Origin: Anthracocystis setariae
Taxonomy: Eukaryota > Basidiomycota > Ustilaginomycetes > Ustilaginales > Ustilaginaceae
Direction: 5' to 3'
DNA: 64,000 nucleotides
NCBI GenBank assembly: GCA_928724745.1
Contig: CAKMXJ010000008.1
Location: forward strand, 496,001-560,000
The position numbers and the translations under genes are program-made. The notes under the pieces are model-generated. The model ran no database searches, was not told where the DNA came from, and worked only from the letters and a program-made list of their open reading frames with translations. Shown here in pieces: positions 1 to 64,000 of this stretch; position 1 is the stretch's first letter, and each line of letters begins with the position of its first letter.

Positions 1-560
1 GTATACGGTGATGAGCTGACCCACCGGTATCCACCAAGACGTGAAGGGCCCAGATTATAGTGGACAGTACCCTTTGTCTTCATCCAGAATCGTCGTGTTG
101 GCAGCTCAAGACGGTCTCCACCACTTTCTCGGATCAAAGGATCCGCAGATGTTATTCCCCTTTCCGATCGTAACCGATAGCCACGCGTAGTTAAGCAATA
201 TAGTTGAAACTTAGCAGCTGTGCAGTACAGACCGTTGTGCCAAACCATTGACACATGATGTGACCGATGGCATTGACCTGTCGAACGACACCCTTTTCTT
301 TTCAAGACCGAAAGCATGCGCAGATTTGCGGGTATGAATGGATTGGATGGATGGAAATAGACACACGTCCCATGCTGGACACCCACAAGCTATCGGTGTT
401 AAAAGGTATCAGCTAACTGGTCAACAAGTAAGTTCGCACCGATCTTCACACACCCTCAATTAATCATCATGGTAAATTGCTTTCGGTAGGCGCGGTTTAC
501 GGTTCGGATCGGGAAGAAGAAGACCAAAGACGATGACATTCGCAGCTGATGCAAACGCTC
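1..560. other. non-coding stretch at left edge
   Basis: I see no convincing reading frame on either strand and no RNA gene. It lies downstream (3') of the minus-strand secreted-protein gene and may hold its terminator and the flank of a gene outside the window. Confidence 0.5.
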
Positions 561-1169
561 CTACACTGGACTGCGGACGGCTTCACTGACACTGGTCAAC
601 GCCGGCAAAGTGGACAAGTGGGACCAAAGATGCTCTGCGTCCAAGACCTGGCCGCTTTGCAGCTGCAGTGTGTTTTGCATGGGTATCCTGTCGAGTCTGG
701 CTGACATATCGTCGATGCCGTTAACGACGACAATGTCGTGGAGGTAGAAGTTGTTTAGGTGTTTTGCGAACCCATTTGGAACGAGTGGATCCTTGGGTGT
801 CAGTGTAAGTAGGGCCAACTTTTCGCCTCTGCCTTCCGGTCTGATATGAAGGGCAACCGCCATGGTGTGGTGTCCATGCAGCCCAGGACCCAGGTAGATG
901 AATCGACGACGAGAGGCGGACGAGCGGATCTCGTGCATGACGAGCTGCGGGGAGATGAGGTTGCCGGGTAGCGGGACGACGGAGAGCCTGTAAGGAGGGT
1001 GGGAGAATGGAGGCGAGGTGAGGGTAGATGATAGGCGGGCGGGGAAGGGGCTTTCCTCGAGTGGGAAGTGGTGGAAGTTAAAGGGTTCCAGGAAGTACGG
1101 TTTGCCATGCAGTACAGCAGTCGTCGAGCTGAAGAGATTCAGGAGAAGGAACAGAGAGAGAGGCATCAT
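561..1169 (-). CDS. small secreted protein, candidate effector
   Basis: The 202-residue product begins with a clear signal peptide: a Met-Met start, a Leu/Phe-rich core over about residues 3-14 and a Ser-Thr-Thr-Ala cleavage-type site near residue 18. The mature part is rich in Pro, His and Leu, contains no cysteine and has no membrane segment, so it is probably secreted rather than anchored. I recognise no domain. A cysteine-free secreted protein of unknown fold fits the pattern of smut-fungus effectors, but that role is inference from the signal peptide and small size only. The start at 1169 is chosen because it places the hydrophobic core at the N-terminus; the second Met, one codon later, is equivalent. 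The neighbouring ORF at 1348-1783 appears broken, so this left edge is the least housekeeping-like part of the window. It could instead be a small wall or lumenal protein. Confidence 0.6.
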   Translation of the reverse strand: MMPLSLFLLLNLFSSTTAVLHGKPYFLEPFNFHHFPLEESPFPARLSSTLTSPPFSHPPYRLSVVPLPGNLISPQLVMHEIRSSASRRRFIYLGPGLHGHHTMAVALHIRPEGRGEKLALLTLTPKDPLVPNGFAKHLNNFYLHDIVVVNGIDDMSARLDRIPMQNTLQLQSGQVLDAEHLWSHLSTLPALTSVSEAVRSPV

Positions 1170-1347
1170 AATGGATGTTGAAGGTGACGCGAATGGAGAA
1201 GACAGAAGTGGTAAAGAAGGGCTCTAGATATCTATCCAGGACCGAGCAGAGAGCTTCGAAAAGGATGCGCTAGTTCCGAAACTATCTCGTCACTGGTGAT
1301 CTGAGAGCTGGAGATCGTCAGCCGTGTGACCTCATACTGTCGGTAGC

Positions 1348-1783
1348 TCATTTCGCGATCAAGTCAGCGATCGACTCCTCGACATCGTCCCTCATCTTTC
1401 CTCCTCGACCCACTCCTCCGAGAACCTGAAGTTTATTCGTCAAGCACGCTAACAAATCTCTCACTTGTCTCACGGTTGAATATTGCATCAATGTAGATGC
1501 TGACGACGAAGAGCGACACCTAGGAAATCCGCTTCCTCGCGTTATCGACCTTGGGAATGTCAATATCAAGAGGGGGGGCAAAAACAAAGTCGGTGCGATC
1601 CCTGAGAAGCGTCGCATCTTGGTTGGGTGATCTATCTAGCCTAAGGGGAATCCCGCTGAGGGGGAAGTTCCGGATTGTGTACGATCGCAAAGTATCATCC
1701 ACCCGCACTTCATGAGAACGGGGGGATTGATTTGCTCTCGTATGATCTGTAGGCATTGTGAGGGAGAAAAAGTGACCACACAC
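1348..1783 (-). pseudogene. broken or mis-spliced small ORF, uncertain
   Basis: Reading the minus strand, a Met at 1758 (another lies upstream at 1783) opens a frame with protein-like composition that ends in a TAG at 1520-1522. The same frame then continues for 28 codons to a TAA, and a second frame ending at 1348 finishes with a charged, helix-like tail (Gly-Gly-Lys-Met-Arg-Asp-Asp-Val-Glu-Glu-Ser). A 48-nt segment with a GTGAGA donor and a TTCAG acceptor lies between about 1422 and 1469, but no splice I can find joins the first frame to the last. It may be a small gene whose introns I misread, or a decayed one. I recognise no family. There is no evidence of expression. Confidence 0.25.
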
Positions 1784-1878
1784 TGCGGACGGCGGGGCTA
1801 GTATCCAAGGTCGACTGCTTGTCTAATTATGCTGCTTAGCTTTCATAAACGACTCGCCTAACATCTGCTTGCACCATT

Positions 1879-4185
1879 CTACTTCTTCCTGTCTGAGCTG
1901 GGGCTGATGGGCAAACCCACGGCGCGCTTCCTCCTCTGACCGCTTTCGAAGCGCTTTGCACTCGGCAGCTCTCTGCCCAAGGCATCTGGTTTCTTCACCT
2001 CGTAAATCCTAACGATCCAGTTCTCGCTGGTGAACGCCTCATCCAGATAATCCAACTGCGGACTAACGCTGGGACCCGGTGTACCTCTCACGCGATCCTG
2101 ACCGACCCGACCCCCGAAAAGATCGTTGAAGCGGTAGTACGACATCTTGTACAGAAGCGAATCCTTCATAGTCTGTGTCGCTTGGTCATCGATACGGTAC
2201 TCGCCTCGATTGGTAAAGAAGTTGCGCTCGATCACTTCGTCCGGCCACACACCCTGAGCGATTCGGATCATCCACAGATACTTGTTGATGTCATCTCCCG
2301 AGAAGCCAAGCAATCCTCCAAAGATGATCAGCACATAATCCACATCGTGCTTGCGAAGGATCGGGTACGATTTCTCCTCGGGACTCGACATCGCCTTGCC
2401 GACAGTGGCGATGTGCGTGTTGTTCCAGGTATTGTTGTCGACGAGAGTGGGTCGATCCGCCATACCAGCAATCTGGTATCCATAGTCCCACCACGACATG
2501 ACCTTGGCATCCGTCTTGGTATTCTGTCGCAACCAATAGTACGCTTCGCGGAAATCGTCAATGATGTGCTGACTTCCATCGTTGTTGCGCGAACTCAGCA
2601 CCACCGAGGGCGAAGAATACGCGGTCGACGTGACAAACGTGCAGTGCAACACGAACACGAGCAGCATCAGAAGTGAGTAGATGGTGACAATGAAGCGAGA
2701 ATCCAGCCCAAACACGCCAAACTTGGAGCTGTAGAACGACTTGGCTCCAAACTCGGGCTCCGAGTCAACCTCGTGTTCGATCTTCTTGGGCTTCTTGTCG
2801 TCCTTGACGTCCTCGTCGGCAGGGATCGGCTCCTTGGGGTCGAGGTAAGTCTGAAGCAGAGTCGACATGGCGATAGCAGCACTGACACACACCACTGGGG
2901 TGAGCGTGAGCATCAATCGCACCATGACACCGGCAAAATAGCTGGCCATGACCGCATACACGATCACAAATACGTGCTCGTCCCTGAGTTCCTTGAAGAG
3001 CAAAAACACACCAACAGGGAAAAGGAAGACGAGCATCTGCAGATCAAAGAAGAAGCTTGGCCAAGCCGGAGGCTGGTGTTCGCTGACCGATGCGATGATG
3101 GGAATGTGCTTCTTGGCATAGCCCGTGTCCCAAAGCGAGTAGAATCGACCGTTCCAAGGTGCAATGTAGCCCGCGTAGGTGGCAGCAACGAGAGCGACGA
3201 AAGAGAGACCGGCGACAACAACAACGAAACCGACCAGGAGGTACTTGAACTGCTTGCTTGGGACATGGGAGCGGACAAGTTCGACGAAAGCGACCAGCTG
3301 AAGCAGGCCAAACACTCCGAGGGCGGCCATGTGCTCGCTGGTGCGAAGGGGGAGGAAGCCTACGAATGGGACTTGCATGGATGCGAGCGTTCCAACAGCG
3401 TAGAAGGTGGAGTAGGCGATGTAGAGTCTCGAGCTGAATCGACCCATCAGGATGAGCACGAGCGCGTGAAGAGGGAGCATGTTGGTGATGAATACATAGC
3501 CACCCCAAGCAGCGACCATGTAGAAGTAGAACAAGGCCGTGGCAACACCCCAGAGCGCAGAACCGTCCTTGAGCGCCTTGATCCACAGGTAGAAGGTCAT
3601 CATGAGCAAAAAGATGGCGATGGCCTCGTTGTCGTACGAGCCTGCCACCGAACGAGAGATGTAGCCTGGCGCGATTCCGATGAAAGCAGCTGCCAACAAT
3701 CCAGCGGCATCGTCCTTCATCGCTGCGGTGAACTTGTAAGTCGCCCATGCTGTCAATCCAGAGAAGGCGGGCGCGAGGAGTACACAAATGTTTCTAATGT
3801 CGACCGGAATGTTCAAAGAGAGGAACAGGTTGTAGATAGTGCCAGACGTGACCATCAGACCGGGATACGCTGTGCCACCGGCCGCCCTTCCCAAGGGGTA
3901 CCAGGCAGTGGCATCGAACCAGTTCCAGAACCTGTAGAATCCATCAGTGGTGAGCACTTTGGTAGCGCGGAAGTTGAACCAAGGATCGAACTCGTGGATA
4001 ATGGATTCGTGACGAACGACGGCGAAAAGTCGAGACGAAACGGCCGCTCCAGCGATCAGCAAGATGATGATGAGACGGAGAAGCGAAAGGATGTTCTTGT
4101 TGGCTTCGGCAGACAAGGTCGGAAGTCGGTAAGCGGTGCGTATTGGAGCACCACCCGAGGACGAAGATTTTGTTCCGCCGGACAT
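1879..4185 (-). CDS. STT3: oligosaccharyltransferase catalytic subunit STT3
   Basis: A 768-residue intronless polytopic protein, the usual length for fungal Stt3. It transfers the Glc3Man9GlcNAc2 glycan from dolichol pyrophosphate to Asn in N-X-S/T sequons in the ER lumen. After a Ser-rich start come a first transmembrane helix and the lumenal Glu-Phe-Asp-Pro-Trp-Phe-Asn-Phe-Arg motif (about residues 65-73), which carries metal-binding acidic residues. About a dozen further hydrophobic helices follow, then the signature Trp-Trp-Asp-Tyr-Gly around residues 564-568, which binds the +2 Ser/Thr of the sequon. A Asn-Asn-Thr-Trp-Asn-Asn-Thr stretch follows, itself a potential glycosylation site as in other Stt3 proteins. 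An acidic Lys/Asp/Glu-rich loop lies near residues 455-475. The Met at 4185 is the first in frame and precedes the expected N-terminus. It lies tandem with VPS18 upstream. Confidence 0.97.
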   Translation of the reverse strand: MSGGTKSSSSGGAPIRTAYRLPTLSAEANKNILSLLRLIIILLIAGAAVSSRLFAVVRHESIIHEFDPWFNFRATKVLTTDGFYRFWNWFDATAWYPLGRAAGGTAYPGLMVTSGTIYNLFLSLNIPVDIRNICVLLAPAFSGLTAWATYKFTAAMKDDAAGLLAAAFIGIAPGYISRSVAGSYDNEAIAIFLLMMTFYLWIKALKDGSALWGVATALFYFYMVAAWGGYVFITNMLPLHALVLILMGRFSSRLYIAYSTFYAVGTLASMQVPFVGFLPLRTSEHMAALGVFGLLQLVAFVELVRSHVPSKQFKYLLVGFVVVVAGLSFVALVAATYAGYIAPWNGRFYSLWDTGYAKKHIPIIASVSEHQPPAWPSFFFDLQMLVFLFPVGVFLLFKELRDEHVFVIVYAVMASYFAGVMVRLMLTLTPVVCVSAAIAMSTLLQTYLDPKEPIPADEDVKDDKKPKKIEHEVDSEPEFGAKSFYSSKFGVFGLDSRFIVTIYSLLMLLVFVLHCTFVTSTAYSSPSVVLSSRNNDGSQHIIDDFREAYYWLRQNTKTDAKVMSWWDYGYQIAGMADRPTLVDNNTWNNTHIATVGKAMSSPEEKSYPILRKHDVDYVLIIFGGLLGFSGDDINKYLWMIRIAQGVWPDEVIERNFFTNRGEYRIDDQATQTMKDSLLYKMSYYRFNDLFGGRVGQDRVRGTPGPSVSPQLDYLDEAFTSENWIVRIYEVKKPDALGRELPSAKRFESGQRRKRAVGLPISPSSDRKK

Positions 4186-4652
4186 CTTGAGGTAGACGTC
4201 GTTGAAAAGCGGCGGAAGAGGTGAAGTAGAAGGTGGTTGAGAGAGAGAATTTAAGCTGAAGGGAAGAAGGACAAGTGTGTAGATGAGCAGATGCTAGTAG
4301 TAACGAACGAGTTGTGGTTGGTCAGTGCTTTTTTTGTTTCTCTCTTTGCTCTGCACCGCCAAACCAAAGCGCAGCCGTCCGTGCGTTTCTTCTCAAAAGC
4401 AGCCGCCACACTTCCACGTCCACTGCTGCCTTCTTTATTTGTCGCGCGAGAAGCAACACACAAATTCAGAAAAGCGATTGTCACCATTAACCGCGCTAAC
4501 AAACACAATTATTCGTCGTTCAAAACAAAACAGGTTTCAGACATTCAACCAACAGTGCCAGATGCACTTACATCGGTCCCAAGAGCAAGCAGCATACGGT
4601 ATAGTAAAAAAAAAAAAAAAAAAAAAGTATCAGGTTCAAGTGCGGATCTAGC
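4186..4652. other. intergenic region, STT3 promoter and VPS18 3' end
   Basis: This 467-bp gap separates two minus-strand genes, so it must contain the VPS18 3'UTR and the STT3 promoter. It holds a run of 21 A at 4606-4626 (a T run on the coding strand), 27 bases past the VPS18 stop. No convincing ORF is present. Confidence 0.6.
4606..4626. repeat. A21 homopolymer
   Basis: A run of 21 A on the plus strand, just outside the VPS18 stop codon on the 3' side. Confidence 0.95.
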
Positions 4653-7600
4653 TTACAACGCCCACTCATCAACAGCCTCCTGATCCGAGATGAAAGGTCT
4701 CCCAATAGCGTTGGCCGTGCCATCGCACATCGGACAGTTACCCGCAATAAGCGCATCCAACTGGTCCCTCAGCTGCTGGATCCGTTCTTGATCTTCGATA
4801 CTCCTTGTGCTCCCCACCACACTCTTACCGTCCTGTTGTTCTCCATTCGCTTCTGTCTCTGCTACTACAAGCGCCGCAGCCCTCCTCTGAGCAGCAGTTC
4901 TCGAGCCCGCCACCCAGTCGGTTGTCGGATTGGAGAAAGGATCGAGCGGCGCCAACACCCTCCTTCCTCCAGCGACACTGACACTGACACCAGCAGAGAT
5001 AGCACTGATCACCGCGTCAGGTACGACCATTTCCCTCAGCTTGTCAAGCCCAACAGCCGCCGTAACGTTGCCCAACCCTCTTGTCGCACTCGCTATCGCC
5101 TTGCTGCCGTCCTTCAAGAATCCCATGTTTTGCAACGCCGTGTTCGGTACGGCCGGCACCTCCCCGCTGGTGAGCGACGAGATCTGCTGTTGAAGCTCCA
5201 AGAGCTTCCTGAGTTGCCTGGTCGACATCGTCTTTGTCACCTCGCCGATCAAACAGTCCGCATGGAACCCGTGTCGGCAAGGGAAAATGTAGAACTGTCT
5301 TTCTACCAAACCTCTTGAACAATGCCCGCAGGTTTGTGCCGGCTCAATTGTGACGAACCGCTCGCGTAATTTGGCGATGTCTTGCTGAATGGCCGCAGCT
5401 GAACGGCTCGCTTCATCCATCTCGTCCTTGAGCGCCTCGATGTGCGACGCATACCCTTCAAGGGCCTCGCAAATGTCATCCTTGCAATCATCGATAACGG
5501 CAAAGTCTGGGAAGAATGGCAACACATCTTCGATCGAGATGAGGTCTGTTCGACGAAGGAACGCCATGGCAGACTTGATGTCGGCTGCAGTTCGGACCAC
5601 CTCCTTGGCCACCCTCAGCCAAAGTTTCTTGCGAAGATCGCGATCCAAGGATTCCGCCATGTCCGTACAGCTACAAGCAAGTTCCACTTCACCTTCCTGA
5701 ATCGCGAGTTCCACCGCGGATTCGAACAAGCCCATCTTGGCGTAGATTCGCACACATGCCTCCATCTGACCTTGAGAAGCACACGTTCGAAGTGCGTAGT
5801 CCAGATCGAAGTACGGATGGCCGGTGAGTGGGTTGGGCTTGGCTTCGTCGATGAAACTCAATAGTTCCTGCTTCGTCTCTTCCCGCTTCGGAAATTTTGT
5901 TGCTCGACGAGCCAGAAGGGTGAGGAGCAGGTTGTGGATGGCAGTATCCCTGCTGCCATTTTTACCGACAGCGATTCCGTAAAGATACTTGATGGCTTGA
6001 TCCGTTTCTCCAAGCTCCAAATCCGCCTCGTGCTGCAATAATGCGGGAATCAGCTTGCGCGGATCTAGCTTCTTCTGCCTAGACCAGCAATCCACCGTCT
6101 GTGCGGGCGCGTGTCGCATGAGGACGGATGCAAAGTTGTAATAGAGCTGAAGGGAGTCCTGCTGATTGATCGCATCAATCGCTTTGGTCCATTGCTTTGC
6201 CTGGACGTGATGCCTCACGATCCTCTCGTGGTCACCGATGACCGACGCAAAGTGAAGGTAGATGTCAGATCTTCCATGCTTCTTGATAAGATCGAAGGCA
6301 GTCTTTGGATCCAATAATGAGCGATACGTCGACAGGAATTGGTGCAATTCCTCGGTGATCAGCGTGATCTCGAGCTTATAGTTGTCTACGTCTTGACTAG
6401 CAGCTTCGGCTGCAGCCACGTCTTCGAGCTGGTTCATCTTGCCTAAGTAGATTTCGACGAGCCAGGTTGCGAGCATGATGCGCTGAGCAGTGTCGTGTGT
6501 CTTGTCCAGTCGCTCGAGTCGCATGACGAGATAGTAGCGAAGTGCATCACGCTGATCTGCATCTATGAATCGCAGGACGATCTCTTCGAAAGCACGCATG
6601 AAAGTCTGGGCGTAGCACTGGGCAGCCTGGATGTACTTGCCCTCGGCAAAGAAGCGGTCCCCTTGGAAAGATAGCACGGTGCCTCTTTGAATGCCTGGTT
6701 TTGCATACTTGAGCGCAGTATCGAACGATCCACGGTCCAAGTATACTCGCCAAACATGGCGATCTTCCTCTCGCATAACGAGCTCGAAGATGCTCGCATC
6801 CGTGTAGACCCAGTAGGTGCGTTTGGCAACATCGACAGCTGTGCCGATGACTCGCTCGTTCGGCTTGAGCGGCAGCGCTTCGTCAAAGATGACCTGGTCA
6901 TCAAGCGAGCTGATGGCCATGACCCTATCCTGGTACAGCAGCACAAAGTGAAACTCGGTGAGCGCGATGCTGAGCGGGATCTCGGTGATCGGTGCCTGTG
7001 TGAAGGCACTGTCATCGCCATTGGGAGCTGCGCTGAGTCGATGGCGCGCTTTGGCGAGGTGAACATCCTCTTCGATGGCGATGGCAGGATATGGCAAGAG
7101 ATTGGCGGACTCGATCACGCTGTCGCCTGCGGTTGCATCTTGTGCATATGAAAGTATGCCGTGGTATACGCCTGGTCCTGTGAGCCATGCCAGCGCCGAT
7201 GCATGTTTCGCGTTGTTCGGTGCCCAGGTGTGTAGCTCGGAATAAGGCAGGTCTCCCGGCAGTTCCGACTTGAGGTTCGGCGAAGCATCACCACGATAGG
7301 GTAAGAAGAGCTTGTCGTAGAGAGAGTGTGACTCGGACTCGTCTGACCGAGGCTTTGAGAGGATACCGACATACTCATAGATGCGTGTGCTGGTCGTGGC
7401 TATGACCACGGCTCTTCGCAGATCGCTGGCCTTTGCGGATGGTCCTGCCCCTGCGTTGCTTGTTGCTGTTCGTGGGAAGGTCTCTGTCGCCAAGCCAGTG
7501 ATTGGCTGTCGTTCGGGCAAACTGATCATGTGTCGCACGACGCGATCCACATCCCCCCTCTCTGCACCGTTGCCGGCTGTCCTTCTTGCGATCTTGTCAA

Positions 7601-8462
7601 AGATGTCACCATCATCCGGATCACTCCCAACAGGAGCTGTGATGACCACTTCGTAGATGTCGCCTGACCTAGTACCGATGAGGATCTCCTTGGTCGATGA
7701 CAGGGCCGGATGTCCGTTGGCTGGGCGCTTCCGCGAGCTTGGTGCTGTACTTGACGCTTGACCATCCTTGTTCCAAGCGACACTCTCGATGATGTGGCCT
7801 TTGAGCTTGTTAAACAGTCGGGCCTTCTTCCATCCACTTGCCCAGTAATAGTTGTCGCCATTTCGCATGGCAAGTAGCAGATGCACGCCAGAAGAGTCGG
7901 CGAACATCTTGTGTGGACCGACGGTGCTTGGATCTGGCGGGGGTGCGTTACGTGCTGAGCGAGGGGTGGGCGGAATGGGAACATCAGCCTCCTCGACGTG
8001 CTCGGGATCATCGAGATTGATGCGAACCAGCCTTGGCGGTGCAGTGGGGAAAGGGTTGGCCCCTTGTGAAGAGGTAGGATACGCGTAAAGGCACATGGTG
8101 AGAATGTTGCTCGCTACGGTCATCAATGACAGCGGGGCCGAGAAGGCATACTGAACACGCCCTAGCTGAAAGATCGGATCGGTGTGGGAAGATGGTCCAG
8201 CATCACTAGAAACGAATCCGGTCTCCAAGGCGGCTATCGGATCCAGCACAGTTGCACCGAACGCGTTGCCGCCTTCTTTAGCGTCGACGCCGTCCGATTC
8301 GAATCCATCGTTGATCGATGCGTAGGTCTTGGAGGCACCGTGCTGCGTCGATGGACTTTCAGCAGCATAGTTGCGGTTGCTAATGTTGTTGTAGTTTCGT
8401 CTTCTGGCGGATGAGGGTGTTTGTTGGGACGACGACGAGTTCTGAACGAAATCATCAAACAT
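4653..8462 (-). CDS. PEP3: vacuolar sorting protein Vps18/Pep3, HOPS-CORVET core
   Basis: A 1269-residue protein (from the Met at 8462) of the Pep3/Vps18 family, a shared core subunit of the HOPS and CORVET tethers that drive endosome and vacuole fusion. The N-terminal half (about 90-600) is beta-propeller-like, including a Ser-Gly-Val-His-Leu-Leu-Leu stretch and a Trp-Ala-Pro-Asn segment. The C-terminal half (about 600-1000) is an alpha-solenoid of clathrin-type repeats. A RING-type zinc site starts with Cys-Gly-His-Cys near residue 1043 and Cys-Arg-His-Gly-Phe-His-Ala-Asp-Cys, and closes with Cys-Pro-Met-Cys near 1241. Between these lies an insertion of about 170 residues, much longer than in a compact RING. 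The frame is open to a Met at 8579, but I chose 8462 because the Met-Phe-Asp-Asp-Phe start looks natural and the upstream 39 codons are Arg/His-rich leader-like sequence. Confidence 0.93.
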   Translation of the reverse strand: MFDDFVQNSSSSQQTPSSARRRNYNNISNRNYAAESPSTQHGASKTYASINDGFESDGVDAKEGGNAFGATVLDPIAALETGFVSSDAGPSSHTDPIFQLGRVQYAFSAPLSLMTVASNILTMCLYAYPTSSQGANPFPTAPPRLVRINLDDPEHVEEADVPIPPTPRSARNAPPPDPSTVGPHKMFADSSGVHLLLAMRNGDNYYWASGWKKARLFNKLKGHIIESVAWNKDGQASSTAPSSRKRPANGHPALSSTKEILIGTRSGDIYEVVITAPVGSDPDDGDIFDKIARRTAGNGAERGDVDRVVRHMISLPERQPITGLATETFPRTATSNAGAGPSAKASDLRRAVVIATTSTRIYEYVGILSKPRSDESESHSLYDKLFLPYRGDASPNLKSELPGDLPYSELHTWAPNNAKHASALAWLTGPGVYHGILSYAQDATAGDSVIESANLLPYPAIAIEEDVHLAKARHRLSAAPNGDDSAFTQAPITEIPLSIALTEFHFVLLYQDRVMAISSLDDQVIFDEALPLKPNERVIGTAVDVAKRTYWVYTDASIFELVMREEDRHVWRVYLDRGSFDTALKYAKPGIQRGTVLSFQGDRFFAEGKYIQAAQCYAQTFMRAFEEIVLRFIDADQRDALRYYLVMRLERLDKTHDTAQRIMLATWLVEIYLGKMNQLEDVAAAEAASQDVDNYKLEITLITEELHQFLSTYRSLLDPKTAFDLIKKHGRSDIYLHFASVIGDHERIVRHHVQAKQWTKAIDAINQQDSLQLYYNFASVLMRHAPAQTVDCWSRQKKLDPRKLIPALLQHEADLELGETDQAIKYLYGIAVGKNGSRDTAIHNLLLTLLARRATKFPKREETKQELLSFIDEAKPNPLTGHPYFDLDYALRTCASQGQMEACVRIYAKMGLFESAVELAIQEGEVELACSCTDMAESLDRDLRKKLWLRVAKEVVRTAADIKSAMAFLRRTDLISIEDVLPFFPDFAVIDDCKDDICEALEGYASHIEALKDEMDEASRSAAAIQQDIAKLRERFVTIEPAQTCGHCSRGLVERQFYIFPCRHGFHADCLIGEVTKTMSTRQLRKLLELQQQISSLTSGEVPAVPNTALQNMGFLKDGSKAIASATRGLGNVTAAVGLDKLREMVVPDAVISAISAGVSVSVAGGRRVLAPLDPFSNPTTDWVAGSRTAAQRRAAALVVAETEANGEQQDGKSVVGSTRSIEDQERIQQLRDQLDALIAGNCPMCDGTANAIGRPFISDQEAVDEWAL

Positions 8463-8987
8463 CCTTAGTATGCTGATCCAGCGCAGCGATCGGATGGAAG
8501 CCGAAACAGCGCAAGGGATATGGCGACGGAGATGCCGATGACACCGTTGTTGTCGGTCTCTTGTGGGGAAAGTTGGCAAGGTGATTTAGCAAAGAATTTG
8601 GCTCGGATTCAATGCATGCGCGATTCTACTCACGCTACTACTCTAACGGATGGCCCATCCGCGCCCCCTTTCTCACTATACGGTATTGCCGATTTTCCAG
8701 CTCATTTGCGTGTTAAGACCGCGATGAGAGGACGTTTCAGTGATTATTTTAGGTGGAGGGGGACTCCGGCACAGTTATCAAAAATAATGACGAACGGCTG
8801 CACCCGAAAGCTCTTGGCACCGGCGGAGACTCGATACGGTTGCAACAAAATGGACCGTGCAGCAGGCAGAACGAAGTACTCTAACTGCAGTTGGCTTGGG
8901 TCTTGGCTCTTATCGCATCTCTCCACCAGCTGCACACCAACCATCCTTACGCTCTCTTTCATCCTTTCTTGTTCTTCGCGGTGCAAG
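8463..8987. promoter_or_regulatory. divergent promoter region, VPS18 / MTP18-like
   Basis: A 525-bp gap between the start codons of a minus-strand and a plus-strand gene, so both promoters lie here. The plus-strand reading frame stays open from 8520 into the MTP18-like gene, but its residues look like leader rather than protein. A pyrimidine-rich stretch (8936-8980) directly precedes the plus-strand start. I see no clear TATA box. Confidence 0.55.
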
Positions 8988-9992
8988 ATGGTCGAGCTAT
9001 CAACAATCGAGCCACAGCGCTACATACCCATGTTTGGGCTAAGTGCACTTGGATTCCAGCTGCAAGGTGTCCTGTTCAACAGCGGCTTCAAGACATCAGC
9101 CTCTCTCCTCTCCACAAACACACCGGCCCCTTCGAGCAACACCACCTCGGCTTCGGGACTGGCTACTCCTACCCTCTCTACTGACCCGTTGGCTGAAGGC
9201 ACGCAAGATGTCATCGACCTTGAAAATGGACCTTCGCGTTACGCCGCCTATGCGATGCGTCTCAAGACCGTCATTGTTGCCTCGTCGCGATACGTAGCGT
9301 ATTCTTCGGATATCGGCGAAGCTTTCCGACCACTCACCCGGCCCGAAGTCGTACGTGGTGCCTACGCTATCTCTTGGACCTACATCCTCGGTGACGTCCT
9401 CTACTCTGGGTACAAGGCGGCCAAGCAATACGAGGCGCTCGCTTCCACTACATTCTCCAAATCGGGACCCCTGAACGAGTTTGAATCGGAAACCGCCAAA
9501 TATGCCGAGAAGCTTCTGTCCGAAGCCAAGGAGAACCTTCCTCTGGAGAAGCTGCTCGATGCAAAGACGCTGTCCTCGCTCTCTCCCACCGAAAAGGTGG
9601 AGCTGCGCAAACGACACACGAAGCGCCTCGCTGAGCACGGAGCACATGCTGGAGTTGACCCCAACCAAGTTTCGGAAGCCACCCATGTCGGACTCGTCAT
9701 GGCCCGTCGCGCCGTGTTCCAGAGCATCGCATCCATGGCGCTGCCTGCATTTACCATCCACAGTATCGTGCGTTACACGGCCCCGCTGTTCGCAAAGGCC
9801 AAGAGTCAGAGGTTGAGAGCAGCTGGACCGACGGTGGCAGGATTGATGTTTGTACCTGCATTGCCGTTCCTGTTCGACGAGCCGGTGGAGCATGTCATCG
9901 ACTTTGCTTTCGATTGGATGCAGGAGAGGGTGTTTGGTGGGCCCAAGGCTGCACACAAGGTGACCGAGGCTGCCAAGGAGAAGGTTCTTTAG
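8988..9992 (+). CDS. MTP18-family mitochondrial fission process protein
   Basis: A 334-residue protein (start Met at 8988). The family (MTFP1/MTP18) comprises inner-membrane proteins of mitochondria that promote fission. The conserved core is visible in three blocks: a segment with Arg-Gly-Ala-Tyr-Ala and Trp-Thr-Tyr-Ile-Leu-Gly-Asp (about residues 124-140), a block beginning His-Val-Gly-Leu-Val-Met-Ala-Arg-Arg near residue 228, and a C-terminal hydrophobic block rich in Pro-Ala-Leu-Pro-Phe followed by Asp-Glu-Pro-Val-Glu-His. Animal members are about 166 residues; this one is longer through a Ser/Thr-rich N-terminal region and a charged insertion (about 150-225). The start was chosen over the in-frame Met at 8520 because upstream codons read as leader. 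It runs tandem with the GH18 gene 335 bp downstream. Confidence 0.85.
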   Translation: MVELSTIEPQRYIPMFGLSALGFQLQGVLFNSGFKTSASLLSTNTPAPSSNTTSASGLATPTLSTDPLAEGTQDVIDLENGPSRYAAYAMRLKTVIVASSRYVAYSSDIGEAFRPLTRPEVVRGAYAISWTYILGDVLYSGYKAAKQYEALASTTFSKSGPLNEFESETAKYAEKLLSEAKENLPLEKLLDAKTLSSLSPTEKVELRKRHTKRLAEHGAHAGVDPNQVSEATHVGLVMARRAVFQSIASMALPAFTIHSIVRYTAPLFAKAKSQRLRAAGPTVAGLMFVPALPFLFDEPVEHVIDFAFDWMQERVFGGPKAAHKVTEAAKEKVL

Positions 9993-10327
9993 AATGCAGT
10001 TAGATGAGTTTCAGTTTCCATAGCACCCCTCCCTTGTCATAAGGCGATGCCAATCTGTAGATTCTTCCCACATCACAATAATGAGACATGGAAAGATAGA
10101 TAGGTTGGGTTGTGCGTTTGTGTTTGCGATCGTCTCCGGTGAGGTGGAGGAGGCAATCGTCCGCACAAAAGCCGTTTTGCGGCGATTTTCGTGCATTTTG
10201 GCAGCTGAAACCAAGAGCTCTAATATATATAATTGCATATCCAACGCCTTGTCATCGACCATCGCAACTATCGTCATCTTCAAACTGTCCATCTGCGATC
10301 CGGCTGGTCCGGTCAAGACCGTACAAC
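9993..10327 (+). promoter_or_regulatory. intergenic spacer with TATA-like element
   Basis: This 335-bp gap lies between two plus-strand genes. An AT-rich TATA-like element (TAATATATATAA, 10221-10232) lies about 95 bases before the GH18 start codon, in an otherwise GC-rich context. The upstream half presumably carries the 3'UTR of the MTP18-like gene. Confidence 0.55.
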
Positions 10328-11998
10328 ATGTTGTTCATCTTTGTTCGGTGCATGTTTGCAGTTATCGGCGTTGTTTCGTTCTTCACCACCATTACCGCCT
10401 ACCTGGACACCGGCACAACGGTCGACATCATCGACACAGCCGACTACATTCGCTTGCACACCTTTCCCCCTGATTCGTTCTCGAAGCAGTCGAACGGGAA
10501 AACGCTAGCGTACATCACGCCATGGAACGCAAAAGGATTCGACATCCTCGACACGTATGCAGACAAGATCGATCTCGTCTCACCAGTATGGTATACCATC
10601 CTGGTTTCGCCTTCGACCACCAGTCCAGGTGGAAAGCAAGGGGCGAAGGCCAGCTATGAGCTTTCCGGTGGTCCCGACAAAGATTGGCTCGAGAAGGTCC
10701 AAGGTGGATCGAAACGGTTCGATGTGGTGCCGAGGTTTTATCTGGACAAGTGGCAACAGACGGACTATACGAATCTGCTCGCCAATAAGCGCAACTGGGA
10801 TCGACTCGCCAAACTCATCACCTCGGAAGTGAACAAGTACAACTACGATGGGATCGTATTTGAGTCGGCAGCCAGCCATTTGCTGTTTGAGCCGATCCAG
10901 GCCATCTCCAAGTCGATCAAAGCCCTGGATACGGCTAAGACGTTGACGGTGGTTCTACAACCATTGAGGACCAAGGATTCGTCTGGGGGCGATAAGGTCG
11001 ATGCAATGCAGAACAGTCTGAACAAGATGATCGTTCAGTCGATTCCGCAGCTTGCTCAGTTGGTAGATTACTTCTCCGTCATGACGTACGATATGTCGGG
11101 AGCAGGAGGACGCGTGAGTGCAGTCTATGGCAAGGATTTCCCCTCGGACAGTCCTATCAGCGGTGCAAAGAAGGGGAGCTTGCGTCAACCCGGCCCGAAC
11201 ACTTCGCCAGATTGGATCCAGGAGAATTTCAAGATGATCCAAGATGCCACGAGAAAGGCGTTCAAGGCGAAATTGGCAAGGGTTCAGAAAGAAAAGGAGA
11301 AGAGAGTGCAGAAGGAGTACGTCGAAGTGGCGGATGAGGAACGAATGAAGGATCCCAGCAATCCGTTCTTCTATTCCGACTTCTCGGCGGACGAAGTGCT
11401 GGACGAGGATCAAGCGAATGCGGAAGAAGAAGACGAGGAGAAGGGGAAGGAGGAGGAGGAGGAGGAGGAGGAGGAGGAGGAGGAGGAGGATGAATTGTCA
11501 GCGATTCGAGGAAAACTGCTCATGGGAATGCCCATGTATGGATACCGATACCCTCTGTTCTTCATCGACAAGAGTTCGGGTCAGGGTATCCCTGTGCCAC
11601 CGCCGGTAGACGTTGATCAGGCGCAGCAGCTCCTGTCGCGATCCCACCCATCCTCCGAGGCTGCAACGATTCCATTCCTAAGAGGCCCAGGCGAAGCGCT
11701 CACTATGGACATGATCGTGTCTATCCTCATCGAGAACGACGGCGTCATCGTCGACCCGCGGGATGGACAAGGCGAGGGTTGGTTCGATTGGTTAGAAACC
11801 ATCACCACAAAGCATTTGCAGGGGAATCAAGGGCTCGGGTTGAAGCAAGGCGATCAGATCTATTGGCGTTTGTACCTACCTTTGCCACAAAGCACAACCG
11901 ATCGTCGCAAGGCAGTAGAGCAAGATCAAAGCCTCGCAGCCGGTGTTTCGTTGTGGGAGCTAGGTCAAGCAAATGCCATGCTTCTCAACGACCTATAA
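10328..11998 (+). CDS. CHID1-like GH18-fold protein
   Basis: A 556-residue protein of the chitinase-domain-containing-1 type within glycoside hydrolase family 18. The N-terminus (residues 1-25) is a signal peptide or signal anchor, so it enters the secretory pathway. Family blocks seen are Leu-Ala-Tyr-Ile-Thr-Pro-Trp-Asn (about 58-65), Val-Pro-Arg-Phe-Tyr-Leu (about 133-138), Tyr-Asp-Gly-Ile-Val-Phe-Glu (about 174-180), Ser-Val-Met-Thr-Tyr-Asp-Met and Gly-Met-Pro-Met-Tyr-Gly. The classic chitinase motif DxxDxDxE is reduced to D-G-x-x-x-E, as in CHID1 proteins, so only the Glu of the catalytic set is kept. Chitin hydrolysis is doubtful; saccharide binding is more likely. A large charged insertion (about 310-400), ending in an uninterrupted Glu run, splits the barrel. 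The start at 10328 puts the hydrophobic segment at the N-terminus. Confidence 0.85.
   Translation: MLFIFVRCMFAVIGVVSFFTTITAYLDTGTTVDIIDTADYIRLHTFPPDSFSKQSNGKTLAYITPWNAKGFDILDTYADKIDLVSPVWYTILVSPSTTSPGGKQGAKASYELSGGPDKDWLEKVQGGSKRFDVVPRFYLDKWQQTDYTNLLANKRNWDRLAKLITSEVNKYNYDGIVFESAASHLLFEPIQAISKSIKALDTAKTLTVVLQPLRTKDSSGGDKVDAMQNSLNKMIVQSIPQLAQLVDYFSVMTYDMSGAGGRVSAVYGKDFPSDSPISGAKKGSLRQPGPNTSPDWIQENFKMIQDATRKAFKAKLARVQKEKEKRVQKEYVEVADEERMKDPSNPFFYSDFSADEVLDEDQANAEEEDEEKGKEEEEEEEEEEEEEDELSAIRGKLLMGMPMYGYRYPLFFIDKSSGQGIPVPPPVDVDQAQQLLSRSHPSSEAATIPFLRGPGEALTMDMIVSILIENDGVIVDPRDGQGEGWFDWLETITTKHLQGNQGLGLKQGDQIYWRLYLPLPQSTTDRRKAVEQDQSLAAGVSLWELGQANAMLLNDL
11448..11489 (+). repeat. (GAG)n trinucleotide repeat coding for poly-Glu
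   Basis: A perfect or near-perfect GAG/GGA run inside the GH18 gene encodes 14 consecutive Glu residues. As a multiple of three it can vary in length without breaking the frame. Confidence 0.95.
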
Positions 11999-12076
11999 AA
12001 ACCATATACACAGCTGGAAAATGCAGATGTTCCTTGCGCAAAACATGGGATCGGTTCAAAACAGTGTACCAGTGTT

Positions 12077-12210
<134 letters not shown>

Positions 12211-12310
12211 AGAGGGACGAGTGTCAAAGCGGGATGAGAGATGGAGCACAACAGTGGATGGAGGATGTAAAGATGTGATTGGAGGATGGATCGAGTGTCG
12301 GAAAGTCAAG

Positions 12311-13424
12311 CTATGCGAGAAGCTGGCGGAAGTAGGGATGAACTAAACTTCTCTTGGCGGAGATCCTTCCTGCGGGATCGTACACGAGCATACCTTCCAA
12401 TAGATCCAGACCTGCCTCGTCGAGTCCCGGAACCGCTTCACGCAACGGCCGACCCGCCCATTTGGGGAAGCTTTCCTTGTAGTCGGGCAGTTGCTGGACA
12501 CCAGGCCAAACATCGTCGGTGGGTGTTCCCAGGATCCTGAAGATCTTGAAGATCTCATCGATCTCCGAGTCTCCTGGGAATAATGGATGCCTCATAGCCA
12601 TTTCGGCGAAAATGCAGCCCACCGACCACATATCGACGGCGGTTGAATAGTGTCTTGATCCCAACAGAACTTCCGGGGCTCGATACCACAGTGTCACGAC
12701 CTCGTGCGTGTAGGTTCTGAGAGGGATGCCGAACGCTCGAGCGAGACCAAAGTCGGCAAGTTTGAGGTTGCCTTCCTTGTCAATGAGCAGGTTCTGAGGT
12801 TTGAGATCGCGATGGAGGATACGGTGGGCGTGGCAGTAGTAGAGACCTCGGATGAGCTGGTAGGTGAATTTGCGGACGATTTCGGGACCCATGCCTTCGC
12901 CGTTGCGACTGCGCGAGACGTTGTCCATGTATTTGCGAAGATCGAGGTCGAGGAATTCAAAGACGAGATAGAGCTTGGATTCTTGATGGACGATATCAAA
13001 GAGTCTGGCGTATCGTACGTGGCGAAAGGAAGAGCAGAGTGAATATGGATACGTTGCGGGTTAAAGTGTCTATGATGGAAGGACGTACCTGACGATATTG
13101 TCATCACGAAGCTCTTTGAGTAAAGAGATCTCGCGGATGGCTGTGGAGGGAACGCCTTCATCTTCAGCTTCCAGACGAATCTTTTTGAGTGCGACGATAC
13201 GGCCACTAGCGCCGGGTGTCAGGTCCTTGGCCTTGTAAACGACACCATATGTACCTGTAAAGCAAGAGGAGAGAGAGAGACAGAGAGCAGTACGATGCGC
13301 ACGCTGGTCAGGATTGCAGTCGAGGGCGAAAGCAGTGGCAGTAGATTCGGAAGAGCAATTGGCTGAGAGGCTCAAGACACGACTTACCTTCGCCGACCTT
13401 TTCGATCCTCTGATAGTTTTCCAT
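12311..13424 (-). CDS. cdk1: cyclin-dependent kinase Cdk1/Cdc28 (three exons)
   Basis: The gene is joined from exons 13424-13388, 13254-13089 and 13004-12311, separated by introns of 133 and 84 nt with GTAAGT and GTACGT donors and CAG acceptors. The product has 298 residues, the standard Cdk1 length. Visible motifs: Gly-rich loop GEGTYG with Thr14 and Tyr15, the sites of Wee1-type inhibitory phosphorylation; the cyclin-binding PSTAIRE helix; catalytic [11 protein letters not shown]; and the activation loop Thr in [13 protein letters not shown]. The exact PSTAIRE distinguishes it from Pho85/Cdk5-type kinases. Intron 1 interrupts the Gly13 codon, just before Thr14-Tyr15. The protein is the master cell-cycle kinase in nucleus and cytoplasm. 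Splice sites were placed by reading frame, donor/acceptor consensus and family conservation. Confidence 0.96.
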
Positions 13425-14918
13425 GATGAGCAGAATAGGAGACTCCTTCGTTCTAAGCGGGAATGCTCGGTGGCCTTTGGTGATTGAGAGACTTGCAGAT
13501 ACGTGGGTTGATTGGCGGTGGTAGAAGCTTGTCGAATGCCCTTGGACAGAATTCGATGTGTGATGGCTCGGCTATGTCGATATGACTTCGAAGCCGGAAG
13601 GGATGTTTCTCTACGTTGGTGAGACGGCGCGAGTGAGAAGCTACTGTCGAGGCAAAAGTGCGAGGGATCAGGGGCCTTGAAGAAATTGGTGGCCTGTCGA
13701 TGGCGATAGCGTTGGCCCCAGAGGATTGATGGTGTCGAGAGAGAGACAATTGCCAAAAGTCGAAGCCGTGAGTTGTGAGTGATTCGCGGGGAGAACAACG
13801 TAGCGCCGCGCCCAGGTTGCCGTATTGTAGTGGCTGGGCTGCCTCTCGGATGCACCGAAAATGAATTTGGGCGAGTCTTAACGCCGCTGCTGCTGCTGCT
13901 GCTGCTGTCCACGCCCACAAAAAAAAAAAAAAGTGTTGTTCTCAGCCTCTCTCTCTCTCTCTCAGTCAGTCACTGAGTGTAGTCTCTTTCTCCGTCTCTC
14001 TGAGACTGCGCGCCTTTTCCCAGCCTCGGGCCAGAGCCTAAAATCGCAGACACAAATCAAAGCAGCAAAGCAGTCGACGCGCCTCGATCGCACCAACCCG
14101 AACTACAGTGTACACATACAGTCCTCAGTCCTCAGTTCTGCACAGACACACCCGCCGACCCACAAATAAATAATCTCGAAACCAACACTTGTTGTGGCGA
14201 GCTCAGTGTAGGAGTGTGCCAGATTCAGATTCGCGCGTCGGCGTTTCCCTTGAAATGGCGCTTCTACGCGCGAACTTTTTATAAATTTGGATTTCAACGG
14301 ACAGCATGCAACCCTCTTGTCGCAACTGTAGTCTCTCCCCTATCTGTGTCTCGCTCTTTTGGGTTCCCTCCAGCATACATTTTTGCTGTCAACGGAGCCA
14401 TCCGATGGAAAACTGAAAGTTGATTCATTCGGCAAGAGAAGGTTGACATGCGATCATGATTACCACGACCAGATGCACAGCTTTGTATACATATACAATG
14501 AGGCAGGCAAGGATGGCTGCACCTCGGCTCTCATCTGGATCTGTCGAAATGCAAGGGGTAAATGCATCGGGGATCGGGGCACATCTCGCGTTCAGGTAGC
14601 ACTTGATTGGATTGGATCGAGCACACCAATTGCATTGATTGCTTCCTCACATCCAGTCGAGGCCCCCCTCTCACAGCCTCTTTGTTCGCTTTGAGTCTGT
14701 GCGTAGACTTGGCTGGCCACAGACCTGGTAGGACTCCATCTATCGACTCACGAGCACGATCCTCTTTGCCAGTCGTGCCAATGCTAACGCTACTATCACA
14801 ATTGTCCAGCCAAGTGTTTCAGACCTCTACGATCATTGTCTGCAAAGGGTGGCAGCAGGAGGCATAGTCACGAGACGCGTACTTGCCTTCCAAACGCGTT
14901 CACGCGTCGCGTAAATTG

Positions 14919-14951
<33 letters not shown>

Positions 14952-15363
14952 TTTCACAGTTTGTAAACGCTTTGACGAATGAAAAAGGTGGTGCGGGGCA
15001 GGCGCACCCAACAACAGCGTTGTTACAGAGTAGCTTGACAAAGGCATTCAAAATGAAATTCCCATTTACGCACGAGCCTACCGACATTTTGTGTGTGAAT
15101 TTGCATCCTTCTTAAACTGCCCTTTCCATCCGCTCATCCATCCACATCCTCCTCCTTCGACTCCATCACCTTCGATATCGCATCCCATCCTTCTTGGCTC
15201 CGCACCATCCACTTGCACACTCGGTAGAACCCCCTTGGTGCGAAGCGAACTTCACGCTCTTGTGCATCCAACCTACCTTGCGAGTTCTCGATTAGACACG
15301 ATCCACCCTTGGAAACACGCACGGATCCTCGCTCGATCAGACCAACACCAAGACGCGGTCAGA
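13425..15363. other. 1.9-kb divergent intergenic region, cdk1 / SRA gene
   Basis: The stretch between the divergent cdk1 and SRA-protein start codons holds no ORF I would call real. It has several low-complexity tracts: seven GCT units (13886-13906), A15 (13919-13933), CT-rich sequence around 13947-13966 and a (CT)n tract (14919-14947). The 15090-15363 segment is pyrimidine-rich, like the leader of the SRA gene. Frames open upstream of cdk1 are Ser/Arg-rich leader sequence. Confidence 0.6.
14919..14947. repeat. (CT)n microsatellite
   Basis: A perfect dinucleotide tract of 29 bases in the intergenic region upstream of the SRA-domain gene. Confidence 0.95.
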
Positions 15364-17064
15364 ATGGTTCGACGTCAACAGGTCGATCTGCCCAGCCAGG
15401 ATGGGCTTGAGTACGAAGCAATGAGAGAAGCCAACATCAAGGCCAATGAACAGCTGATGCTATCGCTTGCACTGCCGAAGCCATCCTCGTCGTTCTATAC
15501 CAAGTTTCAGGAAAAGCCAAAACTTCAATTGAAGAAGTCCTCTTCGGCATCGTCCCCTCCCCGCTCTTCTATGCGTACTAGACGTGCCACGCTCAAGACA
15601 CTCGCTTCCGATTCGTCGTCAGCTCCTTTCCGGCGCAACGCAGTGAGAGAAAGGACGAGCTCTGTCTTCTCCTCGGCTTCAACCCTTTCAGGAGGGCTGG
15701 ATAGTGATGTTGAAACCGCACCGACCTCATCGATCTCTGATGATGACGAACAGCGAGATGCAGTAGCAGATGACGATTACGAGGCGATGCGACAGGCCAA
15801 CATCCAAGCCAACCTGGAACTCATGATGTCGCTCGGACTGTACCAGTCTTCCAAAGACATCGCTCCTTCCACTTCGAAGCCGAAGAAGGTGGCGAGACCT
15901 AGTTCGACCGATTCGGCGGATGGTATGTCGAAGTTCAAGCGTACCACGCGGTCCGCATCTCGACCTCTTGACGAACCGATTCGAAGGAGTGCGAGGATGA
16001 AGAGGGCGCTCAGTGATAATGCGGTTGAGCTTGGATCTCCACGCAAACACTCTCGTCGTGACGCTGATGCCTTTATCGTCGATGCTTCCGATGGCGAGGA
16101 TGACAATGCTTGGTACAGAGGGAAATATGCAAACCCTTATGGCCGTCGTGTGCTCAACCCGGATCGAAGGTACCGAGATGACCACCTTTTGCAACGACAA
16201 GCTGATCGACTCGGGGTGCGCGTTCACGACCCCAAGACGTTTGGTGCGATTCCGGGGATTGCAGTAGGTACCATGTGGGAGAAGCGGATGGATTGCAGTA
16301 CGGATGCGGTGCATGCGCCCACTGTGGCGGGGATCTCTGGCAACGAGACCGACGGCTGCTGGTCCATCTGTCTATCCGGTGGGTACGAAGATGATGTTGA
16401 CCTTGGCAATTCGTTCACCTATACTGGGTCCGGTGGGCGAGATTTGAAAGGAACCAAGGATAATCCCAAGAACCTTCGGACTGCGCCTCAGAGTCGCGAC
16501 CAGACGTGGGAGGGCAAGAACCAGGCGCTCAGGAAGAGTGTCGAAACGCGCAAACCCGTCAGGGTGGTGAGGGGTTACAAAGGTGGCAATCAGTTTTGTC
16601 CGCCGGAGGGGTATGTGTATTGCGGCCTGTACCGCGTTAAGAGGGCGTGGAGGGAGGGCGGCAAGGCTGGGTTTAAGGTGTGCAAGTTCGAGTTCGAGCG
16701 ATTGCGAAATCAGGATCCTCTGCCCGTGTTCAATCACGACGATGAAAAAGAGGAGGTCGAGGAGGAGGTCGAGGAGGTGGTCGAGGAGGTGGCCGAGGAG
16801 GTGGAAGTGGTGGAGGTCTCCGAGGCTGAAAGTGAAGTGCAAGTTGTTGCCCAGTTGAAAGCAGAGGTTCCAGCTCAGCCCCAGACTCGGACGTCAACTT
16901 CATCCTTGTCAAGGCATCCTGTCCTCAAGACTCCAACGTTCAATAGAGACGACTACATCGTCATCTCGGACTCGGAGGATGAGCAAGACGAGGAACTCTG
17001 TAGTCGAGAACGCCAACTACAGCTCGTCGTCCCTTCAACCCCCCACGACGGAGACTGCAAGTAG
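15364..17064 (+). CDS. stand-alone SRA (SET/RING-associated) domain protein
   Basis: A 566-residue, probably nuclear protein with an SRA/YDG domain at about residues 290-446. Recognisable blocks are Gly-Ala-Ile-Pro-Gly-Ile near 293, Val-Gly-Thr-Met-Trp, His-Ala-Pro-Thr-Val-Ala-Gly-Ile, Leu-Ser-Gly-Gly-Tyr-Glu-Asp-Asp-Val-Asp, Thr-Tyr-Thr-Gly-Ser-Gly-Gly-Arg-Asp-Leu, and Lys-Pro-Val-Arg-Val-Val-Arg. SRA domains of UHRF1 and plant SUVH proteins bind methylated or hemimethylated cytosine; whether this one does is inference. The YDG core reads Tyr-Cys-Gly here. There is no RING, PHD, Tudor or SET domain. The N-terminal region contains a duplicated motif of about 20 residues (Tyr-Glu-Ala-Met-Arg-x-Ala-Asn-Ile-x-Ala-Asn) at about residues 18-38 and 139-159. 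The tail is acidic Glu/Val-rich and ends with an Ile-Val-Ile-Ser-Asp-Ser-Glu-Asp-Glu segment resembling a SUMO-interacting motif. Confidence 0.88.
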   Translation: MVRRQQVDLPSQDGLEYEAMREANIKANEQLMLSLALPKPSSSFYTKFQEKPKLQLKKSSSASSPPRSSMRTRRATLKTLASDSSSAPFRRNAVRERTSSVFSSASTLSGGLDSDVETAPTSSISDDDEQRDAVADDDYEAMRQANIQANLELMMSLGLYQSSKDIAPSTSKPKKVARPSSTDSADGMSKFKRTTRSASRPLDEPIRRSARMKRALSDNAVELGSPRKHSRRDADAFIVDASDGEDDNAWYRGKYANPYGRRVLNPDRRYRDDHLLQRQADRLGVRVHDPKTFGAIPGIAVGTMWEKRMDCSTDAVHAPTVAGISGNETDGCWSICLSGGYEDDVDLGNSFTYTGSGGRDLKGTKDNPKNLRTAPQSRDQTWEGKNQALRKSVETRKPVRVVRGYKGGNQFCPPEGYVYCGLYRVKRAWREGGKAGFKVCKFEFERLRNQDPLPVFNHDDEKEEVEEEVEEVVEEVAEEVEVVEVSEAESEVQVVAQLKAEVPAQPQTRTSTSSLSRHPVLKTPTFNRDDYIVISDSEDEQDEELCSRERQLQLVVPSTPHDGDCK

Positions 17065-17245
17065 ACTAGAGTAAACCCCCCCGTCGTCCTGTACATTCGT
17101 CACCCTAGTACCCCAACTTGTACTGTACATAAGATAATCTCGGCAAAGATGGGAGGTCCGATAGGTAGCAGAGCACTATTTCTCTCGCATTGATCGCAGC
17201 AGTGTGAAAAAGGGTAAAGATGGAATTGAGAACGTGCTAAGTTGA

Positions 17246-19996
17246 TTAGGTGCTGGGAGTGGGTTCCGTTGGGGCTTCAGTGGTTGCAAGGGCGCGTGAA
17301 TCCTTCGTGTCTTGCTCCGCATCAATCTTCCCCTGCTCTTCGACCTCTTGTATCGTCGTGCCTTCCTCCTCGCCTCCTACCATCCCATCCACCTGACCGC
17401 GTTTCATATCACCGTCCACCTCTCGCTTCTCTTCAGCGAGCTTTGTTTGCGAGCTAGCCTCCTTCTTGTTCTCGTAGATCTGAGTTGGAGTCTGCTCCAC
17501 CTGCTCCGCTGCAACTGGAATCTGGGCAACATGGTGCACCTTTTCGGGCTTCGGCCCTTCAACGCCGGGATGGGAGGCATGCGAAAGGTGCGAGACTTGA
17601 GACTGACTCCTACTGAGATCAGGCCTCTGCTCCTCCTGTGGAGGCGGCGGGGGCGCCAACACCTGAACGCCCGTCTGTCTCCCCAACAACTCGGTATACC
17701 TTATCCACTCCTCGACCACCTCCTCCTGCCTCTCAATCATTCCGTCCACCCATCCACCAACCACCCTCTTGAAATCCAACACCCTCTCCAAATCCAACCT
17801 CTCCATCTCATCCTTACACCTCTCACTGACCACATCAAACAACCTCTGTGCCTCCAAAGCCCTCGACTCCGCCTCCGTCACGTCGCCCAACAAACTCTGG
17901 AACTGCGCCCCGGCACTTGTCGGATTCGTCGCCTTGTACTTGTCGAACCTCGCCCTGCACTTGCCCAACTCGTTTTGTGCCCTTGCGGACTTGGCCCACA
18001 CCTCGGCGCGCGTAGCAAACGCCTTGCGCACCGACCCGACCACGCGCTCATACTCGTACATCGTAGTGCCCATCTGGCGAACATCCACCTCGGACTGTTC
18101 ATCCTCCAACTCCATGGCGCGACGCTTGACTTCGGCTAGGCCTGCGAAACACGTGCTCAGACTGCGCGAGAGCGAGCTGCCGGACAACGTCGTCATCACC
18201 TGCGACAGATCGTGCATCGCCTGCACCATGCCCTTGCGCTGGTTGCTGAGCGCCGAGACCGATTTGACCATACCCTTGAGCGCGTTCTCGAGCGAGTCGA
18301 GGTACACTTTCTGCTCATGGAACCACTCATCCGTCTCCTCGAATCCGCTGGCACTCAAGGCGCCCGAGGAGAGCGAGCTCGTCGATGGCACCACACTGCC
18401 GAGAAGCGCACTCCCCCACGACTTGTACGTCTTCTGTTCCGGTGTGACGATCGGTCCCTTGACTGCATCTCGAGCTTTCACATCGGCGCTAAAGTTTTCG
18501 CTCTCCAAAAACAGTCGAAAGTCGTCGTCCTGCTGCAGCAGAGGATGGTTGGCAATCTTGTTGATGCAAGTCTCCAACCCGATCCTCCTCGCCTCGACGA
18601 GTTCAGGCGAAAAGCGTCCGATCGAAACCTTCTCAGGCACCGGAGGCACGATAATCCCCGGGTTGTTTTGAACCAACGCCGCGTGCAACCAGCGGAAATC
18701 ACGATACCTTCGCAACGCCGAAAATTGGGTGGCGCGGAAGTTGGCGCAATCCGTCGTGGTACGCACGGTGTACACAATGTGAGCAGTCACAGGGTCGCCG
18801 ATGCGTTGCGGATCACCGACCTTGATGGAAAAGTTCCAGTTGCGGCGGTGTAGACGTTCGTACGCTTCGCGATCGCGCGCATCTTGGAGAAGGTCGAAAG
18901 ATGGACGATGGTACAGCCTCGGCTGCGTTGCGGGACTTGCCGCCGCCGCCCGCTCTCCATGTGGGACCTCGGCTGAAGGGCGTGAAGGCGTTGAAGAGTG
19001 GAGCGACGCCACCGATGCGATGGCCGGGTTTGCGCTATCGGCGGAAGCACGGCCAGCCGGGGTAGGTGAGTCTTGCGTGACCGATTCCGGGAAAGTAGCA
19101 GCATCATGCCTGGGCGAAGGCTGCCCGTACCCATCCTCATCGGAATCGATCGAGCCTTGCCCCTTGATCGCGGCGTCTAATCCCATCGCTGACGGTCTGC
19201 GCACTGCGCCGCCGAACATGGTACTTTCATCCGTCAACGACGTCAGCCGTGCCGCGCTGCTTGCGCTCAAAGATCTATGTGGGAGGATGGATCCCAATCG
19301 CTGCCTTTCGCGTGCTGCTGCCAGGTTCAGCGGGCTGTCCTCGATGACCGAACCTGTAGGTGTGGCATCGATTGTGCGGATCTCCACAGCCCCAGGAACG
19401 TTGGGCTTTTCGGAGTTGAGTGCCAGAGGCGTCGGCGAGTCCGGTCGATGGATGGATGAAGGAGGGTGGGAACTCGATGGTGACGCTGGACCTGATGTAG
19501 CGGGTGGTGTCGGACGAGCTTTGAGCGAGTTGAACGAAGGGTGGGGTGAGCCGGGATCTTGGTCGACACTGTTACCTGCTTCGCCGGCTTCACTTGAAGG
19601 TGCAGCGGACACCTGCCTTGTGTGCGGAACGTCTTTGGATGCCTGACCATTTGCTTGATGAGCCTCGGCTTTGTCGTCCTCTGCCTGCCTTGCTTTCCGC
19701 TCTGCCTCCTCGGCTTCTTTCTGCTGTCGCGCTTCTTCCGCAGCCTTTGCTTCAGCCGCAGCTTTCTCTGCAGCTATCCTCTTCTCCTCTTCTAGTTGAC
19801 GTTGGCGTTCAGCTTCTTGCTCAGCTTCGCGCTTCTTGCGCTCCTTTTCTTGTTTGAGGCGAGCCTCTTCGGCTTCAGCAGCTAGACGAGCTTCTTCTTC
19901 GAGTTTGAGTTTGTGTTGCTGTTGGGCAATAGAAGGACAGAGACGGCGGAGATGGCACATGTCAGCCATCTTTGACAGATTGAAGGGTGCAACCAT
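17246..19996 (-). CDS. VPS5: retromer sorting nexin Vps5 (PX-BAR)
   Basis: The PX domain (about residues 385-502) and C-terminal BAR domain (about 555-770) match Vps5/SNX1, the membrane-bending subunit of the retromer coat for endosome-to-Golgi recycling. PX features include Tyr-Arg-Asp-Phe-Arg-Trp-Leu, the Pro-Pro-Val-Pro-Glu-Lys loop and Gly-Arg-Phe, typical of PI3P binding. The region before PX is long and disordered, beginning with an unusual 90-residue Glu/Lys/Arg/Ala-rich helix (about 28-115), possibly a single-alpha-helix linker. A Pro/Glu-rich tail follows the BAR domain. The given start (19996) yields 916 residues but is doubtful: only 70 bp separate it from the upstream gene's stop, and a good splice acceptor at 19919 coincides with codon 27 in phase 0, so the true N-terminus may come from an upstream exon. 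Its 3' end converges with the SRA gene. Confidence 0.9.
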   Translation of the reverse strand: MVAPFNLSKMADMCHLRRLCPSIAQQQHKLKLEEEARLAAEAEEARLKQEKERKKREAEQEAERQRQLEEEKRIAAEKAAAEAKAAEEARQQKEAEEAERKARQAEDDKAEAHQANGQASKDVPHTRQVSAAPSSEAGEAGNSVDQDPGSPHPSFNSLKARPTPPATSGPASPSSSHPPSSIHRPDSPTPLALNSEKPNVPGAVEIRTIDATPTGSVIEDSPLNLAAARERQRLGSILPHRSLSASSAARLTSLTDESTMFGGAVRRPSAMGLDAAIKGQGSIDSDEDGYGQPSPRHDAATFPESVTQDSPTPAGRASADSANPAIASVASLHSSTPSRPSAEVPHGERAAAASPATQPRLYHRPSFDLLQDARDREAYERLHRRNWNFSIKVGDPQRIGDPVTAHIVYTVRTTTDCANFRATQFSALRRYRDFRWLHAALVQNNPGIIVPPVPEKVSIGRFSPELVEARRIGLETCINKIANHPLLQQDDDFRLFLESENFSADVKARDAVKGPIVTPEQKTYKSWGSALLGSVVPSTSSLSSGALSASGFEETDEWFHEQKVYLDSLENALKGMVKSVSALSNQRKGMVQAMHDLSQVMTTLSGSSLSRSLSTCFAGLAEVKRRAMELEDEQSEVDVRQMGTTMYEYERVVGSVRKAFATRAEVWAKSARAQNELGKCRARFDKYKATNPTSAGAQFQSLLGDVTEAESRALEAQRLFDVVSERCKDEMERLDLERVLDFKRVVGGWVDGMIERQEEVVEEWIRYTELLGRQTGVQVLAPPPPPQEEQRPDLSRSQSQVSHLSHASHPGVEGPKPEKVHHVAQIPVAAEQVEQTPTQIYENKKEASSQTKLAEEKREVDGDMKRGQVDGMVGGEEEGTTIQEVEEQGKIDAEQDTKDSRALATTEAPTEPTPST

Positions 19997-20099
19997 TGCA
20001 TTTGATGAGAGTACAGGAAGCTACTCTGTACATTCTGAACAAGGCCTGGCTTTTCAAGAACGAGCGTTACGATTCGGTTCGGACCATCTGCATACGTAC
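19919..20099 (-). other. candidate phase-0 intron joining MAT2B-like gene to VPS5
   Basis: On the minus strand a GTACGT donor at 20099-20094 follows codon 310 of the reductase gene. A CTGAC branch-like sequence lies at 19965-19961, then a pyrimidine-rich tract, then a CAG acceptor ending at 19919. Both sides are in phase 0, so splicing the 181-nt segment would fuse 310 reductase residues to residue 27 onward of Vps5 and remove the reductase stop. The cdk1 intron 2 uses the same donor hexamer. Not proven. Confidence 0.4.
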
Positions 20100-21029
20100 C
20101 TCAGCCAAATAAGGTTTCCACCAATCTTCGAAGCTTGTGTACTCAATCGGCACTCCATATTCCTCCAAGACACTGGTGTCGAGTTTGCAATGCCTTGGTC
20201 TTGCGGTGGCAGCCATCGGATCCGCCTCGTACTCTGGATCCAACAGATCCGTTCTCGTTTCGAAACCGACCGAGTTGGCAATACGGCTCAGCACAAGGCA
20301 CATGTCGTACTTTGTCATGGCTTCCTTGGCGCTGAAATGAGTGATTGGAGGTAGCGGTGTGGAAGTCTCTTGGTAGACGGCGGCGAGTTTGAGTATGGCT
20401 TTGGCGACATCGCTGACGTTGGTGGGGTAGCGAACTGCGTACGCATCGCATTTTTTGGGAGTCGTGGAGCCTTCAGGAGGCTGGATGGCGTTGAGGAGCA
20501 CGTTGACGGCAGACTCATCGTTGGTGATTGTTTTTCCGTACAAGACTGGGACTCGAAGGTTGGTGAAATGGCCAGGCTTGGCGTGTTGTGCAACAGCTCG
20601 CTCACCTTGGAGTTTGCTTACTCCATATGCATTGAGCGGATTTGGATGATTATCGACTTTGTATGGCGGCTTGGTGCCATCAAAGACATAGTCAGTCGAG
20701 ATATTGATCAAAAGAGGCACCTTGTCCAGCTTGGATGCAACAGTAGCGATGTGAGCGGGCGCATCGACGTTGATGGCTTGGGATGCTGCTGGATCGTTCT
20801 CGACGATATCTGGACGACGCTCGGCGGCGGTGTGATAGATGACATCGGGCTTGAACTCGTTCAGACACGCTTCAACGGCAGACGGATCGGTGAGGTCGAG
20901 TTTGACGAGGTTCTTGGAGGGGTCTGAGCGGGAGAATGCGAGCGCCCTCGTGTCGTAGCCTTTCTCGATGCATTGCTGGTGGACCGAACGACCGAGAAGG
21001 CCGGATGCTCCGGTGACGAGCACCTTCAT
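20067..21029 (-). CDS. RmlD/MAT2B-like NAD(P)-binding reductase family protein
   Basis: A 320-residue Rossmann-fold protein of the extended short-chain dehydrogenase superfamily. It starts Met-Lys-Val-Leu-Val-Thr-Gly-Ala-Ser-Gly-Leu-Leu-Gly, the GxxGxxG nucleotide-binding motif. Further marks are Asp-Leu-Thr-Asp (about 45-48), Asn-Ile-Ser-Thr-Asp-Tyr-Val-Phe-Asp-Gly (about 109-118) and a Tyr-Gly-x-Ser-Lys catalytic-type pair. The pattern fits dTDP-4-dehydrorhamnose reductase (RmlD) and its eukaryotic relative MAT2B, the regulatory beta subunit of methionine adenosyltransferase. In a fungus without other rhamnose genes nearby, MAT2B-like is the better guess, but the substrate is unknown. The annotated C-terminus (after Trp-Trp-Lys-Pro-Tyr-Leu-Ala-Glu) carries only ten more residues and begins exactly at a GTACGT donor-like sequence, so the gene may splice into VPS5. 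Confidence 0.85.
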   Translation of the reverse strand: MKVLVTGASGLLGRSVHQQCIEKGYDTRALAFSRSDPSKNLVKLDLTDPSAVEACLNEFKPDVIYHTAAERRPDIVENDPAASQAINVDAPAHIATVASKLDKVPLLINISTDYVFDGTKPPYKVDNHPNPLNAYGVSKLQGERAVAQHAKPGHFTNLRVPVLYGKTITNDESAVNVLLNAIQPPEGSTTPKKCDAYAVRYPTNVSDVAKAILKLAAVYQETSTPLPPITHFSAKEAMTKYDMCLVLSRIANSVGFETRTDLLDPEYEADPMAATARPRHCKLDTSVLEEYGVPIEYTSFEDWWKPYLAEVRMQMVRTES

Positions 21030-21589
21030 CGTCGCTACACTGATTTGGACCGGTTCTGGACAGGCTCAGAAGCCGGCGATGAAAGTTGCAAGCCGCCGCA
21101 AGGACACGGAGATGTAGCTTTGAAGGTAGCGGGATGGGGCCGATAGCTCGAGGACAGCCAGAAAAGTCGATCCGAGCCAAAAGAATCACCAAGAATGGTG
21201 TGAAAGCAAGGAAGGTCGGAACAGTTGCGATCGAAGGTGATGATCGTTGGAAAGGTGACCAACTACATTCTGTGAACCCCAACATTGGCCCCGGCACAGC
21301 GAAGCGGAGCGTTCTCCGTGCACGCAACCCGACACGCGTCAAATCTCCACACAGCGAGGCCCGAGCTTCAGTAGTGTAGTGTTCTTGACTTTGGGTCATC
21401 TTCTGGCGGCTACTGCCCGATGCCTCAGTTCAAACACACAGCAAGACGGATTTCGTCCGATTATCCAGAAAGAGTGAAATGGAATATGCTTGAATCGACG
21501 TGGGCGACGCAGCCTCTTGGCATCTTGTCGGAACATCCGCACCATTCACATAGACGGAACATCCGAGACGACGCTATAGACGTAGAAGC
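21030..21589. promoter_or_regulatory. divergent promoter region, MAT2B-like / HAD phosphatase
   Basis: A 560-bp gap between divergent start codons. It has no convincing ORF, TATA box or RNA gene. Promoters of both genes must lie here. Confidence 0.5.
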
Positions 21590-22619
21590 ATGTCGGAAGC
21601 AAAAAAGCCAATCGCAAACATCAAGGCCGTCCTATTCGACATGGACGGTCTGCTGATCGATTCGGAAGGAATTTACACCACCGTTGTCAACGACCTAATC
21701 AGGCCGTACGGAAAGGAACAGACTTGGGAGATCAAGGCCAATCTGATGGGCAAGCCCGAACGTGAAGCTACATGTGAGTATCGCTCCACCTTATGTGAAC
21801 TAGGTGCATCATATTGATATTGCAACTTTCTTGCGACAACCCAACTCAATGCAACAGTAACGCTGCTATCCTCACTGTGGCCACCTACTAAGCCTGGCGA
21901 GTTGTACGGCTCCGATTGTCCTTTCGCCATCGATACCTTCCTCAAAGATCGCAACGAGGTTCTGCTCAAAGCGTTTGAGAACGTTCCGCAGATGGCGGGC
22001 GCACAACGCCTCGTTCAGCATCTTTACAAACACGATATCCCCATCTGTGTTGCTACGGGCAGCAAGCGCAGAAACTATGAGATCAAGACAGCTCGTCATA
22101 CCGACCTCTTCGGCCCCTTTGGCGATCGCGTTATCTGCGGTGACGATGCAAGACTCACTCGCGGAAAGCCTTTCCCGGACATCTTCCTGTTGGCTGCAAG
22201 ACAGGGTCTGCTCAGCAAACACGCCAACGAACAAGCGACCACGCAAAAGTTGGGCCAAGACTGGACCCAAAACTTGCGCGAAGTGGGACAACAATTTGAT
22301 GGAGACTCCAACCTCAAAGGCGGCGAGTCGAGTATCTTGGTGTTCGAAGATGCCAAACCTGGAGTCCAGGCTGCCAAGGCAGCTGGGATGCATGGTGAGT
22401 ACTCGACCCAATTCTTTCCCTTGTCGTCACTTTATGCTAACTAGCTTAACTTCTAACCCATTTTCTGACTCTTTGACCCATGCAGTCGTCTGGGTTCCAG
22501 ACGCCAACCTTCGAGCCCTATTCCCCAACGAAGAGCTAGGTGCTTCACAAACGATCAACTCGTTGCTCGATTTCGATCCCACCGACTGGGGCCTGCCCCC
22601 CTTCCAAGACGCCAAGTAG
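21590..22619 (+). CDS. HAD-superfamily phosphatase, HDHD1/GS1 type (three exons)
   Basis: Exons 21590-21773, 21858-22394 and 22486-22619 are joined across introns of 84 and 91 nt with GTGAGT donors and CAG acceptors, giving 284 residues. Motif I is Leu-Phe-Asp-Met-Asp-Gly-Leu-Leu-Ile-Asp-Ser-Glu, with the nucleophilic Asp and the acid/base Asp two residues on. Motif II is Val-Ala-Thr-Gly-Ser, motif III Lys-Pro-Phe-Pro-Asp-Ile-Phe, and motif IV Val-Phe-Glu-Asp-Ala, which binds Mg2+. The helical cap lies between motifs I and II. The closest characterised types are pseudouridine-5'-phosphatase (HDHD1) and the GPP/DOG sugar-phosphatases; the Asp-Gly-Leu-Leu-Ile-Asp-Ser-Glu form fits HDHD1/GS1 better. 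The substrate remains inferred. An insertion of about 40 Gln/Asn-rich residues lies between motifs III and IV. The 3' end converges with the PP5 gene. Confidence 0.92.
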
Positions 22620-22898
22620 GTTCATCGCCGCATGGGTAATCTTCTCGAAGTCACATGCCATAGACGTTGGCAGAGGAAATGTTGAACGTTTGCATTGTAA
22701 AAGTATAGAGTACAGAGGACTAATGGGAGCAAAGTTGGTTCCGATCTAGCATTGTGGCTTCCGTCGAAGCTTTACGGGTTAGCAGATTGCGGTGTATTGA
22801 TCAAAAGATCCATGCTTTTAAGATATCGAACAGAGTCGGGAGGGATGGTTCTTGCCAGCCCGTACAGCACCAGCAAGCATCTTTCTGGGGGGGGGTGT

Positions 22899-24638
22899 TT
22901 ACATGCCAAGCATGCCGTTCATGGCATTACCAACGTACGCCATGGGCTTGATGTTGGGATGCGGCTGAGCCTCAAACACAGTCCAGCCGATGCTACCCTT
23001 GTCATCAATGCGAGCAAATGCGCCCAGGTTGCCGGTCGAATCGCAATAGTTGGGAGCAGAGAAGATGGTGCAGCATCGACCCTCGTGTTCCTCCTCGTAC
23101 CCTCCCATGCGCACCTCGTGACTGCGCAACACAGCCGTGATGCCGTTGAGCTCGCACCATGCCTTGGTAATATCGGGACCAAAGCCGAGACCGACTCCAC
23201 GTTTCGAAGGACCACGACCGAGCGCCGTCTGAGGATCACTCCAGAGCAACTCCATCATCAAACCCGCTTGGCCGGGCTGACCAAGCTTGAAGCGATCAAT
23301 GGCTCTGATATCGTCAAGAGTGACGCCATCTTTAGAGAAGAGTCCACCGTGAACGACAAAGAAACGTTTGCGGCCGGTTTCCTTGTCGACGATAGGCTCC
23401 CTTTGAGCGATCGAGTAGATGGCGGGCAGCTCATCGCCAGTGAGAGGAGGCTTGGTGGCCGAAAGCAGCGTAGCCAGCGGCAAAGCGACAAAGACCTGGG
23501 TGAAAAGCTTGAAGGTGAGATCGCCGCCAAACTTGGCCTTGCACTCTCCCTCGAAGCCATACACCTTGTTCATTTCCGAGGTTTCGTGGTTGCCGCGGTT
23601 GATGAGCGTGGTCTTGGGGTACAGCCACTTGTATGCGAAAATGGTCAAGGCAATCTCGACCGACCACGAGCCTCGATCGACAAAGTCGCCGTTGAAGAGG
23701 AGCGCATGTTTGTCACTTGGCTTGCCAGTCTTGTTCATCAAGTGAATAAAGTCGAAGAACTGACCGTGGGTGTCGCCAATGACGTCGACCGTGGTATCCT
23801 CAGCAACTTGGTACTCGACCAACGATGGTTCCTGCTGAAGCGCACGGAACGCACCGAGGATGATTTGCCACGAGTATCGGTTGTGCAACTTGCCGCCGTT
23901 CTTGAAGTGTTCCACCATCTTATCGATGAAATCCTGGTCGATCTTGCCGAGATGTTTGGTTTCTTCGTCATCGCCATCAGCGAGACGAGGACCGTCGTAC
24001 GAGTCAGGTACGACAGAGCCACCCGAACCTTCCTTGAGATTGGACTCGACCGTGTCAGCAGCCTTGACGCCCTCGGAGACCTTGATAGCTTTCTCGAATT
24101 CAAGTCGTCGAATGAGTTTGACAGTAGCCTCGAGTTGCGCCTTGACCGAAGCGTTTTTGGGTTCCAGCTGTGCTACCGTTTTGAGATCGGGCAAGGCAGA
24201 CTTGGGATCCAAAATGCTAAGATGGGCACTAGCCCTGCGGAAGTAGGCCTTGGAGAACTTGGAATCGAGCTGGATCGCCTTGGTAGCATCTTCTATCGCA
24301 AGACCGTGCTGCTCGAGCTTGAGCTCGCATGCGGCACGATTGCTGTAGAACGCGGGAACCGAAGGATCGAGAGCGATGGCTAGACCGTATTGGTGCTTGG
24401 CAGCATCGTATTGACCAGCGAGGAAAAGCCTGTTGCCCTCATCTTTGAGAGATCCTGCTTTGGCTTGCCTCTCTTCGACTGGAAGCGCAATATCTTCTCT
24501 GGAGGGCGAAGGAGGAACGTCGGCGGAAGTGGCGGATGCCTGGTCGAGGTGAGTCACGTCCGTGTTAACCGAAGAGACGGACGCTACGGGAGAAGATGGC
24601 GCAGTCGAGCTGCTAGATGAAGACGCCTCGTTAGACAT
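22899..24638 (-). CDS. PPT1: serine/threonine protein phosphatase 5 (TPR-PPP)
   Basis: A 579-residue protein (start Met at 24638) of the PP5/Ppt1 family. After a Ser-rich N-terminus, three TPR repeats at about residues 60-170 carry the Lys-Asp-Glu-Gly-Asn and Asn-Arg-Ala-Ala residues that bind the EEVD tails of Hsp90/Hsp70. The metallophosphatase domain (about 255-560) shows Gly-Asp-Thr-His-Gly-Gln, Gly-Asp-Phe-Val-Asp-Arg-Gly, Gly-Asn-His-Glu, and Arg-Ser-His-Glu-Val-Arg, all metal-binding or catalytic signatures. It dephosphorylates Hsp90, Cdc37 and client proteins in cytosol and nucleus. The TPRs normally autoinhibit the enzyme. A hydrophilic linker of about 70 residues between the TPRs and the catalytic domain is longer than in human PP5 (499 residues). 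An in-frame Met 15 codons upstream is less likely as the start. Intronless. Confidence 0.96.
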   Translation of the reverse strand: MSNEASSSSSSTAPSSPVASVSSVNTDVTHLDQASATSADVPPSPSREDIALPVEERQAKAGSLKDEGNRLFLAGQYDAAKHQYGLAIALDPSVPAFYSNRAACELKLEQHGLAIEDATKAIQLDSKFSKAYFRRASAHLSILDPKSALPDLKTVAQLEPKNASVKAQLEATVKLIRRLEFEKAIKVSEGVKAADTVESNLKEGSGGSVVPDSYDGPRLADGDDEETKHLGKIDQDFIDKMVEHFKNGGKLHNRYSWQIILGAFRALQQEPSLVEYQVAEDTTVDVIGDTHGQFFDFIHLMNKTGKPSDKHALLFNGDFVDRGSWSVEIALTIFAYKWLYPKTTLINRGNHETSEMNKVYGFEGECKAKFGGDLTFKLFTQVFVALPLATLLSATKPPLTGDELPAIYSIAQREPIVDKETGRKRFFVVHGGLFSKDGVTLDDIRAIDRFKLGQPGQAGLMMELLWSDPQTALGRGPSKRGVGLGFGPDITKAWCELNGITAVLRSHEVRMGGYEEEHEGRCCTIFSAPNYCDSTGNLGAFARIDDKGSIGWTVFEAQPHPNIKPMAYVGNAMNGMLGM

Positions 24639-25461
24639 TCTTCTATGAGCTATCGAACGCACGCCGATGGGGGTTTCAACCAAGGACGAAAGACGAGTGA
24701 TTTCTAGTTCGAGCGATCAAATGCACTGAAACGGGGCTGAACAAGGTTCGGATGAACGTGCGGTTTTCCGAATCCAGCTGTGTGTCGGCCAATCCGTATC
24801 AGGGACAACAAGAGGGGGCAGCGATTAGTTCGATGGTGGCGTGATGTGAGGCCAGCAACAAGGAGAGAAGGCTTGGCTTCGTCGTCGGCTGAATGCCGAA
24901 TCGTGTGTATTTGCTGAGTCTGAGAAGTGCGATGTGCCATCGATCCTCTCCACACTCGCAAAGACTGATTTTCTTCCGGCACAGAGTCACGGAGCGGTGA
25001 GAAACAAAGCGCAGACTGGAATTTTTTTAGAGCTTTCTGTCGGGCTCTCTAAACAATTTTCTTTTCTTTGCCTAGATTCGTCTCTGTTAGCATCCAAACA
25101 AGCTAACATGCGAAGTTTCGAGCGCTGCATACTACCACTCTACTACTACTGTATATCTTTTTAAAACCCTCCACAGCGGTGCAGCGCGCGGTCAGGCCGA
25201 GATGACGAGGACCCTGAAACGCGTAGAAAGCCAAAGCAGCATGCTTTCTACCTGTCAAGAACCTCGTCAAGTAGCAGCATTTCATCAAAGCGCACCGCTT
25301 CTCTCGACGAATCATCCCCTCGTGGCTGGCCTCACCTTGCGGATTGACGGGTGAGAGGAGAGCTGAGGCATCTTCAAACCCCATTCACCCGTCCAGGTGC
25401 TGCTCTAACCCTTCAATGTCTTGCAGCGCCTGCACATTCGCGCAATACCACTTCGACCATC
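24639..25461. promoter_or_regulatory. divergent promoter region, PP5 / unknown large protein
   Basis: An 823-bp gap between divergent start codons with AT-rich patches around 25020-25070 and 25130-25165. I see no small gene. The plus frame is open from 25351 into the next gene but is probably leader. Confidence 0.5.
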
Positions 25462-28400
25462 ATGGCTCGCGATAGCTCCCGGGATCGATTCAATTCGTCG
25501 ACTGCTTTCCCGGCAAGTCAACCGGCACCTTGTCGTACCGAGCGTCTCTTTCGTGGCTCCGCTTCACCCTCCGATGACCTGCCAGCATCCTCGCCCGAGC
25601 CGGTTCCGTCAACGTCCACGCATCAACCAACGCTGTCCAGCAACAGCCAAATAGATGAGGACGCTGCTCGTAGGGCTCGTCGCCAAAAGCGCAGGGAGGA
25701 ACAAGCGTACCAAGTCAAAGGTTGGGAGAACCTGTACGGCGGTGGCGGAAGCAAGCCCGTCTTTGCCTATCCTTCATCAAAGCGGCATACACAGAGATCT
25801 GCCCGCTCGAGAAGCAGATCGAATACTCCCAACGATAAGGCGCTGCCATCCTCAAGCGCTCCTGTCTCAGGGCAAACTTCTGGCTCTATATCATCGTCCG
25901 TTGGTCTAGGCAAACGCAAGGCATCGTCGCCGTCCTTACAATCCAACCTCAAGAAAAGTGCAACCGTAGCCCCATCTCAGACACCGGCCACCATCAACGA
26001 GGAATCGGATGAAGATTTCGAGATTGTCAGCTTCAGGCCGGCTGAAAAACGTACCCGAGTCGATCCTAGTGTCAAAGCTTCACCATCGCACATTGAGCCT
26101 CGCCCGCCAAGTCGAACTCCTGACCCCCCGCTTGCACGCCGCCCCATTGGTCGAGCGTCATCAGCGGTGCAAGAAGCTATAGGGAAATCTAGGACCCCAG
26201 TCCCGATCGACTATCAAGGTTTCACGACTACTTCTGCCACTTCCGTTCCCCGCAGTACGCGCGAACGAAGCACGTCCAGCAATCATACCTCTGCCGAGCT
26301 CAGTCCGCAAGAAATCGAAGAGCTGATCAAGAGCGCTGATCATCAGTTCACCCAAGGATCGACGCTAACAGATCACGTCCGCAGCGTCGTGCACGACTAC
26401 TTGGAGAGTGTCGACGCATCCACCCCTGAACACGCCGATGTCCTACAACTCGAAATCGAGCTCAAATTCTTGGGCGCAAGCCCGACCATTGGCGAGATCC
26501 GTAGGGTGACCCAGTCGCAGTCGGTACCGCGCGGCCTTGCGCAAAGGCTCGCCAAAGTCTTTCGCGCTTGGCGCTCATTTCTTTTGCGCACCCTTGTCGC
26601 TCAACATTCCGCATCAGCGGCGACCACGGCATCAGGCTCGATCACTTCACCCGCCCCTGCTGCTTCGACAGCTATCGAGTCGAACGCACACGAGGAGGTC
26701 GATGAGTTCGTCGTCGATGAGCTGCTCGAACCTTCAGCCGAGATTGTTGAGAATACCACGGCAATAGGAGGAAACGCTGCATCTCTCAACGCTGCTCCAG
26801 CTTCCACAAACGAGAAGACGACGACGAAAGCAGCCTCACAGCGCCATGACGAGCCATGTACGCAAAGTGTTGGTGCGACTACGCCCATGGATATCGTTCG
26901 TTCCGACGAGGCTGCGGCCAACGAGATCGCGCCAAACGGTGGAGAGGATCGCAACGCAACGATCGAGGCCAACTATGATGCATCTGGAGCCAGTCCAGAC
27001 ACCGCAGATTCATCGCAAGCGTTTGGTACGCCGCCTGAAGAGCCAGACGAGCTGGCGGACGAGCAAGTCGAAGAAGCTACACAGTTCCCGGCAAGCGCTA
27101 CATCCTTGGCAGAAAGTACGGAGCAGCCAATCCCTAAGAAGGGGGCTGCTGCCGACAGTTCAACAGTTACCGAGGACGACGCTACCGTTGCGAAAGAGGT
27201 TGCTTCTGGCGAGCTAACAGACAATAGCACGCAGGCAGACATGGGCAGACAACCTGGTGCTATTGTTTCGGACTCGTATGAAGGTCGATCCCATGCCGAC
27301 GAACAGGAGCAGGCCGAGGAACTTACAAGCAAAAATGTTGAACACGGCGGCAAGGCTGCTGAGGACACCGAGACACAAAGTGGGGCCCACGCCCAAGCTC
27401 ACGTCAACAACTCGCCTTCCATTGCGCGCGCTCAAGTCGCAGTCAGCCCCTTAACTGAATTGTCGCCGCTCCATGCTGTGCCAGACACAACCGCTCCACC
27501 CCCCGAGTCGGATGTGTTGCTTATGGCCTCGGCAAGCGCTAATGTGGCGACGACCCCGCCACTCACACCAGGTGCAGAATTCTCTGACATCATTGATCTC
27601 AGACCGACTGGTCCGAATAGCACCGGTACAACGCAGGAAGGCGTCGCGCGCACCCTCGAAGAGCAAGGTTCGACCTCTGTAGCACCGCAGCAAGCTGCAT
27701 CTACGAGCGAAAATATCCAGACCGGTCCAGCTGAAAGCCACCCTGACACTTGCTATCACGCCACTGCCAATAATTCTGCCCACAACGCTGTCGACGCTTT
27801 GATGAAGGCGCATACCGCGGCGCTGGCGGAAACGAACGCCGACGTTGCCACCGCTGTTCCGAACCAGGCGACCGTTGGTGGCACGTTCGAAGCACTCATG
27901 AACGCTCACACTGCTCCCGTAGCTGAGGCGGGCGGAACCACCGCACCTGAAGAAGAACGATCGGCAACGGCTGCTGGTGTTCGCGACGACGATACTCCAG
28001 CACCTATCGACGAGCCAGAAGCTGAACATGGCCAGGATCGAGCGTCTCGAGCGGTGAGCCAGGCAGCTTCTGACACACCGACCACGGGCAAAGGCAAGAA
28101 GACGATCAATGATCGCATGAAAGTGATGCTCAGAGATCTCGCGAGCGTCACTGGACGCAAATCGTCGTACAGTACGATTCAAAAGCTCAAGCCGCTTCGG
28201 GCAGGATTGTCAACACCGCGCACCGTGGCGGATCTTGTGGAGAACTGGCAGGCTCCGACCAAGATGATCCCTTGGATCTGTTTGCAGGAGCTCGGTCCGA
28301 ACATCTTCCACAAGAGGGCGAAGGAGTACATGGGTCTGTCGATGGATGAGCTCGTTGATAGAGCCTCGAGTACCCGGTCTGTCCAGCATCTGCGGAAACT

Positions 28401-29775
28401 GCCCGAGAGGGTGTTGACGAGGGCGGTGATGGAGTTCCCAAGAGTGCCGCATATGTTGGCTTGTTGGGATGGGGAGAGGAAGAAGTATTTCACATCGCGC
28501 GGGTTGCCCGAGCCGACGGATACGATGCCAGAGTTTAGATTTATGGATCGAGATCCAGGCAGTGCGCAAGTTCGTCCGCCTTCCATGGTGAGTCCACAGG
28601 AGGCTCGGGAGAGAAGCTCGTCGGCCACGGCAGCTCAGGTGGTGACGATGATGCCGACTTCGGCGCTAGCTACAACGCAGCCTCGATTGCAGGATTCGAA
28701 GCAGCATTTGTCACCAATCGCACCAGCGCTCGTTCCCGACCAGGCCGCTGTGGGTCCATTGGACACGTTGACTCAACGACAACAGCTCATGATGGATCCC
28801 AGAGTACGAGCACTTGCGTCTCAAATCCTGCGGAACCAAAATCTGTTGCCTGCAGGAGATGTCGCCACCTGTCCGCTACAGCATATCGAAGCACAGCTGG
28901 GACAGCATTACCATGTGCAAAACCCTACCACGGCTGGTGCGCCATCGGTTCTACCACATCCGCAGCAGCAGCAGCAGTCGATGGTTCAACAGGCGTTCGC
29001 CCACCAAGGCGGTGTGCTTCGGCATCATCCAGCAAATGCTGCGGTGCAGGAGCAGATGCATGGTCACGGAGGACAGCGCGAGCGGCAACATCAAGGGAGT
29101 CAGCTACGTGAGCGTCTGACGCAATTGGATGGGCGGCGGTCTGGGGAAGAGATTCGAGCGGAAGCGGAAAAGACGTTTGGCTTGTTCGTGTCGGATCCTG
29201 TGTCGCTAGCGGAGGATGTGCTTAGCAAGAGCGGGGTGAGTGATGAAGTGACGCGGAGGGGTTTCACTGCGATGGAGGTGATGCATGTGATTACGTATGC
29301 GATGAATGAACACCGGCAAGAGAGGGACACGGCTCGTAGGCAAGGGAGGGTGGATATGGCAGCCGAAGCGAGGTTTGCAAAGATGTCGAGCGTCCAAGCG
29401 TCGACGCAAAAGGTGCTTGGATGGACCAAAGTGCTCAAAGCGGTTCGTGAGGCGTTGCGGCAGACTTGTGAAGTCGAGATCCATCAGGGTGTCAAGAAGA
29501 GTTGGGAAGAGGTGTTGGTATCGACTCCCAAGTGGGAGCAGGAGGTGAGGCAGTTGTTGGAAGGAGAGTTGGCGTCTTGGCCGGTGTTGTCGAGGATGCA
29601 CCGGGAAAAGTTGGTTCAGAGGAAGGTGTTGAAGGCAAGCAGGAGTTTGGAAGAGGTGTTGGGTGGGTTGTGCGAGATGGGGGTGGCACGTGGGCCGGCA
29701 CATGACGAGGTCAATATGATGGCCAGGATCTGCTGCAAGCATATCATCGGCGAATTGGGCGAACGCCAAAGCTAG
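25462..29775 (+). CDS. large unidentified, mostly disordered protein
   Basis: A 1437-residue single-exon ORF (start Met at 25462). The first 880 residues are low-complexity, rich in Ser, Thr, Ala, Pro and Glu, with Arg/Lys/Ser nuclear-localisation-like clusters near residues 65-150 and an acidic Asp-Glu-Asp-Phe-Glu-Ile-Val-Ser motif near 183 that resembles a SUMO-interacting motif. A short direct repeat (Ala-Leu-Met-x-Ala-His-Thr-Ala) occurs twice near 780-820. Two more ordered blocks follow: about 880-1015, helical and Trp/Leu-containing, and about 1215-1437, helical and charged. They are separated by a Gln/His/Pro-rich linker with a Gln run. I recognise no domain. The block pattern suggests a nuclear scaffold or chromatin/transcription factor, but this is speculation. 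Length without stops, GC-rich third positions and the composed C-terminus support a real gene. Confidence 0.8.
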   Translation: MARDSSRDRFNSSTAFPASQPAPCRTERLFRGSASPSDDLPASSPEPVPSTSTHQPTLSSNSQIDEDAARRARRQKRREEQAYQVKGWENLYGGGGSKPVFAYPSSKRHTQRSARSRSRSNTPNDKALPSSSAPVSGQTSGSISSSVGLGKRKASSPSLQSNLKKSATVAPSQTPATINEESDEDFEIVSFRPAEKRTRVDPSVKASPSHIEPRPPSRTPDPPLARRPIGRASSAVQEAIGKSRTPVPIDYQGFTTTSATSVPRSTRERSTSSNHTSAELSPQEIEELIKSADHQFTQGSTLTDHVRSVVHDYLESVDASTPEHADVLQLEIELKFLGASPTIGEIRRVTQSQSVPRGLAQRLAKVFRAWRSFLLRTLVAQHSASAATTASGSITSPAPAASTAIESNAHEEVDEFVVDELLEPSAEIVENTTAIGGNAASLNAAPASTNEKTTTKAASQRHDEPCTQSVGATTPMDIVRSDEAAANEIAPNGGEDRNATIEANYDASGASPDTADSSQAFGTPPEEPDELADEQVEEATQFPASATSLAESTEQPIPKKGAAADSSTVTEDDATVAKEVASGELTDNSTQADMGRQPGAIVSDSYEGRSHADEQEQAEELTSKNVEHGGKAAEDTETQSGAHAQAHVNNSPSIARAQVAVSPLTELSPLHAVPDTTAPPPESDVLLMASASANVATTPPLTPGAEFSDIIDLRPTGPNSTGTTQEGVARTLEEQGSTSVAPQQAASTSENIQTGPAESHPDTCYHATANNSAHNAVDALMKAHTAALAETNADVATAVPNQATVGGTFEALMNAHTAPVAEAGGTTAPEEERSATAAGVRDDDTPAPIDEPEAEHGQDRASRAVSQAASDTPTTGKGKKTINDRMKVMLRDLASVTGRKSSYSTIQKLKPLRAGLSTPRTVADLVENWQAPTKMIPWICLQELGPNIFHKRAKEYMGLSMDELVDRASSTRSVQHLRKLPERVLTRAVMEFPRVPHMLACWDGERKKYFTSRGLPEPTDTMPEFRFMDRDPGSAQVRPPSMVSPQEARERSSSATAAQVVTMMPTSALATTQPRLQDSKQHLSPIAPALVPDQAAVGPLDTLTQRQQLMMDPRVRALASQILRNQNLLPAGDVATCPLQHIEAQLGQHYHVQNPTTAGAPSVLPHPQQQQQSMVQQAFAHQGGVLRHHPANAAVQEQMHGHGGQRERQHQGSQLRERLTQLDGRRSGEEIRAEAEKTFGLFVSDPVSLAEDVLSKSGVSDEVTRRGFTAMEVMHVITYAMNEHRQERDTARRQGRVDMAAEARFAKMSSVQASTQKVLGWTKVLKAVREALRQTCEVEIHQGVKKSWEEVLVSTPKWEQEVRQLLEGELASWPVLSRMHREKLVQRKVLKASRSLEEVLGGLCEMGVARGPAHDEVNMMARICCKHIIGELGERQS

Positions 29776-29913
29776 GCGCGGACCGTGGACCCCCGACGTA
29801 TAACACAGATCAACTCCGTACAGTATCAAACGCACAGCATCTTGGCAATCACTGATGGATGAACAAAGACAGAGCAAGACAAAGTTACAGTACACTACAT
29901 TTCAACAGAGACT

Positions 29914-30702
29914 CTACTGACCGATACCGCAGATGCTCAACTCCCTCATCTCTTGCAAAACCGCTTCCACCTGACCATCTAGTTCGCCGTTTGCATAATC
30001 CTCCCTGACTCCGTCGGCGAAGAACCTCTGAACGCCGCCCAACTTTTCGTACCCCTCCTCGGCGAACTTGGCCTGCATCCTGACCATGGCTTCGAAGCTT
30101 GGATCTAGATAAGGTACCCGAAGGTCTACGAGCTGGGGCAACTCTTCTTTGATCTGTTCGTCGAGCGTCTCAAAGATGAGTTTGGCGTCTTCGAGTTCCT
30201 TTTCTGCGCGAACGAGTTTGGAAGGATCGTCCGACGGTTTCTCGACGAGCTTTTTATGTTTGGAACGTGCGGCGTCGTAGTCGAGCAGTTTCTTGTTTCG
30301 TTTGTCGATGATCTTGTTGATTTCGGGTAGGTAGCTGGCGAGTTTGCCGATGGGTTCCAAAACGGTGGCTCGATATGGTGCGTCGATCTCCTTGGCTGTC
30401 TTTGTGTCGAGTTCGTCCACAGCGCGGCGGTAAGCATTGGCAGACATGGCAGCATCGGAGGAGTCGGTGTAGAAGCCATCGACCGCTTCTGCAATACGTG
30501 ATTGAGCCGCAGACATACCGCGAATGGCATCTAGATACGCCTTGGCTTCCTTTTGCAGTGCAAGCACTTCCTTCTCCATGATCCGGTACTGTTCTTCCGT
30601 CAAATTGAATTCAGAGTCGACAGTGCGCTCCACTTGGCCCGTCTTTTGCATCAGCGACGTGCCTGCGCGGTTTATCGACTTTTTGAAACCTCCCCAAGAC
30701 AT
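29914..30702 (-). CDS. RVS161: BAR-domain endocytosis protein Rvs161 (Hob3)
   Basis: A 262-residue protein essentially identical in length to yeast Rvs161 (265). It is a bare BAR domain with no SH3, which distinguishes it from Rvs167. The start Met-Ser-Trp-Gly-Gly-Phe-Lys-Lys is typical of the amphiphysin N-terminal helix H0. The long alpha-helices contain family blocks Phe-Tyr-Thr-Asp-Ser, Pro-Ile-Gly-Lys-Leu and Lys-Arg-Asn-Lys-Lys-Leu-Leu-Asp-Tyr-Asp. Rvs161 pairs with Rvs167 to constrict necks of endocytic vesicles at actin patches and also functions in cell fusion. It is divergently oriented to VPS60, another membrane-remodelling gene. Confidence 0.96.
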   Translation of the reverse strand: MSWGGFKKSINRAGTSLMQKTGQVERTVDSEFNLTEEQYRIMEKEVLALQKEAKAYLDAIRGMSAAQSRIAEAVDGFYTDSSDAAMSANAYRRAVDELDTKTAKEIDAPYRATVLEPIGKLASYLPEINKIIDKRNKKLLDYDAARSKHKKLVEKPSDDPSKLVRAEKELEDAKLIFETLDEQIKEELPQLVDLRVPYLDPSFEAMVRMQAKFAEEGYEKLGGVQRFFADGVREDYANGELDGQVEAVLQEMRELSICGIGQ

Positions 30703-31441
30703 TTTTGGTATATGTCAACTCGCGAGGAGAAGGACCGGATCTCGAGTGGATGGTGGGTCTGGTTGCACTGTGCGGTGAAGGGGTGTGACCAGGCTTGCTA
30801 CCGAGGAGAGAGGCGAAATGGGAGAAATGGCGGCGCTGCTGATGCTAGATCTGTGTAGGTGAGTGGACTTGAGCGCGAGGTGATGATGCTAGGGAACGAT
30901 GATGTTGATGGTGGAAGAGGAGGGGAAGAGAGAAGAGAGAAGAAAGGATCAGCATCGGTTTGGCCGCTCTATGAGAGAGGGACGAGGGAAGTCAGTCTGT
31001 GCAGAATGACGAGTGGAAAGGCCCGATTTGGCTGAGTGAATACAGATAGGCGCGTAATTTCTAATCAGAGTCACACAGTGTGGGTGGATTTTGTATTGCC
31101 AGACAAACCTCCACCGCAATCTGACTTTGAGCTGTGCACGGATGCGGGCAGCGGCAGCAGCACAGTGACTGTGACTGTGACTGAGACTGACTGTAGAAGC
31201 GGCTCAGCCGACCGACGCCTGTTGCAAGCGTCAGGATCGAATGGACCCTGGATCCTCCCTCGCCGTGTTTCATCGTCAAGGCATCTACCTATCTGTCTTA
31301 TCCACTCTGTTCACATCTACACCACCGCTTCTTCTTTTTCTTCTTCTTCGCATCGCTACGGAGGCTTGGCGTCGAGCTTCGATCCTCCGATTCCCGTTTC
31401 GCGCTTCGTCCTTGGATCCAGGACTAGCCCTGCTCGTCATC
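30703..31441. promoter_or_regulatory. divergent promoter region, RVS161 / VPS60
   Basis: A 739-bp gap between divergent starts, containing a GTGACTGTGACTGTGACTGA-type short tandem repeat near 31165-31190 and a TTC/CTT-rich pyrimidine tract (31330-31350) in the VPS60 leader. I see no ORF worth calling. Confidence 0.5.
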
Positions 31442-32107
31442 ATGAATCGCTTGTTTGGCTCCAAAGCCTCTAAACCAACCCCAACCCTCACCGACGCCAT
31501 CGCCTCCACCGAGTCGCGCGCCGATTCGGTCGAAGTCAAGATCCGCAAGCTCGATGCCGAACTCGCACGCTACTCGACCCAGATGCGCAAAATGCGCGAT
31601 GGTCCCGGCAAATCCGCCATCCAACAACGAGCGCTGCGTGTTCTCAAACAGAAAAAGCTCTACGAAGCCCAACTCGGCCAACTGCAACAGCAATCGTATA
31701 ACATGGAACAGGCCACAATGACCACGGAGAACTTGAGGAATACCATGGCCACATTCAATGCCATGCAGACCGCCAACAAGGAGATGAAGAAGACGTATGG
31801 CAAGATCGACCTCGACAAGATCGAGAGCATGCAGGATGAGATGCAGGATATGATCGAAGCGGCAAACGAAGTGCAGGAGACGTTGGGCAGGAGTTACGGT
31901 GTGCCGGATGAGGTGGATGAGCAAGACTTGGAGGCCGAGTTGGATGCATTGGCCGAAGAATGGGAGCAGGAAGAGGCGAATGCGGCAGAGGGTGTGCCGA
32001 GCTATTTGCAATCCAATACAGAGTTGCCCGACTTTGTCGACGAGTTGCCAAATCAAGGTCAAGCCGAACCAAACGCAGAGCATGGAGAGGCTTTGAGAGC
32101 CGCCTAA
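31442..32107 (+). CDS. VPS60: ESCRT-III-like protein Vps60/Mos10 (CHMP5)
   Basis: A 221-residue Snf7-fold protein. The start Met-Asn-Arg-Leu-Phe-Gly is the usual N-terminus of Vps60/CHMP5. A basic N-terminal helical hairpin (about 15-95) is followed by helices with Met-Gln-Asp-Glu-Met-Gln-Asp-Met and an acidic C-terminal half with Asp-Glu-Val-Asp-Glu-Gln-Asp-Leu-Glu-Ala-Glu-Leu-Asp-Ala-Leu, which binds Vta1 in characterised homologues. The protein acts late in multivesicular-body formation, regulating Vps4 through Vta1. The frame is open upstream to a Met at 31241, but those codons are leader-like (Ser/Leu/Arg-rich from a pyrimidine tract), so I chose 31442. Confidence 0.95.
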   Translation: MNRLFGSKASKPTPTLTDAIASTESRADSVEVKIRKLDAELARYSTQMRKMRDGPGKSAIQQRALRVLKQKKLYEAQLGQLQQQSYNMEQATMTTENLRNTMATFNAMQTANKEMKKTYGKIDLDKIESMQDEMQDMIEAANEVQETLGRSYGVPDEVDEQDLEAELDALAEEWEQEEANAAEGVPSYLQSNTELPDFVDELPNQGQAEPNAEHGEALRAA

Positions 32108-32668
32108 ACCACCTCGACCTCGCTTTTCCTACAAGGCGTAGAGCAGCGATCTATGTCTCGGATCTGGCCACAGCAAAAAAAAAAAAAGCCTACCAAGATA
32201 TCATCCTCATCAGATATGTCCGTTCTTCATCCCACCTTTGCAGCGAGTTGCATTATTGGTCATACGACACATTTGGTAGCTGAACCGTATAGTCCTCATG
32301 ACTTTTCTGATCCCGTAACCAGCCATGTACTTTTAGTATTTTAGCCCCCTTTTTTTGCTGCGAATCATGCTACAAGAAGGCAACTCTATAAGCGATCAGC
32401 AGTGTGTGATCTCCGCATATGCAGATGGTGTATTGCGTCAACGTACAACGAGCGTGGGATTCGATTTGAGCTGCGAATTGATCCTTTGAAGAAAAAAAAA
32501 TAAACGAATCGAACCTGGGCACACAACGTAAAAGGGCGAAAAATTGAGGTCGAGAAAATACGCTAAGAATCTTTTGACCTTCATCCTTGGTGACCGGACT
32601 GAGAGAAAATTCCCACCATACGAATTGTGACGATGCATAGAAAGCGACATGGCATTACAAATGCGAAG
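32108..32668. other. convergent 3' region between VPS60 and SSL1
   Basis: This 561-bp region lies between two stop codons and is more AT-rich than its surroundings, with A-runs (about 32175-32188 and 32493-32503) and a T/C run near 32344-32360. It is likely two 3'UTRs. A B-box-like sequence near 32509 has no tRNA partner elements. Confidence 0.55.
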
Positions 32669-34180
32669 CTAGCAGCAACCGGGACAGACATGGAGATGTT
32701 CGTGAACGAACGCATCGCACTCTAGGCAAAAATCGTGTGCACATCTTGCACATCTATACCTACTGCTCGGAGCCAAGCCTGCCTCCTCGAGAGCCTTGTT
32801 GGCTGCAGCATTCCTACCCACCTCACCCTCCTTACCCTCCAAGGATGGAAATGGGAGGTTACAGCTGAAGCAAGCCTTTTCCGAAGCCTGAGTGACGTGA
32901 TCCCATGGTACGGCTTTCCAACTGCTGACGGGGAAGAGGTGATGGTAGGAACGCGCGAGGTGGGTTGACATGACAATGATGATGCCGCAAACGGGACAGT
33001 CGGTTGGAACGTCGCATACTTTGACGCCGCAGCGAGGACAGAGGTAGCCTGAGCCACGCGAACGAGAATGACACGCACACAGCGTCGACGCTGCATGTGC
33101 CGGCAAGCGCAGTGGAAACGCCATCTGCAACAGATCGACTCCATTCTGCACTTCTTCTTCTCCTTCTTCCACCTCTCCATTGACCCCATCCCGCCTCTTT
33201 GGCCGCTTAGGTCCCTCCACAGCGGGCGGCGGAACAAGCTCGAACAGTGCATCGTGAAAGTGGCCCTCGTTCAGCGCCACACTAAATGTCCCACCCGTGC
33301 GAGTACAAACGTCCTTGAACACTTTGACTTCGGCCGCCAAGTGGACTATCGAGGTTCGAATGTTGTCTTTGACCAACGTGTTGATGGTGTCGTGGATGTT
33401 GCCCGGGTCGCAAGTGGTTAAGCTGCCAAAGATGGCCAGGATTTCTCTGGAATTGCTCGCTGGCAGGTGGACCAAGCTGCTTCTGGCCATTTCCAGTGCG
33501 TTCTGCAGCGACGGCTCGCCTCTTGGCTCTAGTTTCCTCTTGTTGGAAAGCGAGACAGTGTGATCGACCGTATTACCTCCCATCATTGCCAGCCTTTCGG
33601 CGATACCTTCGCGTGTACCGATGACGCAGAGTTGACCGATAGGGTTTTGGTCAAAGTATTCGTTGACAAACTCGCGTGCGTATCGCAAGGTGACGTCGAA
33701 ACGATTGGGTCGCATGTCCTTTTCGAGCATGCTTGCAGACAGATCGATGATAAGGACGAGATGGCGAATGATGCCACGCTGGACGGGAGCGGCGTCTTTG
33801 AGTACTCGTCGACGTTTGGAGCCTTCGATCATGGACCGTACCGTCGCCTCGAGCGAGCCGGAATCATCCTCGGCGACAGCATCCCATGATCGCTTATATG
33901 TGGCTTCCCAAGAGTAGCCTTGGTCTTTCGATTTCGATTTGGACGAAGATGCTCTGGCCTTCGCAGCTGCCGAGGTGGAGGCGCCGCCAGCTTTGCCGTT
34001 TGCGGATGATGCAGCAGCGGAGGGACGCGAGGCTAGGGTGTTGCGCAGAGAGCCGAGTTTGGGTAGCGATGGCGCGGATCGATACTCGTCGCCGGAGTCG
34101 TCATCGTCGAGGAAATCTTCAGCATCGTAGGCGTCGGCACCTTCGTCGATGTATTCATCGTCGGCTATGCGCGGGGGCAT
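32669..34180 (-). CDS. SSL1: TFIIH core subunit Ssl1 (p44)
   Basis: A 503-residue protein of the Ssl1/p44 family. It is part of the TFIIH core used in RNA polymerase II initiation and nucleotide-excision repair, where it stimulates the Rad3/XPD helicase. After an acidic, Ser/Ala-rich N-terminal extension (about 1-85), a von Willebrand-A domain (about 140-330) begins with Ile-Ile-Asp-Leu-Ser-Ala-Ser-Met, a MIDAS-type motif. The C-terminal half carries a C4 zinc finger (Cys-Pro-Arg-Cys, Cys-Pro-Val-Cys near 380-400) and a RING-like C4C4 domain ending Cys-x2-Cys-x3-Phe-Cys-x2-Cys and Cys-Pro-Gly-Cys. An acidic insertion (Glu-Glu-Gly-Glu-Glu-Glu) lies between the VWA and zinc regions. Divergent from the SSR4-like gene. 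Confidence 0.96.
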   Translation of the reverse strand: MPPRIADDEYIDEGADAYDAEDFLDDDDSGDEYRSAPSLPKLGSLRNTLASRPSAAASSANGKAGGASTSAAAKARASSSKSKSKDQGYSWEATYKRSWDAVAEDDSGSLEATVRSMIEGSKRRRVLKDAAPVQRGIIRHLVLIIDLSASMLEKDMRPNRFDVTLRYAREFVNEYFDQNPIGQLCVIGTREGIAERLAMMGGNTVDHTVSLSNKRKLEPRGEPSLQNALEMARSSLVHLPASNSREILAIFGSLTTCDPGNIHDTINTLVKDNIRTSIVHLAAEVKVFKDVCTRTGGTFSVALNEGHFHDALFELVPPPAVEGPKRPKRRDGVNGEVEEGEEEVQNGVDLLQMAFPLRLPAHAASTLCACHSRSRGSGYLCPRCGVKVCDVPTDCPVCGIIIVMSTHLARSYHHLFPVSSWKAVPWDHVTQASEKACFSCNLPFPSLEGKEGEVGRNAAANKALEEAGLAPSSRYRCARCAHDFCLECDAFVHEHLHVCPGCC

Positions 34181-34709
34181 GGCGAGCTATAGTTCCGCCT
34201 GAGCAACTGTGCAGCTTCGATGAGGGTATAAAGGGAAGTGCAGGGCGTTAAACTCCCTCACCGTAGCTCAGCTGAGCAGAGAGAGGTGTTGCTCGGCAGC
34301 CGACGGGGACGGTCGTATCAAAGGACAAGAAGCTGAGTAGAGAAGGGATGGTTGGTAGTCTTGGGTGGTCGAGGCGCACGACATTTTGTCAAGAAGCAAT
34401 TGGGCATGTGGAGCAACCCATTGAAATGATCTAACACGCTTGAGGCCAGCCAATCTACTGGATCGAGCAGCAGGATTCCACCCATCGGGCAATGTGGATC
34501 GGTCGCGGGTTTTGAGTCGCGTCTTGGAAGCCTTTGTTCCTCGAGAAACCACCACCACCACCACCACCACCACCATCTATCACTCTCCTTGCAACAAGGG
34601 TTCACCTGAACAGACTCAATCACGATCGGCAGCGCTCGCCACTCTACCAATACGAAACCGCAACAATCTCTCACTCACCGATCCAATCCATCAATACTCT
34701 TTACCCAAT
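34181..34709. promoter_or_regulatory. divergent promoter region, SSL1 / SSR4-like
   Basis: A 529-bp gap between divergent starts that contains a (CCA)n tract at about 34548-34575. The plus frame stays open from 34440 and would encode a Thr run there, but that part reads as leader. An A-box-like TAGCTCAGCTGAGCA near 34264 lacks a B box. Confidence 0.5.
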
Positions 34710-36242
34710 ATGAATATGCCCCCTCCTCACGGCCACGGCCATGGTCCAGGCGGTCACCCGGTTCATCCTGGCGTCGGTGCCTCTCCTTCTCCTTCTCCCG
34801 GAATGATGTCTCGACCTCACCCGCATCCGCAATTCATCCCGCAACATCCAGCACAGCAGTACATGGACTCACCTTCCTCCAACCGTGGTCGCAAACGCAA
34901 ACTTACTGTTCACCCCCCTCATCCACACGCACCGCATCCCCCTCACATCGCTCGTCGACCCTCGCTGCACGGCCAACATCCATCGCACCACGGCCACCCC
35001 GGTCAACATCCTCCTCAGGCATTCCCCGGCCGTCCCCCAATGCCTCCTTTCCTGGGCCTCAATCTACCTCCTACCATTGCGGATGAGTTGCCCGAGTCGA
35101 TCTTTGATGATCTGGACCGGTTGTCATCAAGGGACATTGCCGTGGCTCGGTATGCGAAGAACCACGAGCTGCTGAGCATGATCTTTGATGCAAGGAGGAT
35201 CGATACCATGACGCCTGCCCCTTCGCCGTATGCGGATGTCAACCCGCAAGACCTCGAAGCCAAGGTGGAAAAGATCAAGGAGGAGATCGAAACCATGCAG
35301 AAGACACACGCGCAGAAAGTCAGACAGTTAAAGGAGGGCGCGGGCTTCAAGAGGAGTAAGCATTCGAGCGCACAAGATGACGAGGAGGAGTGGCCGAAAT
35401 GGGCTGAGGGCGCATCGAGGGGAAGGATCCTTGGAGTTGGTTTTGTGAGGGCGGAGACACCGGAGGAGTTGCGACCGCCCAAGCCAGCAACGGAGCAATC
35501 AGCGGCGGCTGTGGAGCACGAGGCACAGCCAACAGCTATGGAGGAGAGCGATCCGGCGCAGGAAGAGGCCAAAAGGCAGGAAGAGGAGAAGAGGAGAGAG
35601 GCGGAGAAGGAAGCTATTGCTAAACTTAACGTTGAGCTTGGCATCACCCCTGCTGAAGCTCAGGTCCCCAAAGCTGCTCCCGTCACCCCAGCACCAGCGA
35701 CGGCGGCAGCGGCGGTAGCAGCAACCGAGACGAATGTCAGTGCGCCCGTTGCGCCGCCTGCCAGTATGCAAGTTCCGCCGCCTGTAGATGCTCAAGAGGT
35801 ACCGCCTGCGCCCGTTCTTGCGCCCGCTGAAGTCCCCGCGGAAGCGAGCACCACATCTGCCCCTGCTGGTGCTGTTGCTGCTGCTGCGGAAGCAGGCACA
35901 GACGATGCAGCCACGGCAGCTGTGGTTGAGACATCGACCGAAGCAGCCCAACTTGCACCGGGTGCAGCTTCTGTCCCCGCCGAAGCGGAGTCGGCTTCCA
36001 TCGATGTAGCTGATGCTGATGCTGCTGCTGCTGCATCTGTGGTCGAGACAGACAAGCCTGCTGGTGAGAGTGTCGATGTTGCGATGACCGCGGAAGAGCC
36101 AATCTCGCAAACTGAAGCTGTGCAGGCACAGTCCGTCGTAGAGACTACTGCATCGGAAACAAAACCCGAGCCCACCGAAGCTTCTTCTGCCACCATCGCG
36201 CAAGACGAATCCACCAACCCTTCATCATCCTCATCCTCCTAA
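34710..36242 (+). CDS. Ssr4-like SWI/SNF-RSC subunit (tentative)
   Basis: A 510-residue protein. The N-terminus (1-115) is His/Pro/Gly-rich and carries an Arg-Gly-Arg-Lys-Arg-Lys nuclear-localisation-like cluster. The most conserved-looking stretch (about 122-185) contains Phe-Asp-Asp-Leu-Asp-Arg-Leu-Ser-Ser-Arg-Asp-Ile-Ala, then Arg-Tyr-x3-His-Glu and Ile-Phe, a pattern I associate with the C-terminal part of the fungal Ssr4 family of SWI/SNF and RSC subunits. A coiled coil (about 175-205), an Asp/Glu/Trp patch (Glu-Glu-Trp-Pro-Lys-Trp-Ala) and a 250-residue Ala/Glu/Pro/Val-rich tail follow. The identification rests on that one block and on memory of the family, so it is only moderately secure. 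Alternatively it is another fungal chromatin-associated protein. It shares a promoter region with SSL1. Confidence 0.5.
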   Translation: MNMPPPHGHGHGPGGHPVHPGVGASPSPSPGMMSRPHPHPQFIPQHPAQQYMDSPSSNRGRKRKLTVHPPHPHAPHPPHIARRPSLHGQHPSHHGHPGQHPPQAFPGRPPMPPFLGLNLPPTIADELPESIFDDLDRLSSRDIAVARYAKNHELLSMIFDARRIDTMTPAPSPYADVNPQDLEAKVEKIKEEIETMQKTHAQKVRQLKEGAGFKRSKHSSAQDDEEEWPKWAEGASRGRILGVGFVRAETPEELRPPKPATEQSAAAVEHEAQPTAMEESDPAQEEAKRQEEEKRREAEKEAIAKLNVELGITPAEAQVPKAAPVTPAPATAAAAVAATETNVSAPVAPPASMQVPPPVDAQEVPPAPVLAPAEVPAEASTTSAPAGAVAAAAEAGTDDAATAAVVETSTEAAQLAPGAASVPAEAESASIDVADADAAAAASVVETDKPAGESVDVAMTAEEPISQTEAVQAQSVVETTASETKPEPTEASSATIAQDESTNPSSSSSS

Positions 36243-36476
36243 CTTTCCCCCCCCCTTTCTCTCACCATTTTGGGTTTCATGTTCGCTCGCATGCTATCGA
36301 AAATCTAACTTGCACACACATACACACACACAACCACACTACTAGCATCGGGGCGCTGAGAAAGCATTCGGACCAAAAAAAAATAAAAAAAAAAAATAAT
36401 CTGTGATAGAGCGCAACGATAGAAACTTGATGGATAGCAATTGACTCGTGATTGGGGGTTGTTGGAGTAAGTGTGT

Positions 36477-37868
36477 TTAGGTAAACTTTTTGTAATCGTG
36501 AGTTTCGTACGTCTTAAGTTTGTGCGTCCTGCGCTTTGGAGTTTGCTTGACTCTCGGTTCGATAACGCCTCTAGATTGGAGTTTGTTGTACCTGTCTCTG
36601 AAGAGGTTGCCTTCGGTTTTCAGCGTGCGCAAGCTTTCGCTGAGCTCGTCACCGGTTTGCACGTCGATTCTCTGCTGCGGCACTTTGTGCTTGCCCACTT
36701 TGAGGCCAGAGAGACCTTGTTTGGCGAGGAGGGCTTGTTTTTCGAGGCGACGCGCTTCGGCGGCTTGGGCGCGTGCGGCTGCCAGGCGTGCTTCACGACG
36801 TTTCAGCGCAGGAAGTTGAAGGATTGCTGCAGCTTCGATACGCGCTTGTTTGCGACGCAGAGCTTCCGCTTGTTGCAAGCGTGCACGTTTGGCACGCGCA
36901 CGTTGCTGTCGAGTCTTGCGCTTGGGCTCGTTGGTGTTGGCTCCCTCTCCGTCTGAGTCTTGGTCCGATCCTTCCGGGCCGGCTGGGTTCGATTCGTCGA
37001 GGTCGTCAGCTTCTCCAGGTAGATCCACGTCCATACCGCGGTAGCGTTTGAGATCGTCATCCTTCTGCGATCGAAGCTCGGCCTCACGTGCGATGATGGT
37101 AGCAAGCTTCGCCTGCCAGTTGTCTCGTTCCGCCTGGTCCATTTGTTCGCTTTTTTCCAATCGCTTTTCGATTTCGTACGCTTCTTGAATGAGCGCCTCG
37201 TGCGACTCGAGGTCCGGGTTGTAAGACGAACCAGGATGCGGCAGGTCCACTGCGGGAAGCTTGCTGGCAATGTTGCCATAATCGTCACGACGCAGAGTCT
37301 TGGGAACGTGGACGGTTGGTTTGGACACTGTGGGTGGGATCCAGTCGTCTTCGGCCGCCTTAGACTTGCCCTTGCTATCGGCCGATGAACTAGACGTCGA
37401 AGCGGACGAGGCATTTCCCCAAACATCGTATACATTGCCCAAGCTCTTGTTGACCACATCCACACTCCTGCCTACGATGGCAGAAGCATCTCCTTGGGTA
37501 GACACTTGCTGTCGCCCCACCATTTTGCGAAGTCGCTGCTCCATCTTCTTGTCGACCCCGCCGACCTGTTTCTGCTTCTTAGCGGGTGCAAGGGCAGCAT
37601 GACCCATGTTGCGCTGCAAGATCTCAAGACTCTTCAAGGGGCGTTTGGAGCGAGCCTGTTTTGCCGCAAGTGTCTCTTGGCCGGAGCGGTCCTCCACGAA
37701 GAGCGCGTCAGAAGCGGTTTGACGGAGAGGATCGCTTTGGTCCTCGAGGAACTGTTCGGTGGTGGAAAGGTCGATGTTCTTTCGCCAGGCCTTCTTGCCT
37801 TTACGAGACGACTGCGAGGGCTGAGCGGGTGCTCCGATGCTGGATGCCTTGATGCGTGTAGGCGTCAT
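36477..37868 (-). CDS. NOP53: 60S ribosome biogenesis factor Nop53 (GLTSCR2/PICT1)
   Basis: A 463-residue, very basic and charged protein (start at 37868). Near the N-terminus is Arg-Lys-Gly-Lys-Lys-Ala-Trp-Arg-Lys-Asn-Ile-Asp, the hallmark block of Nop53. The Leu-Phe-Val-Glu-Asp and Leu-Lys-Ser-Leu-Glu-Ile-Leu-Gln segments follow. The C-terminal third has long Arg/Lys/Ala/Glu-rich helices ending in a Ser-Leu-Arg-x-Leu-Lys-x-Glu-Gly-Asn and Asp-Arg-Tyr-x-x-Leu-Gln pattern. Nop53 recruits the exosome with Mtr4 to pre-60S particles for 5.8S maturation, through an arch-interacting motif near the N-terminus. The frame is open 146 codons upstream but reads Phe/Ser-rich leader. It is divergent from YAR1-like, another ribosome-assembly gene. 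Confidence 0.93.
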   Translation of the reverse strand: MTPTRIKASSIGAPAQPSQSSRKGKKAWRKNIDLSTTEQFLEDQSDPLRQTASDALFVEDRSGQETLAAKQARSKRPLKSLEILQRNMGHAALAPAKKQKQVGGVDKKMEQRLRKMVGRQQVSTQGDASAIVGRSVDVVNKSLGNVYDVWGNASSASTSSSSADSKGKSKAAEDDWIPPTVSKPTVHVPKTLRRDDYGNIASKLPAVDLPHPGSSYNPDLESHEALIQEAYEIEKRLEKSEQMDQAERDNWQAKLATIIAREAELRSQKDDDLKRYRGMDVDLPGEADDLDESNPAGPEGSDQDSDGEGANTNEPKRKTRQQRARAKRARLQQAEALRRKQARIEAAAILQLPALKRREARLAAARAQAAEARRLEKQALLAKQGLSGLKVGKHKVPQQRIDVQTGDELSESLRTLKTEGNLFRDRYNKLQSRGVIEPRVKQTPKRRTHKLKTYETHDYKKFT

Positions 37869-38486
37869 GATGCGAATGGCGGCCGTCTTGGCGTTGAAGT
37901 GATTCGGCTCGATAGGATGTTCCGATGATAGGCGGTTAAGAGATCGGTCAGTCGATGGCGACAGGCTACGACGATATCTACTCTGTTCTACACTCGTGAA
38001 TCTATGTAACCCGATTAGGATACGCTTTGACAGAAAGCCTCGACGTTGATGCTGACAATGAGAAGGAGTAGTGGTGGTTGAGGAGGAATTGGCGTAGAAG
38101 AAACAAAATGAGCAGGAAGACCCTGACGGCTTGGAAAAAAAGTTCAAGGATTGCAGTGCGGGTGTGGGGCGTGAGAAGAAAAAAAATCCAAACCAAAATT
38201 TCCGAGAGCGCCTGAAAAAGTTGCAAGCTTGTCCAAAAAAAAAACCCAAGCCATGCGTCAGAAGAAAAGTTGGCCGTTGCTCGTTGCTCGTTGCTCGCTG
38301 CTCCACCGCTCGAGTTAGCTTCTTGGCTGCAGACGGCCGACAACCTTCTCACGGTTCTGGAACTTCCGATTGCAGTGAACACCATCTCTTGCACCACTTC
38401 CGATCCTTACTCACGATCACAAGCAAAGAATTCAGCGATCAGGTCGAAACAGCCTCATCTTTGCCGCAAACACGTATACAGTCACA
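37869..38486. promoter_or_regulatory. divergent promoter region, NOP53 / YAR1-like
   Basis: A 618-bp gap between two divergent ribosome-assembly genes. It contains A-runs near 38132-38142, 38179-38187 and 38237-38247 and a short GTTGCTCGTTGCTCG tandem repeat near 38277. Such poly(dA) tracts are typical of ribosome-biogenesis promoters in yeast; here that function is inference. Confidence 0.5.
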
Positions 38487-39173
38487 ATGTCCGCCAAGGC
38501 AGCTTCGCTCTCCAGCGATCAGATCGACGACCTCCTCCTCTCGGCCCGTTACGGCGATCTCGAGGAGGTTCAGGCTACACTCTCGCCTCTTCTTTCGGGA
38601 CCCGATGCTGCCGAGCTCCTTGCCAGCATCAAGAACGAAGACGACAACACGCTGCTCCACTATGCCTCCGCCAATGGCCACCTCGAGGTGGTCACCTACC
38701 TTCTCCCTCACTCCGACTTGCCGTTCCTTCTGGCACAGAACGTCTCTGGCAACACGCCTCTTCACTGGGCCGGCCTGAACGGCCATCTCGACACGGTCAA
38801 AGCGCTTGTTGCCCACATTGAAAAGCTCGAAAAGGCGAATCCGGAGCAGGCCAAGAAGCTGAACCTCATCTTCCACCCCAAGACCGAAGCAGCCGAATCG
38901 CAGCCGCTCGCAGATGCAGCAGAGGACGCAGAGGCTGCTAAGGAAGAGAACGATGGATCGGAGAGAAAGTTGTGGGATGTTAGGAACAAGGCGGGTCGTG
39001 GTCCGATGAGTGAGGCACAGATGCGAGAACAGGAAGCGGTGGTCAAGTTCCTGCTGGAACGCATGATCGATGGTCCCGAAGGATCCAACCTTACCCCAGC
39101 AGAACCTTTGCCGTCAAAGCCGACAGAGTCCGTCGAGCAGAAAACCGCCGAACTCAGCCTCAACAGCAACTAA
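38487..39173 (+). CDS. YAR1: ankyrin-repeat protein, Yar1-like (Rps3 chaperone)
   Basis: A 228-residue protein with ankyrin repeats at about residues 15-115. The blocks Asp-Asn-Thr-Leu-Leu-His-Tyr-Ala-Ser-Ala-Asn-Gly-His-Leu and Gly-Asn-Thr-Pro-Leu-His-Trp-Ala-Gly-Leu-Asn-Gly-His are canonical. The Glu/Ala-rich acidic stretch (about 130-160) and a C-terminal helix (Gln-Glu-Ala-Val-Val-Lys-Phe-Leu-Leu-Glu) resemble yeast Yar1 (200 residues), a dedicated chaperone that keeps free Rps3 soluble on its way to the nucleus. Assignment to Yar1 rests on size, repeat layout and the Leu-His-Trp-Ala-Gly-Leu-Asn-Gly-His block. It could be another small ankyrin protein. The divergent NOP53 neighbour is consistent with a ribosome role. 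Confidence 0.78.
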   Translation: MSAKAASLSSDQIDDLLLSARYGDLEEVQATLSPLLSGPDAAELLASIKNEDDNTLLHYASANGHLEVVTYLLPHSDLPFLLAQNVSGNTPLHWAGLNGHLDTVKALVAHIEKLEKANPEQAKKLNLIFHPKTEAAESQPLADAAEDAEAAKEENDGSERKLWDVRNKAGRGPMSEAQMREQEAVVKFLLERMIDGPEGSNLTPAEPLPSKPTESVEQKTAELSLNSN

Positions 39174-39614
39174 GCAATCAAATACTTTTCAATCCTGTAA
39201 CAGACCTCATACACTGGGCGCCTCGAATCTCTACGCTCACTATGCCCGCCACACCCCTTGTAATTTTAATGACTACTTTCAATCCATGCATGTTCACCCG
39301 CACCTCGGTGCCACAGTGTCAAGCAAGGCGCCCCGTCACCATACACCTTAGAATGAACAACCCATCTTCTTCTCGAACGATCCAATCGTCGGTGCGAACC
39401 TCAAATGTGTGCTTTATTACGAGCAATGAGCTAGACAATCTACTTGCTCATGGAATCCGACAGCAACGTACAAGCAAGCATGGCGAAGCTGTGCTGAACT
39501 ATGCTGAGCGAACAGGATGGATGGGAAACAATGCTCAACGGTCGTCTGCCGAGTCATGTCTCTGCTGCCGTCTTGCGGTTGATGTGATATTTGGTTTAGG
39601 GGTACTTGTGATGT
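39174..39614. other. convergent 3' region between YAR1-like and ATP4
   Basis: A 441-bp stretch between two stop codons. No convincing ORF or RNA gene. It presumably contains both 3'UTRs. Confidence 0.5.
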
Positions 39615-41027
39615 TTAGATGGCCTTGGACTTGACAAGGCTCTCGATCTCGGCAACGGCGTTGTCGAGGATCTGCTTCTGGAGCTTGTCATCCTTGAGCG
39701 AGTCCTGGACCTTCTTGATGACCGAAGCGGCGAGCTCGCGCTGCTCCTGCTCACGCTCGCTAGCCTCGAAACGAACCCACGAGTCGAGAACCGACTTGAC
39801 CTCGGCAGCAAGCGCTGTCTTCTGTCGCAGCTCAAACACCTCCTTCTCGGTCTGTGCGGTCTCCTTGGCGACGGCGTAGAGCGCCTGAGTCAGGCCAACA
39901 ACGTCCTTCTGCTGCTCTACAGAGTCAATGCGGGCCTGGACAGCCTCGGTGTGCTTGGCACGCGCACCGTTGAGGATTTTGGAGATTTTCTGTTGGTCAT
40001 CGAATCATGTGCAGAACAGAGAACAGAATATCGAAAGTCAGTAAAAGATCGTTCCGTTGATAATGCCGGAATCGGCGAACACATCAGGTCGAGATCGCAA
40101 TGGCAGCCAGCATAATCCTTATATCGAGTAGAATGCGATCAGCGTGTTGAGTGAGTGACGGCAGCAAAGCAAGAAAGCTGATTGCACTTGAGGAAAGAAG
40201 AGGTGAAGCGTATACGAAGACGTCGGTCACAGAACCTTGCTTGCCTTCGAACAGCATCTCGCCCCTGCTAGAGTCACTGCGTCGCATCGAGTCGACAACC
40301 AAGATGCTGGTGTGGCGAGTAATGGCAACTGTAATGGCAGTTCGAGGACGACGAGAGTTGCTACCTCTGCCTTGGTATGGCTGTTGATGAGGAGTGCTGT
40401 AGGTCGGTGAAACCTATCTACGGCAGAGCAATTCTCGATCTGACTTCCAGCTTCTTAAAGATCCACTAAACTGCCTGTATGTTGATTCCTCCGTCTGTAG
40501 TTAAGGACTGCTTGATCTTCTCCAAATCAGCCCTGCTGAATAACTCCTGAACGAGACTGGTGTTTTGGCTCTGTGCTGACGCTGCCACGCGAGAGGAACG
40601 TTGACAATTGGCGGTTGCTGGACGGATTGCTGGCTGCTTTGCTTGTCTGAGACTAGAGTTGAAGTTGAGAGTGAATGCTTACCTCAATCTGAGAGTCAGC
40701 CCACTCCTTGTAAGGGCCAGTGATGGCACGACCAACAAGGACGGCAAAGATAAGCGAACCGACAAGGATGACGGTCTCCTCGTTGGCAACGTAGATCTCC
40801 TTGCTGATGGCGACAGCGGTCAAACCGGTGCCGAGGGTGACCCAACCGGTCTTGCTGACGAGCGAGTTGCCGGGCAAAGAGTCGAGGATGGAGCTGGCAC
40901 GCGCCTCGGGAGAAGGCTTGTCGCTGTAAAGTCGGATGGCAGCAACCGAGGTGGCAGCACGGGGAGCCACGGTGGGTCGTGCAAGGGCGAGGGTTGGGAC
41001 CCTACGAGCTGCAACACGGAAGGACAT
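39615..41027 (-). CDS. ATP4: mitochondrial ATP synthase subunit b (Atp4), two exons
   Basis: Exons 41027-40683 and 39989-39615 join in phase 0 across a GTAAGC..CAG intron of 693 nt, giving 239 residues. The N-terminus is an Arg/Ala/Ser-rich mitochondrial presequence (about 1-35). Then come a segment with Gly-Asn-Ser-Leu-Val-Ser-Lys-Thr-Gly, two membrane helices (about 55-75 and 82-100), the Glu-Trp-Ala-Asp-Ser-Gln-Ile-Glu junction and a long stator helix that ends Glu-Ile-Glu-Ser-Leu-Val-Lys-Ser-Lys-Ala-Ile. Subunit b forms the peripheral stalk that holds the F1 catalytic head against the Fo rotor in the inner mitochondrial membrane. The exon 2 start was fixed by family alignment (Lys-Ile-Ser-Lys-Ile-Leu-Asn-Gly-Ala). 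The intron is several times longer than every other intron in this window. Confidence 0.96.
39990..40682 (-). other. 693-nt intron of ATP4
   Basis: Bounded by a GTAAGC donor and a CAACAG acceptor. It is unusually long for this window, where the other introns are about 76-133 nt. It contains a 72-codon open frame (40302-40084) without recognisable homology and an imperfect hairpin near 40085-40140 (GATCGCA / TGCGATC). No complete C/D or H/ACA snoRNA signature is visible on the transcribed strand. Confidence 0.7.
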
Positions 41028-42516
41028 GATGATGACAATGACGAATCAACGGAAGTAGGATGAGGAGGAAGAGGTGTGGTAGTGATCAAACAGCGAACGG
41101 AAGATCTTGAATCTGATGGCGACCAAGCCTGTCTGGCTGCTTTTGCCTGCCTGACTGCCTGACTGCCTGACTGACTTGCACTCGAGGTGATAACAGCCAA
41201 AGAGTGGAAGAATCGCTCCAGACTGGGCGACGGTTGATGCATTGCTCACGGGCTGCGAGCTCGCTGACCGTCTTTGCCTGACTGGCGCTTGGCTTCTTCT
41301 TTTCCAATGCTGTCTGTGACTGCCGTCTCGGGTTTGGGCTTTTTCCTTTTTGTTTTCTCTCGAAATGCTACCGGACGACAAGCCCAAACTGCCGACTGAA
41401 TTCAAAAGTCTGAATTGATGGTCGTTCATTGTGATTACAACATGTACAGTAAATTAGGAATTCAAGTTGAGTACCTTGCTTTGAAGTGCTACCTTAGGAA
41501 GTTCTTAATTCGAATACAATTTGATTGACTTGAAGTCAGTAGAATGTGAGTTGGGGGAAGGAAATCGATCACGAATGTGCCTTTGAAGCGCGCCTTTTCA
41601 GCCTGTTTGTTCCGTTGCGTCTTTTGAAACAAGCGCACGGCCGGACCCGAATTTTCCACAAATAAATATCGAGATGGGAGATGAGGAAGCCAATGCAATT
41701 CTGTCAGATCGGTGATTCGTGCAGCTTGTGACGTGAACAAAAGCCGGTTGCTTACTGTGCTTCGACGTTGGACCCTGAAAATGCCAAGCAACTTTTCTTG
41801 TTCGACGTGGTGTGACAGTTGTGCTGCGCTGCTCGATATCGACCTTATATATCATGGTTCGACGATCAGACGCATACAGAGCAGTTCTAATTCGCGGCTG
41901 CAAAGCACGCAAATGACATACGGTATGCAGCATCCGAAACGGCCGCGACTGACTCGGGAGAACATGGCTCAAACGAATTCGCCGATGTTGAGCTTGGTTT
42001 CGAGCAGCTGCTGGGAAGCGCAAGCAAGATGAGTGAGCATATGAATCATACAATCAAAACCCTTCCTAGCCGCTTGGAACTCTCTTTGCCTCGGTTCCTC
42101 CCTCTAGCACCACCTATTTCGATCCTCCTCTGAACGCCTGGACTGATCTTCTGAGCAGGTGTATTGAGTTGAAAACCGGTGAGCGTTCGCACGCAGATTT
42201 CCGAGTCAGAGTGAGCTCACATGTGCTGTCCGTTGAAGTCATTACGAGCGCAAGAGCAAGATGCTGTACTGAACGATGCGACTCAGCTCTTCTCGATCGC
42301 GCTTCGAGCTGTGAGAAAGAAGAGGTGGAGCAATGACTGTATGACTAAAATCTTTCCTGTAGGGCAAACGTTTGCTGGGTTGTAGAGCTGGATCTGCCCT
42401 GAGTCTTTCGAGATCCGCCAACTGATATCTTATATATAAACAACCTGATCTGCCTTGAGGAATAGCTTAGCCACCATCTCTTTCACATCCTCATTCACTT
42501 CCGTATCCCCGCCACC
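41028..42516. other. 1.5-kb divergent intergenic region, ATP4 / hydrophilic protein
   Basis: This holds the ATP4 promoter and that of the plus-strand gene at 42517. Near 41145-41177 there is a short imperfect tandem of GCCTGACT units. ORFs seen here have no protein-like character. A TATA box (TATATATAAA, 42431-42440) belongs to the 42517 gene. Confidence 0.55.
42431..42440 (+). promoter_or_regulatory. TATA box of the 159-residue hydrophilic protein gene
   Basis: TATATATAAA lies 76 bases upstream of the start codon at 42517, followed by a pyrimidine-rich leader and a GCCACC start context. This suggests a strongly or inducibly expressed gene. Confidence 0.6.
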
Positions 42517-43073
42517 ATGTCCGAAGCTTACGCAGGAACGTCGGATCAGCAGATCATCGGCGAGCAGGTAAGTCTCCTCCTTTTGCAATGAAAGAGATTG
42601 CGGACACTGACTTTGGTGCCAATCCTTTCGCTACCACGCTGCAGTTCCGTGATCTGGACAACAAATCGGACCACCGTCTGAAGGACTCATTCAATCCCAA
42701 AACGACGGTCCTTTCGGAAGAGTCCGGCGTCAACGAGTCGGGTCTCGAAGGATTTCCTGGAGCCTCTGTCAGTGTGGGCCGCACAGGACAGACCGGTGGA
42801 GGCACCAACCCTCAAAACATCCCTCCCGAGGAAGGCGGAGACGATCGCAGTCAGCGCACAGGCGAGTCTAGCATCCGTTTCGAGGGCACTGGCGGCCCCG
42901 AAGACAAGAAGTACGAGGCTCTGCGTGACAATCCGGGTGGGTTCGACGCCAAACCTCGCGGCATTGACGAGACTCGCCAAGCCCAACTCAACGAAGCTGT
43001 TCCTCGCACTGAGCCCCAGCGTCTTGAAGCTGACCAAGAGGGTACCGCACGCAGCCATGTCATCAACTCCTGA
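42517..43073 (+). CDS. small hydrophilic, disordered protein (two exons)
   Basis: Exon 42517-42567 (17 codons) joins exon 42645-43073 in phase 0 across a 77-nt GTAAGT..CAG intron, giving 159 residues. The protein is almost entirely polar, rich in Gly, Glu, Asp, Asn, Arg and Thr, with no signal peptide, membrane segment or cysteine. This composition resembles hydrophilins and LEA-type stress proteins, as does the promoter with a clear TATA box and optimal start context. I recognise no named family and infer only that it may be a desiccation, osmotic or stationary-phase protein. A similarly built gene lies at 59038-59419. Continuing the second exon upstream without splicing would give a Met at 42588, but the splice is better: the upstream exon has an ideal start context and phase-0 sites. 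Confidence 0.78.
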
Positions 43074-44487
43074 AGCTATATTTTTTGGCACCCACCCTCT
43101 TCACCTTTCAATAAAATGCAAGAAGTGCATGCCATCGTTCGAGTTGGCGGCGTGTGTTTGTGCCTTTCGATCAAAGCGATTTACTCGAAGACAAAAGCAG
43201 TCTCGGTAGTGATACTCATCGGCATTCTTGCGGCTCACTTGACGTTGGCATCGAGGAGCACAAACCGCGCTACTGTCAGTTTGTATCCGTTGGCGGCTCT
43301 TGACCGCTCAGACAGACATCTTTGATCGATATGTGCCTGCCGCCTTTTATAGCTCGCGTAGCGAAGGTCTAACAACTTCAAATACTTAATCACGCATATT
43401 TTCACGCCCTTCCAAAGGCTGAAGCTGCATAGTGGATGGTTGCATCCAACCGACCGACCGGCTTTCAAAAGAAGCGAGCGGTCAAGCCATTCTTCAGTCG
43501 CCCTTACTTACACTCTGTAATTAAATGATTTTTTGATTTTTTTTTCGGTGCGTTTCGCGCTGTGTTACCGATGATTTTGCAATTCAGGCAGACTAATCTC
43601 GGCCTGGAATGCGGACCGGTTCTATAATATGTATACTACAGTATATCGAGGCACAGGAGCGTGATGGAGGCCTGCAGCCACAGCCAGACCCCGCTTTCAA
43701 ACAGTACTGCACAGTAACGGCCACAGAAGCGCGCGCTCTCTCTTGTGACTCTGCCTGTCTGCCCCTCCCCTCCCCGCCTGGCCTGCCTATACTTGAACCG
43801 ATTATTTCCTCGAGCTCACTTGAGCTCACATAAAGCCAAGCAACTCTCTGCTGCTACACTCACTTATTATAGCCTCGGCGTTGACTCGACTCACTTGATC
43901 AAATCCCAGACTTCCCCGCAACAAACGATTCATCGCTTCTGTACAGCTCCGCACAGAACATTGCGTCGTCTTTCGAGTGTCTTTCGATTGCTCTTCATCT
44001 TTCACCTACCATCTCACATACCCCTTGCAACTCCCGCATCAACGCCGCTCTGCAAGCTTGTCGCCATTCCTTTCCCGCTGCAAGCTCGATTTTCCCTTCG
44101 CTAGATACCTACGAATTCTACTGGCTATAGCTTCAATCGCTCGCTCGCGGTTTTGCGTATCATTCACCTCTGGCGCTCTCCTACAAGGTCGACGGACCGT
44201 CGGACATCGTCCTCATCACAAAGCTTCCGAATCAGGTCACAACGCACACGTTGGCTCTGTCCTTGAGGCGTTGTCTTTCCACGAAGCTTGCAAGAACGCA
44301 ATCGACACTCAACACCGTCACGTATCCACTTCGGCTTCCTTGTCGGCAGGAACGACGCAGATCCTCGGCCTTCGGCTTGACAGTCTATTTACGTTCTCTC
44401 GCATCCACAGATCAGGTGGACCAAGGCGACGAAAACATCAGGATTGATTTCCTGTCCGGCTGTTTGCAGCCCTAGCATACACAAAAT
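43074..44487. other. 1.4-kb intergenic region upstream of PDK
   Basis: The first part carries the 3'UTR of the hydrophilic-protein gene. The stretch from about 43740 to 44487 is rich in CT and TCC and behaves as a long leader for the kinase gene, with several short open frames that look like upstream ORFs. I do not call a gene in it. Confidence 0.5.
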
Positions 44488-45915
44488 ATGAGCTACCACA
44501 TCTCACAAAAGCTATGGTCGCAATTGCATCATTTCGCAAGCTTCCCACAGACGGGCATCTCGTTACGTCAGATGGTACAGTTTGGGCGCAACCCGAATCC
44601 AGGCACCATTCTTCAGGCAGGCAGCTTCTTGGCAGAGGAACTACCCATCCGACTCGCCCACCGTGTCAAAGAGCTTGACGAGCTCCCGCATGATCTCTCC
44701 AAGATGCCTTCCATCGTCAAGGTCAAGAATTGGTATGCGCAGTCGTTCGAGGAGCTCGTCAATTTCCCCAAGCCAAAGCTTTCCGATGCCGTTCAAAAGT
44801 TACTTCAAACTTCCACGAAAACCATGGAGCCGCTTCCCGAGTCCAAGCCAAATCCAAGCCTGCTCGAATCTGCCACCATTGGCGACAGCGATGCAGGACT
44901 CGCCAAAGCGCTGGTTTCCAAGAAGCCAAATGGCAACGGCAACGGCTCAAGATCACGCGCTCTGCTCGAGAATCGATACTACGCAAGATTGCCCGATCAG
45001 CAATGGCCCGTCGAGATTGAGCAATACAACGAGGATTTCACCAAAGCCCTAGAAAAGATCAAAAAGAGGCACGATGCCGTCGTCACCACCATCGCCCAGG
45101 GCGTACTCGAGTACAAGCGTTCGAGAAAGGCCAACACGCTTCAAGCCGACGTCCAGGCTTTCTTGGATCGATTCTATCTGTCGCGTATTGGCATCCGTAT
45201 CCTCATCGGTCAGCACATTGCTCTGAGCCGCTCTTCGCAACGTCCCGCTGCTGGAATGATCGGCAGTGGCAGCAGTTCCGACGACTACTCGCTCTCGGAT
45301 CAGATTGCGCGGGTCAAGGTCGATGGCAATCAGGAGCACGAACAGTACGTCGGCATCATCTGCACCAACACCAACGTCGGCGCCATGGCACATGAGGCCA
45401 TCGAGAATGCAAGATTCGTCTGCGAGGAGCACTACGGTCTCTTCAAGGGGCCTCCCGTTCAGCTGGTCTGCCCTTCGGATCTCACGTTTATGTACGTGCC
45501 GAGCCATTTGAACCATATGCTGTTCGAGCTACTCAAGAACTCACTTCGTGCCGTCGTCGAGCGGTATGGCGTTGATCAGGAGGACAACTTCCCGCCAATC
45601 AAGGTCATTGTCGTCGAAGGCAAGGAAGACATCACCATCAAGATCAGTGACGAGGGCGGAGGAATCCCGCGTAGCGAGATGCCCTTGGTGTGGACCTACA
45701 TGTATACGACCGCCCAGTCTGAAGACCTTGACCCCGAGTTCAACGCTTCGGACTTCAAAGCGCCGATGGCTGGTTTCGGATACGGTCTTCCTCTGGCTAG
45801 ACTGTATGCGAGATACTTTGGCGGTGACCTCAAGCTCATCTCGATGGAAGGCTACGGCACCGACGTCTATCTGCATCTCAACCGACTTTCTTCGAGCAGT
45901 GAGCCTCTCCCGTAG
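44488..45915 (+). CDS. mitochondrial pyruvate dehydrogenase kinase (PDK/BCKDK family)
   Basis: A 475-residue member of the mitochondrial protein kinase family, which phosphorylates and inactivates pyruvate (or branched-chain 2-oxoacid) dehydrogenase E1-alpha. The N-terminal four-helix bundle (about 5-250) contains Phe-Ala-Ser-Phe-Pro-Gln-Thr-Gly and Glu-Glu-Leu-Pro-Ile-Arg-Leu-Ala-His-Arg. The GHKL ATPase domain shows the N box (His-Met-Leu-Phe-Glu-Leu-Leu-Lys-Asn-Ser), G1 box (Ser-Asp-Glu-Gly-Gly-Gly-Ile-Pro) and G2 box (Gly-Phe-Gly-Tyr-Gly-Leu-Pro). It ends Leu-Asn-Arg-Leu-Ser-Ser-Ser-Ser-Glu-Pro-Leu-Pro, the usual fungal C-terminus. An insertion of about 50 Ser/Asn/Gly-rich residues lies near 115-165. 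Immediately after the TAG stop the same frame stays open for 132 codons. Confidence 0.95.
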   Translation: MSYHISQKLWSQLHHFASFPQTGISLRQMVQFGRNPNPGTILQAGSFLAEELPIRLAHRVKELDELPHDLSKMPSIVKVKNWYAQSFEELVNFPKPKLSDAVQKLLQTSTKTMEPLPESKPNPSLLESATIGDSDAGLAKALVSKKPNGNGNGSRSRALLENRYYARLPDQQWPVEIEQYNEDFTKALEKIKKRHDAVVTTIAQGVLEYKRSRKANTLQADVQAFLDRFYLSRIGIRILIGQHIALSRSSQRPAAGMIGSGSSSDDYSLSDQIARVKVDGNQEHEQYVGIICTNTNVGAMAHEAIENARFVCEEHYGLFKGPPVQLVCPSDLTFMYVPSHLNHMLFELLKNSLRAVVERYGVDQEDNFPPIKVIVVEGKEDITIKISDEGGGIPRSEMPLVWTYMYTTAQSEDLDPEFNASDFKAPMAGFGYGLPLARLYARYFGGDLKLISMEGYGTDVYLHLNRLSSSSEPLP

Positions 45916-46314
45916 GAATACCGCAGGTCCAAGTACGGCTGGAAGCGAAATCGCACCATCAGCGAGATCGAGGCACAAGCAAACGGCCAAGCATCGCCAG
46001 ATGCCAAGTCTCGACAGCAACCGTCGCTGCTAGAGTTGCCGGGCCACCATCCGCATGCGCAACCACCCGGTCTCGATCAACATACCCGTTCTGGACCTGC
46101 GTCTCCAACCACAGGAGGGACATTTGCATTCTTACGATCCCTTCTGCCGAAAAGCTGGCAGCGGAAGTGGGCTCCGCAGCAGCAAGAACCGCAGACGTCT
46201 GACGAAGCTGAAATCAGCAATGAAGCTACGCCCAAATCTTTTACGACACCGCCACCAATCCCACCACCATCATCGTCCGGCAGAGACCAAGGTTCCGTTG
46301 GCCGGTCGGGATGA
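45916..46314 (+). other. 132-codon in-frame open extension after the PDK stop
   Basis: Directly after the TAG (45913-45915) the same frame runs on to a TGA at 46312-46314. The predicted extension starts Glu-Tyr-Arg-Arg-Ser-Lys-Tyr, carries a basic stretch, a segment Phe-Ala-Phe-Leu-Arg-Ser-Leu-Leu-Pro-Lys-Ser-Trp and a Pro-rich tail. Many codons end in G or C, like the flanking gene. It may be a readthrough product, an alternatively spliced C-terminus, a lost domain or chance. Confidence 0.4.
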
Positions 46315-47448
46315 ACCCGATTTCTGGTCAAATCGCTTGGGCCCTCACTGTGCAAGTCGACTGAGTCGGCCAACCATTGGATCCGACAGCGTTTCTACAT
46401 CCATGCCTCATTGCATGTACAATAGTTTTCCCAGTCACTCAATCTGACGTCTTACATGGGACGATCGACGAAATGAACCGATGGCGTCTGACCCAGTGTC
46501 AGTCAAAGATGACGCGAGAGGGTGAGTCGAACGCGAACGAAAGTGTTATACAGTACTTTGGTGTGTCGTTCCGTTTCCTTCGGAGTTGAGCGGAGCCAAA
46601 TTACTACTACTGTAGATTCTGGCGGCGAAAGCGAGAAAGGGGACTGGTTGAGCCCGAAATCATGATCAAGTGGGGGTGAGGGGAGCAGCAACGTCTTTGG
46701 CAGACACCTTCAATATCCACGCGTGCACGATCGAGTAGTCAGTGTCGCTGTGATACTAGTCGGCTTGCTGGCTTCCAGTTGAGCCCGTCCTGCGCTTTAC
46801 AACACCGTATAGTACAGCACAGTAGAGCACATGCTAGCCTGGTTCGGCAACTCGTAGCGCTAAAGCACGACGCGCGCAAGACATGTACCGGTATAGTGCT
46901 GTTACTCAACAATCCATTCGATTCGAGGGCGACCATGGTTTGAACGTCACCCTTGGCCCGGCGTTGACGACGGACGATAGTTCAAGTAAGCAAGCTCATT
47001 GAATCGCGGCAAGTCTTGGTTGTGGTCGAGCATTACCGCTGATCATATCGGGACAAGAGACGATGGCAAATTTGACAGCGCATCGGACATAAATTTCATC
47101 TGAAACAATCAAAAAAAAGCAAAGCTCGCTTCAACACTGAAAGGCTCGGGTACTGGTATGAGGACTGTGCTGTGCTGTGCTGTATGCGGATCCACCCCGA
47201 CTTCTACAGCATAACAGTTTACGACCTGACGCGCATGCTCGTGCTGGACTGCTCTTGTCGCTGCTGCAACTCTCTCGGGAAAAGGAGGGCACACCGACGA
47301 GCGCAACTGCCAGAGTGTCACCCCTAGTTTTGATTTTCAAACGCAACGCGCGGGTTGCGAGCTCTAAGCGTGCTTGCGTGTGTGTTAATCGTGTCCGCCT
47401 TCCAGCCGGCCAAACCAAGCCAAGCCAAAGAAAAGGAACTACTGTAGA

Positions 47449-47450
<2 letters not shown>

Positions 47451-47484
<34 letters not shown>
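47451..47484. repeat. A34 homopolymer
   Basis: An uninterrupted run of 34 A on the plus strand. I found no flanking target-site duplication, so a retroposed tail is not supported. Confidence 0.95.
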
Positions 47485-47487
<3 letters not shown>

Positions 47488-48137
47488 AAGAATAGCTATC
47501 CAAAGCCACACTACTGTATTGGCCGGCTGGCTTCACTGGCCGCCCGGCTATGTTGGTCTGATCTTGATTGATTGTGCAGTCCAGAGCAGGAGAGTGAGTG
47601 CAAATCTGCAACCAACGTTTGGACAGATGAATGCTGTGATGCATACTCCGTGCAGCAGCTGTCTGTTCAACTGCTTGAGACTGCCACGGCTGCGACTAGT
47701 ATGCCACTACTAACTAATTGCTAACTGCTAACTGCTGCCGCTCTCTCGGTTTTGACATTCTGCTTGTCCGTGCCCCTGTTCAGTTGGCGCCGACGCTGGA
47801 GGGGAGCCCGCTCCGACTCCGCTCGCTTGGTTACAGAGTAACAGTTAGGTCTTGTTGCGGCCGACACGTCTCAGCGCTGTCTCTGCCAATAATCTGCTTC
47901 TCCGCTCAGACTCAAGCAAATCTACCCTGTAACTTGAAGTTAGCCTTGGCCCAGGGCGGGCGGGCTGGCTCTTTGGCTCGCCTGCCCGTCTGTAGGGCCC
48001 AAGTTAGTCGCCCGCTCGCTCGTCCGCTATAATTGCACTTTTTCCGTCTGGCTGATCTGTCGCGCTGTAGCCCGCGTTGTCAATGATATGGCTTCGGATC
48101 TCCAGATGCTCCCCCGTCTTTTTTTGGTCGCGCCAGG

Positions 48138-48902
48138 TTGCAGCCCTGTTTCTTGCTTGCTGGATTCACTCGCTACTTGCCTGCACAATTCACCCAACCC
48201 TTGTTGGTGTGTCCTGTGGTTCACAACGTGATGCGGATCAATCCGATCCTCCTGCATCAGCCTATCTCGCTACCATCACTCTTCTACGTCTACCACATTC
48301 CTCATCACTTCCTCACTTGGCTGTCCATTCTGGAGCGCTGCCTTAGTTCAGCTTCTGATCGCGCTGATCGTACTGCCTGCATCCTTGCTCACGACTCCAG
48401 GACACTCGCGCATAGCCCAACTCCCCAATGCGTTTGTGAACCGGTCGATTCAACACCACCAACTCTCTCCGGCCCTTGCTGGCCAACGATCCTCTCAATT
48501 CTGCCCCGCTTCAGGTTCTTGAATTGCAGCAGCCCTCCACGCTCTTTTTTCACCCTCTTTGGTCTCGTTCGTGAACACCTCCCAGTCATCTTCCTCAAGC
48601 GGTCATTCCAATCACTCGGCGTCGCATTATCCGGTCGTCCCATCCTTGCTCGGTCTTATCTGGGAAATTCCACTGACCAACGCAGCAGCGCAGCGCAAGC
48701 TATCTCAAAACGACAACGACGACGCTCCTTCTGTGCTGGACTGAACATTGGCTCGTCTGTCTCGGCGCATCCGACTTGGTCACTCAAAGCATACGTTTCG
48801 GACTTCAGCAGCCTTGGATCCGCAACTCTGCCTTGCACGCCACCACTCAACGGCTCAACCGATCCTTTGCAGCGCCGCCTCACGCTACCACCCTTTTCCT
48901 AG
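48138..48902 (+). other. 254-codon leader ORF in frame with the HSF gene
   Basis: This frame opens with ATG at 48138 and stops with TAG at 48900-48902, two codons before the HSF start, in the same frame. Its residues (Leu/Pro/Ser-rich, no block pattern) look like translated leader and not like a conserved protein. It may be an upstream ORF. Confidence 0.3.
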
Positions 48903-48908
48903 CTCAGC

Positions 48909-51050
48909 ATGAACGGTATTGAAAACGGTCAGACCTTTGACCCTGCCTTTGACGCTTTCTTCCAAGCACCGTCATCTTCCTCACCACACAACCATCTTCA
49001 ACAGCACATGGGTTCGCCCTCGTCCTTAGCTCATGCTGGCAATCTGAGTGCTGCAGACTCGTCCCTTGGCGTGTTCGGTCAAGATGCAGCATCGATGCGT
49101 CCAAGCTCGTCAGGCACCAACCTCCACCTCAACATCTCCGGCCTTTCAGTCAAAGGCGAAGGCGAAGTCGGTATGGACCCCATGCAGCATCAACAGCATC
49201 TTGGCAGCAACCTCAATTTCGCTCCCACCACCCATTCGTCTCCTGGTTCTAATCTCGCTTCGCCAGCCGACACAGGCGCCAGTTTCAATGTCATCGGCAG
49301 CGGCACCAACTCACCCCATCTGCATCCTGAAGGTGCCTCTAACAACCTTTCGGATACGCATCTTGGCGCACCAAATGCTTCCTCGCCTCTTCGTTCAGAG
49401 TACACCCTCAATGCTGACGCAGGCGCAATGTCTGCAGCCATGCGATCCTACAGCTCCAACTCGATCAAAAGCGCCACCGGCTCTCAAAACGCAGACAGTC
49501 CCACTTCATTTGGCGGTATAGGTAACCAGAGCATGGGTGACTTGTCCGTAGATGACCCCAACGTCACCAGTCAATCCGACGCTGACCTTGCAGCGGAGAA
49601 GCGTCAAAGCAGCAAATTCGTCTACAAGCTCTTCCGCATGGTGAGCGATCCAGACTACCAGCATCTGATCAGCTGGAACCGCAACGGCACCAGTGTCATG
49701 GTCTGCAACTTTGACGAGTTTGCAAAGGAGGTCCTCGGCAAGCATTTCAAGCACAGCAACTTTTCCAGTTTCATTCGCCAGCTCAACATGTACGGTTTCT
49801 ACAAGGTCAACAAGACTCCTCGCGGTCACCGCCAGTCGGCAGATGCGCAGATCTGGGAGTTTTCGCATCCCAAGTTCTTGCGCGGCCGTCCCGATCTACT
49901 CGACGACATCCGTAGAAAGGCGCTTGACTCCGAGCATGCCCGTGTCGAAGCACGCGACCTGCAGTACAGCGTCAGCGTTGGTCAGATGCAGTTGCGTCAG
50001 CAGGTGGACGAGATGCAATTCAGACTGGAAGAGCTGACAGAGCAAAACATGGCGCTCCGCGCATTCACCACGCAACTCCGCGACGTCCTTGGACTGGTGT
50101 TGGAGCACGTCAAAAAGACAAGCGGTGGCAACCCGAACTTCGACGTTCGCATCCCGACGCTCGACCTGCCCTCGCCCATACCTCCTCAAGGACTTTGGAC
50201 GCCTCAGGGGCACGATGGGCCACCCATTTTCGTTACCGAGCCTGAATTCGGCGCAGGCGTGGGTCCAGGCGGCCTGCGCATGGGCCCTGGATTGATGCAG
50301 GGCCCTGCACCGGGCCAACAGGCTATGCATCGCGCTCAGGGCTTTGGCGCAGCTCCAGACCAATTTGGAATGGTTACCACGCCCATCTCGCGCCGCGTCT
50401 CCGCCAGCTCTGCACACAGTGAAGCTATGCTGACGATGAACGGATCGCCGCTCCATGGGTCCATGCACGATGGCTCCGCCATGATGGCTGCTGCGGGCAT
50501 GCAGCCCCGCTCGGCCTCCTTTGGGGAGGGGCAGATGCCTCCGCCGCAATTCAACATTGGTCGTGGAGGCCTTTCCAATCGACCAGGCTTGGCTGGTTTA
50601 GCGATCGATACTTCAGCTGCGTCGGGGATGTTTGCGGGTGGCATGCATGGTATCGCCAGCCCTACGTCTGCGGGCCTGTCTGCAAGCAACGCAGGTCTCG
50701 GCGTCATGAGCATGCCTCCGTCGCCGCTCACACCTCAACACGCCATGATGGCGGCTATCAACACACCGCTGCCTCCTTCACCCGCACCCGGAGCCATGAT
50801 GAACGGCCAATTCAAGCCGTTCGATGGTTCGCCCTTTGTCGTCCAGAATGGCTTTCCCAACTATGGCCACAATCTGAGCATGGCGGACCAAAGCTTCTTT
50901 GGTCCAGACAGCGGAGAAGGGCCCAACGCAAAAGCTATGCGAACACCTATGAAGCGCACCGCATCCAATTCAGGGCCCAGCGGTCAAGGTACGCCCATCC
51001 TGATGCAAGCGACTTCACCAGGTCTGGCAAAGCGCAAGTCACCGGTTTGA
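48909..51050 (+). CDS. HSF-type transcription factor
   Basis: A 713-residue protein with a heat-shock-factor-type DNA-binding domain at about residues 234-337. The recognition-helix block Phe-Lys-His-Ser-Asn-Phe-Ser-Ser-Phe-Ile-Arg-Gln-Leu-Asn-Met-Tyr-Gly-Phe is canonical, followed by the Trp-Glu-Phe-Ser-His-Pro-Lys-Phe-Leu-Arg-Gly-Arg block. A heptad-repeat helix (about 345-400) fits the HR-A/B trimerisation region. Both flanks are long and low-complexity (Ser/Asn/Gly N-terminal; Gly/Met/Pro/Ala C-terminal), probably activation regions. There is no response-regulator receiver domain, so it is not Skn7. Whether it is the Hsf1 orthologue or an Sfl1/Mga1-like member cannot be settled by eye. 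The in-frame leader ORF ends seven bases before the start and could restrict translation. Confidence 0.93.
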   Translation: MNGIENGQTFDPAFDAFFQAPSSSSPHNHLQQHMGSPSSLAHAGNLSAADSSLGVFGQDAASMRPSSSGTNLHLNISGLSVKGEGEVGMDPMQHQQHLGSNLNFAPTTHSSPGSNLASPADTGASFNVIGSGTNSPHLHPEGASNNLSDTHLGAPNASSPLRSEYTLNADAGAMSAAMRSYSSNSIKSATGSQNADSPTSFGGIGNQSMGDLSVDDPNVTSQSDADLAAEKRQSSKFVYKLFRMVSDPDYQHLISWNRNGTSVMVCNFDEFAKEVLGKHFKHSNFSSFIRQLNMYGFYKVNKTPRGHRQSADAQIWEFSHPKFLRGRPDLLDDIRRKALDSEHARVEARDLQYSVSVGQMQLRQQVDEMQFRLEELTEQNMALRAFTTQLRDVLGLVLEHVKKTSGGNPNFDVRIPTLDLPSPIPPQGLWTPQGHDGPPIFVTEPEFGAGVGPGGLRMGPGLMQGPAPGQQAMHRAQGFGAAPDQFGMVTTPISRRVSASSAHSEAMLTMNGSPLHGSMHDGSAMMAAAGMQPRSASFGEGQMPPPQFNIGRGGLSNRPGLAGLAIDTSAASGMFAGGMHGIASPTSAGLSASNAGLGVMSMPPSPLTPQHAMMAAINTPLPPSPAPGAMMNGQFKPFDGSPFVVQNGFPNYGHNLSMADQSFFGPDSGEGPNAKAMRTPMKRTASNSGPSGQGTPILMQATSPGLAKRKSPV

Positions 51051-51811
51051 GCCTTTTGCTTGTTGGAGCTGTCCCAACCTCGATACCCGGGAACCTGCCT
51101 GTACAGCGTGGATGGATGTAGCAGCAGGCCCACTTCTGTCATGCATTGTTTTCTCTTTGCTTTCTACACTCTACACTAACAGACTTTCTTCACCTGCCAA
51201 GGACATCGTCACACTCCTTACACTCTTTGCTCTTCGCATCACGACTTGGCCTTGGATCGGTAAAGTTCGGTTTGACTCGATTGATCTCATCTCCATCGAT
51301 TGTTCTTATGGATTGCCCCTGTACCTTATTCACAACCAGAACATCTACCATTATTACAGACTTAGCGTATCTGTCGTGTGCAGTGACCGTTGCGCCGGTG
51401 CTGATCCAATGGATCAATCTGTCCTCAGCTTTCGACCTCGGCAAAAGTGCACGTCACGGGCGATACTGAATGGGTTACAAGTGGCATGATTCTTGTTCTC
51501 ACTTGCCTTGCTGTATGCGAGAAATTCGCCTCTGTGAGGTCGGCAGGGTCGAAATGTTGCCTACCAAAAAATGCGCAGCAGAGGCGAACGCGGGGAGCGC
51601 GTTAGGGACACCGAAGGAGTGCAGATTTTGAGAGAAAATGATAGCCGAGCTCTGTTTGGCGGCATTCCAAATTCCAGCCGCATCCTGTTGGGCTCGAGTG
51701 CCACCAAAAAGCGGTGAATGAAGTGTGGGGCGAGGGACCCTTTCATATCGTCGCACCACCTAATCAGTGTGGACGGGTGGATTTTCTCCTTGATCACCTC
51801 CATCTGGCATC
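51051..51811. other. intergenic region, HSF 3'UTR and DPAP promoter
   Basis: A 761-bp spacer between two plus-strand genes. No convincing ORF or RNA gene. Confidence 0.5.
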
Positions 51812-54800
51812 ATGGTCGACCTGAAGCAAGTGTCGAGGTTGTCGTACGATTCACAAGGGACTGCATCGGATGCGACAGTGGACGAGGCGGACGAAAAGAC
51901 TCGAATGGAGAGATATCACGACGAAACGCCTTTGGATGGTTCGAACACCTACCCTCCACGAAGGGACAATGTCGAGGTGGAGGATGCGGACGACGCGCAG
52001 ATTGGTCTGAACTTGGACGAGGACGAGGAAGTAGGTCTGATGCAGGCCGACCGAGATGGGCGCCGGTCGAGACGCAGACGACCTCCGGTGTGGTCACGAT
52101 TACAGTCCAAGGGAAAGAAGAGACCCAATGCATTAACGGGGTGCTTGATATTCACAGGTGTCGTGATCGGCTTTGCTTTGGGGCTGCCATTGTTGCAATG
52201 GTTATCGTCCAACACACGGGCCTCCAATCCGTCCGTATCTGCGGGAGGTGTCTTGGACAGCATCAACAAGCTGGAAGAAACGGTATCTGCAGCTCCAGCG
52301 ATTGGATCAACATCCAACGTATCGAGCGTTTGGAAACAGTCGGCATCACCCAACACCGAAGCTGGCCACTTCGGCTTGTCCAACACCAACATCTTCAAAG
52401 TCGACTTCAACGACCCTGGATGGGACACGTTTGCCCAGGCGGCAGCCGGTACAGGTCTCGCCGAGTCCGAGGTAGCCTCTTTCAAGACACACGACGGCCA
52501 CGATCTCATGCCGCTTGATATGGATACAGTGTTCGGTGGCACTCTGGTACCTCAAAGCAGCGACTTGACTTGGAGCGAAGAAGACCCGGATGAAGGCGTG
52601 TTCAGCCACGTAGACTGGACAAAGCGCGATATCTGGTTGGAGGATGTGACACATGCCAGACATCAGCAGACAGGTACGGGCAAGGTGGCGCCGTTCGGAG
52701 GCAAAGTGCTGGTGGTCGAAGGCAAAAATGTCCTCAACGACAAAGGAAGGATGCTTGATTGGACCAGTTTCCAGTTTTCGCCCGATCTCAAGTGGGTCCT
52801 GTTTTTCAGCTCACAGACCAAGCAGTGGCGATACAGCGAGAAGTCGCGCCTTTGGCTGCACGATATCGCAGCCAGGAAGACGGTGCCGCTGGGTTCGGGA
52901 CCTTCCCAGCCACCCAAAGTGTCCTACGCTGCCTGGGCACCCAAGAAACCGGGCGTTGGCTCCAACGATGCGCCCGGGATCGCTTTCGTCGAGGAGAACA
53001 ACCTCTACTTCATCCCTCGTGCGGGTGAGAGTGCAGTCCAGGTGACGGATGACGGTGCAGCGACCATCTTCAATGCCGTCCCCGATTGGGTCTACGAGGA
53101 AGAGGTGTACGGCTCGGACTCGGTCATGTGGTTCAGTCCAGGTGGGTCCAAGCTCGTCTATCTTCGTCTGGACGAGACAACCGTGCCGATCTACGAATTC
53201 CCCGTTTACAACCCGGACAAGTATCAAGCAGGCCACACGACACCGTATCAGAAGATGACGCAGATGAAGTATCCTAAGCCAGGTTATCCAAATCCCATCG
53301 TCAGTGTCAAGATGATCGATCTCGACGAGATTCGCGAGGCCACACGCAAAGGCGCAACTGTCAAGCCCACGCAGTATACGCTGCACAGCCCGATGACGAG
53401 CAAAGGCAAGGCGGACAACGACGTGGATCGGCTACTTTCCACGGATGCAGGAGTCAAGGACAGGTTGGTGACCGAAGTCGAGTGGGTCTCGGATAGCGAA
53501 TTGCTTGTCAAAGAGACGGACAGGTACAGCGATGTGATGCGCCTGGTCAACTTTGACGTCGCAGCTTCGCGTCTATCCAAAGGTCAGTCAGGCACAGATG
53601 TGGTGGGCGAAGTGGTGCGGAGACAAGATGCGCGCGCGGATAAGAGTGGATGGATTCGTGCGGCTCAGACGATCGAACCTCTCTCGCATCACAATCTTTC
53701 GGTGGGATCGACTGCGTATCTCGACGTCGTGGTCTCTCCGGATGGCTTCCGACACCTTGCGTACTTCGAGGCAGCTGGTTCGGACCAGCCTATCTTCTTG
53801 ACGAGCGGCGCTTGGGAGATTGCCGAACTCAAGCACGTCGATGCGCGACGCGGTCGAGCGTACTTTGTTGCCGCCCGGCCGACACCAGCTCAGCGCCACG
53901 TGTACTATGTGGAGCTGCCTGATTGGAAGCGTGGCCGAGCTGCGACGACTTCTTACGAGAAGAAGGAACCCGTTGCGCTCACCGACGTTTCGAAACCGGG
54001 TAGCTACGATGTTAGCTTTGACCCAAAGGGCGCTTACTATGTGTTGAACTACCAAGGTCCCGATGTGCCCTACCAGAAAGTGGTGGGCGTCGATGATACG
54101 TCGTTCGAACTGGTGCTCGAAGAAAACAAGCTGCTACGACAATTGTCGAGCCAGTACGTGAAACCATCCAACCTGTTCTACCAGCTGGTTCTCAACAGCA
54201 CCATGCCAGATGGAAGCAAAGTGGTAGCAAGCGTACAGGAGATTCGGCCGCATGACTTTGACGCGAGTGGCGCTACCAAGTATCCGGTGCTTGTGCGCGT
54301 GTATGGTGGACCGGATTCGCAGCTGGTCGATGCTCGGTGGAATCGTGCGGACTGGCACCAGTATGTCGCCTCGACGCTGGGCTACATTGTTGTTGTGGTT
54401 GATGGGCGCGGGACAGGTTTCCGCGGACAGGCGTACCGAGCCTCCGTGGCTGGGAATCTTGGCGACGTGGAGGCTCAGGACGTCAACAATGCTGCTCAGC
54501 TGATCGCCACGTTGCCCTACGTCGATGAAGCACGTATTGGACTGTGGGGTTGGAGCTACGGTGGCTATCTAACGGGCAAATCGGTGGAACTCGACCGCGA
54601 CGTGCTGTCGCTCGCCATCTCGGTTGCACCGGTAACCAAGTGGGAGTTCTACGACTCGGTATATACGGAGCGATACATGAAGTCGCCCTCGACCAATGCC
54701 AAGAATTACGAAAGGTCGGCGATCCATGCCAACACGGCGTTCGGTAAGACAAAGTACATGTTGATGCAGGGAAGTGCAGATGATAATGTGCATTTCAGCA

Positions 54801-55030
54801 ACTCGGCTCATCTGTTGGATCTGTTGACCAAGGCCAAGGTGAGGGGGTTTAGGTTTAGGATGTTTACGGATAGTGCGCATAGTATCGGCGTGAGGGGTGC
54901 GTACAGGGAGCTGTTTGAGGAGATGACCAGCTTCTTAAGGGATATGTGGGGGCCAGGGGGTAAGAGGCAGCAGGTGAGGAAGGGGAAAAGTAGACCGTCG
55001 TTGCATAATAGTGTCGAGAGGTCCCAGTAG
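51812..55030 (+). CDS. dipeptidyl aminopeptidase, type II membrane (Ste13/Dap2, DPP4 family)
   Basis: A 1072-residue serine peptidase of family S9B. A cytosolic acidic/basic N-terminus (1-105) ends in an Arg-rich stop-transfer-like cluster, then one transmembrane helix (about 110-134) orients the rest into the vacuole or Golgi lumen. An eight-bladed propeller (about 240-790) precedes the alpha/beta-hydrolase domain. The catalytic triad is visible as Gly-Trp-Ser-Tyr-Gly-Gly (Ser near 915), Asp in Gly-Ser-Ala-Asp-Asp-Asn-Val-His (near 990) and His in Asp-Ser-Ala-His-Ser (near 1026). The Asp-Trp-Val-Tyr-Glu-Glu-Glu segment supplies the Glu pair that binds the substrate N-terminus. It removes X-Pro or X-Ala dipeptides; in yeast Ste13 matures alpha-factor and Dap2 is vacuolar. 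The C-terminus is longer and Lys/Arg/Gly-rich. Intronless. Confidence 0.95.
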   Translation: MVDLKQVSRLSYDSQGTASDATVDEADEKTRMERYHDETPLDGSNTYPPRRDNVEVEDADDAQIGLNLDEDEEVGLMQADRDGRRSRRRRPPVWSRLQSKGKKRPNALTGCLIFTGVVIGFALGLPLLQWLSSNTRASNPSVSAGGVLDSINKLEETVSAAPAIGSTSNVSSVWKQSASPNTEAGHFGLSNTNIFKVDFNDPGWDTFAQAAAGTGLAESEVASFKTHDGHDLMPLDMDTVFGGTLVPQSSDLTWSEEDPDEGVFSHVDWTKRDIWLEDVTHARHQQTGTGKVAPFGGKVLVVEGKNVLNDKGRMLDWTSFQFSPDLKWVLFFSSQTKQWRYSEKSRLWLHDIAARKTVPLGSGPSQPPKVSYAAWAPKKPGVGSNDAPGIAFVEENNLYFIPRAGESAVQVTDDGAATIFNAVPDWVYEEEVYGSDSVMWFSPGGSKLVYLRLDETTVPIYEFPVYNPDKYQAGHTTPYQKMTQMKYPKPGYPNPIVSVKMIDLDEIREATRKGATVKPTQYTLHSPMTSKGKADNDVDRLLSTDAGVKDRLVTEVEWVSDSELLVKETDRYSDVMRLVNFDVAASRLSKGQSGTDVVGEVVRRQDARADKSGWIRAAQTIEPLSHHNLSVGSTAYLDVVVSPDGFRHLAYFEAAGSDQPIFLTSGAWEIAELKHVDARRGRAYFVAARPTPAQRHVYYVELPDWKRGRAATTSYEKKEPVALTDVSKPGSYDVSFDPKGAYYVLNYQGPDVPYQKVVGVDDTSFELVLEENKLLRQLSSQYVKPSNLFYQLVLNSTMPDGSKVVASVQEIRPHDFDASGATKYPVLVRVYGGPDSQLVDARWNRADWHQYVASTLGYIVVVVDGRGTGFRGQAYRASVAGNLGDVEAQDVNNAAQLIATLPYVDEARIGLWGWSYGGYLTGKSVELDRDVLSLAISVAPVTKWEFYDSVYTERYMKSPSTNAKNYERSAIHANTAFGKTKYMLMQGSADDNVHFSNSAHLLDLLTKAKVRGFRFRMFTDSAHSIGVRGAYRELFEEMTSFLRDMWGPGGKRQQVRKGKSRPSLHNSVERSQ

Positions 55031-56038
55031 GGTCACATCGTATGGGTTTGGTCGAATGTAGTTCTGTTTTGGCTATTGTGTGAGGTGGTGTGCGTAGACG
55101 AGATCGAGTAAAGGGTCTCAGAAAGGGTGCGATGGATGGGTTAGTAAAGTGTTGGATGCAACGCTGGCAAGTGATGAGAGGTCGACCTCAAGCTCTTTTG
55201 GAGTGTCTTGTGCTCAAACTGATATGGCGGAACAAAAAAGTAGCAGAATGTTAGATTGTTGATCTGGGATTAATTGACCGGCAGGGGGCTTTTTTATTAG
55301 CTTATAGGAGTTAATCAATGCAAAGTGACAATCGCAGCGTCACTCAGTACCGGATGCTTGACATCCGTTATCTTGTTCCTAAAGTTGCAATCTTGGGGAA
55401 GCGTTGTGAGTTGTTAAGCCCTCACTTGAACTCCAACAAAACAGCGAGAAGAGATTCACACTAGTGGTGAATCCCAAATCGCTTCACAGGAAGCCGCGAG
55501 CCCACACCTGGGACAGGAGGCTGCCTGCTTACGGCTCTGTTGCTGCGAGGACCAGCGGCTCGATGCTGGCATTCGAGTTTGCTGGACAACCTCTTCGTAG
55601 CGATCATCCAATGGCGCAAATAAACAGTCGAAAAAGAAAGAAAGACTGTCGCAGAGTTTGATATCTGTGACTCAGTTGCAGTGGAGCAGTATCGGTGATG
55701 AATTATGCGCAGTGGCTGGAAGCTTCGAAGGATTTGAGTAATAGGGGCTAACATCCAGAGTAGTATTGGATGTTGGCACTGGTTATCGGATCTTGTAAGT
55801 CGCTATGTAGTGTAGTGATTTAATGAATATGTGATCCGACGACGGCAGCACGCCACCGGTCCGCGCTTTCATAATATTGCACCCTCCCACCGACTTGGCA
55901 CTCATTTAAGCCTACCAGGCAATTCATTCTCACCTCCAGAGCATACGGTACATACTACCATCCATGCAGCCCTAAAAAATCCCCATTGCACGGTGGCTCA
56001 ACTATAGTCTCATTACTTGCTGTATGGTATCTGTGTAT
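55031..56038. other. 1.0-kb convergent region, DPAP / MFS transporter
   Basis: A stretch between two stop codons containing no convincing ORF. It is more AT-rich than its flanks (T run at 55287-55296, several short AT tracts). Confidence 0.5.
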
Positions 56039-57667
56039 CTAATCGAGGCGGTCTTGCTCATCAGTGTCTGCCTCGCCTTGCCGCTTTACAAATCTCCTTA
56101 CAAAGTACTCTTTATTCGTGGCACTCCACAGCATCGTCTGCAGTGCCAACAGGCCGACCAAAATGGGCGGCAAAACCCTGATCCCCTGTGGTGCGGCCTG
56201 GGAAGCGATTCCAACGATAAACGGCAATGCTGCCATGCCTGCTGCCGAGAAGCTCGAGATGAAACTGATGGCGGCAGTCAGATGAGCTCTTGGACGAATC
56301 GTCTTCTGCGCCACCCTGATCATGGCAGGGAAAGCGGGACCCAGAAACAGACCCATCAACGCCAGCGCCACGGCATTGGCGATCATGTTGGGCACTAGCC
56401 ACACTAGGATCTGCAACCCAATCGCACAAAGCAAGTAGGTCAGGATCGCCAGCTCTTCACCCATCCACGCAGTGACTGGAATGAGCAAGATGCGACCAAA
56501 CGCGATCCCCGCCCAAAATCCAGAGACGAGCGCATTGGCACTGGTCTCTTGGTTTCGAACATCTATCAGGAACGTTGAAGACCAACCTCCGATGGTCACT
56601 TCGGTGCCTACATAGATGCCCGTGAATAAAGCCAGCAGTTGCACCTTGCGTTGCTTGACCACCGCGAGCAACTTGTGGTAACCCGTCTTGGTGTCCACCT
56701 GTGCAGGCTGCGCGTGCGATTCCCAAGCTGCTCCACCGTGAGCATGCGCCGAAGTGGGCATGACATCGAGAGGGGACCCCTCGCCGCCGTGAGAAATGCA
56801 AGTGGCGCAAGCAGCGTCGGTTTTGTCCGAGTGGTCCTTGTCGTCTGGAAGCGAGTGTGTGGGTTCAAGTTCGATGGAATTGGTGGAATCGACTGGATGC
56901 GTTGGACCTTCAACATGCTCATCGCGTTGCAAACGGAAGGCCACGGTGACCAGGATGGTCACCGTGAAAGCCAATCCAAGACTGACGATGAAAAAGTACT
57001 GGAACGCAATTCCCTTTCGACCCTCGTGCAAGAAAGGAATCGCAGCCAGCGGAGAAGAGAGCGCACCGACACCGTACAGGAAGTGCAAGAAGCCCAGACG
57101 CACGTCGGCCTTGGGTCGTTGCGAGATCCACACATTGACCAGCGAGTCCAACGTGGAGTTGGCCATGCCGGTAAAGATCATGGCGACGATCAGCACGGGA
57201 AACGGAGGCATGGTGAGGAATACGATAGGAAATACCATGCTGAGCGCAGCAGCGCCGGTGATGATCTTGCCGTAGCCGAACCTGTCCATCAGCGGAGAGA
57301 TGGAGGAGGAAGCGATGATGCAGCCGAAAAAAGTTCCTATGAAGAGCATCGACACCAACACGAAGCTGAGGTTCCAATGCTGTCGAATGGCTGGCAAAAG
57401 TGCACCTGGCGTAGCGTCGACCCACCCTGCGAGCAGGAAGCATGTGTAGAGCGATGCTTCTTTGAGCAACATGCTCTTGCTGGTTTCGGAGCCTTGTTCG
57501 TGCGGGGGAGCGCCGAGTCGACTCATGGCGCTCTTGACAGCGTTGCGAATGGCACCTCCACGCGAACGGATGGCGGTGGGGTTTGGGTGTGACATGGAGG
57601 AGAAGGAATGACGAGAGCATGGCATCGAGCCGGTGGATGGCTTGATCGACTGCGCGGGCAGCGACAT
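56039..57667 (-). CDS. major facilitator superfamily transporter
   Basis: A 542-residue, intronless polytopic membrane protein with about 12 hydrophobic helices split by a long hydrophilic loop near residues 240-325 (Thr/His/Asp-rich). The N-terminal cytosolic tail is about 70 residues and basic. MFS markers include Pro-Leu-Met-Asp-Arg-Phe-Gly-Tyr-Gly between helices 2 and 3 (the D-R-x-G loop) and a Gly-Arg-Ile/Leu segment in the second half (about 420). The Ala-Gly-Trp-Val-Asp-Ala-Thr-Pro-Gly-Ala-Leu-Leu-Pro region of helix 1 resembles the fungal Bsc6/FucP-like subgroup. The transported substrate cannot be predicted. Any of the three Met codons within the first 25 residues could start the protein; the first is listed. 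Confidence 0.9.
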   Translation of the reverse strand: MSLPAQSIKPSTGSMPCSRHSFSSMSHPNPTAIRSRGGAIRNAVKSAMSRLGAPPHEQGSETSKSMLLKEASLYTCFLLAGWVDATPGALLPAIRQHWNLSFVLVSMLFIGTFFGCIIASSSISPLMDRFGYGKIITGAAALSMVFPIVFLTMPPFPVLIVAMIFTGMANSTLDSLVNVWISQRPKADVRLGFLHFLYGVGALSSPLAAIPFLHEGRKGIAFQYFFIVSLGLAFTVTILVTVAFRLQRDEHVEGPTHPVDSTNSIELEPTHSLPDDKDHSDKTDAACATCISHGGEGSPLDVMPTSAHAHGGAAWESHAQPAQVDTKTGYHKLLAVVKQRKVQLLALFTGIYVGTEVTIGGWSSTFLIDVRNQETSANALVSGFWAGIAFGRILLIPVTAWMGEELAILTYLLCAIGLQILVWLVPNMIANAVALALMGLFLGPAFPAMIRVAQKTIRPRAHLTAAISFISSFSAAGMAALPFIVGIASQAAPQGIRVLPPILVGLLALQTMLWSATNKEYFVRRFVKRQGEADTDEQDRLD

Positions 57668-57953
57668 GTTGGGTGGTGGGCGATAAGGGATGGCAGGAAC
57701 AAGGCGACCGAGGCTTGATCAAATGGGAGGGAATTTGGCTGCGTATTCGTGAAGGCGAACGTCGCTTTATGTACTCTACTGCATCTGACTGGAACGGTTA
57801 CTGCACTCTGCTGCACTGGAACCACAAGAGAAGAAAAAAGTCGCCGTTGGGGTGGGTGCGTGTGGAATGAATCTGTCAGAGCACTGTCACCATGAATTGG
57901 TTTCGCATGTCGGAGAAACAACGACGGGAAGGGTAGCAAGGTGACACCTGACC

Positions 57954-57984
57954 GACTGACTGACTGACTGACTGACTGACTGAC
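57954..57984. repeat. (GACT)n tetranucleotide microsatellite
   Basis: A perfect GACT tract of about 7.75 units (31 bases) in the promoter region of the MFS gene. Confidence 0.95.
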
Positions 57985-58966
57985 AGCGTAGCACGAGGTA
58001 GCGCGGCGAGAAAGGGGGTAGGGCAAAGGGAGAGCGAAAGGGAAGCATGAATGTGAATCGCGCAGTTTGTTGCAGCACCATTGCAACCCCGCAGCAAACT
58101 TTCCACAACGTTGATGGCTCAGATGAGCGATTGCCGTTTGCCACCGAAACGCACCGACCGACGTTGCCAAGTGACGGCGTTTATGCTGGGTAATCTCAAT
58201 TATAATATTGGCCGTCATGACCTCGGAGCCGCTTGCATTTGGCTCGATGCGACGCTGCAACCGCTGCCTTGGAATGATGGGGTCCGCGGATGGGGGGTCC
58301 GGGGCGGCGACATGTCCAAAACCATTGCCAAGAAATTTGCTCGCATCGCTCTCTCTGTCATTTTGCCCGGAGATACTACTGTACACCTCTGGTCCCGAGA
58401 ACGGACCGAGCATCGTCCACCGCACCATCATCACAACGTCCCGAAGCTACAATTTGGCTGGACGAGGAAATTGACCGTTGGATGCTGCCGGCCATAATTC
58501 CGGCGTCTTGCTCCCATGGTGGTGGCTGCCGGTGAATTCTACCGTCTTGATCTGAGGCTGTCATGTCGCAACGGTCAAATCCCGGAGACAGTTCTTGTGG
58601 CCGGTCCATCACCACCGCCGATCAACGCGGATGAAGAGTAGCGTCGTGCCACTGGACAGTCACCGGCCTTGGCATTGTAAGACTGTGGCTAATCCTCAAC
58701 CGATTTCTCACGTTCAACGCAATTCGAAACTGAACAGCACTTAGTTTGATCAGACTGGATTCTCGTCTAAGCTACAGTGACAGCTGAGGTGAGCATGACG
58801 ATGCTGAGTGAGATAGTGGCATCATTCGACGCCATGGACACATTCTCTCACTCAAATCCTTGAGAGTCAGCGTTTGCATCGTCGCGACAGTGGAGGGAGC
58901 TATCGCGATGATGATCACTCATCCTCCTTCTTCAACATTTGTCACACAAACCATCGTCGACTAGAG

Positions 58967-58974
58967 TATATAAA
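58967..58974 (+). promoter_or_regulatory. TATA box of the 101-residue hydrophilic protein gene
   Basis: TATATAAA followed by a C-run lies 63 bases before the start codon at 59038. The layout parallels that of the gene at 42517. Confidence 0.6.
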
Positions 58975-59037
58975 CCCCCCCACCACCGCCCTCACTGACC
59001 CTATCGATTTCGCCCATCCCATCAACTATAGCCTACC

Positions 59038-59419
59038 ATGTCGAACGTATCTACGTCCACTGGCCCACAGCAACAAGTTGCGGGCACTCTACCGAACAAC
59101 TACTCTCTCGGCGGGGGAAATATGAAAGCGGACCCCAAAGTGCCCACCAACACCGTGCCGAACCCAGAAGCAGGTCGCGACGACACCAACACGGGCGGTC
59201 GAGGCGGTGACGAGATTCGTCAACAGGTGCAAGCACATGTAAGTCCACCACCTTTGCACCAACCCAAAAAGTGAGCTGAGGATATTAACATAGTGATTGG
59301 CTCTGTGTGGATAGGATATTGATCTTCCCGCTAACAAGCCACACATGCATGCTGGAGCCAACGAGACGCACGACAAGGTCTACTCTTCGCACAAGGGTCC
59401 CGACAAGCCCGAAGTGTAA
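59038..59419 (+). CDS. small hydrophilic, disordered protein (two exons)
   Basis: Exons 59038-59238 (67 codons) and 59315-59419 join in phase 0 across a 76-nt GTAAGT..TAG intron to give 101 residues. The protein is polar throughout, rich in Gly, Asn, Asp, Pro, His and Lys, with no signal peptide, membrane segment or cysteine, resembling hydrophilins. The segment Gly-Gly-Arg-Gly-Gly-Asp-Glu-Ile-Arg-Gln-Gln-Val-Gln is the only helix-like block before a His-rich tail (His-Met-His-Ala-Gly-Ala-Asn-Glu-Thr-His). No named family recognised. TATA box, pyrimidine-rich leader and single phase-0 intron parallel the gene at 42517, although I cannot align the two proteins convincingly. The stop lies only 40 bases from the convergent SurE gene stop, so the 3'UTRs must overlap. 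Confidence 0.78.
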
Positions 59420-59459
59420 CTATAATTCCACAATCCAATAGGCTGAAATGTCACATCGT

Positions 59460-60824
59460 CTAAAGTCTCCAACGCTTCCCAACTTCGAGTCCGTCTTGCA
59501 ACTTCTGACCGCTCGTCGGCTTAGCTTCAGCCTCGGCAGCAGCAGCAGTAGTAGTATCAGTTTGCGCCTCGCGCCTCGCTTCCTCATCCGGCACCGACCT
59601 CACATCCAAACCCTTACCGTTTTGATCGACCTCCATAAAGTTGGGTCTCAACCTCGAGATACTCACGTACCCGTTGAGGATCGCCCACACATCCGTCCCG
59701 TCGGGCAGCTTCTTTGGCCCAAGCAACGAACCCATGTTGGGAGCAAAGTGGAGAACGTGCTGCGGTGTGGGCGCAGTTGGTGGTTGCGGTGCCGGGGGCG
59801 CAGGATAGTTGGCCGTACTCTCGGCAGCAAAGAGTGGACCGTAGCGGTTCTGCCAGATTCGCGTCCACACCACTTCGGGCTTCGAAATCGTCTCGCAGAG
59901 GGGAACGTTGATGCTGTAGCAGCCTACATCAGGTTCGTTGGGCCAGTTGGTGTAGAGACGGTGGATGAGGTTGGCCGACAGCTTGTTGGCCTCGGCGGCG
60001 ACCTTTTGCAGCTCGGTAGGCTCAAGACCCGGACCTTTTGCGTTGGATCGGTGGGCGAATGTGGGAGGGTTGGACATGAAATGACCGAACGAGACTGCGA
60101 TGCTCTTGACGCCTGCAAGAGATGCTGCCATGGCTGCACCGAGAGTTCCGGACGAGAGCGCAAACGCTGTGCCCGTGTTTCTGCCAAAGTTGGGACCGGA
60201 TACGACCAGGTCGAATGGAGTGTTTATGCTGGCGGCTGCTTGTCGTTCGGCAGCCGTCTCGCCGAAGAAAGCGTTCTGGTTGAACATACCCGAATTAGCA
60301 GCCGTAGTGGGTGAGCCATCGAGGAGGATCCATTCTGCGATCTCACCTCGTTGGCGATTGATGGGTCGACGTGTAGCTGACCAAGATTCAGCTGTGCCAA
60401 CATGCTTTCCGTTGAAGTTGTCTTTGAGCGGATAATAGTACCAGTAAGCCACGGGGCCCTGGAGAGAGAACTGCATGGAGCCCCACGACTTTTGATACGA
60501 AGGGAGCACTACGCTCACATCCCAGCCCAGGGCGGTGAGCTCTTGGTACAAGCCAAGCACATGGGGTGACGAGGCAGAAGGCGGGCCATCATCGTTAACC
60601 AGAAGCACTTTGAGTCTAGCGTTGGTAGTCGAGGTCATGTTGTCTATCGTGCTGGAGGTTGAGAGTGAAGGAGCGTCGTGCGTGTCCGAGAGCTCTGCGT
60701 CTATGTGAATGCCGTGTTGGTCAGAGTAGAGATGCGAGCCAAGATGATTGCGATAAACAAGTACGGAGACGAGGACGATAAGCAGATAGGTGAAGAGTGT
60801 GTGCAGCGAAGCGATCCGTAACAT
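59460..60824 (-). CDS. membrane-anchored SurE-like phosphatase
   Basis: A 454-residue protein with an N-terminal hydrophobic helix (about 8-24, signal anchor or signal peptide) and a SurE-fold domain from about residue 70. Fold markers are Val-Leu-Leu-Val-Asn-Asp-Asp-Gly near 70-78, in which the Asp pair binds metal, and Val-Val-Ser-Gly-Pro-Asn-Phe-Gly-Arg-Asn near 210, the second metal-binding Asn-containing loop. SurE proteins are acid phosphatases or 5'/3'-nucleotidases. Most are soluble; the membrane anchor and the long insertion of about 60 residues (Trp-Tyr-Tyr-Tyr region) between the two metal motifs suggest a secretory or vacuolar enzyme. The Ala/Pro-rich C-terminal tail is disordered. 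If the N-terminal Met is wrong, a cytosolic form starts at the Met before Thr-Ser-Thr-Thr (near residue 63). Substrate unknown. Confidence 0.88.
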   Translation of the reverse strand: MLRIASLHTLFTYLLIVLVSVLVYRNHLGSHLYSDQHGIHIDAELSDTHDAPSLSTSSTIDNMTSTTNARLKVLLVNDDGPPSASSPHVLGLYQELTALGWDVSVVLPSYQKSWGSMQFSLQGPVAYWYYYPLKDNFNGKHVGTAESWSATRRPINRQRGEIAEWILLDGSPTTAANSGMFNQNAFFGETAAERQAAASINTPFDLVVSGPNFGRNTGTAFALSSGTLGAAMAASLAGVKSIAVSFGHFMSNPPTFAHRSNAKGPGLEPTELQKVAAEANKLSANLIHRLYTNWPNEPDVGCYSINVPLCETISKPEVVWTRIWQNRYGPLFAAESTANYPAPPAPQPPTAPTPQHVLHFAPNMGSLLGPKKLPDGTDVWAILNGYVSISRLRPNFMEVDQNGKGLDVRSVPDEEARREAQTDTTTAAAAEAEAKPTSGQKLQDGLEVGKRWRL

Positions 60825-61216
60825 GAATCTCGCGACACTAGTTGCTGTTGCTGTATGTTGTTATGGCCGGACGAAAGGCAAGAAGGCAAGAATGAATGCC
60901 ATCGGTGTCTCTCGATTGCCGCTGCACCGACCACCCAAAGCGATGCACAGTGAGCTAATGCACAATTTTCCCAGTTTGAGTTGTGAGACCGCTCTAAGTG
61001 ACAGACGTCTCTCGCTTCCAACAAATCACATTATATTCACATCGGCCTTTGCCTCCACTCCCTCATCCTCCTATCCCAGCGACGACAACGACGATCACCC
61101 TTATAGCGTGCCAATCCACGCCAACTCTTGCTCCACATATTCTTGCCAGGATCGCTTCGTCAGACGAATTCGAACTGCAGCCTCTCGATCGAGGCTCGGC
61201 TACTCACTCGGTCATC
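60825..61216. promoter_or_regulatory. divergent region between SurE gene and inverted P5B 3' half
   Basis: A 392-bp stretch upstream of both a minus-strand and a plus-strand ORF. If the P5B block was inverted, this was ancestrally the region between the P5B 3' end and the SurE promoter, so its use as a promoter for the plus-strand ORF would be new. The plus frame is open from 60998. Confidence 0.45.
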
Positions 61217-61828
61217 ATGGCCAACCAATACCCGCCCATCCATCCCAAGGCACCCACCGCCAACCTCGTATCGTGCAAAGTGCTCGTCAGCCTCATCGGC
61301 CAAGTCGTCATCTGTGGCGCATTCCAACTATGGGCGTTCCTCTTTGTGCGACACCAGGACTGGTACACTCCCCCACAAGTGAATCCTGACGAGCTCAACA
61401 CCTCAAACCCGGAGAACTCGGCGGTCTTCCTCATCTCGAGCTTCCAATACGTATTCGGCGCACTCATCTACAGCACAGGCTATCCATATCGCAAACCCGT
61501 CTACACAAATGCCTGGCTTATGGGCACAGTGACAGTGCTCCTCATCTTCTCCCTCCTGGCCCTGTTCACTCCTTCAGGATTTTTGCCAGATCTGCTCGAA
61601 CTCGTCGAATTCCCCCTATCGTTCCGAATCTCCCTCCTCGTCGCGATCGTGCTCAACACCATCATCTGCTTCCTCTTCGAATCCTTCGCTGCAAAGTACC
61701 TCGTCAGGATCGTAAGAGCGTTGCAGCGTCTCGTATCGCGCAGGTCGAAACGCTCGAAATCCAGAAAGCATGCCAACAAAATGTACAAGGCCGTAGAAAG
61801 GAGCATGCAGCTCGACGGCGAAATTTGA
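61217..61828 (+). CDS. P5B ATPase TM7-TM10 module on the opposite strand
   Basis: A 203-residue ORF with four hydrophobic helices (about 20-46, 66-90, 97-120 and 132-160) and a basic Lys/Arg/Ser tail. Its sequence matches the C-terminal part of YPK9/ATP13A2: the loop block Ile-His-Pro-Lys-Ala-Pro-Thr-Ala-Asn-Leu-Val-Ser precedes TM7, Phe-Leu-Ile-Ser-Ser-Phe-Gln-Tyr lies in TM8, and Pro-Tyr-Arg-Lys-Pro-Val-Tyr-Thr-Asn follows it. These lie in the order seen in intact P5B ATPases, but no catalytic domains precede them. The matching N-terminal part is on the opposite strand at 61984-64000. The ATG at 61217 sits three codons from where homology begins. There is no stop or frameshift within it. 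If expressed it would be a four-helix protein; otherwise it is the stranded end of an inverted gene. Confidence 0.85.
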   Translation: MANQYPPIHPKAPTANLVSCKVLVSLIGQVVICGAFQLWAFLFVRHQDWYTPPQVNPDELNTSNPENSAVFLISSFQYVFGALIYSTGYPYRKPVYTNAWLMGTVTVLLIFSLLALFTPSGFLPDLLELVEFPLSFRISLLVAIVLNTIICFLFESFAAKYLVRIVRALQRLVSRRSKRSKSRKHANKMYKAVERSMQLDGEI

Positions 61829-61983
61829 TTTCTCCCCTTTCCTTCCTTCCTTCCTTCCTTCCTTCCTTCTTCCTTGTCGGTTTTGTACTTGTATCTTGCC
61901 ACTCGCACTGTCGTTTCACTCGCTAATGCTACCGCTATTCGCACTGGAACTCGTGAGCAGAGAATCGTATCGTATTGCGATTG
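61829..61983. repeat. (CCTT)n tract between the two P5B halves
   Basis: The 155-bp gap between the two convergent stop codons contains a near-perfect CCTT tetranucleotide tract at about 61841-61869. The rest would have been the original 3'UTR of the ATPase gene. Confidence 0.7.
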
Positions 61984-64000
61984 CTATGGTGGACCTGTAC
62001 GCGCCGAGAAGACGCTCAGCAGCAGCGCCGCGAAGTCGGCGTACATGAACATGAGATCGGACAAACTGCTACCGAACGAATACAACAACAACACTGAAAC
62101 GAACTGGATCATGGAGCAGAGGACGATGTAGGAAAAAGCGCCGAACGAGGTGACCAGTGCGGCGCGGCCTTCCTTGATCACATCGAGCACGCACGAGATG
62201 TTGTTCACGGACGACGTAAACGGTGCTGCCACCGACGCCTCGGCTTCAGACAACGAGATGCCGATATCAGCTGCCTTGAGTGCACCACAGTCGTTGGCAC
62301 CATCACCACACATGCCCACCGTATACCCCAACGCCTGCAACCGTTCGATCAACTCGTGCTTTTCATCCGGCGACATCCTGGCAAAGATGGTGCCCTTGAT
62401 CAGCATCCTACGCAAAGTCTCGACCGGCGCAAAGTCGATCATCCACCTAAACACATCCCCCGTCAAAGCAAGTTGGTAGTCCTGGAAATCAAACTCGTCC
62501 AAATCCAACACATGTCGATCCACCTCCCTCGGCTGCAGATTATACGCATCCAGCTTGATCCGATCATCATCTACACTCGACCAATCCACCACCGCTCTCG
62601 AACTCCTCTGCCCACCCTCGACAAACGTCGGCATAAACACATGCGCAGACTGCCCCACCATCCCGCACTCGCGCGCAACACTGATCGCCGTCCTCGGATT
62701 ATCGCCCGTCACCATCTTGGTGATGATGTTCGCCTGCTTCAGCACCTCGATCGCCGGCGCCGTCTCGTCCTTGAGCTTATTCTCAAAGATGATCAGCCCC
62801 AGAAAACGCAATCCGCTCTCGGCCTGTTCTCGACGCATCCGCTGCGCCTTGATCCAGCTCATGCCTGCCATGGATTTGCCAGCACACGCGATCACACGAT
62901 ACCCATGCTTGGTGTAGTACGACAGCAGGTCGTCGTAGTCCGCAGGGAACGTATCCTTGTCGCAGATATCCACCATCACCTCGGGCGCACCTTTGACAAA
63001 CACCTCCATTGACTGCGATTTCAGTCGCTTGACAATCACGCTCATTCGGCGAAGTGACGAAACAAATTCAAACGTACGCAGCACGCCCAGTTCGAGAAAG
63101 TGCGCATGCCGTCCAGACTTGATCGCATCCTCAACCTCGAAAGCTTGTCCACCGGGTGGACGTACCACCGTTTGCACCAGTGCCGGAGGTCGTTCGGTGA
63201 GTTTCGATTTGCCGTTCTTAGCCGTACCCGTCTTGGTCGTCGCCTTGGCGGATCGCTCCTTGCCTTCGTCCAGCGTCCAGCCGGTATACTCGAACATCTT
63301 GACATCCAGCGGATCACCTATCACCTCGCCATCCACCACTTTGAGCGAATGGCACGTGGCGAGTGCATACAGCAGCGGCATCTTGCGCGCATCCGCATCG
63401 CTCTTGGAGCCCATGCCCACCGGCATCTCGTCCACGGTCTCGTGCAGTTCACTGAATCGGCCCGCCTTGAGATCGATCGTTCGGGTCCCAAGCACGTCGA
63501 GCCCGTCCGCGGTGAGCGTACCGGTCTTGTCGAAGCAGAAGACGTTGACCTTGCCTCCGATGATGACGCGATTGGGCGAGATGCAGAAGATGTTGAGCTT
63601 GCGAAGACGGTTGATGGCGAAAGAGATGCCGATCGACATGGTGGCAGGCAAAGCAGGCGGCACCACCACAGTGACAAGATCCAGCGCACGGATCACAATC
63701 GTGTGCCAAGCGATGCCGATCTTGACGAAGTTGACAGCCGAGAAGGTGAAGCCGATTCCCGCGACAATCGCAAGGAAGCCGATGAAGCGGAACGAATCGC
63801 GGTAGAACTTAAAGCCCATTGGTTTGGGGAACAGCATGCTGCGCACCAGCGCACCTTTGGTAGTGTTGAATCCAGTGCGTACAACCATCGCCTTGGCGCC
63901 AGTCTCGTTCTTATCGGTCGAACCATTGCCACGGATGCGAATGATGCGAGTCCCGGAGAAGAGGAAGTGCTTGGCGAGATCAGCGGTGACCTCGGTGCCC
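61984..64000 (-). CDS. YPK9: P5B-type ATPase, partial, ends after TM6
   Basis: The gene runs off the right edge of the window; 671 residues are visible before the stop. P5B ATPases (yeast Ypk9, human ATP13A2) reside in vacuolar or lysosomal membranes and export polyamines to the cytosol. Seen in order: the end of the actuator domain, TM3-TM4 with Pro-Pro-Ala-Leu-Pro (the P5B substrate-site motif), Asp-Lys-Thr-Gly-Thr-Leu-Thr (phosphorylated Asp near 63532), the nucleotide-binding domain, Gly-Asp-Gly-Ala-Asn-Asp (near 62297-62317), and TM5-TM6. The protein then ends seven residues after TM6 (Ala-Arg-Thr-Gly-Pro-Pro-stop), whereas family members continue with four more helices. The missing helices are encoded on the other strand at 61217-61828. 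The N-terminus is outside the window. Confidence 0.92.
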   Translation of the reverse strand, partial: GTEVTADLAKHFLFSGTRIIRIRGNGSTDKNETGAKAMVVRTGFNTTKGALVRSMLFPKPMGFKFYRDSFRFIGFLAIVAGIGFTFSAVNFVKIGIAWHTIVIRALDLVTVVVPPALPATMSIGISFAINRLRKLNIFCISPNRVIIGGKVNVFCFDKTGTLTADGLDVLGTRTIDLKAGRFSELHETVDEMPVGMGSKSDADARKMPLLYALATCHSLKVVDGEVIGDPLDVKMFEYTGWTLDEGKERSAKATTKTGTAKNGKSKLTERPPALVQTVVRPPGGQAFEVEDAIKSGRHAHFLELGVLRTFEFVSSLRRMSVIVKRLKSQSMEVFVKGAPEVMVDICDKDTFPADYDDLLSYYTKHGYRVIACAGKSMAGMSWIKAQRMRREQAESGLRFLGLIIFENKLKDETAPAIEVLKQANIITKMVTGDNPRTAISVARECGMVGQSAHVFMPTFVEGGQRSSRAVVDWSSVDDDRIKLDAYNLQPREVDRHVLDLDEFDFQDYQLALTGDVFRWMIDFAPVETLRRMLIKGTIFARMSPDEKHELIERLQALGYTVGMCGDGANDCGALKAADIGISLSEAEASVAAPFTSSVNNISCVLDVIKEGRAALVTSFGAFSYIVLCSMIQFVSVLLLYSFGSSLSDLMFMYADFAALLLSVFSARTGPP

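What the first reader, a model, noticed from the sequence alone, without database searches (positions are those of the whole stretch)
61217..64000. P5B ATPase split by an in-place inversion: TM7-TM10 on the opposite strand
Seen directly: the minus-strand ATPase ends just after TM6, at Ala-Arg-Thr-Gly-Pro-Pro-stop (61984). The plus-strand ORF 61217-61828 encodes the missing continuation from the TM6-TM7 loop through TM10, beginning with Tyr-Pro-Pro-Ile-His-Pro-Lys. Known from the family: Ypk9 and ATP13A2 carry both parts in one chain, joined exactly at this loop. Inference: a block of about 0.77 kb, roughly 61225-61985, has been inverted. One breakpoint gave the C-terminal half an ATG in reasonable context, and the other placed a TAG two codons after the break in the N-terminal half. 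Neither half shows stops or frameshifts, so the event is either very recent, an assembly error, or the two halves are kept as a split pump that assembles in trans. The last would be a new architecture for a P-type ATPase.
Basis: partly seen in the sequence, partly recalled or inferred. Interest (0 to 1): 0.9.

Follow-up and report, generated by a model that had tools for sequence, protein, structure and literature searches.

The report
Conserved two-piece polyamine pump in smuts
In smut fungi a membrane pump that other organisms make as one chain is encoded as two genes on opposite strands, an old and conserved split that probably makes a two-part pump, not a mistake in the genome sequence.

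Summary
A minus-strand P5B ATPase ends at the cytosolic tip of TM6, and a 203-aa plus-strand ORF encodes exactly the rest, TM7-TM10 plus the C-terminal tail. It is neither an assembly error nor private to this genome. Of the 120 best N-half relatives, 19 stop within one residue of the same point and 101 run on. Twenty-five stand-alone TM7-10 proteins exist, including U. maydis UMAG_05267. The 20 split proteins form one clade (support 100), sister to unsplit Violaceomyces, so one fission preceded the common ancestor of Thecaphora and Ustilaginaceae. Against five other species the catalytic half is far more conserved than the intact second P5B, and the C-half about as conserved as that pump's TM7-10. 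Clade-specific changes concentrate in TM5-TM6 and around TM7-TM8; an otherwise invariant spermine-contacting Tyr is Thr or Cys. Most likely the halves assemble in trans as a two-subunit P5B pump with a remodelled cargo pathway; assembly and transport are inferred, not shown. My literature searches found no natural split P-type ATPase; the nearest precedent is Split-Doa10 of Kluyveromyces. In-place inversion is possible but unproven.

The parts
61984..64000 (-). N-half of the split P5B ATPase (part inside the window; the gene continues to G000:C8:562384, 1466 aa in all): A, P and N domains and the membrane core to TM6, stop TAG at 61984-61986
61996..62058 (-). TM6, last helix of the N-half, with clade-specific replacements and a one-residue deletion next to the conserved D1184-equivalent (Asp codon at 62035-62037)
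   Evidence: helix limits from a low-confidence model
62116..62118 (-). codon of the TM5 position equivalent to Ypk9 Y1157 (spermine contact): Cys here, Thr in the 19 other split proteins, Tyr in 101 of 101 unsplit
   Evidence: ligand role from PMC8233418 section 7
61217..61828 (+). C-half: separate gene for the TM6-TM7 loop, TM7-TM10 and C-terminal tail, 203 aa, ATG in the context GTCATCATGGCC
61829..61983 (.). 155-bp interval between the two convergent stop codons, with a TTCC simple repeat
60825..61216 (.). 392-bp divergent interval expected to hold the C-half promoter and that of the SurE gene (inferred; no transcript data)
59460..60824 (-). neighbour: SurE-family gene (PF01975), divergent to the C-half; not part of the pump

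Best explanation
The locus holds a P5B (ATP13A2/Ypk9-type) pump whose gene was split once, in an ancestor of Thecaphora (Urocystidales) and the Ustilaginaceae, in the loop between TM6 and TM7. Shown: one chain carries the catalytic domains and the membrane core to TM6; a second, separately encoded chain carries the support helices TM7-TM10 and the cytosolic tail; both are conserved across the clade. Inferred: the two chains are expressed from separate promoters and bind each other in the membrane, the TM7-10 chain packing against TM5/TM6 and its tail against the P domain as in one-chain P5B pumps. They then run the usual phosphorylation cycle through the DKTGT, TGES and VPPALP elements, moving a polyamine-like cargo through a pocket altered at TM5 and TM6. 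The split probably arose by a rearrangement with a breakpoint in that loop, followed by adjustment of the new interface.
For: Break shared: 20 of 20 split N-halves stop 0-1 residue past the same position; the other 101 of the 120 listed hits continue (the list is the best 120 of 5966). Twenty-five stand-alone C-halves of 142-307 aa from a length-limited search. One clade, support 100, sister unsplit Violaceomyces, joint node 100. Both halves carry the same longest-contig length in seven cases: U. loliicola, T. cyperi, U. trichophora, P. flocculosa, T. frezii, S. scitamineum and one unnamed 33,990-base contig. Constraint, window species against five others: N-half core 88.6-93.0% identical, intact paralog core 66.3-76.7%; C-half 65.8-72.8%, paralog TM7-10 52.1-75.3%. 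Catalytic Asp and acidic cargo residues kept in 20 of 20. Changed sites lie mostly near the break: last 29 N residues 9 of 21 conserved sites, elsewhere 10 of 452 (Fisher p 7e-9, region chosen after seeing the alignment), plus TM7 entry and TM8 in the C-half. The modelled C-half matches P5B structures best (7op3, E 1.9e-7, probability 1.00). Artificially split SERCA fragments and Split-Doa10 show that such pieces can reassemble (PMC3464245, abstract and passages).
Against: No RNA, protein or interaction data. The C-half evolves relatively faster than in unsplit pumps: C/N tree-length ratio 2.99 in the split clade, 1.69 in unsplit; parsimony ratio 1.75, 95% range 1.45-2.14. In the three nearer species the C-half is slightly less conserved (68.6-72.8%) than the paralog's TM7-10 (72.6-75.3%). 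A spermine-contacting Tyr is gone in all 20 split proteins, so activity or cargo may have changed. Nine named split-clade species also have the other, intact P5B. TM6/TM8 contact was not measured: no coordinates were available, and the N-half model is poor (pLDDT 58). Two of 11 aligned split proteins vary inside catalytic motifs (TGES 10 of 11, GDGANDCG 10 of 11). dN/dS could not be computed because no relative's DNA was available. For U. maydis only the C-half, and for U. hordei and P. hubeiensis only the N-half, was identified by name.
Confidence: 0.83

Rival explanations
1. The halves no longer form the ancestral pump: the N-half works alone or with another partner, and the C-half has taken another role, for example as a free four-helix membrane protein or regulator.
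For: Faster relative evolution of the C-half; lost spermine-contact Tyr and remodelled TM6; intact paralog available.
Against: The C-half keeps the P5B support fold and the tail motif of unsplit relatives, with TM7-10 constraint close to that of an intact pump. A recent review lists seven to twelve helices for P-type ATPase families, none with six only (PMC10654040, passages).
Confidence: 0.11
2. Trans-splicing joins the two transcripts into one mRNA, so the protein is still one chain.
For: Next to nothing is lost or doubled at the junction; the N-half end is unusually constant. By hand (no splice prediction), the GT before the N-half stop is in phase with the AG nearest the C-half ATG, though out of phase with another AG further upstream, so phase does not exclude it.
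Against: Each half has its own stop or start codon at the break; the C-half tail before the conserved IHPK varies in length and sequence, as for a real N-terminus. Joining of transcripts from opposite strands is rare (recalled).
Confidence: 0.03
3. Decaying gene: the pump was broken by the rearrangement and both pieces are relics, with the intact paralog doing the work.
For: An intact P5B paralog exists in this genome.
Against: The N-half is much more conserved between species than the intact paralog; both window ORFs are open and the C-half has coding-like codon use; the relatives are recorded as proteins with the same ends.
Confidence: 0.01
4. Assembly error or strain-private inversion.
For: None beyond the odd geometry.
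Against: The same break appears in independent genomes and metagenomes.
Confidence: 0.01
5. A reversible DNA inversion that switches the pump on and off.
For: Opposite strands, short block.
Against: No inverted repeats at the block edges; in other species the halves lie further apart by locus tag.
Confidence: 0.01

Closest known systems
P5B ATPases: Ypk9-type (7op1, 7op3, 7op5, 7op8) and human ATP13A2
   Same: Catalytic motifs, VPPALP motif, acidic spermine residues, TM7-10 fold and C-terminal tail; the C-half model is 29-32% identical to the four 7op chains.
   Different: Two separately encoded chains; a conserved spermine-contact Tyr replaced; TM6 remodelled and one residue shorter.
Split-Doa10 of Kluyveromyces (PMC3464245)
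   Same: Nuclear fission of a polytopic membrane protein gene at a cytosolic loop, conserved across a clade, fragments separately encoded (abstract and passages).
   Different: Doa10 is a ubiquitin ligase; its ORFs are separated by a 508-bp insert with a promoter, and assembly was shown by experiment. Here the halves lie on opposite strands, the clade spans two orders, and assembly is untested.
Kdp-type (P1A) and other multi-subunit P-type ATPases
   Same: The catalytic chain works with separately encoded membrane partners (PMC10654040 passages).
   Different: There the partners are added subunits; here a piece of the usual catalytic chain itself, the support domain, is the separate subunit.
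Artificially split SERCA fragments
   Same: P-type ATPase pieces that can reassemble (cited in PMC3464245, passage; original not read).
   Different: Laboratory construct, not natural.

Membership tests
P5B ATPase | DKTGT phosphorylation Asp | tested here: met
   20 of 20 split N-halves; motif in 11 of 11 aligned
P5B ATPase | VPPALP signature in TM4 | tested here: met
   V, P, P in 20 of 20; PPALP in 11 of 11
P5B ATPase | Profile TIGR01657 above its curated cut-off | tested here: met
   N-half part in the window 708 bits against a cut-off of 618; the C-half alone matches only positions 920-1054, 78 bits. The profile also scores the P5A-like C28 protein, so motif and cargo residues decide P5B
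P5B ATPase | Acidic spermine residues (Ypk9 D630, D1177, D1184 equivalents) | tested here: met
   20 of 20 each (equivalence by counting along alignments); roles from PMC8233418 section 7
P5B ATPase | Spermine-contacting Tyr of TM5 (Ypk9 Y1157) | tested here: not met
   Thr in 19, Cys in 1 (window) of 20; Tyr in 101 of 101 unsplit
P5B ATPase | Ten membrane helices in one chain | tested here: not met
   Two ORFs on opposite strands. The two genes together cover the family; neither alone does, so this is filed as a split variant, not an ordinary member
P5B ATPase | N-terminal P5 domain (PF12409) | not tested
   Precomputed for the split relatives; not run on the full window protein
P5B ATPase | Polyamine-stimulated ATPase activity | not testable with these tools
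   Needs purified protein
Naturally split (fissioned) membrane protein | Single-chain ancestor and one fission event | tested here: met
   All 101 listed hits outside the clade are unsplit at this point; split clade support 100
Naturally split (fissioned) membrane protein | Both pieces conserved after fission | tested here: met
Naturally split (fissioned) membrane protein | Pieces associate and restore function | not testable with these tools
   Only single-chain structure prediction was on hand

The most novel reading that the evidence does not exclude
The support domain of a P-type ATPase became an independent, separately regulated subunit in the ancestor of most smuts, and the pump then changed its cargo or gating (Tyr to Thr or Cys in the spermine site, rebuilt TM6, matching changes around TM8), leaving these fungi with one intact and one two-part P5B pump of different specificity.
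Probability: 0.35. Interest if true: 0.88.

Novelty: new variant of a known kind. Interest (0 to 1): 0.78.

Why it matters
P-type ATPases are treated as one catalytic chain with a six-helix transport core and extra support helices. Here nature has separated core from support at that border, and the sampled members of two fungal orders keep both pieces. That gives a natural system to ask what TM7-TM10 are for, whether the support domain can be supplied in trans, and whether dosing it separately regulates a polyamine pump. The shared replacement of an otherwise invariant cargo-site Tyr makes substrate change directly testable. If assembly is shown it would be, after Split-Doa10, another documented nuclear fission of a polytopic membrane protein.

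Tried and rejected
Assembly error, private inversion, pseudogene and reversible switch were tested and rejected. A scan of the prokaryote genome collection for relatives' DNA, for dN/dS, gave 26 pattern matches, none a relative by tblastn. The bacterial promoter scan is not informative for a fungus. The family search of the own genome with TIGR01657 never ran; the P5 complement of the genome therefore rests on the PF00122 list and the C-half search, which found three places: this gene, C32 and C28. The first C-half alignment cut the unsplit proteins at the wrong column and was redone. One Malassezia sequence (P0070) was dropped because its C-terminal end looks broken; it was kept. The Violaceomyces record is partial and stops 69 residues after the junction. 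The N-half model came out poor and is used only for rough TM6 limits. Testing whether changed TM6 and TM8 residues touch needs coordinates that the tools do not give. Of the ten non-window pairs used for rates, seven share a longest-contig length, two were paired by species name only (Kalmanozyma, Melanopsichium), and P0026/P0022 is an assumed Sporisorium pair whose contig lengths differ; the 33,990-base pair was aligned with P0012 in place of the truncated P0025. Species labels in scripts come from partly truncated source names.

Literature: UMAG_05267 (0 papers); 'P5B ATPase' + Ustilago (0); split gene and P-type ATPase terms (3 listed, none relevant by listing); 'naturally split' + 'P-type ATPase' (1, a gene-therapy study, listing only); Ypk9 + Ustilago maydis (1 review, listing only); Ustilaginomycetes + P-type ATPase + split (0); half-molecule terms (8 of 88 listed, none relevant by listing). 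One search (10 of 55 listed) gave Split-Doa10. The library lacks most subscription papers.
Full report
WHAT IS THERE. The window is bases 496001-560000 of contig 8 of a 21.5-Mb, 36-contig genome; by protein similarity it is a smut close to the Ustilaginaceae. On the minus strand a P5B ATPase of 1466 aa (start outside the window) ends ...SVFSARTGPP-TAG at 61984. On the plus strand, 61217-61828 encodes 203 aa beginning MANQYPPIHPKAPTANLVS. The two stops face each other across 155 bp. TIGR01657 places the minus ORF at profile positions 335-905 and the plus ORF at 920-1054. In the solved P5B chain 7op1 the N-half ends at 1200 and the C-half starts at 1203. The C-half model (pLDDT 75, pTM 0.62) matches P5B pumps first in the PDB: the 14 matches with E up to 0.001 are all Ypk9-type or ATP13A2 chains, best 7op3 with E 1.9e-7.

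IT IS OLD AND CONSERVED. A search with the C-half alone, which can only return proteins of similar length, found 25 relatives of 142-307 aa. The 11 named ones are all smuts or smut yeasts: U. maydis (UMAG_05267), U. trichophora, U. loliicola, S. scitamineum, S. graminicola, S. reilianum, Kalmanozyma, Melanopsichium, Testicularia, P. flocculosa and Thecaphora frezii. A search with the N-half core listed the best 120 of 5966 relatives. Nineteen of them and the window end 0-1 residue past the same point (ARTGPP, once ARTGPY, once ARTGPA); the other 101 run on through the loop, some of them truncated further on. The 20 split proteins form one clade (support 100) whose sister is unsplit Violaceomyces palustris (joint node 100); that Violaceomyces record is partial but passes the junction by 69 residues. 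Violaceomyces, Thecaphora and Pseudozyma flocculosa are listed in Violaceomycetales, Urocystidales and Ustilaginales of one class. One fission before the common ancestor of Thecaphora and the Ustilaginaceae is the simplest history. Thecaphora and P. flocculosa group together within the split clade, which does not follow the taxonomy listing; I did not resolve this, and no date was computed.

BOTH HALVES ARE UNDER CONSTRAINT. Between the window species and five others the N-half core is 88.6-93.0% identical, whereas the core of the intact P5B paralog is 66.3-76.7%. The C-half is 65.8-72.8% identical; TM7-10 of the intact paralog is 52.1-75.3%. In the three nearer species the C-half is slightly less conserved than the paralog's TM7-10 (68.6-72.8 against 72.6-75.3%), in the two farther ones more (65.8 and 65.8 against 52.1 and 59.6%). 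Codon use in the C-half is coding-like in its own frame only. Against this, the C-half has sped up relative to the N-half: tree-length ratio 2.99 in the split clade, 2.89 on its stem, 1.69 in unsplit relatives (11 and 17 taxa); by parsimony 1.75-fold, 95% range 1.45-2.14. So constraint is somewhat relaxed or changed, not lost. The last 30 N-core columns changed less often than the rest of the core in unsplit relatives (1.57 against 2.36 steps per site) but more often in split ones (1.03 against 0.41).

WHERE IT CHANGED. Of 473 N-core sites conserved in at least 85% of 17 unsplit relatives, 19 have lost that residue in at least 10 of 11 split ones. Seventeen of the 19 lie in the last 66 residues, from just before TM5 to the end; in the last 29 residues it is 9 of 21 sites, elsewhere 10 of 452 (Fisher p 7e-9, with the region chosen after seeing the alignment). 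In the C-half 8 of 64 such sites changed: three at the TM7 entry, four in and just after TM8, one in the next helix. TM6 also lost one residue next to its key Asp. This is what a new subunit interface would look like, but I could not measure contacts; TM6/TM8 packing is recalled, not tested. A cargo reading is also possible: the TM5 Tyr that touches spermine in Ypk9 (Y1157; PMC8233418 section 7, read) is Tyr in 101 of 101 unsplit and Thr (19) or Cys (1) in the 20 split proteins, while equivalents of D630, D1177, D1184 and of ATP13A2 W251, D254, Q944, F963 are kept in 20 of 20 (equivalence by counting along alignments; ATP13A2 residues from passages of PMC10082790 and PMC8564547). That the 7op entries are the Ypk9 of PMC8233418 is my reading; the D630 and D1184 positions agree with it.

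HOW IT LIKELY WORKS. A recent review divides P-type ATPases into a six-helix transport core and support helices (PMC10654040, passages). The break lies at that border. In ATP13A2 the C-terminal tail after TM10 contacts the P domain, and the domain is reported as essential for stability (PMC8564547, abstract and passages); split C-halves keep a tail with a YKAVER-like motif. I infer that the C-half inserts as a four-helix support subunit, packs against TM5/TM6 and docks its tail on the P domain. Its promoter is expected in the 392-bp divergent interval shared with a SurE gene. There are precedents for reassembly and for a maintained fission: artificially split SERCA, and Split-Doa10, a genus-wide nuclear fission with an active two-fragment enzyme (PMC3464245, abstract and passages).

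HOW IT AROSE. Tail-to-tail halves fit an in-place inversion of the 3' end. But the locus tags of the halves are consecutive in U. loliicola (002430/002431), 6 apart in P. flocculosa (05393/05399) and 12 apart in T. frezii (003792/003804). A larger inversion with one breakpoint in the gene, later compacted, fits as well. No repeat marks the edges now, as expected for an old event. Strands in the other genomes are unknown to me.

PARALOG. The genome has an intact second P5B-like protein with PPALP (C32, 1365 aa) and a P5A-like one with PPELP (C28, 1252 aa). Relatives of C32 occur in nine named split-clade entries (U. loliicola, U. hordei, Melanopsichium, three Sporisorium, P. hubeiensis, Thecaphora, P. 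flocculosa) and in Violaceomyces; none is named for Testicularia, U. trichophora or Kalmanozyma in the listed 120. This suggests that it predates the fission and did not arise to replace the split pump; I made no paralog tree. It carries its own cargo-site changes (Q944 to E, D1177 to N).

NOVELTY. My searches of open-access papers found no report of a naturally split P-type ATPase. I rate it a new variant of a known kind: the parts are P5B, the two-chain architecture is new as far as I could search, and the decisive biochemistry remains to be done.

Noticed in passing
G000:C32:69481-73578 (L014:3481-7578, minus): Intact, divergent P5B paralog whose own cargo-site residues differ (Q944-eq to E, D1177-eq to N) while Y1157-eq and D1184-eq are kept, so the two smut P5B pumps have complementary changes.
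   Followed up: partly
61157-61195: In-frame leader upstream of the C-half ATG reads SSDEFELQPLDRG and resembles SASNEIELQPLSRG in the long relative P0013; could be an extended N-terminus or a conserved 5' leader.
   Followed up: no
P. flocculosa and T. frezii (protein records P0019/P0043, P0018/P0042): Halves carry locus tags 6 and 12 apart instead of consecutive tags, and the two species group together although listed in different orders.
   Followed up: partly
61839-61868: TTCC simple repeat just after the C-half stop.
   Followed up: no
L010:4780-7131 (minus, outside the window): Next gene upstream of the N-half has SAM, RA and SH3 domains, like the smut signalling adaptor Ubc2 (name recalled).
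   Followed up: partly
P0038: A split N-half is filed under the plant Cichorium endivia, probably smut contamination of that assembly.
   Followed up: no
P0034: The Sporisorium protein reads TGEG in place of TGES; may be a real change or a sequence error.
   Followed up: no
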